Part shown: positions 1 to 64,000 of the stretch, in pieces
Position numbering within the stretch: the first letter of the stretch is position 1
How the letters are laid out: each line of letters opens with the position of its first letter
NCBI GenBank assembly: GCA_027604705.1
Contig: JADHYV010000029.1
Location: forward strand, 124,001 to 188,000
Length of the DNA: 64,000 nucleotides
Reading direction: 5' to 3'
DNA from: Allomyces arbusculus
Lineage: Eukaryota > Blastocladiomycota > Blastocladiomycetes > Blastocladiales > Blastocladiaceae
Made by a program: the position numbers and the translations under genes
Notes under the pieces: generated by a model
Databases searched by the model: none
What the model was told of the DNA's origin: nothing
What the model saw: only the letters and a program-made list of their open reading frames with translations

Positions 1-1
1 C

Positions 2-2392
2 CGCGCGCGGCACGACTGCGCATCGCCAACACCCACGACTTACCCGTTCCTGTTCCACGACACGCTCAAGCCCGTGCAGCTGTGGGGCGCCAATACGGAC
101 GTCGGCAAGACGCTCGTTAGCGCAGCACTCGCGCGCACCGCCGCGGCCTCGCTGCAATCGCGCGTCGCGTATCTCAAGCCCATCCAGACGGGCTACCCCG
201 TCGACTCGGACGAACGATGGGTGGTGGACCAAATGGCCCCGCACACTCCAACAGCACAGGCCACGCTCATCACCTACCGCGACCCCGTGAGCCCGCACTT
301 GGCCGCCGAAGTCGAACACCGCGTCGTGTCCGACACCGACGTTGTGCGCGCCACAGCCGACTGGCTGGCGCATCTTGTCAACGCCGACGGGACCGTCAAA
401 TCCGACTGGGCGCTCGTCGAGACCGCCGGCGGTGTCCTGAGTCCCGCGCCCTCAGGCGCATTGCAAGCCGACGTGTTCCGCACGCTGCGCTTACCCGCGC
501 TCCTCGTCGGTGACAGCAAACTCGGCGGGATTTCCACAACCTTGTCCGCGTACGAGTCGCTCGTGATTCGCGGCTATTCGGTCCCCGCGGTCGTCATGCT
601 CGCTGACGATGCACGCAAGAACGAAGCTGTCGTCGCGCGCAACGTTGACTGTCCCGTTATCACGCTCCCGTCCGCCCCGGACCGGATCGCGCATGACGCG
701 AGCGCTGACCGCGCGGCACTGCACGCGTATTTCGCATCGCAGGAAACGGTCGCAGCCGCATCTACCGTCCTCGACCACGTCGCAGCAGCGCACGCCGCAC
801 ACGTCGAGTCCCTCAAGACCCTGCCGCGACGGGCGAGCGAAGTGATCTGGTACCCTTTCACGCAGCACCGTGGGATGCCGGACCCGATGGCCGTCGATTC
901 GGCGCACGGCGACAATTACCTCGTCGCGCGCGCGCGCCCGGTGGAGGAGGCGTCCAGCGCCGCTTCCGACAAGCCCACTTCGCCGGCACCGCTCGTCGGC
1001 CACCCGCTCTACGACGGCCCCGCATCCTGGTGGACGCAAGCGCTCGGCCACGGCAACCCGGACCTGGCGCGGACCATGGCCGCTGCCGCAGGCCGGTACG
1101 GGCACTTGATTTTCCCAAACGTGGCGCACGCGCCCGCCGTGGAACTCGCGGAATCACTCTTGCGTGATGTGGCCCCGCCCGGATCCAACTTGGCGCGCGT
1201 GTTCTACTCGGACATTGGGTCGACGGCGACCGAGGTCGCGCTGAAAATGGCGCTCACGTGGACGGCGTTGCAAATGAATGCGGACACCGCGCAGCAAGTG
1301 CCGCTCGGCGTGGTGGGGGTGAACGGTGGGTACCACGGGGACACGATGGGCGCGATGGATGCGTGCGCGCCGTCCGACTATAACGCAAAAGTTCCGTGGT
1401 ACCAGGCGCGTGGTGTCTGGGTGGACCCGCCTGCCGTCCGGTGGACCAAGAGCGGGAAGTGGGAAGTAGATATCGCGGGTGTCGCAGAGCAGTGGGGTCT
1501 CAATGACGTTTCGCGGGAACCGACGAGTTTTGCGACCTGGGCGGACCTCGTCGATCCAGCGCGACTCGAGTCCGACCCACTCGCGCGCGTTTACTCGCGC
1601 GTGATCGCATCGCACCTCGCAAACTTCGCGGACAACGGCACGCACCTCGGCGCAGTCATTCTCGAACCGCTCCTGTTGGGCGCTGGCGGGATGCTCCTTG
1701 TCGACCCGCTCTTCCAGCGCGTGCTCGTGCGTGAAGCCCGTGGCCTCGGCTCGTTCCGTCACCCGGCTGCCAGCCCGACCTGGTCCGGCCGAGTCCCCGT
1801 TATTTACGACGAAGTCTTCACGGGATTGTGGCGGCTCGGCGCGCCCTTGGCCGCGCCGTGGCTCGAACCGCCCGACGCGGTGTGTCTCGCCAAGTGTTTG
1901 ACGGGCGGGACGTTGCCGTTGGGCGCGACCTTGGCGACAGAAGAGCTGTTTGATGCGTTTTTGGGCGAATCCAAGGTGGATGCGCTCCTCCATGGGCATT
2001 CGTACACGGCGAACCCGATCGCGTGCGCGACGGCGTTACGTGCGGTACGGGACTTGATTCCGGCTGCGAACCCGCGAGACGTGGATTGGTGGAGCAAGGA
2101 TGAGAGGGTGAAAAACGTCGTGGCGCGGCTCGCAAATGCACCGGGCGTGGATGGGGTCGTGCCCGTGGGTACGGTCCTGGCGGTGCATTTGGGCGGGAGT
2201 CGCTCGGCGGGGTACGCGGTCAAGGGCGACCGGGTGGAGAGGATTGTCGAGTATGCGCGCGACCGCGGGGTCATGCTGCGGCCATTGGGCAACGTCGTCT
2301 ACGTGATGCATGCGCATACGACGAGCGTGGATGAGGTCGTTCGGGTCGCCGAGGTGTTGGCGGACGCGGTCGAGCGGTCGGTCGCGGAGTAG
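2..2392 (+). CDS. BIO3-BIO1: BIO3-BIO1 fusion: dethiobiotin synthetase / DAPA aminotransferase, 5' partial
   Basis: The bifunctional biotin enzyme carries dethiobiotin synthetase in its N-terminal half and the PLP-dependent 7,8-diaminopelargonate aminotransferase in its C-terminal half. The reading frame is open from base 2, so the true start lies left of the window. Near the visible N-terminus the P-loop reads GANTDVGKT. The junction to the aminotransferase is marked by WYPFTQHRGM. Further on, LAKCLTGG contains the expected PLP-binding lysine, and GHSYTANPIACA is a conserved aminotransferase motif. No intron is evident, and the stop is TAG at 2390-2392. The fused order is known from plants and several fungi, where the protein is mitochondrial; a targeting peptide would lie outside the window. 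Identification is firm, the 5' end is unknown. Confidence 0.93.
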   Translation, partial: RARHDCASPTPTTYPFLFHDTLKPVQLWGANTDVGKTLVSAALARTAAASLQSRVAYLKPIQTGYPVDSDERWVVDQMAPHTPTAQATLITYRDPVSPHLAAEVEHRVVSDTDVVRATADWLAHLVNADGTVKSDWALVETAGGVLSPAPSGALQADVFRTLRLPALLVGDSKLGGISTTLSAYESLVIRGYSVPAVVMLADDARKNEAVVARNVDCPVITLPSAPDRIAHDASADRAALHAYFASQETVAAASTVLDHVAAAHAAHVESLKTLPRRASEVIWYPFTQHRGMPDPMAVDSAHGDNYLVARARPVEEASSAASDKPTSPAPLVGHPLYDGPASWWTQALGHGNPDLARTMAAAAGRYGHLIFPNVAHAPAVELAESLLRDVAPPGSNLARVFYSDIGSTATEVALKMALTWTALQMNADTAQQVPLGVVGVNGGYHGDTMGAMDACAPSDYNAKVPWYQARGVWVDPPAVRWTKSGKWEVDIAGVAEQWGLNDVSREPTSFATWADLVDPARLESDPLARVYSRVIASHLANFADNGTHLGAVILEPLLLGAGGMLLVDPLFQRVLVREARGLGSFRHPAASPTWSGRVPVIYDEVFTGLWRLGAPLAAPWLEPPDAVCLAKCLTGGTLPLGATLATEELFDAFLGESKVDALLHGHSYTANPIACATALRAVRDLIPAANPRDVDWWSKDERVKNVVARLANAPGVDGVVPVGTVLAVHLGGSRSAGYAVKGDRVERIVEYARDRGVMLRPLGNVVYVMHAHTTSVDEVVRVAEVLADAVERSVAE

Positions 2393-2571
2393 CAGAAGGG
2401 AAGGAGAGGACATGAAGCAGCACACGATTTATATAGCGTCAATAACATAAGTTATGGTACAATGGAACGGCAGGCTGGCACGACACGGTCTTGGTTGGTT
2501 TCGGCCGGTCTCGGTGCACTTCAGGTCAAGGTCTTGTCTTGAAGCCCGTATGAGACAGTTTTGGGGGCGAT

Positions 2572-2827
2572 TTACGCGACGGTGCAGCCACTGCCGCTGC
2601 CCATGGCTTCCTCGACCTTGTCGCGCGGACACGCGCACTGCTGGTCCTTGGGCACGTTGCGCATCACCGAGTCGACGTGCATGCCGCATCCGACCCACGT
2701 CGTCCTAGATAATAGAGTACGTTTCCACGTGTCAGGCCAATGTTTCAATAGCAAGGTTATGCTTGAGAGTTGAGAGCAGAAGCACGGCATACTTGTGGCA
2801 GAGCGGGCACTTGGCGGGGCGGCACAT
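2572..2827 (-). CDS. Small Cys-rich conserved protein (55 aa, two exons)
   Basis: A two-exon gene too short for ordinary gene finding. Exon 1 is 2793-2827 and exon 2 is 2572-2704; the 88-nt intron (2705-2792) has a GTATGC donor and a CTAG acceptor. The protein starts MCRPAKCPLCHK and continues TTWVGCGMHVDSVMRNVPK, then DQQCACPR, ending in GSGSGCTVA. The CxxC pair, the W-x-GCG-x-H-V-x-x-V-M core and the late CxC match a widespread family of very small eukaryotic proteins with no assigned function; I recognise the pattern from memory only. The cysteines and histidines suggest metal binding (inference). The start is chosen because MC-R-x-x-K-C is the usual N-terminus. It lies divergent to the fascin-like candidate. 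Confidence 0.8.
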
Positions 2828-2896
2828 GTTTGACTTGGTGCTTCTTGCTTGAAAGGAGCGAGGTTGCGTCCGCCCTCGATGTGGGCGCCATGACTG

Positions 2897-2904
2897 TTTA
2901 TATA
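2897..2904 (-). promoter_or_regulatory. TATA-like box upstream of the 55-aa gene
   Basis: On the minus strand the sequence TATATAAA lies about 70 nt upstream of the ATG at 2827. Position and composition fit a TATA element; nothing else supports it. Confidence 0.3.
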
Positions 2905-3553
2905 CTCGAGGCAGCGGCAGTTTGACCCGCTAAAACCACGGCGGCCACGGACAGGTCCGCGCATGCAGCGACCCCAACGTGTGCCTCGCGGACGACGAGG
3001 CGCAAGCAGGCCGCGTGTCGTCCGTCGTGTCGCCGTGACACAGCGGCCCCGACCAACCGCCTCCGAAGGCCAAGGGGGAGTCGGTGGAGTTGGAGTAGGG
3101 GCGCAAGCAAGCCAAGTTCGTGCTTCCAATGAGAGTGACGTGGACGACGCAACGCTGGTTTCCGCCCGGTCTTCGCTTGCTTCAACTCGCTTTCACGACC
3201 AGTTTTTCGCAACGACGCCGGCCTGATTTGCTCGTGTGCCTCGCAGCCAAGTCTCGCACCTGCGGGCGACGCCACACCGCTCCAGGTTCCGCATCACCAA
3301 GGCGCTCACTGCCGACCCCGCCCGGCATGCAAGCTGGCCCCACCGACGCGCGCCAGACGAGCAACGAGCAAATCACGACGCTGTGCAACGTTCCATCGAC
3401 AAGTCAAGTGCTGACGCCCTGTCCATACATATCCTCCAGCAACCCCCTAATCGAACTCGGCCTTGCAGCCTCCACTGCAAGCTCGACAACGACAGCAGCT
3501 TCTGCCAACCTCTCCAGTTCCTACTCGCTCAAACGACGTCCAACTCAATTGCA

Positions 3554-4628
3554 ATGACCAACCAGCCGCCGTCCACGTCCAGTAACGCAATGCTGCACGT
3601 ACGATCTGCACCGGAGCCCCACGATCCCGCTCTTGTACCGCACCCTCACGATCACCTTGCTCACACGATCCGCACTTCTCTCTCCATCTCCGCAGGACGC
3701 TGCGATCCTCCCCGAGTCCCCCGGGTCCGACGCATCCCTAATCTGCACCGGCGTGCACGTGCGCATCAACGGCACGGGCTTTCTCGACCTCGACGCCAAC
3801 GGCACCGCCCACGTGTCCCCGTCATTCGACGACTCGACCATCTTCAACATCACCGCGCACGAGACCATCACGCCCAGCCCAACCAAACTCGCGCCCAACC
3901 CCTTGCCGTACACCAAACTCCTCCTCTCCGTCGCAGCGGGCCCGCACGCGGGCCGGTACCTCGCGGCCACCGGGAACAAGGGCAAGTTGCGCGCCGTGCG
4001 CAAGCGCGACGAGGCCACGAGCTTCTCGCACGACGGGACCGTGCTCGTGTGCCGGTCCGGTGCGACGGCGGGGCATTGGGTCACAGTCACAGCAACGACC
4101 GTTGTGTGCCGTACTGATTTCGGACCGCCCGCACAGGTGGATTTACTCCCGCTCGGCGCCCACGTGCACGCGACCGCCGCGCCCGCGCCAAACGCACAGG
4201 CTGCGCATACGGGGGTCCTGGTTGCACTCGATACCGCCGACACCCGGGAGTACCTGCGCGTGGACGAGGCCGGGTACGCCGTGACGACGCGCGACGTGGC
4301 CCTCGCGACGCCGTTCACCGTCACCTATTACGACGACGCGCGCCGCGCGGGGATGTCGCACGGCCCACCCGGGCCGAGTAAGGGCGGGGCCGTGGTATTG
4401 GGCGTGGCGAGCGGGCCCTGGGCACGGTATTACTTGTCGAGCAGTTGGGACCAGGGTGTGGGCGTGTATGCCAAGTGGGACGATGCGAGTTTTTTCACGT
4501 ATTCGAGAGACATGGCGCTCGTCTGCGCGAGTCATCGGTCGGCGGGGCACCGGTTGGCAAGTAAGCGTGGGAAACTGTGGTGTTTCAATGAGTACCCCAC
4601 AGCCAAGGTTTTTTTTTTGCATGTGTGA
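3554..4628 (+). CDS. Possible beta-trefoil (fascin-like) protein
   Basis: Two exons, 3554-3598 and 3696-4628, with a 97-nt intron that opens GTACGA and closes CGCAG. The spliced protein has about 325 residues. It holds repeated blocks of the type 'xLLSVAAGPHAGRYLAATG', then 'VALDTADTREYLRVDEAG', then 'GPWARYYLSSSWDQGVGVY', each followed by aromatic or FxxYxR-like stretches. Alternating short hydrophobic strands with a G-R-Y-L motif recall fascin-like actin-crosslinking or other beta-trefoil folds, but the resemblance is weak and function is not assigned. There is no clear signal peptide or membrane segment. A run of ten T just before the stop encodes VFF. The ATG at 3554 is chosen because the intron then joins in frame (MLH to DAAIL). 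Confidence 0.6.
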
Positions 4629-5203
4629 GGGGAGGGCGGTGCGGGTGGGCGGTGGGATAATTGTGTCTGAGTGCTTTGATCGCGTCTGTGCATTCGTTAC
4701 CCGAAAGATCATGTTGAATGCTGTGCTCTCTGTAATTCCGTCCATGCGAAACTCTGTCCATGCGAAACATGTCGCAGTATCTCACCTTGTCGTGCGGGGA
4801 ATGCACGGGTCTGGCAAAAACACGGCCGCAATATGCGGGACCAAAAGTCGAGATCGATGCTCACAAGTGGAAGGCGAGGCGAGAGAAGGTCCTGGCGTTG
4901 GGACAGAGAGAGATGTCGGGTACGACGAGCGAAAATTCCACATTTTACCGATTCCAAGGGCTTTACGCGCCCGCGCTAGCAGCACTATGCAAGCAGCAGC
5001 AGCAGACTACGATTACGTGTTCATATTGAGACGATCTGTTTTGGTTTTGGGGTGATGAAAGGAGCGGGAACGGAAGTGAGCCGGGAGCGCGCGCACGCAC
5101 ACGGAATGGCGCGCTACAGCGCGAGCGACGGTGGCGTGACCTACACGCATGCGCGCGCGCTCACGGCCCACACGCAAACGAGAGCGGCAAGGACGAGGCT
5201 CGC
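4629..5203. other. Convergent intergenic stretch without a gene
   Basis: This 575-base stretch separates the 3' ends of the fascin-like candidate and COX7a. It holds a short GCA repeat near 4990 and a CG-rich alternating purine-pyrimidine patch around 5085-5165. No frame in it shows codon bias or a family motif. Confidence 0.5.
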
Positions 5204-5494
5204 TTAGAAGCCCGGCTTCTTGCCGTGGCCGACGGTCATGCCGACGAGGCCGTAGAGGCAGTAGACGAGGCCCGCGGCCGAGGCGGTGCCGTAGACGGTG
5301 AGCCAGAAGCGGTCCTTGGGCGACTTGGCGTAGATGAAGCGCGCCGACGGCGACTATGTTGCCGGAGCGGTGGTCAGGCCGATACATGGGGCAAGGTCGC
5401 GGGCGGGATTGGTGGCGGCGTGACGCACCTGGTAGAACTTCTGCAGCTCGACGACCTTGTTGGGGCGGTTGACAAACGAGTCGAGGAGGGCCAT
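5204..5494 (-). CDS. COX7: Cytochrome c oxidase subunit VIIa (COX7-like)
   Basis: Two exons, 5429-5494 and 5204-5353; the 75-nt intron has a GTGCGT donor and ends in TAG. The 71-residue product begins MALLDSFVNRPNKVVELQKF, is followed by a short linker, then FIYAKSPKDRFWLTVYG, and has one membrane segment around residues 43-61 (TASAAGLVYCLYGLVGM). The N-x-V-x-x-L-Q-K-x-x-Q block followed by a positively charged link and a single membrane helix is the layout of fungal COX7/mammalian COX7A, an inner-membrane subunit of complex IV. Length fits the family (about 60-80). The gene is divergent from the CUE-like gene, about 530 bp away. The family call rests on pattern memory. Confidence 0.75.
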
Positions 5495-6020
5495 GTTGTT
5501 GGATGCGGGGAGTGGCGGGGTCCAGAGGAGCGGCGGTCGCGGTCGCGGTCGAGGTCGTGGGCGCCGAGTCGGTTGAGGACTGTTGAGAACGAGTCGCGGC
5601 GTGATGGTGGTGAAGTTGAAGCGATTGGGCGTTTTGTGAGAGAAAGTTTGGTGCGGCGTGAGCGCCATGCGGAACCCACGTGTGTTTTACAGAGTGCGGG
5701 ACGATTTTCTGTCACAAACCACCGCGCGTCTCCCGCACTTCGTTGTCATCGTTTTCAAGTCGTGTCAGGTTGGATTCGTCTCGTTGCTCGGCTGCCGCTG
5801 CAGCCCGGCCGCGACCCCGTCCTCGCTCGCCCTTCTCTTCTCTCGACACGCAACTTGCCGCACTGCACACTCTTCTCAGTCCCCTATCTTTCTTCCTTGC
5901 TCGAACCCCTTCGACTTTGTTTCGCTCAGCGACCTGAACGCACCAACCTCCTCTCCGCTCGCCAACTTTGCACCGCCAACTCCCACGACGCGCCGTTTGG
6001 CCTCCTCCACACTCTCCACC

Positions 6021-7276
6021 ATGCTACACCCCGGCTACTCGTCGCCGCCGCGCGGCACCGCACCACGCCGTGCCGGAGGTGGCGCGCCACGGCGCACCGG
6101 GCTCGACAGCCACGTGCAGTCGCAGCTGTCCGACGTGAGCGCGTCCGTCTACTCGACTTTGTCGATGGTCTCGGCGCCGTCGGTCCTCGCCACGTCGCAC
6201 CGGTCCAAGTCGCTCGTGGCCACGTCGGGTCCGGCCACGCTCGCGCGCATGGCCGACCGGTACGCGGCCAAAGTCACGGCCATGGCGCACGGAGGGAACC
6301 AGAAGCCGTTTGAGGCGGGCCGCGCGCGTCGGATTGCCGAGGGATATCGTACGTGTGGTGTTCGTGGGTTGGGATTGGTGAGGGAGCGGAGTCTAATCGT
6401 GTTTGGCGGCGATAGGCGCGCGGCTCGACAACATTCAGCGCGAAGAGTCGGGGCTCGGCGAATGGTGCCGCCTGAAGGCCGGCGGCGCGCGGCACGAGGC
6501 CGTCGACGAAGACGACCACGCGGGCCACCATAGTACGCTGCGCCGCTTGCGGTCGGTCGACACCAAGGACTTACACCGCGGTACGTTGCCAGCTGGTCGT
6601 TCGCTCATTCTACTCCTCGCTCACCACCAGCACTGTTGACACAGACTTTGTGCTGATCCCGCGCGTCGCCGACCGCGCCTCGGCCCCGCCGCGCGCTGTG
6701 GCCCACGAGCCCATTTCCGAGGCGAAACCCGTGTCCGAATCGAGAAAGCCCAACCTTGGCGAAACGCGTGTCGATTCGCGGTTCATGGAAGAAGAACAGC
6801 AACCGAACGGGGCTCCGCAGGCGGAGCGCGATGCTGCCGTTTCGTCCAAACCCATCTCCATCATCGACCCGGCCACCGTCTTCCTCGAAGTCGCGCTCGA
6901 CGACCGCAGCGCGACGGGCGACACGTCGGTTTCCGGCGACGCGCCCGACCATACTCCCGCCGTGCGCTCCACTTCGCCTGCGCTCGACGACACTGCTGCC
7001 CTTGCGCGACTCTCTGCCATGGTCCCGACGGCCCCTGCGTCTGCCGTTGCCGCGGCCCTTCACGACGCTGGCGGCAACGAGTTCACGGCGGCCGCGGTCC
7101 TGCTCAAGACGGTCGGTCCCGCGCGTGCGGTGGAACCGATGTCGATGTCTCCAACAAAGCGGTCGATGCGCTTGCGCGGCGGAATCAAGGGGAAGCTGGT
7201 CAAGTGGTGGTCGCGGCGGCCACGGATTGAGGTGGATGTGGCGATGCGCACGGCGCGCGCGTTGGTGCGGAGGTAA
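6021..7276 (+). CDS. CUE/UBA-like domain protein
   Basis: Three exons: 6021-6348, 6416-6580 and 6645-7276. Both introns (67 and 64 nt) start GTACGT. The product has 374 residues. The N-terminal third is Ser/Arg/Ala-rich and looks disordered; the middle carries the acidic, charged block ARLDNIQREESGLGEW. Near residues 290-330 the segment LSAMVPTAPASAVAAALHDA followed by GGNEFTAAAVLL has the M-F/V-P and leucine spacing of a CUE/UBA three-helix ubiquitin-binding fold. The C-terminus is basic (KGKLVKWWSRRPR). A ubiquitin-related role is inference from that motif only. Upstream it shares the divergent intergenic region with COX7a. Confidence 0.65.
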
Positions 7277-7637
7277 AGGGTGGAGAAGGGAGAGAAGAGA
7301 GGGAAGAGGGAGACTAGACTTGGGGAGGGGTGGGTGAGGACAGGCGCGGCGGATTGGATACTGGCACCGACTCGTGACGCGGCTGGGAGGTAGGGATGGC
7401 GGGCCGAAGCGGGACTGGCGCGCGTTTATGGCTTGGAATAATCGATCTTTTCTTGCTACCGGCGAGTGATGAGTGTGTCTTTAATCCTCTCGAGTTGTCG
7501 AATGCGAGCGAACAAAAGAACACCCAAACCAGAGTCGAAGCAGCCATCTAATTGTGCATCACCAATCCACGCACCGACACTTTCTCCCCACCCAATCTAA
7601 TCCCGCCTGCCCGCCCATCCTCGGGCGCCACCAGTCT
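7277..7637. other. Convergent intergenic stretch
   Basis: This 361-base stretch lies between the stops of the CUE-like gene and the mitochondrial carrier. It is purine-rich just after 7276 (GGGAAGAGGG type). I see no gene in it. Confidence 0.5.
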
Positions 7638-9228
7638 TTATCGCGCCGTCTCTTCCACCTGCTTTCCACCTGTAGCGCGCGCCAACTTCTTGGCCACCTC
7701 GTAGCCCGACAACGCCAAGACAGACCCGGGCACGGCCACCATCAACCTCGGCCGCAGCCCCTTGGTGAATCCCGCAACCCCCTCGTCGGCCCACACCTTC
7801 CGCGCGAGATCCCACAACCGCGGCGGTTTCGGCGCGTCGTACGTCTGCACGCGCGTGCGCAACACGTCGGCCGGGTTGGACACGAGGACGGCTGCGGCAC
7901 CCGCAACCGACGCGGCGCATCTACATCACCGTCGTCCCGCGTCAGCGAAACAGCGGGATTCGCAAGGTGGGGATATCAAGACGAGAGATACGTGCGCGTT
8001 GACACCCCACTCCGACCTCACGGCCCCACCCGTGAGCATCTTCCGTTTTGCCGCCTCGTACGCGCCCCAATACACGGCGCCCGAGGGAACGTACGCAAGC
8101 AGGTGCGGCGCGAGCCCTTGGTAGAACCCGCGCAGACCGTGCGTCGCGAATATCGCGCGCGCGACATCGCTAGCCCCGCGGTACTGGTGAGCCGCGTGCG
8201 CAAACGAGAACCGCGGCTGCGTTTGCAGCCGTTGCGAAATGGTATCGGCGGGCAGGTAGAACATGGCCGCGGCGAGTTCGGCGGTGAGGCCGGCTAGGGC
8301 GTGGGCGGCGAGATCTGTTGTGGGTGGAAAGTGAGAGAGAGAGAGAGGCACGGGAGCGTGGCGAGGTAGAGCGGAACGGACCGGAGGAAGCGGGAAGCGC
8401 ACCAGGCGCCGTATGACACGTCGCGCGACGCAGGAGTTGGTCGTACTGGTGGTGCCCAAACTCGTAGGCCGCGTAGTAAGTCGCTTGTGCGGGGAAGCTG
8501 CCACCGACGGCCGGGAAAATGCCGCGGTAGAGCTGTAGCACGCCTGTGAATGCAGTCCACAGTGAGTACTCGTCCAGATGGTGCAGAGAGCCGCAACATC
8601 GAGACCGTACCCTCCTGTCGCACGATGCGCCTGATCAAGTTGACAATACTCTTCTGGTGCGTCACCTAATCGAGCCAAAAACGCGTCGGATCAGGGCCCA
8701 TTCGATCGAGCACGGCCCTCTCGCCGGCGTACGTACGCTATCGGCCTGCATCCGCGTGCGCAGCACCTCGAACGGGTACATGGTCGAGTCGACGCAAAAG
8801 ACAAACATGCTGCCAAAGATCACGTAACGGTTCAGGTCGAGGTCCTCCCACGTCGTGCCCGCACGCGTTGCCATCGTCTCTGTCGATGCAGGTGCCTCGT
8901 CCGACGCAAAAGCTCCCTCTTCCTTGACGTCCACGGCATTCTGGTTTGTCGTCGATGGCGGTAAACTCAAGTACCCGCCCTCGGCCACTACATCCGAGTA
9001 CGGCGACGCGGGGTCGTGCGCCTCGCCGTCAGCGACGATCACTTCGACGCCATCGCGCGACGTCGTTTCTGAAACGGGAGCAGGAGCAGGTTGCTGCGGC
9101 CGTTGTCGACCCAGATCGACAGCCGTGCGGACCCAGAATGGGTGCAGCGCTTGCAGGAGGCCATCGAGCGACGCTGGCAGGATGCCGCTCGGCGCTGTGG
9201 CCGCGGTGGATGCGGCTGGTGCGGACAT
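7638..9228 (-). CDS. Mitochondrial carrier family protein (SLC25A44-like)
   Basis: Five exons: 8737-9228, 8611-8665, 8403-8543, 8017-8314 and 7638-7920, giving about 422 residues. An N-terminal low-complexity region of roughly 110 residues precedes three repeats of about 100. Their signature motifs read YPFEVLRTRMQ, LPADTISQRLQ and NPADVLRTRVQ; the second lacks the usual basic residue at the last signature position. The conserved GIFPAVGGSFPAQATYYAAY and GLAPHLLAYVPSGAVYW blocks follow. The odd-repeat pattern resembles SLC25A44 and fungal relatives, inner-membrane carriers whose substrate cannot be read here. The first ATG in the open frame (9226-9228) is taken as start. The last intron needs the weak donor GTCGGA at 8016 to keep frame; stronger GTGAGG and GTATCT sites nearby do not. 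Confidence 0.85.
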
Positions 9229-9457
9229 GGGTGTTGCCGCCGGTCGTTGTGACGGGATCTCAGTTGGCGGTCGAGTCGATGCTGGCGGAGTCGTGCCACG
9301 AGCTGCTGCAGCTTCAGTCCGGATCGTTGGCAAGTCGAAGTGAAAATCGGGTCAAGCAAGAAAATGCAGCAGGTCGTTGCACACTGGCGCTGGCTGGACA
9401 GGCTGGAGTAAAACCGCTGGTTGCCAAAAGCCTGCTCTACTCTTTGGGCATGCATTC

Positions 9458-9530
9458 ATGCTCTGGCTGGGAGTCGAACCTTGAGCCTTGACACGGTTGC
9501 ATCTTAGTCGTGAGGATGGCCTTGTGCGTT
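9458..9530 (-). repeat. tRNA-derived (SINE-like) sequence A
   Basis: On the minus strand a polymerase III B-box-like sequence (GGTTCGACTCC) lies inside a degenerate tRNA-like body, with an anticodon-loop-like GACTAAGAT. The T stem does not pair fully and no matching 5' acceptor strand is present, so it is not a working tRNA. It shares the block (C/T)ATGxTCxGGCxxGGAxTCGAACCT (plus strand) with copies B and C. Confidence 0.45.
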
Positions 9531-9598
9531 CAACCATCAAAATGCATTCAACTATCGAAAGGCATTCACCATCGATATGGCGTTCAACCATCAAAAGA
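9527..9598. repeat. 18-bp tandem repeat, four units
   Basis: Four imperfect units begin at 9527, 9545, 9563 and 9581. Each reads approximately C(A/G)TTCAACCATCGAAATG. The array abuts tRNA-like copy A. Confidence 0.8.
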
Positions 9599-9796
9599 AA
9601 GCTTCAAATGAACAACGCTTGACGGGCTCTGCTTCACGAGACGAGTGAAAGGGGAGAGCAGTCAGATGTGACCTCCCGTGAGCAGGTTGCGAAATAAATG
9701 CATCTTGCTTGGCACAGTCCGTTCCAACTTGTTGGGCTGACTAGAGCAAAACTAAAGGGCGTGCATCCAGAATTCAAAGTCGTAGACACAGCCACG

Positions 9797-9875
9797 TGCT
9801 ATGTTCCGGCCAGGAATCGAACCTGGAATGGCCTTGTCGCGGTGCCTTCTACTATCACATCAAACATCACCGTCG
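9797..9875 (-). repeat. tRNA-derived (SINE-like) sequence B
   Basis: The minus strand has a perfect T arm (CCAGG-TTCGATT-CCTGG) followed by an acceptor-like CCGGAAC and A, but no matching GTTCCGG 5' strand or credible anticodon arm about 70 nt upstream. It belongs to the same family as A and C. Confidence 0.45.
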
Positions 9876-10345
9876 AACAGACGACGCTTCCCAACCCTCA
9901 CGTCTCACGATCAGGATCGACGCCTTGGAGGAAGCGGAGAGCAGCTGAGTATGCTTCGTCATGAGCGTGATGCAAAAGAACAATTAGTTTCATTGGCGCT
10001 AGCGATTTGATGTTGTTGGAACGGAATCATAACCCACACCGTCCATACATATCAACTTGTAATTGGCTGGCTCGTGGATCAAGAACCGGAGGTCGGGGTC
10101 GCAGCAAATCGTGGTGGAGTTGATGCCAGTAGGCCCGCGCTGCATTAGTCGGGTCGTCGCCAAATTGAACGTGGAAAATCGGCCTTTTTGAGGTGCGTAA
10201 ATACATGCGATAGGCTGTTGCCGTATGGGAGGGCAGACAGCTTGTTGGAGTAATATTGTACAGTCGTCCGCCGAACCTCAGCCATGCTGTTCCATGGCAT
10301 GGCCAAACCCCCCCCTTTTTAGATTCTTGCTATGCCGTGCATAGC

Positions 10346-10440
10346 GCTATCTATGATCCGGCTGGGAATCGAACCTGCAGCCTCGGTCAGTCCCGACGTC
10401 GCCCCATTGCTGGTGCAACCTGCCCACTGTTGTCACATCC
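10346..10440 (-). repeat. tRNA-derived (SINE-like) sequence C
   Basis: The minus strand has a B-box-like GGTTCGATTCC followed by CAGCCGGATCA, and an A-box-like TGGGCAGGTTG upstream. The T stem has mismatches. It shares its 3' block with A and B. Confidence 0.45.
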
Positions 10441-10739
10441 GATGCTGTCGTTGCTCCTCACAGCACACGACTGGGCAAGACAACATTCTCCAGTCCACGA
10501 TCCTCGGGGTGGATATGGTTGTGTCGCAAACAGGTACTTTTCACGTCGCGGTTCTGCCGCCGCGCGGAAAGCCTGGCGGACAGAACAAGTGACGGAAGCC
10601 TGAGCTGACCTGCAAACGAACTTGATATATAAAATTGTCTGTTCAGATGGATGCCGCTCAATGCCAGAACCGGCGTATTTGCATTTTGCACATGCTATGT
10701 AAATTTTCCGGAGGAGGGTGCACCCAGAAATTGGGGGGA

Positions 10740-10753
10740 GGGGGGGGGGGGGG
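10740..10753. repeat. Poly-G tract (14 G)
   Basis: An uninterrupted run of 14 G lies immediately after GGGGGGA. Its length is prone to sequencing error. Confidence 0.85.
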
Positions 10754-10821
10754 AGCAAAAAATTGGTCACTACCCAGACGAGAAGCACGTCACTTCAAAG
10801 CTCTCATGAACGTCCACTTTT

Positions 10822-10904
10822 ACGCCTTGTGGGAATCGAACCCGCGTTCCTTTCCAACCAGAACACCGTGAGCACAAGTGCAGCGACACAGCCTGCCTGC
10901 GTCT
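10822..10904 (-). repeat. Degenerate class II tRNA-like sequence D
   Basis: The minus strand can be laid out over 82 nt, the length of a Leu/Ser tRNA. It ends GCGGG-TTCGATT-CCCAC-AAGGCGT-A, and only four of seven acceptor pairs form (ACGC with GCGT). The anticodon stem does not pair, so a pseudo-tRNA or SINE head is likelier than a gene. Confidence 0.35.
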
Positions 10905-11050
10905 GTTGTCGCAGCGCATAATCTTTAAATACATCCTCGCACTTCCAGGTCTTGCTGGCATTACGTAATCAACGCCGCCGTGACTGGCGGCGTCTCGCTT
11001 CTCATGCTTCTCCTATCTTTCGATCAAAACCAACAGGCCATCCTAATTCA

Positions 11051-12575
11051 CTAATGCGAAAACCGCTTCTGCACCGCCTCCGTTACGGCAATCGGCTCAT
11101 GCAAATACTTCCTCCCGCCCGGCGCGGCATACTCGGCGACCGTCTGCCCCTTGCCGACCACACGGTACTTATAAATGACCAACCCCTCGAGCCCAACGGG
11201 CCCACGCGCATGCGTTTTGTTGGTCGACACGCCAATCTCCGCCCCAAAACCGTACCGGAACCCGTCCGCGAACCGCGTCGACGCATTCCAGTAGGCCCCC
11301 GCCGCGTCCACCCCGCGCAGGAACGTTTCGGCGGTCTCAGCATTGGACGTGACAATCGCCTCAGTGTGCCCGGACCCGTGCTCGTGAATGTGCGCCATGG
11401 CCGCGTGCACGTCGGCGACGACGCGGACGGCAATGGTCAGAGAGAGGAACTCGGTATCGAAATCGGCGGGGGTCGCGGGGACGGCCTGGCCGCGAGTGAT
11501 CGCCGCGGCGGTCGCGGCGTTCGTGCGGAGCGCAGCGAGCGCCGCCTCGTCGCACTTGAGCGTGACCCCGGCGCTGAGCAGTGCCGGCGCAATCACCTTC
11601 GCCCAGCCGCCCGACTTGACCACCTTCTCATTCACCAACAGCGTCTCGGCGGCATTGCACGCGGCCGGGTAGTTCGTCTTGGAGTCCACCGCGATCCGCG
11701 CGGCCATATCGACATCGGCCTCGGCGTCAATGTAGACCGAGCACAGTCCGTCGGCATGGCCCAGGACGGGGATGCGCGTCGAGTCCTTAATGTGCCGGAC
11801 AAGACTCGCGGACCCGCGCGGGATCACGACGTCAATGTACTTGTCCTGGTCGAGCAGGGCCTGCACGGCGTCGCGGCCCTCGATTAAGGTCACGGCGTCG
11901 CGCGGGAGGTTGACGGAGGCGAGAGCCGCTTGGACTTGTGCGTGCAGGGCGCGGAGGGTCGCAGAGGCTTCCTTGCCACCCTTGAGGATCACGGCGTTGC
12001 CTACAATCGAGCAAACCGCAAGTCAGATTCCGCCCGACTGGCGAGTCCAACCCGCGCAACACAAACAGAGCCGCAATCGCACCCGACTTGATTGCCAACG
12101 CCGAAATCTGCACGACCACTTCCGGCCGCGCCTCGAAAATAATCAATAAGACCCCGATTGGACACGTCACGCGGTACAGCTCCAACCCATCGTCCAGTTT
12201 CGTCGCGAGCGTCACCTTGTTCGTGGGGTCCGGCAGCCCGACCACGTCGTCGACACCCTCCAAGAGCGCGTGCCATTTTGCGTCGTTCTCGCCCATCAGG
12301 TCGAGCCGCTTGAAGGTTGATTCCGACAGCGACCCGGACGCGACCATGGTCCGCGCTTCGGCCAGGTTGGCCGCGTTGGCGCGCGCAATCTCGTCGCGGT
12401 GCGATGCGAGGTGCTGCTTGAGCGCGGTGAGCGCTGCGTTGCGCGTCGCGAGAGAGGCGGTTTGCATGGCGCGGCCGGCCGCGCGAGCGGCGCGCGCGAG
12501 CGCCGTGTAGTCGACGGGGGCGGGGGCGGTCGCGGTGGTCGTGGTTACTGCTGATCCTGCTGCGTTCGTCGACAT
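11051..12575 (-). CDS. PRO2: Gamma-glutamyl phosphate reductase
   Basis: Two exons, 12083-12575 and 11051-12000; the 82-nt intron starts GTGCGA. The split codon restores the conserved SGNAVILKGGKE block. The 480-residue enzyme reduces gamma-glutamyl phosphate to glutamate semialdehyde in proline synthesis. Family landmarks in order: an N-terminal helical region, CPIGVLLIIFEARPEVVVQI, the KGGKEA nucleotide-binding region, IPRGSASLVRHI, the catalytic-cysteine motif NYPAACNAAETLLVNE, and C-terminal GPVGLEGLVIYKYRV. Length is close to the usual 410-460, with a longer Ala/Thr-rich N-terminus. The start is the only ATG ahead of the conserved domain in frame. Identification is firm. Confidence 0.95.
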
Positions 12576-12995
12576 GGTGGTGAGCTGGTGGCAGTTGGTG
12601 CGCCGAGCGTGCAAGGAGTGGAGAGGGCGGTTTGGTGATCGTTGATGGGCCGTTGGCGGATTTTGAAGCCGATGTCGTCGGCGACGTCGCGCGGCGAGCG
12701 TCATGGGTTGCGGCGAAAGACGAACGACGTGATGAACGAATTGGTGATTCATGGCCATGTGAGCGCGTCAGGGCTTGAAAATTGCAGCGAAAGCGAACGA
12801 AAGAGCCGAAAACCAGAAATCATTTCATTCCAGGTCGTCCACGAACGCTGCCAACCAACCGAAATCAGTTCCACCTAGTCGCTCCAAGTCCTCCATGCGC
12901 GAGTCGTCCTCCTCCACCACCGTGCTATCAAACGGCAAACCGCCTAGGGCGGGTCCTGCCCGCGCCGGGTCCGTCGACGCGCGGTCCGCGCTCGC

Positions 12996-13405
12996 TCAGT
13001 GCGCCGGCTTCCCGGCAATCGCGTTTACGTTATTCACAATCGGCACAATGATAATGATCAGGATCACGGCCACGATCGCAGCAATCATGAGCTTGAGTTT
13101 GAGGTCCTTCCACCACATGGCCTTGCGCACCTTGGTCGCGCCCTTCTTGAACTGCAGCGAGCTCTGCTGGAGGTCCTCTGTTGTCGGTGCAGCGCAGTAG
13201 ATCAGTCACCAACCTGAAAAGAAGGTTGCGCAGACGCAGAGTGGAACGTACCCGTCTTCGTTGCGAGCGAGTCGAGCTTCTCGCCGCGCTCCATGACTTT
13301 TTCAATGTTGTTTTGCATGATCCCAACCACTTCGTTCACTTGCGCCTGCACCTGCTTGGTCTTGCCCATATCGGCATTGGCGGGGGCAACAGGGGCCGCG
13401 GGCAT
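12996..13405 (-). CDS. R-SNARE, synaptobrevin/Snc-like
   Basis: Two exons, 13252-13405 and 12996-13177; the 74-nt intron starts GTACGT and ends CAG. The 111-residue protein has a short Ala/Pro N-terminus, then the SNARE helix QAQVNEVVGIMQNNIEKVME with the zero-layer arginine in MERGEKLDSL. A WWKDLKLKLM juxtamembrane segment and a C-terminal tail anchor (AAIVAVILIIIIVPIVNNV) follow. This is the layout of vesicle SNAREs of the VAMP/Snc1 type, which act in fusion of secretory vesicles with the plasma membrane. The SNARE motif is slightly shorter than usual around the intron (ATKTEDLQQ), which may mark a shifted splice site. The upstream PRO2 lies on the same strand but is transcribed separately. 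Confidence 0.9.
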
Positions 13406-14096
13406 CGTGGATAGTGCGTGGGGGTACGAACGGGTGTGAGCGGGCTATAGGCCGACGGTACGGCAGGACTATCCGTACGAGAAGATGGACCGGTCAGTTC
13501 TCACCGGCTGGTTATTCATGTTGGAGGAGAAGCGGGAACGCGTACTTGACGCGAACGAGGCGACGCGTTGGGCGGTCGAGTCGGGTCCGAGCGGGTCGGG
13601 CCAGACGCGGGGACGAGATGCGAGCAGACCACAACAGCGAGCGTCGTGGGCGAGAGGTCGGCGAGAGGATCACGCAAGCAGGCAACCGCCAAGTGGAGAG
13701 CAGAGGGTGCGAGCGGGAGGGGTGCTGGCGGGCGCTGCGTCCAATCGGTTGCGGGGAGTCGCGTGAGGGTGGGGTGGGGAAAGAGTCGGGGCAAGGCCGG
13801 CGAGTCGATTGCGAGGAGAAGGAGCGTGCGCTCGAGATTGGGGCGGGTTATAACGGGGGAATGAACGGCGGTTTGTTGGTGAATGGTTTGAATGAGGCAT
13901 TCGATTGCCTTTGGTTGCTGGTTCGGTGCGTCATGTGACCGCGTTATACAACGATTTATCACTTTCAAGCTGGTTCGGCAGGCTCGCTGCTCTCGCTTGC
14001 AGCGGGGGCAGGCTAGCAGCGATGGGCAACGGTGCACGATCGCGCATGGACATGCGCACTCAGGATGACAACCAATGACAAAAGCGGCGCTTTTCT
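13406..14096. other. Intergenic stretch
   Basis: This 691-base stretch lies between the SNARE start and the nitrilase stop. It is purine-rich on the plus strand around 13530-13850. The frames open by composition only; I see no gene. Confidence 0.45.
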
Positions 14097-15348
14097 TTAC
14101 TCGTACAGCGCCGGCTCGCGCCGGTGCGCCCATACCGGCATACTCTGCCGCGTCTTGTTCGTGACCGCATGGTCCACCTCGAACAAAGCAAACGCCGCGC
14201 CGCCCTCTTTGTCGGCCTCGACCACCTCTATCCCGCCCACGGGCACCTGCGAGCCCACCTCCCTCTGCTCAAGGAACCGCGGCCATTCGGCAAACGACGG
14301 CCCCTCGACCAATACGCGGCCCCACGGGTCCACGACCATGGCCGCACCATAACTCGACCGCACGCTCGAATGCCTTCCGATCTGCGCGGGTGAGATGACG
14401 TAGCATTGCGTCTCAATGGCGCGCGCTCGGTTCAGAATCGACCAGTGTGCCGCGCCCGTCGGTTCGGTGAAGGCCGACGGGAAGGTGAGGATGTTGGCGC
14501 CGCGGGAACGCAGGGTGGCACTGAGCGCGGGGAAGCGGATGTCGTAGCACTTAAGGATATCGTGTTGAATGGTCAGTCGTCGGGTTCGCATGCTTGAGAC
14601 GGTCGAAAATGAGCGAACGCACAATCGCGAGCCCAAGCTGACCGATATGGAGCGGGACCGGGTCAACGACACTGTTGCCGGCCGCACACGTTGCGCTCTC
14701 ATGAAGCCGCGGGCCGTTGGGAATGTCCTGACGCAAAAGCAAGTCGGGTGAGCATCTATTCTACTCCACCAGTCCATATCAAACACCGACAAACGCACCA
14801 CGTCAAACAGGTGCATCTTGCGATACACCGCCAGGATCCGACCTAAACCCGCATCGTCCTGTTTGCCCCCATCAATCGCGACCAGTGCATTCGCAAACGT
14901 TGGTGGGTCGTGGTCGGGCTGCTTGCCCGTAAACTGCGAGATTTCGTCGTCATTCAGCCTTTCGTGTACGCCCACGACAAGCTCGACTTGGTGCGTGGCG
15001 GCCGCCTCGCGTAGTGCCGTGACAAAGGGGCCCGTCAGCGGTTGCGCGAGGGCTCGTGCTTGCGCCGCGTTTTCGGCGACATAGTCGGTGGCCTCGGGGA
15101 AGAGGATGGTCTGTCGAGTTGGTTGCGGCAATCAGTCGATGCTGCAAAGCAATGTGATTTCATTCAAAGTGTCGCACTTTGGCACCGCGCGCCGCTGCCG
15201 TCTGAACCACCTTGATGGCGCGACGCAGGTTGGCCGAGATGTCGGCCGTCGAACACATTTGAACCACGGCCGCGAGCGCCTTTGGAGCATGACCATTGGA
15301 AGTGGCCTTGGCGGCCGTGGCGATGGAGCGGCCTGCAAGCGTGGACAT
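14097..15348 (-). CDS. Nitrilase-family amidase (Nit1/Nit2-like)
   Basis: Four exons: 15178-15348, 14799-15110, 14623-14727 and 14097-14549, with introns of 67-73 nt and GTGCG donors. All joins are in phase 0. The 346-residue protein holds the nitrilase catalytic triad: glutamate in FPEATD, lysine in YRKMHLFDV and cysteine in CYDIRFPA. DIPNGPRLHES, restored by splicing, is typical of the Nit1 branch, which hydrolyses deaminated glutathione; omega-amidase Nit2 is the alternative. The first 25 residues (MSTLAGRSIATAAKATSNGH) are basic and Ser/Ala-rich and could be a mitochondrial signal. It is divergent from PDH E1-alpha. Confidence 0.92.
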
Positions 15349-16383
15349 GGCAGGTTTTGCAGCGACTCTCGCAAGGCAGCTAGTGTGGAAATATCGTTGC
15401 AGTTTGAAGATATCGTTGCCGCCTGTTGTTGTCGTGCTGACTTGGCGCCGCTGCCATCGGTGCGCGTGCGTGCAGCTTGTGAGGGTATCTCGGCGACTCG
15501 CATTCTCGCGTGTCTGCTCCCACATCAGGAGCGCCACCGCGACGTGCTCCCGCTGCACGAGCACGACCGTGACCGTCGCGTGCACTGCACCGAGCTGCTG
15601 GCGGCCGCAGCGGATGCGCTGCAGCAGGGGATGATCGCGGTAGTGTGAGTGCACGTGCGCGATAACCAGATCGTTGGGGCGAGACAGTGCGAGACGGCGA
15701 GGTGCGTCGGCCGAAAAAAGACCCAAACGCTGACGGCTGCTGCACCGTCGTCGTGTTCTTTCGTCGGGCCCGTCGCCATCTGCCCGCCCCGTCAGCACGC
15801 TGCAGCTCCTGCTCCTCGACCGCCGATCGCGATCGACACTCGCTGCACTTGGACCGCCGTGACCCCGTGCGCGTCCTGATCCCCGCAAGTCGACCACCGC
15901 GCTGCCGGTGCGTGTTCACGACGGCCCTCCACCTCACTCGCAGCCAATGGATGGATCAAGCAGTAGCAAGCGGCAGTCGGCAGCAGGGATCAGTCAAAAA
16001 GCAGGTCGCCGAGGTGGTGGTGGAGGTGGTGCTTTGCGGTCGGTGATCGCCACGTTTGACGTTTGGCGCTGGCCATTCGAGTCGCTGGTCATGCAAAGTG
16101 CGGCGGCGTGCTTCATCACCTGCGATGCTCGCGTGCGCAAAGGCCCCGACGACCTGACGCTGCACGATACGGCAAATAACGCACCCCACCATTTCTGACG
16201 CGACCGGCCACGGCTGCTGCCGACTTTGATCCCTCGCGACCCACCGACGACGCGACTGCTGCTGCTGCTGCTGCCTCGACCCATCCTTGCCGCAGCAACC
16301 ACCCACCGCGCCACTGCTAACCCAGCCCTCTCTCCCGCGACTGCGACCTCCGTCCGCCCTCCCAGTTCTCCGCTCTACCCGCC
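15349..16383. promoter_or_regulatory. Divergent intergenic region, nitrilase / PDH E1-alpha
   Basis: This 1,035-base region must carry both promoters and 5' leaders. The segment 15980-16045 has a GGT/GGTGGT run, and 16258-16272 is a CTG repeat. Frames open through composition only; I see no additional gene. Confidence 0.5.
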
Positions 16384-17556
16384 ATGCTGCCCACGACGTC
16401 GACGACGCGCACCGTCGCCTCGCTGCTCGCGCGGCGTGCCTTTTCGGCGACCGCGGCCTCGCGTGCCGGCGAGACCGTGACGATTCCGCTCAAGTCGACC
16501 TATGACCTGCACAAGATCGATCCCGCTGAGGGCCCGCGCGACAGCGTCACGCTCCCCAAGACGGAACTGATCGACATGTACAAGAACATGGTGCTGATGC
16601 GGCGCATGGAGACGGCCGCCGACGCGCTCTACAAGCAAAAGCTGATTCGCGGGTTCTGCCACCTCAACATTGGCCAAGAGGCCGTGTCCGTCGGGATCGA
16701 GCACGGGATCACCAAGGACGACGCTATCATCACCGCCTACCGGTGCCACGGGTTCGTCATGATGCGCGGCGCCTCGGTCAAGTCGATCTTGGCCGAACTC
16801 ATGGGCCGCAAGGACGGGATCACGAAGGGCAAGGGTGGTTCGATGCACATGTTTGCGCACAACTTCTACGGCGGCAACGGGATCGTTGGCGCGCAGGTGC
16901 CCGTCGGTGCGGGCATTGCCCTCGCGCAGCAGTACCTGCAGCACCAGAACATCACCTTCTCGCTCTACGGCGACGGCGCCGCCAACCAAGGGCAAGTGTT
17001 TGAGGCCTACAACATGGCTAAGCTCTGGAACCTGCCCGTGATTTTCGCGTGCGAGAACAACCGTTACGGGATGGGCACCTCGGCCGCACGTGCCGCGGCG
17101 TCGACCGACTACTACACGCGCGGTGACTACGTGCCTGGCGTCAAGATCAACGGCATGGACGTGCTCGCTGTCTGGGAGGCCACGCGGTGGGGTAAGGAGT
17201 ACGCGCTGTCCAAGGGACCGCTCGTGTTTGAGTTTGCGACCTACCGGTACGGTGGCCACTCGATGTCCGACCCGGGCACGACCTACCGCACGCGCGAGGA
17301 GATTCAGCATATGCGGTCGACGCGCGACCCGATCATGGGGTTCAAGAATGTGCTGCTGGAGCACGGCATCACGACCGAGGCCGACTTGAAGGTGCTCGAC
17401 AAGGAGGCCAAGGAACATGTCGACCAGGCCGTCGAAGAGGCCAAGGCCTCGCCCGAGCCGGCGCTCGAGGAAATGTGGACCGAGATTTACCAGAAGGGCA
17501 CCGAGCCCGACACGATTCGTGGGTGTGTCCCGCAGGAGATCATTCGGATGCACTAA
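16384..17556 (+). CDS. PDA1: Pyruvate dehydrogenase E1 alpha subunit
   Basis: A single exon encodes 390 residues, the alpha subunit of the mitochondrial pyruvate dehydrogenase complex that decarboxylates pyruvate with thiamine diphosphate. The N-terminus (MLPTTSTTRTVASLLARRAF) is an amphipathic mitochondrial presequence. RGFCHLNIGQEAVSVGIEHG and YRCHGFVMMRGA follow, then the TPP motif GDGAANQGQVFEAYNMA ending in CENN. The phosphorylation loop YRYGGHSMSDPGTTYR keeps the regulatory serine. Length and all motifs are normal. The lack of introns contrasts with most neighbours. Identification is firm. Confidence 0.97.
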   Translation: MLPTTSTTRTVASLLARRAFSATAASRAGETVTIPLKSTYDLHKIDPAEGPRDSVTLPKTELIDMYKNMVLMRRMETAADALYKQKLIRGFCHLNIGQEAVSVGIEHGITKDDAIITAYRCHGFVMMRGASVKSILAELMGRKDGITKGKGGSMHMFAHNFYGGNGIVGAQVPVGAGIALAQQYLQHQNITFSLYGDGAANQGQVFEAYNMAKLWNLPVIFACENNRYGMGTSAARAAASTDYYTRGDYVPGVKINGMDVLAVWEATRWGKEYALSKGPLVFEFATYRYGGHSMSDPGTTYRTREEIQHMRSTRDPIMGFKNVLLEHGITTEADLKVLDKEAKEHVDQAVEEAKASPEPALEEMWTEIYQKGTEPDTIRGCVPQEIIRMH

Positions 17557-18519
17557 GCGCAGTCGGTGATCAAGGACGGCGGCGGTGTTGGTCGGCCGTT
17601 CTAAGGGATGGGAAGGAAAGTGATTTTGATTTCTTTGATTCTTTAAATGAATTGATGCGCTCGGGACCCCTGAACCCATTTGTTGATTCTTTTGACATTT
17701 TTTCTGGCTGCCGTGTCTCGCCTCTCACCAATCAGCTGCCCCGCTTGCCATCACGCCCTCTCACACTCAACTCGCCATTGGAGGTTCCATCATGAACGAA
17801 GAAAGACATGAATTGAAGTCCCCTGCACATGCGTCCGCTCTGATGCATCGCGTGCTTGGCTGGCCGTAGTTTCGCATTCAGAGTCTCGCTGCATGATGCT
17901 TGACGTGGAAGTGGAGCCACCCACGGCAGCAACCGGCAACAACATCAACGACGGGCAACGACCGAGCACAGATGCTACTGATGCTCATGGTTGCTCCTAC
18001 CATCAATGACAGCGCACCTGGTGCTTGTAGTGCATCGATCTCCAGATTTTATGAACTGACCCGCGGCGCGTCGTTGTCGCCAACCACATTTGCTGAGAAC
18101 GGCGCCTGAATCTCTGTCACGAAACATGCCGACATGGCTCCCTTTGTGAATGATGGAGTCGGAGCTGCGATCATCAGTGAGAAAGCAATGCTCCAATGTA
18201 CTTACCCCCTGATCGGTTCCAAACGCTGGTGAGGACCCAGGTAGGACTGAAGGATGGCGACTGTTTTGTTGAGCGCATGGCGATGTGAGCAGTCGTCAAC
18301 ATGCGCGTTACGTTCGATGAACTCGTGAACCACTGGCTCGGCATTCGGGCACCACCAAAAACACATTATGAAGTGGGATGTTCACTTTTCCGGTACCGAA
18401 AGAAATGAATCCAGAACATATCGAACAACATGAACAAAGAGAACCAAACGACGACCCTCGAGGCACCAAACGACGAAAACCCTGCATCATTGGCGGTCAG
18501 GCAACGTTGATCCAAATTA
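17557..18519. other. Intergenic stretch
   Basis: About 960 bases follow the PDH stop. The stretch is less GC-rich than its flanks and shows no convincing coding frame. Confidence 0.4.
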
Positions 18520-19988
18520 CTAGGCACGACAAAAGTCAGGATTCTGGAGCACCGCGCCAAGGAACCTGTGCACCCGCGCCTGCGTGTAGAACGTCCCACG
18601 CAACTTCAACGTTAAAGCCAGCCCCGTGCGTGGGAAATCATGGAGAAGAATGCGACACGCGCCGTCTGGACCAGCGAGCAGGAAATGAGCCTCAATGAGC
18701 GACGTGAACTCGTCACTCGGCCGGCCAAAAACCGCCGTCGTCCAAACGGTGCTTGATGAAATGCGTCGATTCGAGATCGACGAGCGTTGCAACAATTCTC
18801 TTATTCGAATCAATCAGGACGCTCTGCATAGCGCAACTTGGCACGAGAGCCGAGGTCACATCGCCAAGCTTCCACACCGGGTCTCGCTCAAGTGCGTCGT
18901 TGCGCGGCGGCACGCGCAGCACATACTCGTCCCACAGCGCCAATACCAGGTCGAGTCGTCCCGCATGCCCAAGCGTGTTGATTAACTACGTCAAATAATC
19001 ACAGGTCGCGTGGTGATAAATCCAGGCTCAAAGTGCAGGGTCGCTCGTGAGCTGTTGATGCACCAAGCGCATTCATCTCTGTGAAAAGCACATTGAATAG
19101 TGTTGCAGCAACCTCCGCGGATCGAGCCGACTCGCCATCAAACACATACGACCGCGCGTCCGTGTAGAGTTGCCACCACCGGAAAGCAAGTCCTGGAGGT
19201 CATGCAGAATCCGCAGTGAGCTCTTCAAGACGACGGCGAGCTCCCTGGAGCGATACGGCCGGCTTGCGAGCGCCAGAGCGACGAACAGAATAAAGCAGTG
19301 AACCTACTCGCTCAGAGAGAAGATGCTCGAGGAGCCCCATCACGCAATCTGTACTGCTTCAAATTAGGTAGGAGACTAGCGTCCGCGAGCAGGCCAGCGG
19401 CTATGCTAAACATGCTGTGGGTAACGCGGTTCGAAGCATTCATGGCATTGTAAATCGGATCTGCTGCAGAGCGTCAAGCGCAGCAATGGCCTTGCGAGCA
19501 GTGATGGTGAACGCAAATCGTCCCACAAAAGCATACGGGTCATTGGGAACCAAATCGGCCATGCCTTTCGTGCGAGCGAGACCAGATACGAGCGCAGCAG
19601 TCAAATCTGTCCACGCATGCCGCGAGTCTTCATTGACCGTCGGCACAGTGCGCAGTGCAGAAGCAACTTCTTTGACTTTTTCATCATGACCAGCAGGTGG
19701 AAGAGTCGACTGGCGCAGACCACGTTCCGGCTGCACTGGTGGTCGAGAGAGCACGAATCGGGTCTCTGTCGTGGAGAGCGGAAATGAGAGGGGCCTAGAC
19801 AACGTTCGGGTCAAATCGAATTTGCGCAGCAAGTGACGGGGCCAGCGGCGCAGTGCGGTCACAGGTGCATGGCAACGATCACGGGTCGCTGGCGCCGGCG
19901 CGCCGTGCTTGCCTGCAGCGGCCAGGTGAACGCGGTTGGGTTGCAGTGCTGAACGACCGGTGCAAGTACAGATTGCCAGTCTCAGCAA
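18520..19988 (-). pseudogene. Decayed tandem copy of the PPR-like gene
   Basis: On the minus strand three frames together follow the intact gene at 20687-23104. From 19988 the copy has DSRHAWTDLTAALVSGLART, matching DSRRAWTNMIVTLVTGLART. Next come VGSLLYSVRRS (intact VGPLLYSVRRS), then LVLALWDEYVLRVPPRN (intact LVFAIWDEYVLRVPARN), then FTSLIEAHFLLAGPDGACRI (intact FTSLIEAHFRLKNPDGARRI). In-frame stops fall after TADSA and after CDYLT. Frame changes occur, and roughly 250-300 residues of the middle are missing. The order and strand are unchanged, so this is a head-to-tail duplicate that decayed. Confidence 0.85.
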
Positions 19989-20686
19989 TGCCCCTGCGCA
20001 AAATTTGGCGCGGCAACACTCGAGCAGCGGTGACTGACGGCTGAGAGCCGTTCAAGAAAATCGCGCATAGTTGTCGAGGACAGAGTTGATGTCGGTTATT
20101 GGTAGGGAGTTTGAGAGGTGGTTTGAGATAAGTCCCCGATGCAGGAAAAAATGTTTGAGAAGACGAAACACGGCGAAGCATACTAACCGAGCAAAATCGA
20201 TTAAGACCGTTGAGCGACGCTGGCGAAGCCAAAGCGTTAGCTTCGGCGCGGGCGATTCATTCTCTAATCTCTGACGTCCAAACAATGTATGTGCCGCGAC
20301 AGTGAAGACCATGACCGATCGGCTGAGAATGTTCTGGTCACAATCGCTGCAATCAAAAGGTACGACGTGGAGCGCACCGCAACAACTTTTCTGAACGACC
20401 AGTTCTGCCGTCGATTCTCGTGGCAAGCAAGCGTTAGCAAGAAGGCATGCGCGTTAAGGCCATCGATCGGGGACAGTACTGAGAGGGCAGTGCAAGTACA
20501 ATGCATAACCACGACGACGGGTGTCGTTCCATCAGCAAAAATGGAGGGCGAGTATAGGAGGGCCACGGTCATCGAGCGACATAGAAGTGTTCGTGCAAAA
20601 TTGAAGTGAAAAATCGACCGCAGGATTTCACCGACCACTGCATTCTCACTGAGGTCCTCAATCATTATTTTGATCGTCAACCGCAG
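19989..20686. other. Intergenic stretch between PPR-like gene and its decayed copy
   Basis: About 700 bases, more AT-rich than the neighbouring genes. It may include the remnant promoter of the decayed copy. I recognise no gene. Confidence 0.4.
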
Positions 20687-23104
20687 CTACTCCGTGTTGG
20701 GCCACGGGCCAAAATCCAAGGCCGCCAGGACCGTGGGATCGGAAACAACTTCAGGGAATCCATCAAGGCGAGCGCGTGTATGGAACGTCTGCCGCAACTT
20801 GGCGTCCGAATCGATCCCAGCTCGTGGCAATTCATCGAGCAAAATGCGCCGTGCGCCATCCGGGTTCTTGAGCCGGAAATGTGCCTCGATCAACGACGTG
20901 AACGTATTGGCCGCAACGGGCCATTTCCGGTCGTCAATGAGGTGGCGCAGCAGTACAGCCTCGACGTCGAGGAGCATCGCCAAGTCTCCGTGCGCGCCAA
21001 TCGCATCCACGATGACGCATTGCAGAGGATCGCTCGGAACGAGCGCCATATTGAGCGAACCAATCCGCCAAACGGGATCGACAATGAGTGAGTTGTTGCG
21101 CGCCGGAACACGCAGCACGTACTCGTCCCATATCGCGAAGACGAGATCCAAGCGGCGCGCATAGCCGAGCGTCTTGATGAGCAGCGTCAAATACGACTCG
21201 GGCACATGGTGCTGAACCCACGACCGGCGGGCGGGATCGCGCAGAAGGTGTTGGTGTGCGTCATGCAGCTCAACAAAGAGGTGCGCAGGCTGCTCGTGCC
21301 ACACGTAAGTCAGCGCATCCATGTACAACAACCACCACCGGATCCCGAGGTTGGGTGGGCACATTGAATCGTCTGAGAGCTTTTCGAGCTTGACACGCGC
21401 TTGCCGAACCGTCTGGACAGGGTTGCAAGCGTCCGATCGGCGGACAGAGTAGAGCAGCGGCCCAACTTGGTCTGCAAGTCGCCGTTCAAACTGCTGGCCG
21501 TCGTCTGCGAGGCCGTGCCCCGCCAAAATCGAGTCCAGTCGCGCCTTGGCCAATAAATCACCGTGAAGAGCCGTCTCGCGCTGCAACTTGTTCAATGTTT
21601 GATTGTCGAGCGGCAGGCTGAGAGCAAGCATTTCCTCGACATAGTCGAGCGCCCGGTGCAATCCAGATGGGCCCATCTTCGTGGCAATTACGACCAGATT
21701 CGTGTAATACTTGCTCCCAAGCGGGATCCGCGACCGCAAAACGTCTTTGTGCAATTCAAACATGAGTTGGACCTTGCCAAGCATGGCGAGAGTCTCAAAG
21801 TGCGCTTCGTACAAACGCCAATCACGCTCAGCCGGTGCGACCTTTTCAAGACGCAAGCCAACGAGATCGAGCGCCCCCTGGTAATCGCCAGTATGAAACA
21901 GTTGCTTGACGACGATATTGAGCGGGAATTGTTCGCGCTGCCCCTCGACGAGGGTGGACAAGGCCTGGACCTCGTCAAAGCATCGCGCGTCCATGAGCTT
22001 GGTCGTCAAACTCGAAAGCGCCCGCATGTCGATATTGGCACCTTGGTCGGCCATGGTCTTGACCATATTTACAGCAACAAGTGGGCCATGTTGCCAAGTC
22101 ATGGCACGAATCAGTGCGCCGTTCAAGAAAACGTCGGCATACCGCGACGAGAGAAACCCGAGATCAACAGCGTCATCCATGATCGTTCGAATTGCAGCAA
22201 CACGATCTTCGCCCCACCGCCCACTAATGGGCGCATCGGCACGACCGACAGCGTCGGCGAGGAGACCAGCAACCATCGAACAAATACGCTTTGTGGCCAT
22301 ATTTGATGCCACAAGTGCGCCGTAAATGCCTTCCACGTCCAGAAGTCGTCGCACGCCGCCAGCACGAACGTAGGCCATGACCAGTGCCTCGAGAGTGCCA
22401 GACGACACCTCGTGCATGACAGGCACCACCATGTCGGCAATCTGCTGCAGAGCATCGAGCCCAGCTGCTGCTTGCCGAGCAGCAATCGTGTACGCGAGCC
22501 GTGCAACAAAGATGTGCGAGTTACTCTGAACTAAATCGGGCATGCCCTTGGTCCGAGCGAGCCCGGTGACGAGCGTGACAATCATATTGGTCCAAGCACG
22601 CCGCGAATCGTCCTTGAGAGTTGGCGTGATGCGGAGCGAATAAGCCACTTCGCGCACGCCTTGGCCATGGCTCGTGATCGGGCGCGACGGGTCTCGTGGG
22701 CCGCATTCCGAGAACGAGGGCGGGGACAAGACCAGTTGGTCGAATGGAATCCGCTCAACAGCACCGAGAGCACGGAAAGGATCCCGGTCGTGCAACGCCG
22801 CAAGGACAGGCGTCCAGAGAGTGTTTGGGTCGAGATGCTGAGGAGCAGACTTGGCGTGGCTTTCAGCAGAAGTGGCCGACGGCGGCACGACAGAAATGGT
22901 ACGGCTGCGGGACGGGGGAACTGAATGATGTGCGGCAGCCCACGTCGTCGTTGTCGAAGTGAGCTGTCGGCAAGGGGCCCATGCAATCAGCGGCTTGGAA
23001 CGAGGTCGAAGGTGGGCCGTGAGGAGACCACCTTGTAGAGAAGCAGCCTTGAACAATCGACCAGCTTGATACCGCGAGCTAAACAGCACACGTTGATTGC
23101 TCAT
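20687..23104 (-). CDS. PPR-like helical-repeat protein, probably mitochondrial
   Basis: An intronless frame of 805 residues from the first ATG (23102-23104). The frame stays open upstream without an ATG. The N-terminus (MSNQRVLFSSRYQAGRLFKA) is basic with no acidic residues, as in a mitochondrial presequence. The body consists of repeated helix pairs of about 35 residues with the A-x-x-L/Y-x-x-M spacing of pentatricopeptide-type repeats, for example TLEALVMAYVRAGGVRRLLD and NTFTSLIEAHFRLKNPDGAR. PPR proteins bind organelle RNA; that role is inferred, and no single repeat is a textbook match. A decayed copy lies directly downstream. Alternatives are TPR- or RPAP-like solenoids. Confidence 0.7.
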   Translation of the reverse strand: MSNQRVLFSSRYQAGRLFKAASLQGGLLTAHLRPRSKPLIAWAPCRQLTSTTTTWAAAHHSVPPSRSRTISVVPPSATSAESHAKSAPQHLDPNTLWTPVLAALHDRDPFRALGAVERIPFDQLVLSPPSFSECGPRDPSRPITSHGQGVREVAYSLRITPTLKDDSRRAWTNMIVTLVTGLARTKGMPDLVQSNSHIFVARLAYTIAARQAAAGLDALQQIADMVVPVMHEVSSGTLEALVMAYVRAGGVRRLLDVEGIYGALVASNMATKRICSMVAGLLADAVGRADAPISGRWGEDRVAAIRTIMDDAVDLGFLSSRYADVFLNGALIRAMTWQHGPLVAVNMVKTMADQGANIDMRALSSLTTKLMDARCFDEVQALSTLVEGQREQFPLNIVVKQLFHTGDYQGALDLVGLRLEKVAPAERDWRLYEAHFETLAMLGKVQLMFELHKDVLRSRIPLGSKYYTNLVVIATKMGPSGLHRALDYVEEMLALSLPLDNQTLNKLQRETALHGDLLAKARLDSILAGHGLADDGQQFERRLADQVGPLLYSVRRSDACNPVQTVRQARVKLEKLSDDSMCPPNLGIRWWLLYMDALTYVWHEQPAHLFVELHDAHQHLLRDPARRSWVQHHVPESYLTLLIKTLGYARRLDLVFAIWDEYVLRVPARNNSLIVDPVWRIGSLNMALVPSDPLQCVIVDAIGAHGDLAMLLDVEAVLLRHLIDDRKWPVAANTFTSLIEAHFRLKNPDGARRILLDELPRAGIDSDAKLRQTFHTRARLDGFPEVVSDPTVLAALDFGPWPNTE

Positions 23105-23507
23105 AGTTGATGGCGGTTTCGAGATTGCAAGCAAAGTGGGTCGATTTATGGATGAGTTGCAAGCGTTGTTGGGTGTGTCCGAAGCATTGTGGCCTGCTTC
23201 AGTCGCGGCACCCTCGCATGATGTTTTTGCTTGCTCGAACAAGCATGACACCTAACCATCATGACATCCACCTCGTTCATGGATCAGGAACGCGACACCC
23301 CATCCCTTCTCTTCCGATGCGCACTCGGGCTTGTTTGCGTTCGTGATCAACATAATGTAATTCATCTTCGACCTACGCTCATGTGGGGCGGCGGCGCACA
23401 GAAGGTCCACGCGACCCTGGCCAAGTGGACTGTAGTTTGCCGGAGTGCGCTGATACTTTTGGTCAAAATCACGGTGCGCAAGAGCATCAGCCTCTCGTTG
23501 GCCCGTA
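23105..23507. other. Intergenic stretch
   Basis: About 400 bases lie between the PPR-like start and the RRN7 stop. No gene was seen. Confidence 0.45.
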
Positions 23508-25670
23508 TTATTCTGAACTAGATTTGGTTCCCTCGACCGGATCATCGACCAAACTGCTGGCTTCCACCACATCCTCTCTCCTTTGGCAAGCGGCCATGAT
23601 TGCTGCCCAAACGGCACCGCTCACACCCGCCAGCTCCATGACCGTGCACCGTGCGTATACGCTCACCACCCGCCGCAGCTGCTGAGCGATTTGGACGCGC
23701 AATTCACCGTCCACCTCATCCTCGGAGCCGTTCTCCCGGCTCGACGGTGGCGAAGTCGCGAGCGCAGCGCTGGGTGGTGCAAGTAATACGGGCGGCGTCG
23801 GGTCCTTGACCTGGTCCCTCTTCACCACGTCCCCCTTGTCCACGTCGCGCAACGCCTCCTCGAGCACCGCGACCACATCGTCCCACTTGCTCGAATGACC
23901 GTCCGGCCGGAACGCGCCAGGTGCCGTCTTGCCCACAAATGCGGCAAACGCCGCGGGAGCCCGCTCGGCCCACGCGCGCAGGGTCGGGTACGTCGTCATA
24001 TCCTGGTGCAAGTCTGTCAGGACCGACTCGACGGACGTGTGCCATGCGCGGCACCAGGACGCAGGTCGGTCCGCGAGGAGCGACATGGCTGCGGTTTCGG
24101 CGAGGTGGACGAGCGCCACGTCCGGGTCGTGGTGTTGCGTCCATACGAGCGAGAGCGATTGCGCGAGTCGGGTCAAGAGAAGTGCGTGCTGCGAGGGCAG
24201 GCACCAGGTGACAGTCATGCGCAGGGCGAGTGGGACAAGCGGAAGTGGGGGTGGGGTGATGTCGTACGCTGCGCGGAGCGTATGTACGATCGAGTGGATG
24301 GTGCGGCGCAGTCGCTCAGGGTTTGGGAGGTACTGGGAGGATTGGAAGCGCAAGTAATCAGCGTCACGTTTCGTTGGGTTGGAATCTTGAATTAAAGAAC
24401 GTACCCAAGGGTGAAGCGTGTGGTGCAACTCGCGCATGAGCGACTTGCGAATCGAGTCGGGCAACTGGCGAAATGCGGTCATGTATGGGATCTGGTTGGA
24501 TGCGCACCACCTCCGAAATGGAACAACCACGTCAATTTCCGCATCCGGCCAAACTGCATCGCGCGATAAACAAAACGTACCGATGCAAATCAGCGACCAG
24601 AACGGGCAGCCGCAGCCACACGGCGCCGAGGTACATGATGCACGGCGCGTGGGCAAGCGTCAACGTCGGTGGCTTGGCCTCCTTGCCGCTCTGCTGCGTC
24701 ATGGCCTGGAGCTCACGCTTGACCTTGTCCGCATCGTACGCGAGCCCTTGCCCGGCAGCAGCAGGGGCCGAGGAGGACGGTTCCACCGGTGCACGGCCGA
24801 ATTCGTCGACGTGGTCGTCTTCGTCGGGAGGAAGGCCGTGGATGAGCCGGTGCAAATGGTTTGCGCGCTTGCGCGCCGGCTGCAACGGGTCGGGCTGCGA
24901 TGTGGCAGGAGCACCCGTCGCCAAGGTATCAGTCGCGTCCAGTTCCGGGTTCGGCAAGTCGATCGAGTGCGTATCGGCAATCATGAACCAGATATCGCGG
25001 CAAACCGTCTTTTCGAAGGGAGACATGAGCCGGTGGGGGTCAGATTGGCGACGACGAGAGTGCGCGAGAAGCGGCGCACCTCGAACTCGGCCGGAAACTG
25101 GAGATCCGTGACCATGGCCTTGATCATAATTTGTAGCATGGTTTGAAACGCCTCAAGGGCAAGGTACCGCCCTTCCTCGCCGTAGACAACAGCTGTTACA
25201 GCACAAGCAAGTATGAATTCGTGTATCGCATGGTCAGTCACATACGCCGAGGCCCAACAGATGCAGACGGCGCACAAGATGTCATACATTGCTTTTCCTT
25301 CTTCTCGCGCTCCCGCTTCGCCTTTGGAACGCGCATCCGTCGCCCCATGCTCCGACCCTCCGCCACATCGTCGCTGACGGCTTCAAAATAGCCCTACCAC
25401 GGCGGAGAAAAAGCCAAACCAAAGTGAAATCATGGTCGCTTTGATTTCGCATCTTGCAGCACAAAGGCCAACCTGTTGTTGGTGGCCAAACTCGCAGTAG
25501 AGCTGTCCCGTCCGACGCCGAAATTTGCGTGATTGGCACACGGGACACGGTGGACGTCGATTGGATTTGCGGCCACCACCACTACCACCGGGTGCAGTAG
25601 GTTCCGCGGCACCACTGCCAAAATTGTCAGTCGCGGCAAAGAGGTTGGTGTTGGCATCGTTGAAGTCCAT
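23508..25670 (-). CDS. RRN7: RNA polymerase I initiation factor Rrn7/TAF1B-like
   Basis: Six exons: 25473-25670, 25288-25393, 25080-25192, 24581-25008, 24405-24510 and 23508-24332, encoding 591 residues. The N-terminal zinc ribbon reads CPVCQSRKFRRRTGQLYCEF then GHQQQGYF (C-x2-C, C-x2-H), the TFIIB-like ribbon of Rrn7/TAF1B. A basic KAKREREKKEK stretch follows. PAEFETVCRDIWFMIAD lies in the first cyclin-like region. Splicing across 24511-24580 restores LHRWCASNQIPYMTAFRQLP, the conserved 'W...IPY..AF..LP' motif. Rrn7 joins the core factor and bridges Pol I to the rDNA promoter. Donors are mixed (GTTGGC, GTATGA, GTGCGC, GTACGT twice). The call rests on the ribbon plus the IPY-LP motif. Confidence 0.85.
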
Positions 25671-26057
25671 TGCAGCGGCGGACGTGGGCGGAGAAGACAG
25701 GCAGCCAGAACACAAGACTTGAGATTGCGTTGCTGCAAGTTTACACAAGCAATTTTGTCTGAGGGGTCAGGTTGCAGTTTAACGAGATGTCTGAAGGGTC
25801 CGAGTGGATGGACAAACGCTCATTGGGTGGAAGGTTGAGTCACAGACACGTGCAGCATAGTTTCAAGACTTCAACTCGCAAGTTCATCAACGCTACTGTT
25901 CTTGAGCTGTTGGCGCTAGCACCATTAGTGAAGACGCCGCTGCAATGCTGCGGCCGAGACGAGAGTACGCATAGCCATTTCATCGACTTGTTTGACGGTC
26001 ACAGACTTGACGACCTCCCTGCGCAAATGCGTGACATGAATGTGCATCGATATCGCA

Positions 26058-26065
26058 ATAACCGG
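26058..26065. repeat. Left target-site duplication of MITE
   Basis: ATAACCGG immediately precedes the left terminal repeat and recurs exactly at 26324-26331. Confidence 0.88.
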
Positions 26066-26323
26066 TAGGCCTAGACAAACCCAGGTCTCCACCGGGTCTC
26101 ACATAGGTCCAGGTCAGGTCTGCTGACCAGGCCTGCCCCGGACCCGACCCGAACCCGACCCGAACCCAGACCAGACCTGACCCAGACCCCGACCTGGACC
26201 CGGCCTGCACTGGCTAGACCTGGACCCGACCTGGCTGAAACAGGAGGTGGGTCAGGTCGGGGTCAGCAGACCTGACCTGGACCTATGTGAGACCCGGTCG
26301 AGACCTGGGTTTGTCTAGGCCTA
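26066..26323. mobile_element. hAT-like MITE (258 bp, long terminal inverted repeats)
   Basis: The element starts TAGGCCTAGACAAACCCAGG and ends with the reverse complement of that. The inverted repeats extend about 62 bp on each side with few mismatches. An exact 8-bp direct repeat (ATAACCGG) flanks the element. Eight-base duplications and a TAGGC-type terminus point to the hAT superfamily; P elements also make 8-bp duplications. The interior has no coding frame and is built from ACCCG/ACCTG-like pieces that pair across the element, so the whole could fold as one hairpin. The near-identical arms and intact duplication suggest a fairly recent insertion. It depends on a transposase elsewhere, if one exists. 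Confidence 0.88.
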
Positions 26324-26331
26324 ATAACCGG
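26324..26331. repeat. Right target-site duplication of MITE
   Basis: ATAACCGG immediately follows the right terminal repeat. Confidence 0.88.
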
Positions 26332-27249
26332 AACCTTGGATATTTCCCGCAACACGCTTCCGCCCTCAAGATTGCACTGCGCCGGTGCCGCCATGCCCGA
26401 CAAAAGAATGGCCGCTCATTGCGCACCATTTCCGCAGCCTTTGTCCTGCCTTGCCCTTGAGCAGATATTTCCCAGACGACGGCGAACCACCGCCAACTTA
26501 AATGCCATGGAATATGACCAGAATATGCTGTGATCCCTCACGTTTGCTCAAGCAGCTGTAGCCTTCTCTTTGATTTTACATGATCGATTTCAGAGCGTGA
26601 TGCAAGGACGAGCAACGTTTCTGGCCTGGTTAAATGGCGCGAACAGGGAACACCCACCGCCGCGAGTTGCGCAGAGACAGGGTGCACCGCTGGTCCGCTG
26701 CTGAAGTGTGCGCGCGCCGCTTCTCCGCCCGCCATCCGGTGCGCGAGCGTCATACGCCAAGTCTTTGCTCACTGGGCGCAGGCAAAGGTTGCGCCTGGCT
26801 GTGGAGTGTGCTGCGGTGTATGCCTGTTCATTCCTGCCGCGGCTCGTTGCGGTGGACTCTTCCAAAGTGGCGCCACGGGTCCTACATAAAAACCCGACAC
26901 CACCCACTGCCGCAAATCAATCCTCAACTCGAGCCCGACGTGCTCACACTCCCTCGTATTTGATCCTTTCGCTCGCTTGCTTGCGACCCGCTTCAAACCG
27001 CTGCAGCAGTCACGCACCAGCACCGACAACCCAGCTCAAGTCCAACGCCGCGGCTGCTGTCGTTGTCGTTTGCAACCGACCAATTACCTGCTCTGCACCG
27101 TTCACTCGTGCCGAGCCCGCCAATTTCATTGTCTCCACCTCGACGTTGCTTCCGCGCACCGCCTCGACGCCTTGCTGCCAACCCCGCGCTGAGTTTTTCA
27201 AGTACTCCTCGTCAGCTCGTGCTCCTCCTCGGTCAACTTCTGGTCCAAC

Positions 27250-28901
27250 ATGTCTTGGCCACAAATGCCGTCCGCCGTCGCTTCCTGGACCCGCTCGCTG
27301 TTCTCGCTTTTTACGCGCAAGCCGCAACTGTCAACGTTGCTGCGGTCAGCCAAGCGGTACTGTCGTAGCGCCCTATTCCGGAGTGCAAATCAGCTCTTTG
27401 AAATGCGAACTGACCACTATCATCGTCTCCTCAATCTAGCGGCTCCATAACGTCCACGAACGGCATAACTAACGTTGATGTTGCCGACTTGCGCGCCAAG
27501 TTTGAGGCCGCGGGCCAGGGCCACGTTTTCGCCTTCTTTGACGCGCTCACGCCCGAGGAGCAGACGGGACTGATCACGCAACTGCTCGCCATTGACCCGG
27601 AACGCGTCAATCGCATCCATGCGAACGCCATGGCCGCATCGCACATTGACGCGTCGGCGACTACGATTGAGCCGCTGCCCGCCGACGTGTACCTGGACGC
27701 TGAGCACGCCGACCCGGCACAACTCGACGAGTTCCGCGAGATTGGCATGAAGGCCATCCAGGCCGGCAAGGTCGGTGTTTTGCTCATGGCCGGTGGCCAG
27801 GGGACGCGGTTGGGCTCGTCCGAGCCAAAAGGCTGCTACGACATTGGTCTCCCGTCGGGCAAGTCGCTCTTCCAGTTGCAGGCCGAAAGGTTACTCAAGC
27901 TGCAGACGCTGGCCGGGGGTGTGCTGCCGTGGTATGTCATGGTCTCGGGTCCGACAAGGGCACCAACCGTCGCATTCTTCGAAAAGCACAACTTTTTCGG
28001 GCTCGACCGCAAGAACGTGCACTTCTTTGCGCAAGGCACGCTGCCTGCCTTGACCGACGACGGCAAGATTTACCTCGCGTCCAAGGGTGCTGTGGCCGAG
28101 GCGCCCGACGGCAACGGCGGCGTCTACGCGGCGCTCGAGTCGGCGGGGATTCTCAAGCACATGAAGGAGAGCGGCGTCGAGTACATTCACGCCTACTGTG
28201 TCGACAACTGTCTCGTCAAGGTGGCTGACCCGGTCTTCCTCGGGTTCAACATTGCGCGCGGCGCCGACGTCGGCGCCAAGACGGTGCATAAGGTCGACCC
28301 AGACGAGCCCGTAGGCGTCGTGTGTCTGCGCAACGGCAAATACGGCGTCGTCGAGTACTCGGAGATCCCTAAGGAGGTGGCCGAGGCGCGCAAACCCGAC
28401 GGGTCGCTGCAGGTGTCGTCGGCCAATATTGCCAACCACTTCTACACGCGCGCGTTTCTCGAGCGGGTCAAGGAGCTCGAGGACCAGCTGCAGTACCACG
28501 TCGCGCACAAGAAGATTGCGTACGTCGACGTGGCCACGGGCGAGACGATCAAGCCCGACAAGCCCAACGGCGTCAAGATGGAGCTGTTCATCTTTGACGT
28601 GTTCCCGTTCTGCAACAAGTTTGCCGTGTTTGAGGGCGTGCGGTCCGACGAGTTCTCGCCGCTCAAGAACAAGGACGGCCCGGATTCCCCTGCCACGTCG
28701 CGCCGCGATATCCTCGAGCTGCACCGCCGGTACCTGACGGCCGCAGGCGCCACGGTCGAGGGCGACGGCGGCGTCGAAATCTCGCCGCTCGTGTCGTACG
28801 GCGGTGAAGGGCTCGAGGTCTATGCCGGCCAGACGCTCACGGGCCCGAGGCAACTCGAGCCAGCGACCAAGGGCGCCGCCACAGTGGAGAAGGAGGATTA
28901 G
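27250..28901 (+). CDS. UAP1: UDP-N-acetylglucosamine pyrophosphorylase
   Basis: Two exons, 27250-27356 and 27440-28901; the 83-nt intron starts GTACTG and ends CTAG. The 522-residue product makes UDP-GlcNAc from UTP and GlcNAc-1-phosphate for chitin, N-glycans and GPI anchors in the cytosol. The nucleotide-binding motif reads LLMAGGQGTRLGSSEPKGCY. Downstream are VMVSGPTRAPT, FFAQGTLPALTDDGKI, CVDNCLVKVADPVFLGF and KMELFIFDVFPFC. The conserved frame has no ATG of its own before FEAAGQGHVF, so a spliced first exon is required. The proposed exon encodes a basic, unusual N-terminus (MSWPQMPSAVASWTRSLF), and an alternative first exon is possible. The enzyme call is firm; the 5' end is less sure. 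Confidence 0.93.
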
Positions 28902-28992
28902 TTCAATTCGTGTTATTGGTTCAAGCTACGACTATCCAGGTTTTGAGAGCGAATGTGATAAGCGAAATCGTTTCTGTTTGCATGTGCTGGGG

Positions 28993-29014
28993 CCCCCCCC
29001 CCCCCCCCCCCCCC
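28993..29014. repeat. Poly-C tract (22 C)
   Basis: An uninterrupted run of 22 C lies about 90 bases after the UAP1 stop, probably within its 3' UTR. The tract length is uncertain. Confidence 0.85.
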
Positions 29015-29299
29015 GCCAGTCGGGTCGTTGAGAATAAGGCTTTGTCCGTCTGTCACCTAGCAACGGCTGCCTTTGGCGCCTTTGTGCTTCTAAATGAACT
29101 CCAGCATTGTCAGGACTCGTGCCTGCGGGCCCTATGTTTATTCAATGACTCCATAACCACGCCAGATCGAGCAAATAGGTACTTGAAGCATGGATTCCTG
29201 GAAGGTCCACGGCCGGACAACAGCTCATTTCATTGTGGACAGTGATTGTCACGTCGATACGCTTCTGCCAGCTGGCAACGCCAGCCGTGCATCACCCGC

Positions 29300-30550
29300 C
29301 TAACGTGGTCCATCATGCTCGACTCAAAAGATTCCACGGACTTGACGATCACCGCACCCGCTCAGTTTGACTCGACCCAGCCACGATCGCTGCTCGACTT
29401 GCCTGATTACAATTATCAGTTATTCTTCGGAGCCGTCACTGTCTACCACGGATGTGTTTCCCGCCGTTTTGCTCGCGCTCGCTCGCACATGCTGGCCCCT
29501 CAGCATTGTCGCTCTCCAAGCGCTGGTGCGCAACCTCACAAGCACCATTGCCTTTGGGAGGAACCCAACGACCGACAACATCAAGTTGGACATGGCGTAT
29601 CCGTGCCAAATGTATGACGAGGAAGTGCGCGTGATTTTCGTGCTTGAAATGGTTGCTGAGCTCAATGACCTGCGAAACCGTTTTCACTCCATCAAGAAAC
29701 TTCAAATTGGCGTAACGATGTTTCCTTCGTTTGTTCCTCTTGAAGGCGAGAGGGTTGATGTGCACCTCGAAGTCCCCACCTCGTTGTCGACTGTGACCAA
29801 AAACTGTCCATCCCGTGGCACAGGTTTGACGTGTTGGTCAATCTTACCTGGCTAACGCTCAACTTTGCTGCCGGAAAAGGCCCGTGCCTGCTGCTGAAAC
29901 ATTTAACTGGGGACCTTGCCGCTTCTCCTCTAAGTTGACGACGTGATGGTATTTCCTAATGCGGAAGTGGAGAACCATTTCTAGTGCCTGCAAGGATGGA
30001 CCTGTTGGAACTGAGCAAGTCGCTCTTGCCATTTGCGTCGCTGAAGCATTTGCGGTCCACGCCCTTGTTCTCCACGCTTCCCTACCTGGTCGCCCTCCCA
30101 CTACTCGAAACGGCGATTGTCCAAGTGCCACTTGCACATGCCCAGAACGAGCTTCCCACATGCCGTGTCTTGATTCTTTGTCTTTTGTACCGGAAGAGAT
30201 TCCTGTATCGGACGATGATGAGTCGGACAATGGCTTGAACAACGACGTCCTGCTTCCCACTAGTGCAAATCGCAGCGGCGGACCCGGTTTCGACAGTCGC
30301 ACCGCAACTGCGGTGCCTGCGCACTAGCGGTCCCGTTTCCTGGGCCGGAGGGCTCAAGCACCCGAGAGTCACCAAAGTCATGATGCCTGGGCTGAACTGT
30401 ATTGATCATGCCAATCAACTTGACCTTCCAGCACTGGCTGACTTCACGTTCTTGTTCGACCTGTTGCTCTACTCGGTTCCCAAGGAAGACAATAACAGGG
30501 ACCACAATGTCTGCATTGTGTTTGAGGTGGTGACGGGTTCGGTCGGATGA
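29300..30550 (+). pseudogene. F-box/LRR-like relic 1
   Basis: A degraded F-box-like start (SLLDLPDYNYQLFFGAV) changes frame to VFPAVLLALARTCWPLSIVA, the usual continuation of an F-box helix bundle. Later pieces are LEMVAELNDLRNRFHSIKKL, then FASLKHLRSTPLFSTLPYL, an acidic DDDESDN patch, then GPVSWAGGLKHPRVTKVMMP followed by LDLPALADFTF. The same pieces occur in order at 55.3-56.9 kb. At least three frame changes and no continuous reading make this look like a dead gene. A heavily spliced, fast-evolving gene remains possible. Confidence 0.6.
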
Positions 30551-30917
30551 GGTAACACGCGACGGAAATCGCGACGGGCTGTAGAATGTTGGCTTTTCTG
30601 TGAATTGTGCGCTTTCTGTGCGAAGTTTTGTTGTTACGAGTCACTTTTGTGCCTCAAACCTCATGGAATGGAGTCAGTTGTTTGATGCGGTTGCGTCACA
30701 AATCTAAACGCTTCTCCTCGTTTCGTCTCAACCTCATCCGCGGGTACTTCAAAGCAGCAACATACTGCTATGTAAAGCTATCACGAGTTCATTACGGCTT
30801 TTATGTACTCCAAAACGCTACCCACTCAAAAAATACCGCGCCCACCACCAGCAGGCGAACATGCTGCATCGTCCCATTCATTCGTTCATCCTTTCGTCCA
30901 CGTTTTTACCTACCTAC

Positions 30918-33900
30918 CTACTGTTCGTTGGGCCCGACCGGCGCCAGCGCCAGGTCCCACATTCTCGGATCCAGGGCTCCACCGCGCCGCTTCTCCCTCC
31001 CGACCGTCGACGTGGTCGCGCCATACGCGTGCCCCGGCCAAATCGCCACATGGTCCGGCAACGTTGCGCGCAGCCGAATCAACGAATTGCGCATCTGGTC
31101 CGGATCACCTCCCGGCAAATCGCACCGTCCAATGGCTCCCGCGAAAACCGTATCCGAACTGAGCAATCGGTCACCGTGCACGAGCACGCACTGCGACCCG
31201 GGCGTGTGGCCGGGGGTATGCACGAATCGAATCTCCGTGCGCGTGCCAAGATGCACGACGTGGCCCTCTTCAGTCGGGACGACCACGCGGTGCGGATCGA
31301 GCGCCTTGTCGGTCATGAACCCGCGGTCGGCCGACGCCATCACCTCGTGCTCGTCCGGGTGCATGTAGATCGGCAACGGTCTTACCGCCGGGTAGGCCGA
31401 GTCGCGCGCGACCGCACGGACCAGCGTCCACAGTCCTGGCACGCGGACGCGGTACTTGTCGAACGGCGGCGGCGGCCTCCCTCCGACATGGTCCACATGC
31501 GCGTGCCCGACAATCACACCGGCCAGCGTCCACCCGCGGCGCTTCACGTGCGCCAAGATCGCGTCCGTGTCCCACGCCGGGTCGACGACGATGCACTGCT
31601 TGGTCGCGGAATCCACGACCATGTACATGCAATTCTGCATTTGCCGCGCGTACGCGTGCAGAACCGTCCGTACGACCGCCCACCGCGGAGTCCCGCCGGG
31701 ACGGCACACGTCCCGGCCCGAGACCAGTTGCACGATCCGGGTCCCGCGGTGCGCGTCGGTGATGCCCCAGGTCGCGCGGTCGCGGCGCGCTTGGACGCCC
31801 GCGGTTCGGGACGTGGTCGGGTCGAGGTGCGCCATTCGGTCGAGGGCAGCGCGAGCGGCGCCGTACCGCTCCATGGCGAGGAGCGCGTCGGCGCGTCGAA
31901 ATTGCGCTTTCGCCCAGTGCGGGTGCAGCTGGACGGCGCGGTCGGCGTCGTCGAGCGCGGCTAGGTACTCGCCGATTCGGAGTGCGGCTGCACTGCGGTT
32001 CGAAAAGACGTGCGCGAGTTCTCGCAGGACCGCGGGTGGTGCCGCGTCGAGCCACGCCGCGGGGACGGTCGCGGTTGGCCACGAGGTGGCGGGCGCGAGT
32101 GCAGCGTCGTCGTCGGGCGCAAACGGGAAGTCGGGTGCGGGCATGTTGGTTGAGGAGAGTAGCGACGTCGACGAGAGGGACGTGTTGCGCGAGAGCGGCC
32201 TTGACGACGGCCCGCTCATGGACCCGCGGCTCGACACGCCGCTGCTGGGTCCACTGCCAAACAAACTCTCGAGCCATCGGCGCACACTGTTCGAGCTGAC
32301 CGACCAGGTGCTCGCGCTCGGCGGCAATCCCGGCTCGCCCGACTCGACAGCCGCCGCGGCAAGTCGGTTCACGCGCCGTGCATCCACTTCGCTTGGCGTC
32401 GACGTGCCCGACCAGACGGACGATGATTCGCGGCGACGCCAAAACGCAAGTGGTGACAAGGACGACGGTGATTTCCGGCGCAGACTTGCACGTGATGGCC
32501 GCTTAGTGTCGTGGAGCCGCACGCCCTTGCCGTAGGTGCGTTCGAAGTAGGTCAAAGCCTTGGCATAGACGGCGAGCGCCGCCTTGTAGTCGCCTGCGTG
32601 GAAGGCCTTGTTGCCTTTCCCCCGTAATTCGGCGAGCGTGGCAATGTGCTTGGCTTGCATTGGGTCGACTGGCGAGGCGAGGGCCGGTGGTGGGGTCGTG
32701 GGCGATGGCGGGGCAACCGTGGAAGCGACGAGCGGGACCGCGCTTGGTGCAGGGGTCGTGGGGGTGGTCGGGAGCGGGTCGCACTGAGCGAGCGAGTCAT
32801 TGCCCATGAGCCCGGCCAGCTGGTCGTTCGACGCGCGCGGCCCAGCGAGATCGTCGTTCGACGTGACGACGGTCATGCGCTCGTCAATCGAGCTCGACGA
32901 CGGCGCAATGGCTGTGGGCGGGAGCACCGGCGACTTCCAGCTCGGGCTCGACATGAGCATGGGTGAGGCCATGGCGGGCGTGACCGTTGCGTTGAGTGCG
33001 GCAATGGCCACGGTTGCGAGCGTGAGCGGGTTGGTCGGAGTCGTGCTCGACGCACCGGACCGAATGCCCATTTCCGCTGCGGCCGCAGGGGTGATCAGGC
33101 CCGTTGGCGACAACGCCGACTCGTCAATCGTGCGGCGGGACCGCGTGCGCGTGCGCTGGCGCTTGGCGTGGTGGACGTGCGTTGACGCGGGGCCCTTGGC
33201 GGGGATGTACATGCCGTGCGGGTCGGCGGGCGAGGGAGGCGACGGGACTTCGGTCGGAGGGGCGGAACGAGTTGTGTCGTTGGGCGAGGAAGGATCAGTC
33301 GAGTCTTGTTGAGTGTAGGTGGTCGGGGTCGTGGATCTAATCTGCTCGCGAGCGGGCGAGTCTTGTGCAGGCGGTGGCGGCGGGACGGGCATGGACAAGT
33401 CGACGGATTCGGTGCGCGTCGATTCCGACGACGACGAGGGAGCTGGATGCGGCTCTGCAGGATCAGCAGCGTGGTTTGCGTCGTGCTCGCGGGTCGCGGC
33501 CGCGTCAGCGTCGTACGGGACCACGCTGTCGCGGTCCCTGTTTGAAGCAGCAGCAACCGAGTCCGAGGACACGGGCTCGTCAGGTCGAGCTGGTGGCGAG
33601 GCAGGTCGCGGTGCTGGCGGGACGGTTTCTCGCGGCTCCTCCATGTGATCTGCGTCCATGACGACGGCGAGCTTGGACGACGCGGGTCGCGGCGACGTTG
33701 GTGGGGGCGTGTCCTCGGGCATTCCTAGCGTGTCGTTGTCAAAGAGAGAGGCCGTTGCTGGGCGTGGCGAGGTCGGAGGTGCGTCGCGCGCGGACAGGGA
33801 CGGCGGACAGGCCGCCAACATGGCGGACGGCGTGGCAGCGGTGGCGGCGGCGGCGAGCAGGGTTTCCGGGGACGCTTCAGACTTTGCGGGAAGTGTGGAG

Positions 33901-33935
33901 AGGGGTTGCATGGGCAGCTCGCTGTGGGTCGGCAT
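30918..33935 (-). CDS. TPR plus metallo-beta-lactamase-fold protein
   Basis: An intronless 1,005-residue frame from an ATG at 33933-33935. Residues 1-430 are Pro/Ser/Thr/Ala-rich and look disordered. A TPR-like repeat (GNKAFHAGDYKAALAVYAKA, about 435-470) is followed by a Ser-rich insert. Two more repeats (FSNRSAAALRIGEYLAALDD and AKAQFRRADALLAMERYGAA) span about 636-705. A metallo-beta-lactamase domain occupies about 725-1005, with the metal motif HAHVDH near 811, then HTPGHTPGSQC, GRCDLPGGD and IWPGHAYG. All metal ligands expected for glyoxalase-II-type hydrolases are present, so it should be catalytically competent. The substrate cannot be read. Possible roles are a thioester or glutathione-adduct hydrolase recruited by its TPRs (inference). 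The axonemal candidate starts 357 bp away, divergently. Confidence 0.85.
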   Translation of the reverse strand: MPTHSELPMQPLSTLPAKSEASPETLLAAAATAATPSAMLAACPPSLSARDAPPTSPRPATASLFDNDTLGMPEDTPPPTSPRPASSKLAVVMDADHMEEPRETVPPAPRPASPPARPDEPVSSDSVAAASNRDRDSVVPYDADAAATREHDANHAADPAEPHPAPSSSSESTRTESVDLSMPVPPPPPAQDSPAREQIRSTTPTTYTQQDSTDPSSPNDTTRSAPPTEVPSPPSPADPHGMYIPAKGPASTHVHHAKRQRTRTRSRRTIDESALSPTGLITPAAAAEMGIRSGASSTTPTNPLTLATVAIAALNATVTPAMASPMLMSSPSWKSPVLPPTAIAPSSSSIDERMTVVTSNDDLAGPRASNDQLAGLMGNDSLAQCDPLPTTPTTPAPSAVPLVASTVAPPSPTTPPPALASPVDPMQAKHIATLAELRGKGNKAFHAGDYKAALAVYAKALTYFERTYGKGVRLHDTKRPSRASLRRKSPSSLSPLAFWRRRESSSVWSGTSTPSEVDARRVNRLAAAAVESGEPGLPPSASTWSVSSNSVRRWLESLFGSGPSSGVSSRGSMSGPSSRPLSRNTSLSSTSLLSSTNMPAPDFPFAPDDDAALAPATSWPTATVPAAWLDAAPPAVLRELAHVFSNRSAAALRIGEYLAALDDADRAVQLHPHWAKAQFRRADALLAMERYGAARAALDRMAHLDPTTSRTAGVQARRDRATWGITDAHRGTRIVQLVSGRDVCRPGGTPRWAVVRTVLHAYARQMQNCMYMVVDSATKQCIVVDPAWDTDAILAHVKRRGWTLAGVIVGHAHVDHVGGRPPPPFDKYRVRVPGLWTLVRAVARDSAYPAVRPLPIYMHPDEHEVMASADRGFMTDKALDPHRVVVPTEEGHVVHLGTRTEIRFVHTPGHTPGSQCVLVHGDRLLSSDTVFAGAIGRCDLPGGDPDQMRNSLIRLRATLPDHVAIWPGHAYGATTSTVGREKRRGGALDPRMWDLALAPVGPNEQ

Positions 33936-34292
33936 CGTGGTCGACGACGGCAGCGCGGCGACGTGATGGAGGGCAATGAAACGACAGCGTCAACGGTGCG
34001 TTTGCGGCACCGAGTGGCGAGCCTGTTGGTCCAAGCAGCCACTGCCTGGCATGCAACCCTGGCCACGCACCTGCCGCGCCTCCCCCGCACCGCGACGTGG
34101 ACCGCTGCCAGGCCCCTCAGGACGTGATCGATGGCTAATTTGCCGCCAAAGGAACACGGCCACTCCGGCACCGCTCGCAAGCTCGGCCCACTCTCTGCAC
34201 TCATCCACCGGCGCTTGCGACTTGCCGCACTTGACTCTTCAACCATCCGCCAATATCAACTGAGCAGCGGCGGCAACCTCGCGACCGCCGTC

Positions 34293-36508
34293 ATGATTTC
34301 CAGCGACAGCACCGCGGTCACCGGCAGGCCGGATGCACAGCCCACGGCACCTCCGGGACATGGAGGAGCCAGCGCGCCCTCGACCAACCTGGCGCCGTCA
34401 CTTTATGGCCCGAATCGTGACAACAACCCGCTCAGTGCGCGACATTCTGCCCACAACGTGGTGCGCCCACGTCGCTTAACCCGTCGCACGCCATTATCGT
34501 GTAGAGTTCCGCTACCCGCAAGATGCCATGCAAAAGGATTTTTACTGCAACCTGCGCCCGCCCGGCGCGCCGCTGAGCCCATGGTCCTCGACGACCAAGG
34601 ACACGTTTCTCGCACACAACCCGCACCAGGTGCGCGAAACGCGCGGCCTCGCGAGACAAGGTACCGCTTTTTGCGCGTGATTCGCGATACGCGATGGTCC
34701 ACTGACTGAATCACTTCCTATTCCCACTCGTTCAACCCCCCAGTCCGCTCATTCGACGGCCAAGTGCACTTCAACGTCGGCCGCGACGTGCCGCTCTGCA
34801 GCACCGATGACGCCGCGCACCCTTACCTGACAGTCGCCGACCGCGACTACGTGCCACACCCCTGGCAGGACCCGAGCGCCGCACGCAAGGGCATCTCGCA
34901 CGAGAACAAGTACCCGCCCGTCTTCCGCGACGAAGCGGCGCTCGCCGTGCCACGCACGTCGCTGTACGGCACTTCCTATGTGCCCTGGGGGCCTGGCGCA
35001 GGTCGGCGGGGCCGGTCTGCCGCCGAGGAGCGGCTTCGGCTGCGCGGCGATAACATCACGTTTGACGCTACAGTGGCGACGGCCGATGATTGGAAGAGCG
35101 TCACGCAGCGCACGCTTGTGCCACTGGATCCATCCGTTGCGCGGCTGGCGCGGCGGGATGCCGAGGCGGTCGCGAGTTTGGATAAGAAGCCAAGCAATGT
35201 GCTGGATCGGCCGGATGGAGAGGTGGCCGATTGCAAGAGCACGAATCAGCATGGTGCGCTGGATCAGATTTTTTTTTTTTGTGTGCGACCGGGATTTTGA
35301 ATTCACGATGCAGCTTTAGATTTCAAGTCGCCGGTCCAAATCGAGCAGCCCGACCTCACGTTCAAGAAGGACTTGGAGGCGACGCATCTGTCGGTTTGTA
35401 CCCCACCCACTCACGTCGCTCGTTGGTACTCGTCTAACACAACACACTTTTTCAGCTCGCAGTGTCGGACGTGTCGCCCGACTCGTTCCAGTCGCTCTAC
35501 AAGTCAACCTTTCAGCGGCACACCGCTCCGACGCGTGCTACACGCAAAGTGATTGCCCCGCCCTGCGTGCTCCTGCAAGAAGACGCGCCCACCGCCACGA
35601 CTCCCATGGCCACGACCGCGCAAGCCACTTTCCAGCGCCCGCCCATGTCGCGGCACCAACCGATCCACCAATCCATTACGACCTCGTTCGTCTTCCAAGG
35701 CCTACCGACCGAAAACGGTGCCGCCGAGCCTCCCGGCACGCGGCAAACGTCCGTCACCGCCGCCGACTACTACCACGGCCATCGCGCGCCGGCCCCACCG
35801 CGCGCGTTCCGCACCGACAAGTCGCACGTTCTTGATCCGGCCGACGCCGACGATATCGCCGAGTCTGCGGGTCCCGAAACGGCGCGCGCGTACGCGGCCC
35901 CACCGGACGCGACGCAACTCGCGCCCGAGTTTCGCGCCTTACGGCGGGTGGCACGTGCCCAGGTCCAGGCCCAGGCTGGTGCCCACTTTGATGTCCGGCA
36001 TGATCCGCCTGAGGGTATGTCGAGCGCAACAGCCATGTCGACGACGGCCATGGAGCACCACGGCGCGGCCGCACAGCGCGCCGTGCACTTGCTCGCGCCC
36101 AGTACGGGCGGGTCATCTCTGCGAGCGCGCTCCGAAGCGCTTGGTCTACAGCGTTTGCCAGTCGTCCCGGACCGGTCGTACGCGACGTCATTGCACAATA
36201 CGGTCGGGTGGGGCGCCGATGCAGTCGGTCAAGAGCCGAAACTTGACGGGGTTTCGGTCGCACGCGCCGCGTATGTCGCGCCGGTCGCGGTGCGGGTCGC
36301 GCCGGTACCAGCGGTCGTCGGGAACGCGGACCATTTGATGCTCGCGGATGCGGTGGACCGGCTCGCTCTTGGGCAGGCAGGGGGTGATGACGGGACCGGC
36401 ACTAGGTCGTGGATGGCGACAACGCGCAGGACCTATGTCGCGCCGGCGGTCACGGTTGCGGCCGCGGCAGGCGCGGGCGAGGTGCCGTTGGGGGTCCTGC
36501 GCGGGTGA
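34293..36508 (+). CDS. Candidate axonemal microtubule-associated protein
   Basis: Five exons: 34293-34434, 34505-34660, 34744-35253, 35320-35393 and 35456-36508, about 644 residues. The protein is rich in Pro, Tyr and Phe with no globular core. Recurrent short blocks include FRYPQDAMQKDFYCN, WSSTTKDTFLAHNP, VHFNVGRDVPL, SPDSFQSLYKSTFQRHTAP and HQSITTSFVFQG. Such 'T-x-x-F/Y' spaced, extended chains are typical of flagellar microtubule inner proteins and SAXO-like proteins, which would fit a zoospore-forming fungus. No named family is recognised, so this is inference. The start and the first intron (donor GTGCGC at 34435) are the least certain; an in-frame ATG also exists at 34131. The third intron hides a T12 tract. 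Confidence 0.55.
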
Positions 36509-38809
36509 AGCGGGGTGCGGTCGGGTGCAGTGGATGGCACGGGATTGCGAGCGCGGTGTTCGTTGACTAAATGGTCCGGGAGACTTGACCGATAGAAATA
36601 AATGGAGGACGGATGTTTACCGTGTTTGGTCGTGGCGATGACTCTGCCTTCACCAGGAGTCATTGACCAAGGGCGCATTCAGGCGACGCGAAACCAAAAC
36701 GTAACGATATGTTGCTCTCACGACTCCATCTCAACCTCCACGACCCCCATCGCAACGCACCGAACCAGCTAGTCACAGCCGAGACGGCCTGCGTCGAAGA
36801 AACCGGAAGTCAACGAGGTCAGGGACACCTCGGAGCCGAGGGTGCCGAGCGTCGATTTGGCGACGGTCGACTCGATCGCTTGAGCACGGCTTGCACCGCG
36901 TTCAGCCGTTTCAAGGGGCTGCACTTCCTGGTTCTTGATGCCAACGCGCAAGTGGGCACGATCAGATGTCAGTGGGTTGTGGCAAGAGACCAGGCTGGAA
37001 ATGAAGAGAGAACGTACACAAGATTCAAGCGATTATCGTGTGCATGCTCATCAAAAAGGGCACCAAGCGTCAAGAGCGGGTCGAGATTGGGAACGCCGCT
37101 GGTGAGGTTGGTGCCGATGAGTTGCGCCGTGAGCTGCAGGTACACCCACTCCATACTACCAGTGCACAGCGCCGGCTGCACGTGGTCTGCCAGGAATGAC
37201 GCGAGGGCCATCTGATCATTGGCGCATCAGGTCCACAATGGGCTCATTGCCAAACCAGGTACGGCGCGGGTGCGGGCGGCTGAGCGCTTCCACAGCAAAA
37301 ATTCGATCACGCTACAAATAGGCACGCATTCCAATTGGGAGGGTGGAGAGGGGATAGAATAAATTGCTCAGGACTTTTGCGGGGAGAATCGCTCGGATCG
37401 ACAGCATGGTCGGGGCCTTGCAGCTTGTAGCATACCCGAGCGTCGGTGGTCGAGAGGGAACTCATGTTAACGGTGAGCGAAAACAGGATGAGAGAGTGCG
37501 AGGGGTTGCTCGACGTGGTGGCGGCGCGTTCAATTTGTTCAACTGGATCGCCCAAGCGGTGGTGGAAATGGTGAAGTGCCAACAGCAAAGTCGTTCTGAG
37601 CAGAAGTGTTGCTTCGTAAACTCCACTTGTCAGGCACTCCATCTCGAGAATCACTTTTCAACCACGTTTCATACAATTATGGCGGATAATTGAGAGAGAA
37701 AATTAGGCCAAAAAAACAAACGATCGCAGGGCAAGCGTCCCGTCCTTTCCAAGTGTTTTCATGGCACAGTCCACTGACGCAAGTCGGGGGTCGTGCAAGA
37801 GCGTGCCAATGGCATGCACAAGCCCGAACGCGCGCGCCCAGCGAAGAGGCGCATTTTGCGAAAATGTCGGGTCGACACCATCTTGATCTAGTCGTGCTTG
37901 AACAATGGCCGAACGAGGCTGATTCCGCACCGTCCAAAACGTATGATTCATTACAAGGCAGCGAATAATTTGGTCTTGGTCGCTGTCCCTGATCACAGGC
38001 AATTGCCCGATCTGAAGGGAAATTGCCACAACGGGAGAATAGTTTGGCTCGCGTCGTCCATGTTTTCCGCAGAGGAACACATTAATGAACGAACTTGGGG
38101 CAACACTATTACAGGGTCGAACAGTGCAGGGCTGAGGTCAAGCAGGTGAGTGAGCAACCGCTTCATGACAGCCATGGACGCGCTGGCGACTGAAAGAAAC
38201 TTCATCAGTTCAACGATCCATTGACACTGAAGATTGATTCAAATCACGCCGCAAATATAGAAACTGGGCCATTTGCACGTCGGGAAGAACCAGCGCCATG
38301 ACCCACGCATCATGCCACAGCCAAAATGACGGCAAGTCAATCAATGCGCACATTCAATGTGACCAGCGTATCAGCATCACCATGAGCTGCAGCAAGCAGG
38401 CATGTTAGTGACTGTTAAACATGGACCGCAAAATCATGGGACACAGCGTAGGCGCGAAGGAGTACGCAAATTGCGAGATTAGGTGGCTGTCAACGAAACG
38501 AGACCAGCCCTTGAGCAATGCATTGGCCCCAGTGCCGTTTTATCACTGCAATTACAACCAGAGCAAGACACGGCGGACAGTGACGCAGCCACGCGCGAAA
38601 TGAATTTGCCAACCCAAGCTCCACAAGTCGACTCGTGTGAGGCGCGAAAGTGAATGGAGATTTTCGAGCTTTAGTTTTGTAGTCTTGGTCCCACGCCCAC
38701 GATGCCGATTTTGCGACCGACTCGATATTCTGGCACAGGGAATCGGCAATGAGCGTGTTCAATTATGGCCTTGTCAAGGCTGTAGGTGCCATCGAAGCTC
38801 CAATGAGTC
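36509..38809. other. Gene-poor stretch, part of 36.5-40 kb gap
   Basis: About 2.3 kb with AT content clearly above its flanks. Minus-strand frames give scattered protein-like pieces (for example LTAQLIGTNLTSGVPNLDPL and LVELGLANSFRAWLRHCP) that never join. It could be one decayed minus-strand gene, perhaps continuous with the F-box-like relic at 38.8-39.4 kb. No gene is called. Confidence 0.4.
36597..36602 (+). terminator. AATAAA polyadenylation-like signal
   Basis: AATAAA lies 89 nt after the stop of the axonemal candidate, a normal distance for a poly(A) signal. Confidence 0.4.
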
Positions 38810-39383
38810 TCTATGATATCTGTGCTTGCCGCGAGTTGATCGTGCATTCTTCCAGATCTATAGCTCGAGAGGTTTCCGTATCAGCGATATCAATCGGTTT
38901 CTGTACCAAACGGGATTGCGAAATACCGAGATCCCAGTTGAGCAGCTTGGCTGGCACATGCATCAGGAAAATTTGCACAATGCAGTTGCAGTCATGGCTA
39001 GCATGCACAAAAGCGCCCGAGAGAGCACCTCGAGTCAGTCTTGATAATAGCCTGGCCCACTTGTGACACGAGCAGCATGGTGGGGCAACATGCGGGCGAC
39101 CGCCTCAGGGTTCACTGCATCAATGGCCATGAAGGGAACAAACCAGGAAGACCCTCTCATGCGAGAGACAAATGTCGTGGAGGAAAATTCGGCCGACGCA
39201 GAATCGTCCAGACCGTTGTCCAGTCTGCAAGAGCAACAGCAATATTGAAATGGTCCACGATTTGGCGGGAGCAGGGAACTGGTGGAGCGTTCAACAGGTT
39301 TTTTGCAATCGTGAAATGCTCGTCCCATCAAAGAACGGGAAAAGCGTGGCAAGAACAACGTTGGGCAGGTCAGCCAGTGACAT
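38810..39383 (-). pseudogene. F-box-like relic 2
   Basis: From an ATG at 39381-39383 the minus strand reads MSLADLPNVVLATLFPFFDG then TSISRLQKTC and a stop. LADLP...L..F...D....RLQ.TC has F-box spacing. A 73-nt GTTGAA...GCAG segment after the stop region could be an intron leading to WTTVWTILRR, but that exon closes soon after. Later frames hold FMAIDAVNPEAVARMLPHHA. It is read here as a decayed or partly spliced F-box-type gene. Confidence 0.4.
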
Positions 39384-40054
39384 GTCGTGTGGCATTGCAC
39401 GTTGAGAACGGTTGAGGAATGGATGAGTGCTTTGTGAAGCTGAGGAAGTTGCGGAGATGAGGCGGATTTGACTTGCCCTCTCCCTTTCAAGACTCTTGAC
39501 TTCGTGCCTCCTGTTTTGCAGCGCTGAGCAAGTGCTTGGACAGTGCTCCCAGCGCGGTCACGTGCCACCGGCCTTGAGTCGAATACAATCCTAGACGCGT
39601 CTCGCACCCCGGCTTTGGTCTGCCGCGCGCGCTGTCGGCGGGCCGGCGGGCCGGCGGTGCCGTTGGCGTGCACTGCGTGCTGAGGTTGCAAACATGAGCC
39701 TTTTCCGGCGTGATCACGCAAGCTGGTCAACACTTTGGCCCGCGACAGCCAACGTGGCGCACGCAGAACTGTCAACGCGGTCCACGCCGGGCCAGGTCTC
39801 CGCCCGTCAGCAAGCCAAGCGGCCTGCCGTCGCCATAAATATCGGGTCCGCTGCTCTCTGGCCGCATTCGCGCACGCTCTGCCCGCCACTCCTCCCTCTC
39901 CTCGCATTCCTCTCTACGCCGCCCAGCACCCACTCTGCTTCACTTCCCGGGCCCGCGTAACTTGATTCTGCGACGGCAACCGACCCCGGCCGACGCGCGA
40001 CCTTCGCAATCGTCCCTCATCCTTTCTTTTCAATCGATCCACTCGACCGTCATC
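39384..40054. promoter_or_regulatory. Upstream region of the ABCB transporter
   Basis: This contains the ABCB promoter and 5' leader, pyrimidine-rich from 39880 to 40050. A GGCGGGCCGGCGGGCC duplication lies near 39638-39656. No gene was seen. Confidence 0.4.
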
Positions 40055-43000
40055 ATGCCCAACGAAACGACCGTCGTCGATATCGACAGAAGTGGTGGTG
40101 ATGGCGGCGGCGGAGGTGCTGCTCCTGTCGCTGATCACCCTGCCGACGCCAAGATGGTGGCGACGAAATCGCCCGAGTCGATTCCGCTCTCGGACATGCC
40201 TGACGCCAAGCCGCCGGCGACGCTCGCGAAAAGGGTGCCCTACCGCGCGCTCTTCCGTTTTGCAACCAAAAAGGACATTCTTTGCATGGTGGTCGGCACG
40301 GTGGGCGCCGTCCTCAACGGCGCGTGCTTGCCTATTTTCAACGTGATCATGTACGGCTCTATTGGCAATTAATCTCGATTTTTCCCTCCCTTTTCACCTC
40401 CTCGATCGGCCCACGCGCCCCATCACGTCAGTGGTGGACTTTTACATTTGAGGATCGGATGGGACTGACCATCTGCTGTACCTCCCAACTCGCAGGGGCG
40501 ACACGATCACCTTATTCACCGACCATGACCGCGTGATTGCGCTCTCGAGGATTTACCCCGGACGGTACCCGCCGGCCGTCATGCAGGCGCTCAACGACAC
40601 GTTCTGGAACGATATTGTCGGCCAGATCTGGTGGATTCTTGGGCTCGCCATTGCCACGTTCATTGTCTCTTTCCTGCAGCTCGGCATGTGGCAGACGGCC
40701 GGCGAGGCGCAGGCATTCCGAATCAAGCAAGAGTACTTCAAGGCTCTGCTTCGTCAGGAAGTCGCCTACTTTGGTAAGTTTGGCCTTTCGACTTGGGTGG
40801 CGGTCGTGTTCGAATTCTCACCACGTTTGGCCCCATTCCCTCAACCCGCACCCGCAGACGACCAGAAGCGCGGTGAGCTCACGAGCCGGATTACTGCCGA
40901 CGTCGAGCAGGTGCAGGACGGGATCGCCGACAAGGTCGGGCACACGATTCAATACGTCTCGACGTTTTTCATCTCGTTTATCGTCGCGTTTGTGAAAAAG
41001 TACGTTGGTTGATGGTAGTTGGCATCGTACCATGGCGCACGTTACTCATCTCTTTCCTACTTGCCGCAACTAGCGCCTACCTGACGGGTATCCTGTGCTG
41101 CTGCATTCCGTTCTTGATTGGCGCGTCTGGATTCACGGGTCGCATGACCATGAAGGCCGTGCGCGAGGCACTCGTGAGCTACGGCCGCGCCGGCGCAATT
41201 GCCGAGGAAGTATTTACGGGCCTGCGCACCGTCATTTCGTTTGGCGCCGAGAACCGCGAGGCCGACCGGTACGAGAAGCAACTCGAGCACGTGCGCCAGC
41301 AGGAGAGCAGGCGCGGCTATGTCGCCGGCATTGGTGCGTCGCCTAATGAAATGAGTCTTCCCGCACGGGTAGAAGTCGCTGACGCATGCTGCCCGACCCG
41401 AATCCTAGGCATCGGCATGATCTTCTTTGTTCTGTTCTCGTCGTACTCGGTCGGGTTCTTTGTCGGGTCGCTCAAGATCGCCGACGGGTCGATTCAAATT
41501 GGTGTCTTGATCACCGTCTTCCTCAACTACTTGATCGGATCCTTCTCGCTCGGCAACGCGGCGCCCTACATTTCGTCGTTTGCCTCAGCGCAGTCGTCGG
41601 CGTTCTCGATTTTCCAAGTGATTGACCGCGCATCGCTCGTGAACCCGTTTGACGAGGGCGGGCTCAAGCCCGAGACGCTCAAGGGCCGCATCGAGTTCCG
41701 CGATATTGATTTCGCCTACCCGACGCGCCTCGACGTGCCGATCTTGAAGAAGTTCAACCTGACGATTGAGCCAGGCATGACGGTCGCGCTCGTCGGACAG
41801 AGTGGGTCAGGCAAATCGACATGTGTGGGTCTGGTACGGTTTCTTGTGTGTACACACCGTGAACGTGGCTCTGAAAACTGATGGTCGCAGTGGTTGCGAT
41901 AGCTTCAACGGTTCTACCTGCCGCTCGCAGGCAGCGTGCTTCTCGACGGCGTGCCGATTGAGCAGCTGAACGTGCACTGGCTGCGCTCCAAGATTGGCGT
42001 CGTGGGCCAAGTACGTTGCCGACTCCTCCGCCGCGTCCCTCGCGCATTCGATCTGACTCGCGCGCAATGGTTCATGATAGGAACCCGTTCTTTTCCGCGG
42101 GACTCTGCGCGAGAATATTGCCTGGGGCGCGCTCGGCGAAGTCACGGACGACCAGATTTGGCACGCGCTGCGGCAATCGAATGCGGCCGCGTTTGTCTCG
42201 GACCTGCCGGACCGCTTGGACACCGTTATCAGTGAAGGCGGCGTCTCGTTGAGTGGCGGCCAGAAGCAGCGGCTTGCGATTGGTGCGATGAACCGAAACA
42301 GCGCCATGATTTGCTTTGCCACGAATGGATACTGACTCGACTGCTCGGCTCTCTCTGTAGCTCGTGCCTTGATTCGCGACCCCAAGATCGTGCTCCTCGA
42401 CGAGGCCACGTCGGCGCTCGACACGCAGTCGGAGGCGGTCGTGCAAGCGGCGCTCGACGCGGCGGCTGAGGGCCGCACGGCGATCGTGATTGCTCATCGG
42501 TACGCGGACTTGGGTGTTGAGCGATATGGGAATTTTGTCCACCGAGCTGACCCTGCGTCATGGGACTCGAACTAGTTTGTCGACAGTCAAGAACGCCAAC
42601 CTGATTGTGGCCATGCGCAAGGGCGTCGTGATCGAGGCCGGCACGCACCAGCAGCTCATTGAGAAGCAGGGCTTTTATGTACGTCTCCCCCCCCCCCCCT
42701 TTTCGCGCCCGCTTGACGCGCTCGTCGACGGTGGATATGATGCTGACCGGATCCCGCTCCACTCTCCAGTGGTCGCTCGTCAAGGACCAGCAGGTCTCGT
42801 CTGGGCAAGACGATGAGGACGATGACCAAGCCGCCGATGCGGGCGAGGAAAGCGAGATTGAAACCGGTGCCGGCGCTCCTCTCATCCGTGCCAAGTCAAA
42901 CGCGTCGCACGCGCCCTCGGTCGACCCGTCGACCGTCGTCTCCAAGGGGGGCCATGAAGCCAAGGCCGGCGGCGAGCTCGTGACGATCGAGGACGAGGTG

Positions 43001-44993
43001 CCCGGCGAGAAATGGCCATTCTTGCGCGCGATGCGGCTCAACCTGGACCAGTGGTTCTGGACGTTCCCGGGGATGCTCTTTGCCCTGTGTGCGGGTGCAA
43101 TCACGCCCATCTACGCGCTCGTCTACGCGTCGGCGATCACAGATTTCGGCCTCAACTACAATAACCCGGACAAGGTGCGCGAGCTCGGCCGATCATGGGC
43201 GCTTGTGTTTCTCGGGATCGCTTTTGGCGCTGGTGCCGCGAATTACTTGCAGATTCTGTGCTTCACGGTCTCGGGCGAGGCGGTCGTTAAGAAAGTGCGC
43301 AGCGCCGCGTTCCGGTCGCTGTTGCGGCAAGAGCAAGGATTCTTTGATCGCAAGGAGAACTCGATTGGCGCGCTCGCGGGCAAGTTGGCGGTCGAGTCGG
43401 CGCTGATTCGCAAACTTGTCGGTGATGTGCTCGGGACGATCGTCCAAGTAACGTGCTCGTTGCTAGTCGGGTGTGGCCTGGCCATTTACTATGGATGGAA
43501 ATTGGCACTGGTGACTCTTGCAGGTGCGTCGCTTCCGGTGTCCGAATGTGCTCCGAGATGGAGAGTCCTGACACTATATTTCTATCTCCAGGCGCACCCC
43601 TCGTCATGCTTGCTGGCATGTACCAGTCACGTGCGACCAAGGGGCTCAACAACAGCGAGGGCGACCGCGCGTCGACATCGCTCAGTTCTGAAATTGTGTC
43701 AAACGTGCGCACGGTTGCGTCGCTGTGCCTCGAAAAGCTCTTCATTGGCAAGTACGCTGAACTGCTCGGCGAGCACCGCAAGAAGCAACATCGCGCGGTC
43801 CTGCTCGGGTCGCTCGCGTTTGGTGTTAGTGGCGGGGCCACGATGCTCCTCTACATTGCCTGCTTCCTCTACGCGTGCCAGCTGATCATGAACGAGGGTT
43901 ACATGTTCCAGGACCTGGTACGTTTGCGTTTGCGCCGCTTAGGAATTGCGAATAAGTGCACCAACTGACGCTGCTACTTCTCCCTCTCTCCTTCACCACC
44001 AGTTCAAAGTCGTGACGACGATCATGTTTTCGGCGTCATTGGCCGGCCGCATTTCGCAGTCTCTGCCCGACTACGCCAAGGCGCAGCACGCGGCGATCGA
44101 GCTCTTCCGCATCATTGACCGGCAATCGGCCATTGACCCGGAAACGCCGGGCACCGACCTGCCCGAATGCAGGGGTATGATCACGTTCGAGAACGTGCAC
44201 TTCAAGTACCCGTCCCGGCCCAAGGTCCGCGTGCACCGCGGGCTCACGTTTGCCATCCCGGCGGGCGCCAAGGTGGCCCTGGTCGGGTCGTCTGGGTGCG
44301 GCAAGTCGACGTGCATTCAGCAACTCGAGCGGTTCTATGACCCGCTACGTGGGTCGATTACACTTGACGGGCAAGATATCACGGGGCTGAGTCTGTCGTC
44401 GTTGCGCAAGCACGTCGCGCTCGTTGGCCAGGAGCCGTGGTTGAACGATACGACGATTCGCGAGGCAATTCGGTACGGTGCGGTCGACCCAGCAGCGGCC
44501 ACGGACGAGGACGTGTACGAGGCCGCGCGGCAAGCGGACGTGCACAATTTTATCATGACGTTGCCGCGCGGGTACGATACGGCGGTGGGCGAAAAGGGTC
44601 GCATGCTGTCGGGTGGGCAGAAGCAGCGCGTCGCTATTGGTACTTTTTCTTTCCCCATGCCTTTTGTCGTTCGTCCGGGGCCCGACGCTGACGCTGTGAC
44701 GTTCTCCCAATCTAGCTCGTGCACTGATGCGCAAGCCGAAGGTGCTCTTGCTCGACGAGGCCACATCGGCGCTCGACGCCGAGTCCGAAGTCGCCGTGCA
44801 GCGCGCGCTCGACGCCGCGTCCAAGGGCCGCACGACGATCGCCATCGCGCACCGGCTCTCGACCGTAGCCAACTCGGATATCATCTTTGTCTTGCATCAC
44901 GGCAAGGTCGTTGAGCAGGGTACGCACAAGGACTTGATTGCCAAGCGCGGGTTCTACTTCAAGCTTGTCGAGGCGCAGATGGACATGCACTGA
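40055..44993 (+). CDS. ABCB-type full ABC transporter (P-glycoprotein/Ste6-like)
   Basis: Thirteen exons: 40055-40350, 40496-40773, 40858-40999, 41074-41333, 41409-41833, 41903-42010, 42081-42282, 42361-42499, 42576-42678, 42770-43523, 43592-43917, 44003-44639 and 44716-44993. The product has 1,315 residues. Its layout is TMD1-NBD1-linker-TMD2-NBD2. NBD1 has Walker [11 protein letters not shown]-loop VVGQEPVLF (across an intron), signature LSGGQKQR and Walker [16 protein letters not shown]2 has [31 protein letters not shown] and [12 protein letters not shown]. Both catalytic sites are complete. The linker is acidic (DDEDDDQ). Introns fall at corresponding places in the two halves, for example both inside the codon after LAI/VAI. 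It should export lipids, peptides or drugs; the substrate is unknown. Intron 2 has the window's only GTAAGT donor. Confidence 0.95.
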
Positions 44994-45524
44994 ACGGATT
45001 TGGGTTGAGACTACTTCCTTTGGGTTTAATATTCCCCTGTGCATGGTTCCCTCTGTGAGGGCGAGTGCGCGTCTCCGCATTTCTCTTTCTCACTTTCATT
45101 TCGTTGAGTTGGGTGCTGTTGAGGGCCGGGGCTGTGCTTGTGTGCGTGCTTCATGTCGACTAGATGGCGAAGAAATTCATGAACCAGTTCATTGCGCGAT
45201 TCAGTCCCCCGTTTCCATCCTCGTTCAGTTGTGACTCTCGCGAAGGCTCTTTCTTGGTGGGCGCGTGATAGACCTCGCTGGACCTTGCCGGATACCTTGT
45301 GCAACTTTCTCCTCCCAAATACGTGCTGCCGTAAAATGGTTATAAAAAAACCGCGTGAATTTGTTGATCAGCAAAACAACACGAAACAGCATCAACTCAC
45401 AAAGCGACGTGCGCGCTCCACACAGTAGCAGCCTGCAAGAAATGCGGCACGCCGGGTGACGGGCGGACTCGATGATAGACGTCGCGCCCAGCCAGCTCCA
45501 CGCGCCCATCAACACGTCCGGGGT

Positions 45525-46518
45525 TTACTCGACAAGCCGCGCAATCTCGGCCAACGTCTCCACACAAATCCGCTGCGCGGCCGCAACCGGCACGGCCATA
45601 TCAATCGCGCCCCCACCGACATGCGGGTGCACCATGGCCGGCACGCGCGCCTGGCCCGTTGAATTCACCAGATTCGGCAACGTGATCGGGATCCGCAACG
45701 GCGTACTACACCCGAACAACAAACCCAGTCAGTTTCTCGGGGCCCGGCCAAACGGAATGCGGGAACCGCACATACTCTTGCTCATGGTGCCGCCAAAAGC
45801 ACGCTTGCATCCAGGTATGCGCCTGATCGCGGTTATCGTGCTGCAACAGCAGGAACACGGGCATCTTGTCGACGTGCCGCGCGAGAGACGTCCATACTTG
45901 TTGTTCGCGCAGGCTCGGGGTCGCGGTGCCGGGACGGCCGCGGAAGTACCCGATCAGGTGGCACCCAGGGTGGCGCGTCTGTGGGTGGGGCGCAACTGGT
46001 CAGGATCGGGGAAGCGGACAAGGAACCAAGGGAAGGAGGGCAGGGGACGCACGCGCTTGTCGGCAAGGACTGGGTCGAGCAGGGCTGGGTCGAGCACGCC
46101 GAGCGCGTTGTACCAGCGCGTGTGGAAGGTGTGCACGTCGAGCACGACTGCACGGGTCGTGGCGAGTCAGGGAAATGGGAGCAATTACCGGCGTGCAAAT
46201 AGAAGCGGTGGAAAACGGACCAAATCGCGTCTCCTGCGCACGCTCCTCGCGCGTCGTGTCGTCGCGCAACGTCGTGTGCACGGTTGTATCGATGTAGCCG
46301 AACAAGAGACCATCACGAATGCCCTGGTGGTTTTCCGAATACGACGCGTCAATTATTGTCCAGGCTCTCGTCAAAATGGGCGCAAACCCAGCTCCAAATT
46401 GAACAGGATGGCCTGGAAGAGCAGACGCATGGTAAGCACCTACGGCGGTGCATTCGTAGATGAGAAGCGAGAGGAGCGCGCCGGGTAACGCGAGCGTTGT
46501 GGATTCGAGGCCGGCCAT
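45525..46518 (-). CDS. Abraxas (FAM175)-like MPN-domain protein
   Basis: Five exons: 46444-46518, 46242-46323, 46053-46147, 45776-45978 and 45525-45705, encoding 211 residues. The chain begins MAGLESTTLALPGALLSLLI and after the first splice continues GIRDGLLFGYIDT. It then has VLDVHTFHTRWYNALG, HLIGYFRGRPGTATPSLREQ, KMPVFLLLQHDN and PLRIPITLPNLVNSTGQ. The order 'GLLFG', 'LIGYFR.R..T...SLRE', 'PVFLLL', 'PI.L.NLV' follows the MPN- domain of Abraxas/ABRO1, scaffolds of the BRCC36 deubiquitinase. The JAMM metal motif is absent, as expected for Abraxas. The C-terminus is short, with only a brief helix (RICVETLAEIARLVE), so the long coiled coil is missing or lies in an unrecognised exon. Confidence 0.7.
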
Positions 46519-46875
46519 GGTGGACAAGTTGCGCTGATGTCCTCTGAAGTGATTGCAGCGGGTTGCGGGCTGATTGACGGAGTTGATTGATGGTCGTGAA
46601 GTTGTCGCTCGCTCGCAGTGAATACCAGGAAAGGGTTGAAATGAAAAATGGTCATTGAACGCGTTGCGGCTGCCAAGTTGCGACAAAGTGGCGCCTGGCT
46701 CGTTGAACAACGGTCGAACCGCCAAAGTGATCAAAATGGATTGCACATCTCACCACCGCGTTCTCAAGAGAACTATATATATCATGACGGCACGCCTGGG
46801 CAAACGACGGCATCGGAATCGGCCGCGGCCCTTGCGCAACTCACGTCGCACCATCCCGGGCACGACAGCGAGCGC

Positions 46876-47689
46876 TTACCGCGCCATTCCCGGCGCGGGC
46901 GCGTACCTGCGCTTGCCAATGTTGAAGGGCAGGTAGCGGTACTTGATCATGTGCCGGATCTGGCGGCGCATCGTGACGGCAAACAGCACAAAGAAGTAGA
47001 TGACGAGAATGGGCCAGAAGACGGGGATGTCGAAGACCTATTGGGATGTGGTCAGTGCCGCGTTAGTTTCTTTTCTGGCGTCAACACGCAGAACAGCAAC
47101 GAGTACCGAAAAGAACGAGCAGAACCACGCGAGCAAGATTGCGCGCATGGCATTGACCCAGGCCTTGAACTCGGGCAGCCGGCGAATGAACGGGCGAAAC
47201 TCCTCGTCCGACCGTGTTGGCAGGAACGAGGCCGGGCTGTTGCCGCCGCGCGAATGCTCCAAGTCGGCGAGCGGCACGTCGTCGTCGTCATCGTCGGCCA
47301 GCACGTCGAGCGCCGGGTCGAGCTTGGGCGAGAGGAACAGCAAGAGCAGCTGCAGCAGGTAGATGCCGAGCGCGTAGGTGACAATGTACCATCCTTGCAC
47401 GACCAGGATGCGCGCGAGGAAGCCAATCAGGAGCACGGCCACGGATAGCCATCGTGGCAGCGTGTAGGGCATCGACAGGTCGAGCAAGTGCTGCGCGCGC
47501 TACGTGGCATCAAGTCCTCGCGTCAGTCGCCGTTCGTGGGATCGCGCTTCACGCCGAGCGCTTGCGGCGAAGACCTGCTCAGCTGATGCGAGTCGGGATG
47601 GGATCAAGTACCCGTTGCAGCGCGGCGAGTTGCCGCTGCGCATTGGACACGGGCGTGTCGGGCAGGTCAAAGGAGCTTGGGCCCGTCAT
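46876..47689 (-). CDS. RER1: ER retention receptor Rer1
   Basis: Three exons, 47612-47689, 47107-47490 and 46876-47037; introns of 121 and 69 nt with GTACTT and GTACTC donors. The product has 207 residues. Family hallmarks are [36 protein letters not shown], an acidic loop (ADDDDDDVP), [38 protein letters not shown] and [20 protein letters not shown]. Four hydrophobic membrane segments fit the usual W-shaped topology. Rer1 returns ER membrane proteins from the early Golgi in COPI vesicles. The tail is short and ends in MAR. It is divergent from the CGR1-like gene, 523 bp away. Confidence 0.95.
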
Positions 47690-48212
47690 AGTGGTGCGCT
47701 GGACACGCGAATATTTGAATGGCAGAGCACCAAGCACTTGGTCGCGCTGGCGGGCTTGGATTCTGGCAAGAGTCTCCTTGGACGTGGCGTCGTGGTGCAC
47801 GTCGGCTGGGCGTTTCACGGTCGATGCGTCGCTTGCCCCGTGCGGATTGCAGCGAGTTGTTGCAGCAGAGCGCGGCGTTGGCGGGCAGCAGTCGGGAAAT
47901 GCAGCAAGAGGAGCGGATGGAGGCACTTCAGAGCCGACTTCAACGTGGCAGCGGCCCGGCTGTCAGCGGCTGTCAGCTCGGCTCGCTCCACGCGTCTTGG
48001 CGGCTGGCAACGGCTTTGCATGTCCTAGCAACGCTTCATGTGGCCCCACTGGGTCGCGTCCACACGCACGCGCTCCAGCGCTGGCCAACCCAACCGCCCT
48101 TCAGCATCCACGACGGCGACATTGTCGAGCACACCAGCACCCGCTCCAGCAAACTGATACCAAGACTGCCTGCAGCAACCGCGTGCCTCGCATCCCCACC
48201 GATTCCATAACC

Positions 48213-48798
48213 ATGTCTGCATCAACCACCGCCCCGGCCGCTTCCGCACCGGCACCGGCACCGGCACCCGTGCGCGGCAGCAACGTCTCGCGTCGGTACG
48301 CGCTGCCCTCCCGACACGCAGACTGCACTTGGATCATGGGAACCAATTCGCTTTCCGCGCTAGGCCATGGAAGGAGCCCAAGACCAAAGTCTCGACGATG
48401 CGTCCGGCCACGCTCAAGAAGCCGTTTGCCAAGCGCATGGAAGAGCGCAAGATTGCCGACGCCATCAAGCGTCACGAAAAGGAGCTCAAGGAGGAGAAAC
48501 TGCGCGCGATTGAGGAGCAAAAGGAGCGCCGGAAAGAGCAGGAGGTGCGCCGCAAGCAGAACGAACTCAAGTCGCAGGTTGTGCAGTCGGTACGTCGGCG
48601 TGCGCCCGAGGCATTTACAATGCAGACACTCGCGCGTGAAATCTCATTACTCCGATCTGTTCGTACCTCCAGGTGTCGAGCCGTAAGGTCAAGCGCATGT
48701 CCAAGAAGCAGCTGCGCGCCAGCGGTATCGAAATGCGGCCGTCGGCGTCCTTCATCCCGGTCGGATCCATGGCGCCGCTCACGGCAGAGGACGCGTAG
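48213..48798 (+). CDS. CGR1: Cgr1/CCDC86-like rRNA-processing protein
   Basis: Three exons, 48213-48295, 48364-48589 and 48673-48798; introns of 68 and 83 nt (GTACGC and GTACGT). The 144-residue product has an Ala/Pro N-terminus, then RPWKEPKTKVS and the charged helix FAKRMEERKIADAIKRHEKE continuing LKEEKLRAIEEQKERRKEQE. A basic RKVKRMSKKQLR segment follows. This is the CGR1 family layout: W-K-x-x-K-T-K-x-S, then a long E/K/R coiled coil. Cgr1 is a nucleolar factor for 60S pre-rRNA processing. An unusual extra tail (ASFIPVGSMAPLTAEDA) replaces the usual basic end. The small size matches fungal Cgr1 (about 110-130). Confidence 0.85.
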
Positions 48799-49536
48799 CG
48801 AGCGTCATCAACTTTGGCGTGCATTATAGAAACCATTTTTGTGTTGATTGGTTGCATCTTGTTCCTTGCCTCGCCCTTCCATCTTTGATGCTCTCGCGCT
48901 GTCCGCTGGCCCTCGCAGAACAAGACCAATCCATTCGCGCACATTTGGAGCTGGTCCAGAGCGCGACCAGAGCTGATCAAAGCAGAGCTTCTCTTTCTTG
49001 TTGCTGCTGGTCCACTTTCGACTCCAAGTCGTCGTTTGCTGGAGCCGGCCAAATCAGCAGTACCATCAAGCGGCGCCCGCCACTTCCCGCCACTGCCTGC
49101 AAAATGATCTCGACATACTGCACTTTGCAGAGCGCCGTTCCTCGAGACGCGTCGCTATGGATTGTGGAGGACGACGCCGTCCAGACATGATTGGTTGCAG
49201 GAGCCGACAAGTCTCCCAGAGAGCATCCAAACTCGGCGAGGCGGCGGCCAACCACACCCGATTTTTACGCACCATTCGTCCGCGCACCATTTTGAGGCGC
49301 ACCGTGTCGGCAACAACGGCTTGAAATGTGGAAACGGACCCGTCCCATTCATGATATTGGCATTTCTCGCTGCGGCGCGCCGGCGAAATGCTGATATCCG
49401 TTGCTCCTGCTCGTATATACTCCGTTGAGTTGCCCAAGTTGCTCCTCATCCTCTCTCTCCATTTGCACCTGCACGACTACCTATACCACGACTCTCTCGA
49501 CTCTCAGCAACTGCCTCGGCCACCTGCACGCCACCC
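48799..49536. other. Intergenic stretch
   Basis: About 740 bases between the CGR1 stop and the MscS start. It should hold the latter's promoter. No gene was seen. Confidence 0.45.
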
Positions 49537-52337
49537 ATGGCTGACCACCACGAAACGATCTCGCGTGGGTACGCCGGCGACGGCGAGCACGAACTCGAAG
49601 TCGTTGTCGACAATGGCGGCCGCGCGCACGGCCTGCCCTCGGCTGCCGACCAAGTCGCCGCGGCGACGCCCTACATGATGATGGCAGCGTACCAGCAAGC
49701 CATGACCCCATCTCCCGCGGCACTCAACTCGTCCCCAGCGCAACCAGCGCCATCTGCCGACCCGCTCGCGACCGCGAGCGCGTCCACGTCGCAAGCAACG
49801 CTCTTACACCCGACGAGCACGGCGCGGCGGCGCGTCGCTGTCCCGCAAGTGGATGCCGATGACCCGATGACCGAGGACGAGGAGATTGCGCCCGCACCCG
49901 TGGGCAACGTGCGTCGGCACGTCTCAGCACATGGGAAAAAGGAGGCGTTCAACTGGGACGCGGACCAGGATGCGGGGTCGGTCCTCGACGACGACTCGTC
50001 GACCACGAAGCACCGTCGGTGCGGATGCCTGTGCGGGTGGCTCAACCGGCTGCCGTACTGGGCCCAGTGTTTGGTACGTCCGCGTTGTGCTAGTGTTGTG
50101 GGGGATCGTGCCGGGGATCTGACCGAGTCGCTTTTGGTTTTGATTGCAATGTAGATGCGCGCGATTGTCGGCGACGCAGTCGTTTTCGTCGTCTTCGGCA
50201 TCACGGACCTGTCGTTTGGCATTCGCTACACGGACGACAAGGGCGACGCCGTCTCCTTCATCAATTGGACCTCGCCGCTGCAGATTGGCAACATGCCGCT
50301 GCTCATGTGGTCGATCTACATCATGGCGAGTTGGACGCTGCACTTTGCGACGCTCTTTGTGCTCTCGATTGTGCCCAATATCCTGCAGCGCGTGTTTGGG
50401 CTCGCGCTCGGCTCGTACTACGAGGAGCGGATGGGAGTATGCTCTTCTTTTTTCCCTCTTTTCCTTGTCCTCGTATTGCCGGTTCCTGACAGCGGTTCGC
50501 TTCGCTAGGAATATCTGAATTACTTCCGAGTCCTGCACAAGCGCATCACCTTCACGATGTGGAACTTGCTCTCGAACGTGCTGTGGACCTCTTTTGTGAT
50601 CGTGCCAGACTGGAAATGGAAGCGCGATCTTGGCGAGAATCCGGATACGTGGTACTGGTACGAAGTTCGCCTCTTTGCACCTGGACGACCTCCTCGCAGT
50701 TCCACACGGTTCCACGCGGTTCCCGCTCATGTTTGACCTTCCTTCACGTGCACAGGTACCACTACGTGTCCAAGGTTCTCCTGTCGCTCTTCATTGGCCA
50801 GGCGCTGTGGGTCGGCGAAAAACTGGTCACCGAAATCATTGCCACGCTCTTCTTTCGCCGCGCCTACAAGGACCGCATCAAGCAGTCGAAACAGGCCAAT
50901 TCGGTTCTCGAAAAACTAGCCGTCTCGCTGACTCCACGCCGGCCATCACACGCGGCGACCCGTCGAAGTGGGTCGGCCACCCCACTCGCCTCGTCGGGCA
51001 TCAACACGCCGCGCGGGTCCGCGGCCGCGCCGCCGGGCCCCAACAACTCCGCGTCCGCGACCGATTTCGAGTCGGCCGCTGCCGAAGCCGCGGCGAATGT
51101 GGCCGCCAAGAAGAAGAAGGCGACGGGGATTACGCGTGTGGGCAACTTTATCAGCAAGCGCGCGCAAATCACGCTCAACACGGTCGCGACCGAGTTGAAC
51201 AATGTGATCTTGGACCCGAATGCACTGTCGTCAGCATCGACGATTCCGAAGTCGCAGACGGCGGCACACGCACTTGCGCGCGACTTGTTCAATGCGTTGG
51301 TCGCGGATGGTGCGGACGAGTTGGTGGTCGAGGACTTCGAGCCGTATTTCGGGTCGCGGCACGAGGCCAAACGCGCGTTCAAGTTGTTTGATAAGAATGC
51401 GTCGGGCGATATTTCGCCGTCCGAGATGAAGGCGGTGGTTGCGACGTGGGCGCAGGAGAAGGTATGGGCGTGGCGGGTTCCCGTTGCTGGACATTTGACT
51501 TGAACTGACAGCACGTTTGTACTCCACTAATTTGAATGAATAGGAGGACATTGAGCACTCAATCAAGGACATTCGGTCGGCCGTGCGGTCGCTCGACTGG
51601 ATGCTCGGTGCCGTCGTCATGTTCATTATTTTCCTGATCGTTTGCAATATTTTCCAATTGCCCGTCGCGTCGTACATGTCGGCCGTCGCGGCCGTGCTGG
51701 TGCCGTCGACGTTTGTCTTTGGCGGTGCGTCTTTTTTTTTCTCATGCGCTCGTTTTTTCCGTACCTCGCGTGATCTAACCCGCCGCTCCTGCACGATCCC
51801 ACAGGAACTCTCAAGGAAACCTTCGAGTCGATCATCTTCCTGTTCGTCTCGCACTTTTACGACGTGGGCGACCTGATCGCCGTCGACGGCGTCTACTTCA
51901 CTGTCAAGTCCATGTCGATCCTCAACACGACCTTACAGCGCGGCGACGGCAAACTCGTCTACGCGCCCAACGCCGTGCTCTCGCACAAGATGATCGACAA
52001 CGTGCGTCGGTCCGGGCACATGTCTGAGGACGTGACAATCAAGCTTGCGCTCGACACGACCGAGGCGCAGCTCGACGACTTGCGCGACAAGATGCTCACG
52101 TTTCTCGAGGCCGAATCGCGCGAATTTCACGTCGCGTTTGCCGTGGTTATCAAGGAAGTGTTGTTGGCGGAACGCGCGTTGCGGTGCCAGGTCACGATCT
52201 CGCACAAGGGGAATTGGCAGCCGATGGGCAAGCGCGCGGCGCGCAGGAATCGGTTCATGTTTGCGTTGAAGCAGGCGCTCATGGAGGCCAAGATTGGGTG
52301 TCCGGATACGGCTGCGCCCGAGTCGGCAGAGCATTGA
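49537..52337 (+). CDS. MscS-family mechanosensitive channel with EF-hand (Msy1/Msy2-like)
   Basis: Six exons: 49537-50073, 50155-50436, 50509-50657, 50756-51461, 51544-51724 and 51805-52337, giving 795 residues. A disordered, acidic N-terminus of about 160 residues ends in a Cys cluster (RCGCLCGW). Membrane segments follow: FVVFGITDLSF, LLMWSIYIMASWTLHFATLF and VLLSLFIGQALWVGEKLV. An EF-hand calcium loop DKNASGDISPSE lies at about 535-546. Two more membrane segments (VVMFIIFLIVCNIFQL and AVAAVLVPSTFVFGG) precede the MscS-type FYDVGDLIAVDGVYFTVKSM beta domain. The EF-hand before the pore domain is the arrangement of fission-yeast Msy1/Msy2, ER or plasma-membrane channels that limit calcium rise during hypo-osmotic swelling. 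All introns use GTACG, GTATG or GTGCG donors. Confidence 0.92.
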
Positions 52338-52590
52338 GCACGTTGCGAGGGACGCGAAGCTGGTTGTGTTGCGAGTATTGCGATCAAATTAGGAAACACG
52401 TTCGACTGCATTGTTTGCATTGGTTCTCGAAGCTGTTGATCGACGTGCATGGACTGTGAAAAGATGTTCTGGACTCTCGTTTCATTTGTGTGCGTGGACG
52501 TGCCTCCTTTGTGCCATGCGCTTTTGCATTCCCTTCCTCCCCAGACACCAACTTCAAGCCCTGCACCACGGACTCGCGACTATCGTCTCT

Positions 52591-52592
<2 letters not shown>

Positions 52593-52624
<32 letters not shown>
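52593..52624. repeat. (TC)16 microsatellite
   Basis: Sixteen perfect TC units lie in a pyrimidine-rich leader, 148 bases before the ATG of the short PDI-like gene. Confidence 0.9.
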
Positions 52625-52629
<5 letters not shown>

Positions 52630-52771
52630 CTCTCCCTCCCCCACGCGCCACAGTTCCCACAACACGCTGCGCATTCCGCTTCACGCCCGCGCGTTATTCG
52701 TACCCGCATCAAGCATCAGCCAAGCGGCCACCACAACGCAAGCCTTGCGACCATCACTCTACCAGGCCATC

Positions 52772-53669
52772 ATGAGGTTCAATTTGACCATCTCCCAACC
52801 ACTTGCCGCAATGCTGGCCCTGGTCGTACTCGCACTGGTCCAGGCCGTATCGTCATCGACTTTCGATGACGTGGACCGGCTTTGCTTCCGTTGGCACAAG
52901 GCGCCATCCAAAGCGATTACACTTACAGCTTCCACGTTTGACGACAAGATCCGCTCTGGGACGTGGTATGTGCCACAAGAAGTGGAGGGCGGCGTGGTTT
53001 CGAAGCGGCGTAGCGGATGCGAGCTGATTCACATTGATTTTGACGCGGTCGATGTGTAGGCTGGTGATGGTATGAGCAAACAAGTGACGAATGGGCGCCG
53101 TGGCAAAGATTCATGTTGATCTGACGTGATCGTGATTTTTTTTTCGTGCCATCCATAGTTTTACGGTCCGCTTTTGCCCCGGTCTTGGTCGCGAACCGTC
53201 AGCTTGACTCTCAATGAGCATGATCAAAATCCTGCTCCTCTAGTCCCTTTGTTTCCGTACTGCGAGGAACTCGCGCCCAAGTACGAGTGGATTGCCACGG
53301 CGGCGAACTCGTGGCTCCCCTTGCGCAAGTTTCACGTGGCGCGTGTCGACTGCTTCGCCGACGATCAGCTGTGCAGGCGCGACAGGATCTTCGCATTCCC
53401 GAGTGCGTAGATGAAACTTTATTGATTGACATGGGTTCGCAGATCGTGGATATCACTGACCGCCAATGCTCTCATCATAAAATTTTCCACAGCAATTTAT
53501 CTGTACGTGCCGTTGAACCGCAACCTGAGCACGCCGTACTCACCCTTCCGCTTCTCGACCGAACAGGTACACTGACGGTCAGCAAATCGAGGAAGTTTAC
53601 ATGAAGGACGTATCGCCCTCTGCTGTATTAAACTCCCTCCTTTTTCGATACATCAAGGGTGAAATTTAA
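52772..53669 (+). CDS. Short single-domain PDI-like paralog with altered active site
   Basis: Six exons: 52772-52965, 53060-53069, 53159-53165, 53244-53402, 53493-53502 and 53567-53669, encoding 160 residues. The signal peptide is MRFNLTISQPLAAMLALVVL continuing ALVQAVSS. One thioredoxin fold follows: LTASTFDDKIRSGTWLVM, FYVPLFPYCEELAPKYEW, ARVDCFADDQLCRRD, FPTIYLYTDGQQIEE and a stop after YIKGEI. Exons of 10, 7, 159 and 10 nt match the large PDI gene at 58.4-60.7 kb one for one. The active site CPHC of that gene reads FPYC here, so the attacking cysteine is lost while the frame stays open through six exons. The protein could be a redox-dead chaperone or regulator, or a recent pseudogene that has not yet gained stops. 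There is no ER-retention signal. Confidence 0.75.
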
Positions 53670-55190
53670 TAATGAAGGGTAGTGATTTGAGTTGGTGCTG
53701 AAATATATGACATCAGTTCTCATCGGAGTCAAACGAAATTTGATGTTGTTGACGTAAGGACGACAGAAAACACTTCAGCGTGTGCAAATGGTGCCAGATA
53801 ATGGACTTTAAAGTACAGTGCCGACTTCTGCGTGTGCAAATACGGTAGTGGGTATTCTGCAGGGGCGGGGCGATACGGTTGCGTGCTGGAGAAAGATGTG
53901 ATAGGCGAAATTCATTGATTGGGACTGGGCCTTGCTTTCTGACAGCACCGCAAGAAAGCACAAGTGCCGACTCGTTTCGCAAAAATGGTGCCATCTGAAT
54001 TCAGCTAATTCAAGCAAACTCGAGCGGTTGCCTCGGCACCCCCCGCCTGCTCCATAATTCAGCAGATTTAAGACTCGTACGTGGCTTGACGTGTAGACTT
54101 CACCTCCTCAATCGAGCACAAGTAAGGGCGTTCTCACAAATCAAGGGCATACAGCGTTAATTCTTGGTTCTGGAATCCAACTAGCGTCCCACGAGCTAAA
54201 ACAATTATTTCAAAGCACTCCACGTATATTTTCTCAAATGCACGACATCAACGCAAGTCAACCGTCCATCTCCACCCAGTTCGCACTCCAATCCACTCGC
54301 CTGGCGACCATGTCATTGCCACGACCATCGATTTCTGCCGAACGCATTGCACTCTTGTTGGCGAGGAATGAGGGCTATCCGTCGCGTTTCCGAGCAACTA
54401 CAGGAAGCAGGTGGCGTCGGGTTGTGAGCTTCAGCACGTAACCTTCAGTGTTCCGACGCGTGCTACGAAATGGTGCAGCGGCAACGCACTCGAGAGTGAC
54501 AAGGTGACGCGTACCGACCAGTTCAACACCTCAAGCGCGCGACCGCATCGTGAAGAGACGCCATGCTCGCGCTGACGCCACGCACACACTGCCGTGTGTC
54601 TGGGCGATGGGCAGCGAACTGTCAGCAACACACGCACGCATGTCTCAGTCCAGCTGCAAGAAGGGAGCGAACGTGAGACAGCAAGATGGCGCGTACCGGC
54701 CACACGCGCAATTCTGGGCCCCGCAGTAACTTTAGCCGCCCCTGTCGTGGAGCGCTCTGTGCACTCTGTTGTGTTAGTCGCTGGCATGGGTGGCGACGTG
54801 GTGGCTCATGGCGTCCGTGCGGGTTTCTGAATCGGAGCCAAAGGAACCACGATGCAGGCGACGACACACGTACTGCAGCCGCCGCCCTGCTCGTCCGTGC
54901 CGGCCACGCAGTATATGCACGATAGACGGGGTAGGGAGGTCGTGGCAGCGGAGGGATCGACGTGATGGGAGCGCCGCGGGCTCGGTCGTGGTGAGACATC
55001 ATGGCGACAAGAGCGTCCTGGCGTGAGCGAGCATGCCGACCAACGCTTGGCGACTGCAGAACCAAAGAGTGATTCAACCCCAACGGTTTGGTCAAACTCA
55101 ATTTATAACGAAGAAGGGATGGCGAGGAGACGCTCGTCCCAACGGTCCGATTTAGATTTTCTCCCAGCAAGCAAATCACATCACCAGCTC
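53670..55190. other. Intergenic stretch
   Basis: About 1.5 kb, AT-richer from 53670 to 54250. Short frames around 54240-54440 and 54600-54830 have no family resemblance. No gene was called. Confidence 0.4.
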
Positions 55191-55279
55191 CTGTGTTGAC
55201 GACGGTCAGCAAGAGCCTGTCGCTGCTGCAACGTTGTATACGAGAACTTCTAGTTGTAGGCAAGAGAACGGTGCTGTTT

Positions 55280-56920
55280 GATGAGAAGTCAAGGAAAACG
55301 AGGCGAATTCACAGCGACGTATCGCCCTCAAGGAACTTGTGCGCACTCTACAAGTGTTGTCACGCATATGGACGCCAAGTTTATGTTTGATGTGATGCAC
55401 CCCCTCAAGGATCACGAAAAGGACGTGCGTGTTATCTACAGGCTCATCATTGTTGCCAATACCTGCCATGACCGCCAAGTTGCTGGTCGAAATCTTCCAT
55501 GTTTGAACTCACCAGGCTATCCCAAGCTGCCATGTGCTCTCGCTGTCCCTTCAAGTTGGATGTGCTCTGTGTTGGCGCGCTGCCCAGGTGCAGCAATGAC
55601 GAAAAGAGTACCGCAGCAAGCGTTGGTGGTGTCCGATTCGATCTTTGGGTCACTCTCAGAACTTCGAATCGTAAAATTCGGCAATGGTACGACGAGCGGT
55701 TAGGTGAAGCGATCTTGTCTGTGCCGGGCGCTGCAAAGCATTTGATTAAAGTCAAGATTGGCAAAATTGAGGACGAATTGCTTTTCCTGTCCAATCTCGC
55801 ATTGCCTGCTGCTCGCAGGTTCACGGTTCAAGTCAAGTCAAACGATAACTGGGAGTTCGAGCTTCCAGACTTGCCATCATGTCGACGCTTGTTCATTTCC
55901 GACTGTGTACTCCATTTTTGCGACAGTGATAATGCTCAAGCAGTTCCTTGACCTGACCTCGCACCTTAATTCAACGGTCGTTGAGCATCGCATTGAGATT
56001 CTGGACCGGGTCGTCACCAAGTTGCCTTTGCGGATTACCCACATCGTTTCCGCTCGGTCAAGCGACTGAACATTGGTGTGACAAAGTTCGGTCGGATTTT
56101 CCCCCTTGATGGCAGTCACGCGGCAGAAACTGATAGACCTGCGCCTTCGCGATGATTGCGACTGGAAGATGCCGATTCCGATGCATGGCTAACTTGCAGG
56201 TCAACCTCACGTCGCTCACGCTCGATTTCGGGTATGGGATGGGGCCGTGCCTGCCATGCCTGTTGCCGACGCACGTCGTGGAACTGGCGACTCTTCCGCA
56301 ACTTTGCACCCTCGACGCTGCCATTGTTCCTTCTGGCACGCAAGAACAGGAACAGATGGTCATGGCGTCGGATACCAACGATCTGCTCACGCTCAACAAA
56401 TCGTGCGAGTAATTTCCGTCATTGAAACACTTGCATTCTACATCGCCTCTCTTCATGCTTCTCCGTTCATTCACGCTCGCGCCGCTCGAGTCATTCGTTG
56501 TGCGCGTCGTGCTTGCACATTTTGGGAACGAAGTTGTCATTCGGTTCCCGTTCATGCCGCTTCTAAAAAGCTTCTCAATAGTTCATGAAGACCTGCTTGA
56601 CACGTACGATGGTTCGGGCACTGGCGCAGACGGCGATGCGAATGACTCGGACGACGATGATTCTATTCGTATGCAAGGGCAAGATGTGACGGTGCTGGAC
56701 GCTATGTCAGATGATGTCAGATGTTGCCCCACGGTTCAACTCTCTTCAGGTCTGTAACGGCCCCATGTCGTGGGAGACGACGCTCAAACGCCCAACGCTC
56801 ACCAACATTATCCTGCCAGCGGAAATCTGGAATGACTTTTCAAGGTCCGACATGGACTTGCCAGCCCTAGCCGAATTGACGCTCACGATGAGTGGGTTTA
56901 ACCGGGGGAACCCCATCTAG
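55280..56920 (+). pseudogene. F-box/LRR-like relic 3
   Basis: The pieces run in the same order as relic 1. F-box-like MTAKLLVEIFHV changes frame to ELTRLSQAAMCSRCPFKLDV. Next come DLWVTLRTSNRKIRQWYDER and LLFLSNLALPAARRFTVQ. FPSLKHLHS-like text continues as SPLFMLLRSFTLAPLESFVV, with an acidic DSDDDDS patch. GPMSWETTLKRPTLTNIILP and MDLPALAELTL complete the series. There are at least four frame changes. It is read as a decayed F-box/LRR gene; extensive splicing cannot be excluded. Confidence 0.6.
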
Positions 56921-57399
56921 CCGATAGTTGTGGTTGTGGTCGCGGCAGGGGCGACAGAGAATGCCCAGTACAGGCCAAGACGTCGTAAAGACGGTTCGGT
57001 TGGCGTTTGGCAATGCCTGTGGGATTTGAGCATGACAGGTCTCTTGGTACTGACGCATGTTTGTTCGAATCAACAGTGGCGCTCCTCGACTGATGCATGC
57101 CGCGCCGAAGCAGTTGGAATAGCAGTACTATTGCCGTTACGTGCAGAGTGTTGAACTTGGTGCAGGGAGGCGGAGGGATTTGTCGTTTGCCCTCCTGTCT
57201 GATGCTCAGCAATCGCGGAGCAGTGACGTGGAACTAGATCCATCGCTCCTTTCCTCACGTCAAGTCGTGTTGACTGCCGACTCAATTCTCTCTCCCGCAC
57301 CGCGCCGCGTCGCTCTCCAACATCCTCCAACTGCCACCAACCACCACCACGACGACCACGGAGCACGGAGCCGCTCACGGCGCGTCCGCGCGCTCGCTA

Positions 57400-57640
57400 G
57401 AAAGAGATTTAACTCTTTGGTTTGACTCGTCACCATTGAAAGTGCTCTAATTGGCGCACCAGCACAGAGCAAATCCAATCTGATGGGACAGCGAGAGTGC
57501 ACGGCAGCTTGGGATCGTGTGGCGAGATCAAATATGCAGGAAGAGTTCGATCAGCAATAGCAACTTGGCGGCCATCAACATCGGCGACAATGACAAGCCT
57601 GTAGATGATTCGCGCCATGGTTTATCATAGCTAGTGAAGG
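57400..57640 (-). pseudogene. F-box-like relic 4, inverted fragment
   Basis: The minus strand repeats the F-box region of relic 3. DLATRSQAAVHSRCPIRLDL matches ELTRLSQAAMCSRCPFKLDV. In the companion frame PKLPCTLAVPSDWICSVL matches PKLPCALAVPSSWMCSVL. Only this N-terminal part is present, in opposite orientation to relic 3 and about 1.8 kb away. Confidence 0.65.
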
Positions 57641-58393
57641 GTCGCTTGCGTGGCTAAGGAAACATCGCTTGCAATCAGTGAGCGGGTGAGAGCTGAGGTC
57701 TTGACAAGCGAGACGTAATTGGATGTGAACAGCCGTTGTCATCACCTGATGAGCGTCGACCAAGTTTCCTCGACCAAGTCAGAAGCAACCAGCAGTCATA
57801 CAGCGCTCTGATCATTCATCATGCTTGCACAGATTACGACTTTGACGCCCCGGACCCCCCGGACCTCGGGGACCAATGTCAAACTGCGGCCAAGAGCGAC
57901 TCACGCCGCAATTTATCTGAGTCGTCCTGACAGGACTTTGTGTCTGGTCTCGTAGCGTGCGGTGGCGATCTCCTCGCTCACTTCGTGCATATTGCTGATT
58001 GCGCTGCTCCAACACATCTGTCGCGCGCACTGCATGCCGGATATTCCAGCTGTCACTGCCGGGGAGGTTGAATTGGCGACGAGGAGCACCACGCGTCAAG
58101 GCTTGCATGCCACATCTGTCAGCGTGTTCAGTTCGCCCTGGCCTTGGCGCACGCCAATTGAAACGCCAGCTCTTGGTTTCTCCTCCCAGCCGGCCTTCGC
58201 GACGGCGAGCTGCAACCTCCGCGACACACGCAAGTCTGCACAACACGCTGCAGTCCGCTCTACCTACGCGTGCCCAAGCACGGCCGCCGCAGTAAGCGAC
58301 AGCAACCGCACGCTTGGCAGCTCCCAACCAGCAACCACCGCCACCAACGTGTCATTTCGGCCAGCTCCCGACTCGCCCAATTTCCGCAACACC
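57641..58393. promoter_or_regulatory. Upstream region of the transmembrane PDI gene
   Basis: About 750 bases. A plus frame stays open from 57962 into the PDI start, but it lacks an ATG with a signal peptide that would precede the fold sensibly. It is treated as leader and promoter. Confidence 0.45.
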
Positions 58394-60737
58394 ATGTGGC
58401 TCATGCACGTCGCACGGCCGTCCCGCCGGCCGTTGACCGCGGCGGCGATCGTGGCCGCGTTGGCCACGTTTGCCATGATGCTCGTGGCGGTCCAAGTGGT
58501 CTCGGCGACGCCGCGCGCACCCGCGACATGGCATACGGGCCCGACCAATATTATTCCGTTGACGAGCAAGAATTTTGACGATAAAGTCAAGTCCGGGACG
58601 TGGTACGTGGATCGCTGCGCGTTTGATGAAGAATGACGTGAGGTTGGGAAACTGATCTGGTCGGGGCCGGGTGCGGAATTTAGGATGATTGAGGTACGAC
58701 GAGTCGTCAAGACGACTGCACGGAGCCGCGTACGAACGTGGATTGACAAGATGGTTGTGACCGCGCCGCTGGCCAATTTTCTAGTTTTTCGGTACGCTCG
58801 CCCGCCTGATCTCACTTAGCCTGGGACTCTTGGACTCACGACCGACCCTCTAGCCCCGTGGTGCCCGCACTGCAAGAAACTCGCGCCCAAGTACGAGAAA
58901 CTCGCGACGACCGCGCTCCCGTGGCGCGCCGAACACGACTTCTACGTCGCGCGCGTCGACTGCGTAGCGGACCAACCGCTGTGCGACCGCGCCAAGGTGG
59001 ACGGGTTCCCGAGTACGTGGGTTTCGCGTTGACGAGCCGTGATTTTGTGCTGACCGCCATGTGTTCCCCGTCGCGAATCTCGGATAGCGATTTTTCTGTA
59101 CGTTGCCTATGACCTTCTCGCGAAAACCGTGTTTCCAGAGCCAAACTCACCGTTTGTACGACACTAGGTACAACAAGGGCCAACAGATTGAGGAGTACGA
59201 CACGGACCTGTCGGCCGCCGGCCTGATCAAGTACGCCAAGTCGGTCATTGCACGGTACCCGAAGGGTGCCTCCTCTTCCGCCCCCGCTGCAGCTCCCGCG
59301 GCTCCTGCTGCCGCGGCCAAGTCGACCACGGGCCACAAGGCCGCGACCGACGCGGCGCCCGCCCCTCCTGTCCCTGCCTCGCGCGCGGCCAAGGACGCCG
59401 AGTTCCAGCAACTTGCGGCAGAACGCAATGTGCCGGTGCCCGGGATTGGCAAGTACGGGAAAGTCGTCGACTTGAAGTCGACCAATTTTGACGAGGTGGT
59501 CTCGCAGGGTGGGCCGTGGTTGTTGGAGTTTTACGCGCCGTGGTGTGGCCATTGCCATGTACGTTTTGCTCTTTCTTGGCTCTCAGAGCGCGAGCACCGC
59601 CTTACTCTTCCGTTACAAAACTAGCACCTCGAACCCATCTACGACCAACTCGGCAAAGCCCTCGCCGGTAAAATGAACGTGGCCCGAATCGACGCCGACC
59701 TCGACACGGCGCTCGGTGCGCGGTTCGGGATCAAGGGGTACCCGACGATCAAGCTGTACCGCGGCGGGCAGGCGGTCGAGTACCGCGGCCCGCGCACTCT
59801 GCAGGCGCTCTACGAGTACGCGCTGTCGGCGGTCCAGCCCGCGCCGGTGCCGCTCGTGGATGCCGCGCAATGGGCGCAGACGACCAAGGAGCATGAGGTG
59901 GCCGTCGCGTACGTGTATGACGAAGCGACGAGCAAGGAGGCGACGCGTGCGTTCTTGAGTGCGATTGAGCAGTGGACTGGCGCAGGGGTCGGGGCGGTGG
60001 TCGCGTCGAGCGATGCCGCGGTGGCGTCGGAGGTCAAGCGGCCGGCGGTCGTGGTCGCGCGCCGTGGGTACGACGAGGTGGTGAGTCTTGACATCAAAGG
60101 CGGCGATTCAGCGGCGATTGCTGCGTTTGTCCGCGCCAACCAGTACGCGCTGGTGCCCGAGTTGACCGATTCGAACGTGGGCGACCTGATGCAGGCCGGC
60201 AAGATCCGCGGCAGTGCGACTGCGCGGCACATTGTCCTGCTCGCGATTCTCGACGCGGCGCACGCCGCACCCGACTCGCGCGAACAGACGGTGATCCAGC
60301 AGGCCGCGCGTGACTTGCGCGCCAAGCACGCCAAGGACGACTCGGTCAACGTGCAGGCCATCTGGGTCGATGGCGTCAAGTGGTCCGAATACGTGCAGCG
60401 TGTGTATGGGTTGACGGCTCGCGACTTGCCGCGCGTTGTCGTTTCGGACCCGCACGCGGAAACGTTTTGGGCCAAGAACCAACAGGGCGAGCCGGTCGCG
60501 TTTACGCGCGCGGCGCTCGTGGCGGCGGTCGACGGGGTGGTGAGTGGGGATGGCGGCGAGTTGGTCGCGCAGCATACGCGCGGGGCTATGGCCGGGTATG
60601 TGCAGCGCGTGGCCGGCGCGGTGCAGGGGACGCCGACGTGGGTGATGGTTGCGGGTGTGGGTTTCGTCGCGGTCGCGGCGTGGGCGCTGTGTTGCCGCGG
60701 GGATGCGGACGAGGGGGATGGGCGCAAGCGCGACTAG
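58394..60737 (+). CDS. Transmembrane protein disulfide isomerase (TMX3/Eps1-like)
   Basis: Seven exons: 58394-58602, 58684-58693, 58785-58791, 58854-59012, 59088-59097, 59168-59558 and 59625-60737, giving 632 residues. Three are microexons of 10, 7 and 10 nt, needed to rebuild SGTWMIEFFAPWCPHCKK and FPTIFLYNKGQQIEEYD. The signal-anchor-like start is MWLMHVARPSRRPLTAAAIV. The first thioredoxin domain has CPHC. An Ala/Pro linker precedes a second with GGPWLLEFYAPWCGHCH and GIKGYPTIKLYRGG. Two redox-inactive b-like regions follow, then a membrane helix near residues 600-620 (WVMVAGVGFVAVAAWALCC) and a short basic-acidic tail (DGRKRD). It should be a type I ER membrane oxidoreductase. It differs from soluble PDI by the membrane anchor and lack of an HDEL tail. 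Confidence 0.92.
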
Positions 60738-61218
60738 GTGGAGTAGTGCGCGCAGAGGAGCGGTGGGGCAAGGGCGCGCATGGAATAGAGTCATTGATTC
60801 ATGGAATGATTGTCTTGGGCGGGCAGGTGGAGACGGTTGGATCGCAGAAGGGAAAGAAGTGAGCAGGACGGACGGCAGCGAGCGAGCCAGGCAGATGCTG
60901 CCTGTGCACGAGTGACGTGGCGGCGCCATGAATGCCGCGTGCCGCTGCGCGATTTGCGCCACAGCAAGAGGGCAACTGCGTGCGCTTCGAGCGGCGCCCC
61001 ACCAAATGAGTTGCTTCGCCTCGCCGGCCCGGCTTCCATTTGGGCGACCACGCCGCTCTCCTTGCCGTGCCCCACGCCGTTGACGACGATCTCGATTTGC
61101 TGCCTCGCTGCCTTGCTCCACTTGCCCGCGACTGTCCGCATTGGAACCGCTGCACTGCCGTGTCCGAACCGCGCCAAACGACCAAGCCCGACCTCGCTCC
61201 TAAGTCGCACTCAACGTC
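60738..61218. other. Intergenic stretch
   Basis: About 480 bases between the PDI and membrane-protein genes. Nothing was recognised; it presumably holds the downstream gene's promoter. Confidence 0.45.
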
Positions 61219-63291
61219 ATGGTCACCGGCATCCCCCTCGCGCCCGGGGCCGCCGCCACCCCGGCCGCGACCGGCGCCACGACCAGCGGCACGACCGGTG
61301 CCACGACTGGCGGGAATGCTGCCACTACGGGCGGCAATACTGCCGCAGCGACCAGCAGCAACAACAACAACCCCACGACAGGCAACGCGGCGACCACGGG
61401 CAGCTCGGCCAATACGGGCATCAGCGCCGCCGGCACCCCTGCGCGCACCTGCGCGCGCAAGCCGCTCTCAGCCGTCCCCATGGACCCCAGCACCACCTCC
61501 GGCGGCGATCCGTCGCGGCTACTCGCCCTGGCCGAGCTCAACTCCGCCACGCTCCAGTTCACGGGCTGCGTTCTGACCGTTTCTTCGACCGACCCGTCGA
61601 TGCTCGTCTGGATCTGCTCCGAAGGATCCTTGCCGTCCAACATGCAGTCGACGTGCCCCGCCACCTGCGCGGCCGCAGCATCGACCTCGTTCTCGTCGCC
61701 CGACACAAGCGCGTCGTGGTGGACGCCCGACGGCGTGCGGGTCGGTAACGCGAAACCCGCGGTTAGTGGGAACAAGAACGTTGGGTTGCTCTCGGGATGC
61801 CTCTACGACGGGGACAAGGTGCTCGCATGCTCCGAGGCCACCATCGCCACTGCCGCGACTGGGAATGGCGAGGCTGGAAATGGCATTTCGAAAACGTCAA
61901 CGGCCATTTCGTTTGCGCAGTGCCCTGCGGCCGCGTTGTCAACGACACCGGGTGTGGCTGCGGCTGCACCGACGAGCCGAACTGACGCAGCCGCTGCGAA
62001 CGGGACCGGGACGGGGACTGGCACGTCAAAAGCCGCCTTGATTGGCGGGATTGTCGGCGGCGTTGTCGCTCTCCTCGCGGCTATTGGCGCAGCCCTGTTC
62101 CTCGTGCACCGCCGCCGGAAACGCCAGGCGCAGCAGCAGCTCGACGACAAGCAGTTGACCGACGACCCGCTGGCCCGCTCCGGCGCAACGCAGCAATACT
62201 CCTCTGCCCCACTGCTCGTCCTCGGCGAACGCCGCCCGAGCGTCGCCACTGGCAGTACCGCGCCAGAGCCCTATCTCCCCACCACTGCCGCCGCCGGCAC
62301 TGCGGCCCCTGCGGTTCTCGCCGTCCACAAGGCCGCTTCCGCACCCATGCCCTCACCACCCCCACCCCCCGCGACCCCACCCGCACCCATGACCGACCTT
62401 CTCCCGCGCGCAGCGTTCACGATGCACGGCATTCCGCGGTCCACCACCGCCGATTCCGACGCCTCGCTCTTTGTCCCTGCCGCCGCGTCCAACCTGTTAT
62501 CGGATTACGGCATGCAGGCGCTCGCGGACGACTGGCAGGCTCAGTACCGCGCGACATTGAACGCGGTCGTCCCGTGGATCCCGGATACGCCCGCGGTCCG
62601 TGCGCGTGCGCGCGCGATGTTGGCCGCGGTGGTTGCGGAACAGGTAACCAAGTGGCTCGACGACGTCGCCGCGCGCACCGCCACGACCGATCCAGTGGCC
62701 GCGCGCGGGAGCGAGGACTCGCACGACGACGCGCAGTACGCGCACGACGACGAACTGGCCCTCCCGGCTTACCTCGCCGCGACCACCCGCGCCCTGACCG
62801 TCTCCCCCTGGGCCGCGCCGCGTGCCGTCCCCGCCGCCACCGCGCAATCCAACTTGACCTCTCTGTTTCTCGGCATCGCCGCCGCCTGGCGCCGGATGCG
62901 CAACGGAGACCCGTCGGTCATCGCGTACCTCGCGCGTGCCAATGCCGCGTTCGACGAGAAAGTCATGGCCGCCGATGCAGCCTCCTCTGACGAAGTCACG
63001 ACTGGTGGGACGGTTACGGCGTGCGTGTTCCCGGGGATCGCGTACCGCGCGTCCGGGGGGAGACCCGCGCGCGTTTGGCCCGCGGTGGTCGCCGTGAGTG
63101 CACCCGCGACGGGGTTGGCCGTGCCGAGTGCGGCAACAGCGTCGGTGACGGTCCCACGCGGACTGGGGACGGGGGTCGGGAGGTCTGCGATGATAACGGC
63201 GCCGCCAGGTGTGGAAGTGGTCGGGCCCGGCGCGCGGTCGTTGGCGCGGGCCGAGCGCCAGGCGCGGATGGGGAGTGGCGCGCGAGGGTGA
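61219..63291 (+). CDS. Ser/Thr-rich single-pass membrane protein
   Basis: An intronless frame of 690 residues. The first 80 residues are Gly/Ala/Thr/Asn repeats (TTSGTTGATTGGNAATTGGN). A Cys-containing ectodomain (ARTCARKPLSAVP ... VWICSEGSLP ... CPATCAAAA ... LLSGCLYDGDKVLACSEA) has about eight cysteines. One membrane helix lies near residues 273-295 (ALIGGIVGGVVALLAAIGAA), with a basic stop-transfer HRRRKR. The cytoplasmic half holds a Pro-rich stretch (SPPPPPATPPAP) and a helical region (LADDWQAQYRATLNAVVPWI). The layout is that of a cell-wall sensor or receptor-like protein. No signal peptide is seen, so an upstream exon may be missing. The family is not recognised. Confidence 0.75.
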   Translation: MVTGIPLAPGAAATPAATGATTSGTTGATTGGNAATTGGNTAAATSSNNNNPTTGNAATTGSSANTGISAAGTPARTCARKPLSAVPMDPSTTSGGDPSRLLALAELNSATLQFTGCVLTVSSTDPSMLVWICSEGSLPSNMQSTCPATCAAAASTSFSSPDTSASWWTPDGVRVGNAKPAVSGNKNVGLLSGCLYDGDKVLACSEATIATAATGNGEAGNGISKTSTAISFAQCPAAALSTTPGVAAAAPTSRTDAAAANGTGTGTGTSKAALIGGIVGGVVALLAAIGAALFLVHRRRKRQAQQQLDDKQLTDDPLARSGATQQYSSAPLLVLGERRPSVATGSTAPEPYLPTTAAAGTAAPAVLAVHKAASAPMPSPPPPPATPPAPMTDLLPRAAFTMHGIPRSTTADSDASLFVPAAASNLLSDYGMQALADDWQAQYRATLNAVVPWIPDTPAVRARARAMLAAVVAEQVTKWLDDVAARTATTDPVAARGSEDSHDDAQYAHDDELALPAYLAATTRALTVSPWAAPRAVPAATAQSNLTSLFLGIAAAWRRMRNGDPSVIAYLARANAAFDEKVMAADAASSDEVTTGGTVTACVFPGIAYRASGGRPARVWPAVVAVSAPATGLAVPSAATASVTVPRGLGTGVGRSAMITAPPGVEVVGPGARSLARAERQARMGSGARG

Positions 63292-63751
63292 GGTGGGACG
63301 AGGGAGGGGTGAAGAGCGCGCATGATTGCGTTTTCTTTTTACGTGGCTCGATGTGCATTGGAACAATACGTTTTTGTTACACGAACTGAGCTACGGAGTG
63401 ATTGCCTTGCTCGACGGCCGCGTTTGGTCCACGGCACGCGTCAGTACGACAACCGCCTTATGCGCTGGGCGCGCCGGGAAGTGCCCTTTTGCAATCTCAT
63501 GAAGTTTGGACGCGAAGAATGCAGTGGCGGGCCGCTTTCCCTGGTCCCTTGATCGTGTTGTGATGCCTGTTCACATCAACACAGCGAAAGGCGTCAAGCA
63601 TGAGCAGAAGGTGAGGCTCTAGAAATTGAATCCTTTGATACACGTGTCATACGTATCCCCACTTCTCTTCCCACCCTGCCTGCCCTGCGATTTAAATCGA
63701 TGCACGTTACTCGCCGACCTTTTCTCTCGCCCCGTATCAGCAACCGCAAGC
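63292..63751. other. Intergenic stretch
   Basis: About 460 bases between the membrane-protein gene and the edge gene. No gene was seen. A pyrimidine-rich leader precedes the next ATG. Confidence 0.4.
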
Positions 63752-64000
63752 ATGCAGACCAACACCGACAAGCTGGCCAACCAAGTCACTGCCGCGACCA
63801 AGGACGTGTCGAGCGAGCGCGACCCGCCCGCTGGCCCTGTGCAACAACCGGACAGTCCCGACATCGACCTTCCGCTCAGTCTGCCCGCCTGCTTTCCTGA
63901 TAACGAATGGCACTCGGCGCAGCTCTTTGTGACGCTCAACAAGACGAAGCATCCGGTCGAGTACCACATCCACTACGCGACGGGCATCACGTGGGCGTTC
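63752..64000 (+). CDS. Unknown protein, 3' truncated by window edge
   Basis: An ATG at 63752 opens a frame of 83 codons that runs off the window. It reads MQTNTDKLANQVTAATKDVS, a Pro-rich link, then LPLSLPACFPDNEWHSAQLF and VTLNKTKHPVEYHIHYATGI. The last part looks like alternating beta strands. No family is recognised from this fragment, and an intron may lie beyond the edge. Confidence 0.55.
   Translation, partial: MQTNTDKLANQVTAATKDVSSERDPPAGPVQQPDSPDIDLPLSLPACFPDNEWHSAQLFVTLNKTKHPVEYHIHYATGITWAF

Follow-up and report, generated by a model that had tools for sequence, protein, structure and literature searches.

Conserved clusters of microexons have been described in plants, where 45 such clusters with RNA-seq support were reported (PMC8831610). 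They resemble the exons discussed here in being internal coding exons of 1-15 nt, fixed in size and phase for a given protein family and often unannotated, and differ from them in their plant hosts and RNA-seq support; the main text of that paper contains the word 'disulfide' 0 times (PMC8831610). Among fungi, the CYP621A P450 genes of Fusarium carry a 1-nt exon with read support (PMC12940212). As in the present genes, that microexon was deduced because a conserved motif could not be rebuilt otherwise, but the Fusarium case is one read-supported 1-nt exon in orthologues, whereas the protein disulfide isomerase (PDI) pair has three exons per domain in paralogs, deduced from sequence alone. The P450 genes of Phanerochaete chrysosporium are likewise a fungal family whose introns are small and whose exons can be as short as 6 bp (PMC1184071). 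Unlike those of the PDI pair, these exons are scattered across many P450 genes, and the passages on them show no fixed triple. Xlr2 of Trichoderma has a 20-nt microexon that is also fungal, not a multiple of three and within a conserved domain; its inclusion varies with glucose (PMC11121469), whereas the PDI microexons are read as constitutive. Given these published fungal and plant examples, fungal microexons are a known kind, and the PDI pair is ordinary in kind and a tidy example of it. The claim, made in a sequence-only reading of this DNA, that a 7-nt exon is near the lower limit for splicing does not hold, because fungal exons of 1 nt and 6 bp are on record (PMC12940212, PMC1184071). Searches of the open-licence PMC literature did not find a paper joining microexons, fungi and PDI, nor one on microexons among the introns of early-diverging fungi or Allomyces, nor a description of two paralogs with a trio of microexons in the thioredoxin core.

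The two genes lie on the forward strand of the window, the whole stretch of 64,000 nucleotides of Allomyces arbusculus DNA that was analysed. We consider it highly probable that they are paralogous ER-type PDI genes with three constitutive microexons in the first thioredoxin domain, ancestral introns and splicing by intron definition. The long gene (58394-60737) has seven exons, which were cut out and joined into 1899 nt encoding 632 amino acids with 0 internal stops. Exon 1 (58394..58602) encodes a hydrophobic N-terminus and the beginning of the first thioredoxin domain and ends within the W codon of SGTW. It is followed by microexon 1 (58684..58693, 10 nt; W-M-I-E), microexon 2 (58785..58791, 7 nt; F-F-A), the 159-nt exon 4 (58854..59012; PWCPHC ... 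GFP) and microexon 3 (59088..59097, 10 nt), which supplies T-I-F-L directly behind the conserved FP. Exon 6 (59168..59558) completes the first domain and encodes the linker and the second thioredoxin domain up to CGHCH, and exon 7 (59625..60737) encodes the remainder of that domain, a Thioredoxin_6 stretch and a C-terminal hydrophobic segment (residues 601-619). The joined sequence encodes T-W-M-I-E-F-F-A-P-W-C-P-H-C (TWMIEFFAPWCPHC) and G-F-P-T-I-F-L-Y. By length, AG and GT flanks and restoration of the frame, all three short segments are microexons in the sense of internal coding exons of 1-15 nt.

The short gene (52772-53669) has six exons, which upon joining give 483 nt encoding 160 amino acids, again with 0 internal stops. 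Its exon 1 (52772..52965, forward strand) precedes microexon 1 (53060..53069, 10 nt; W-L-V-M), microexon 2 (53159..53165, 7 nt; F-Y-V), the 159-nt exon 4 (53244..53402), where FPYC stands in place of the CPHC of the long gene, microexon 3 (53493..53502, 10 nt; T-I-Y-L) and the final exon (53567..53669), which reaches a stop after a single thioredoxin domain. The product contains T-W-L-V-M-F-Y-V-P-L-F-P-Y-C and A-F-P-T-I-Y-L-Y. Each of the 11 introns, six in the long gene and five in the short one, is of the GT-AG type and measures 62-94 nt. The five introns common to the two genes agree in phase (2,0,1,1,2) but not in length. The exon coordinates proposed earlier are thus correct in both genes, with AG before and GT after each exon, and so are the exon lengths of 10, 7, 159 and 10 nt and the codon phases said to be common to the two. 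The need for the microexons in rebuilding the motifs was likewise borne out. Precise recognition, which was also proposed, is a conjecture; one donor of the short gene, GTCCGC at 53166, is unlike the rest.

The long protein consists of a CPHC domain, a CGHC domain and a Thioredoxin_6 stretch, and both of its ends are hydrophobic (around residues 13-39 and 600-620, as judged from Kyte-Doolittle windows only). Two stretches match Pfam PF00085 Thioredoxin with an E-value of 2.3e-51, and the CxxC sites expected of a PDI are present at residues 79 (CPHC) and 258 (CGHC). It scores 186.6 bits against TIGR01126 pdi_dom, passing the cut-off of 107.2, and 226.9 bits against TIGR01130, the classical ER PDI, below the cut-off of 344.25; therefore it is of PDI type, outside that subfamily. 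The C-terminal hydrophobic segment is a putative membrane anchor, and the N-terminal one might direct entry into the ER. The closest solved sequence to the first domain is TXNDC5 (PDB 8eky) with an E-value of 2.1e-57, and Eps1p (PDB 4tve) matches it at 1e-17. The likeness to TXNDC5 and Eps1p lies in the first domain, and the long protein has its own order of CPHC, CGHC, Thioredoxin_6 and C-terminal hydrophobic segment, a domain layout that presumably resembles that of Eps1. When three TXNDC5 thioredoxin domains from the PDB were aligned with both proteins, 0 of the 5 junctions carried a gap, and all gaps fell within the 159-nt exon. DNAJC10, the second match shown, has small insertions just before T-W in some domains, and the second domain of the long gene itself has one inserted column before T-W; both are upstream of microexon 1.

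A rival explanation would be that AG and GT dinucleotides fortuitously allow the motifs to be rebuilt. GT-AG chains joining the flanking exons were listed, and their open translations were scored with thioredoxin domain 2 of the long protein as the reference, whose gene segment lacks introns at the microexon positions. With fixed ends, the proposed chain for microexons 1 and 2 of the long gene tops 54 open chains (122 against 109 for the next), and that for microexon 3 is the sole open solution. When the outer splice sites could move by up to ~60 bases and chains were limited to two internal exons, the proposed chain ranked first in the long gene among 1661 open chains (142 against 129) and, narrowly, in the short gene among 2799 (101 against 99), where the six top chains on the list all contain the 7-nt exon. 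If the ends in the short gene are fixed, a chain of 4, 6 and 7 nt beats 10 and 7 on homology alone (83 against 80); with splice-site scores added, at weights of our own choosing, 10 and 7 leads with 19.8 against 13.1 for the next. The sites of the 4+6+7 chain are poor, with donor percentiles of 0.490 and 0.037 and an acceptor percentile of 0.306 among all such sites of the window. Numerous as the open chains are, which would favour a fortuitous origin, shuffles of the inner sequence that kept the dinucleotide content (1000 trials per segment) seldom reached the observed score: 0 for microexons 1 and 2 and 2 for microexon 3 of the long gene, and 0 and 3, respectively, in the short gene. Identical lengths and phases, moreover, recur in a second gene, and a chance origin is scarcely credible.

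The splice sites were ranked against introns of other genes in the window. The first yardstick, which was used for the added scores above, comprised eight such introns found with a penalised gene finder and is partly circular, because the introns came from that model. A run of a gene finder without a splice model gave 23 introns at a looser penalty, in which five of the eight yardstick introns recur by gene and end letters; the percentiles were recomputed from these five, leaving out the other 18 introns of the run, and several of them dropped. On the five-intron yardstick, donors of the long gene lie at 0.846-0.997 and acceptors at 0.681-0.992, and those of the short gene at 0.764-0.987 and 0.748-0.999, respectively; for the two genes pooled, 10 of 11 donors are at least 0.846 and nine of 11 acceptors at least 0.902. 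The mediocre sites are the acceptors ending at 58683 (0.681) and 53059 (0.748) and the donor at 53403 (0.764). A CTRAY branch-site-like word is present in six of the 11 introns and absent from five. Together, the TXNDC5 alignments and these percentiles lend good support to the long gene and fair support to the short one.

Gene-finder output depended on the settings. The penalised finder returned exons of 209, 10, 193, 10, 391 and 1113 nt for the long gene at one penalty, and of 209, 10, 197, 391 and 1113 nt at a stricter one. Trained on these same introns, it never output the 7-nt exon and left the short gene uncalled. At the looser of the two penalties it called 15 genes, in which internal exons of less than 50 nt were confined to the long PDI gene and one other gene had a 6-nt first exon; since the finder was trained on these introns, this restriction is weak evidence. 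The finder without a splice model required internal exons of at least 60 nt, which excludes microexons by design, and gave 213, 197, 391 and 1113 nt for the long gene. A run of exons of 10, 7, 159, 10 and 391 nt in the first gene finder was given no weight, as that finder produced hundreds of false exons.

The short protein begins with a hydrophobic stretch, contains a single thioredoxin domain (Pfam Thioredoxin, E-value 2.2e-13), scores 49.2 bits against TIGR01126 pdi_dom, under the cut-off of 107.2, and has FPYC at residue 74 rather than the CxxC of an active PDI. Since the first active-site cysteine is missing and a single thioredoxin domain is present, the short paralog is probably a non-oxidoreductase form, either binding or pseudoenzyme, or a decaying gene. 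It is possible, though we doubt it, that the short gene is no more than a pseudogene, with the splicing pattern real in the long gene only; such a reading would leave the explanation preferred for the long gene intact. The loss of that cysteine, the truncation after one domain, two off-pattern donors (GTGCGT, and GTCCGC at 53166, which deviates from the other donors) and the failure of the gene finder to call the gene would fit such decay, but the 160-codon frame is open across six exons with all five introns GT-AG, the N-terminus is hydrophobic, and exon 4 is equal in length to that of the long gene with 111 of 159 bases kept. The dN/dS of ~0.44 between the pair also speaks against decay, but this ratio cannot separate the two branches.

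The two proteins are identical at 50 of 112 aligned residues, and a rough Nei-Gojobori estimate over 111 codons gives a dS of 1.09 and a dN of 0.48. Besides exon 4, the genes share 5 of 10, 6 of 7 and 8 of 10 bases in microexons 1, 2 and 3, respectively. A blastn comparison of the gene regions gives a strong match over exon 4 and a few adjoining bases and a weak one over the end of exon 1 (E-value 0.006), and the remainder consists of pieces of at most 23 bases with E-values of 0.075 or worse. The earlier proposal that the microexon structure is inherited thus finds its natural reading in one ancestor gene, given the lengths, phases and residue identity; gene duplication would account for the pattern common to both genes, most simply as inheritance from a common ancestor. 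Most likely, the five shared introns were in place before the duplication and have been retained since, while the intron sequences diverged. In the long gene, the second thioredoxin domain has a single intron, which is located elsewhere (after CGHCH), and therefore the two domains have no intron position in common; either the microexon introns postdate the origin of the domains, or the second domain has lost them. Four scans for relatives, made over viral and prokaryote contigs, gave one locus from the viral collection (33% identity, query 298-374) and, from one scan, seven loci in bacterial or archaeal records, while the other two yielded no loci. The tRNA and Rfam scans of the whole window gave no matches.

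In the thioredoxin fold, a hydrophobic strand leads into the CxxC motif and another strand lies directly after the conserved proline. Microexons 1 and 2 would together encode the former, and microexon 3 the latter. The lengths of the microexons all leave a remainder of 1 when divided by three. Every single skip therefore shifts the frame, and selection on the protein then preserves the structure; such selection would suffice to keep both splice sites and lengths. Because any single skip shifts the frame, we infer that the microexons are constitutive. Skipping microexon 1, 2 or 3 alone brings the first stop after 109, 110 or 147 of 632 codons in the long gene and after 135, 136 or 135 codons in the short one. 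Of retained introns, three of 11 (long intron 2 and short introns 3 and 5) are free of stops to the intron end and eight hit a stop. Premature stops upon each single skip, and upon the joint skip of microexons 1 and 2, could also mean that inclusion is switched, with skipping turning the isomerase off, and a switched 20-nt fungal microexon is on record in Trichoderma Xlr2 (PMC11121469). The single-skip stops of the short gene come just ~25 codons early, though, the catalytic core is where the microexons sit, most donors are high-ranking, and the sequence analyses gave no sign of switching; such regulation appears improbable.

Fungi also have complex introns that are excised in consecutive steps, as literature abstracts describe, and the microexons might then be intervening stretches of nested twin introns (stwintrons) that never enter the mRNA. 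Loss of microexons 1 and 2, however, leads to a stop after 133 codons in the long gene and 123 in the short one, and WMIEFFA would vanish although the TXNDC5 domains align there without a gap, which makes nested introns very improbable. Equally little likelihood attaches to a coordinated cassette, in which all three microexons would be skipped together. The triple skip removes 27 nt and leaves both genes open to the normal stop, but the 159-nt exon changes its reading frame and the protein lacks the first thioredoxin active site; were it true, the two paralogs would share a frame-switched second product. The open isoform was rejected as evidence, since 1557 of 4167 blocks of 159 nt, drawn from nine coding stretches in the window, likewise stay open in the shifted frame, and two of two would be expected by chance at ~0.14.

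Constitutive inclusion would most likely proceed by plain intron definition, with each intron of 62-94 nt recognised as a unit. Where introns are recognised in this manner, intron length is decisive and exon length is not (PMC8624252); since each short intron would be a unit, the length of the exon between two of them should matter little. Both splice complexes would hardly fit on an exon of 7 nt together, and therefore one flanking intron should be removed first, so that the microexon would sit in a larger exon before the other intron goes. The PDI pair offers a clean test case of a short-intron spliceosome facing two microexons in a row. It also warns that the catalytic core of an ER folding enzyme can drop out of gene models built without transcripts, much as the simple gene finder used here lost the 7-nt exon.

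In the short predicted PDI paralog (52772-53669, plus strand), the 159-nt exon at 53244-53402 encodes FPYC, whereas the long predicted PDI gene (58394-60737, plus strand) carries CPHC at the corresponding active site. Because FPYC replaces CPHC, the first active-site cysteine of the short paralog is lost, and yet its reading frame is still open despite this loss. Upstream of each of the two genes lies a 23-base stretch (52658-52680 and 58239-58259), and the pair match with 87% identity (blastn E 0.075). These stretches are possibly the remnant of a common 5′ sequence, though a likeness of this kind may possibly also have arisen by chance. A CT microsatellite is present at 52593-52626, about 150 bases 5′ of the start of the short PDI gene.

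Between the two PDI genes, stretches within 55300-56920 resemble coding sequence by eye; the gene finder used on the window predicted no gene in this interval. A predicted two-exon gene for the ER retrieval receptor Rer1 (46876-47472, minus strand; PF03248, E 1.6e-66), with coordinates derived from the exon ends and lengths of the gene prediction, lies about 5 kb away from the short PDI paralog. An open frame at 233-2392 has domain matches to class-III aminotransferase and AAA_26, and appears to be a fused biotin-synthesis gene.

In the long PDI gene, each of the six donors (58603, 58694, 58792, 59013, 59098 and 59559) reads GTACG. Across the whole window, GTACGT occurs 20 times on the plus and 10 times on the minus strand, and GTAAGT three and four times, respectively. 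A donor with C at +4 is a possible lineage-specific feature, but among the 23 introns from a run that used no trained splice model the +4 base is mixed (11 C, 8 G, 3 T and 1 A).
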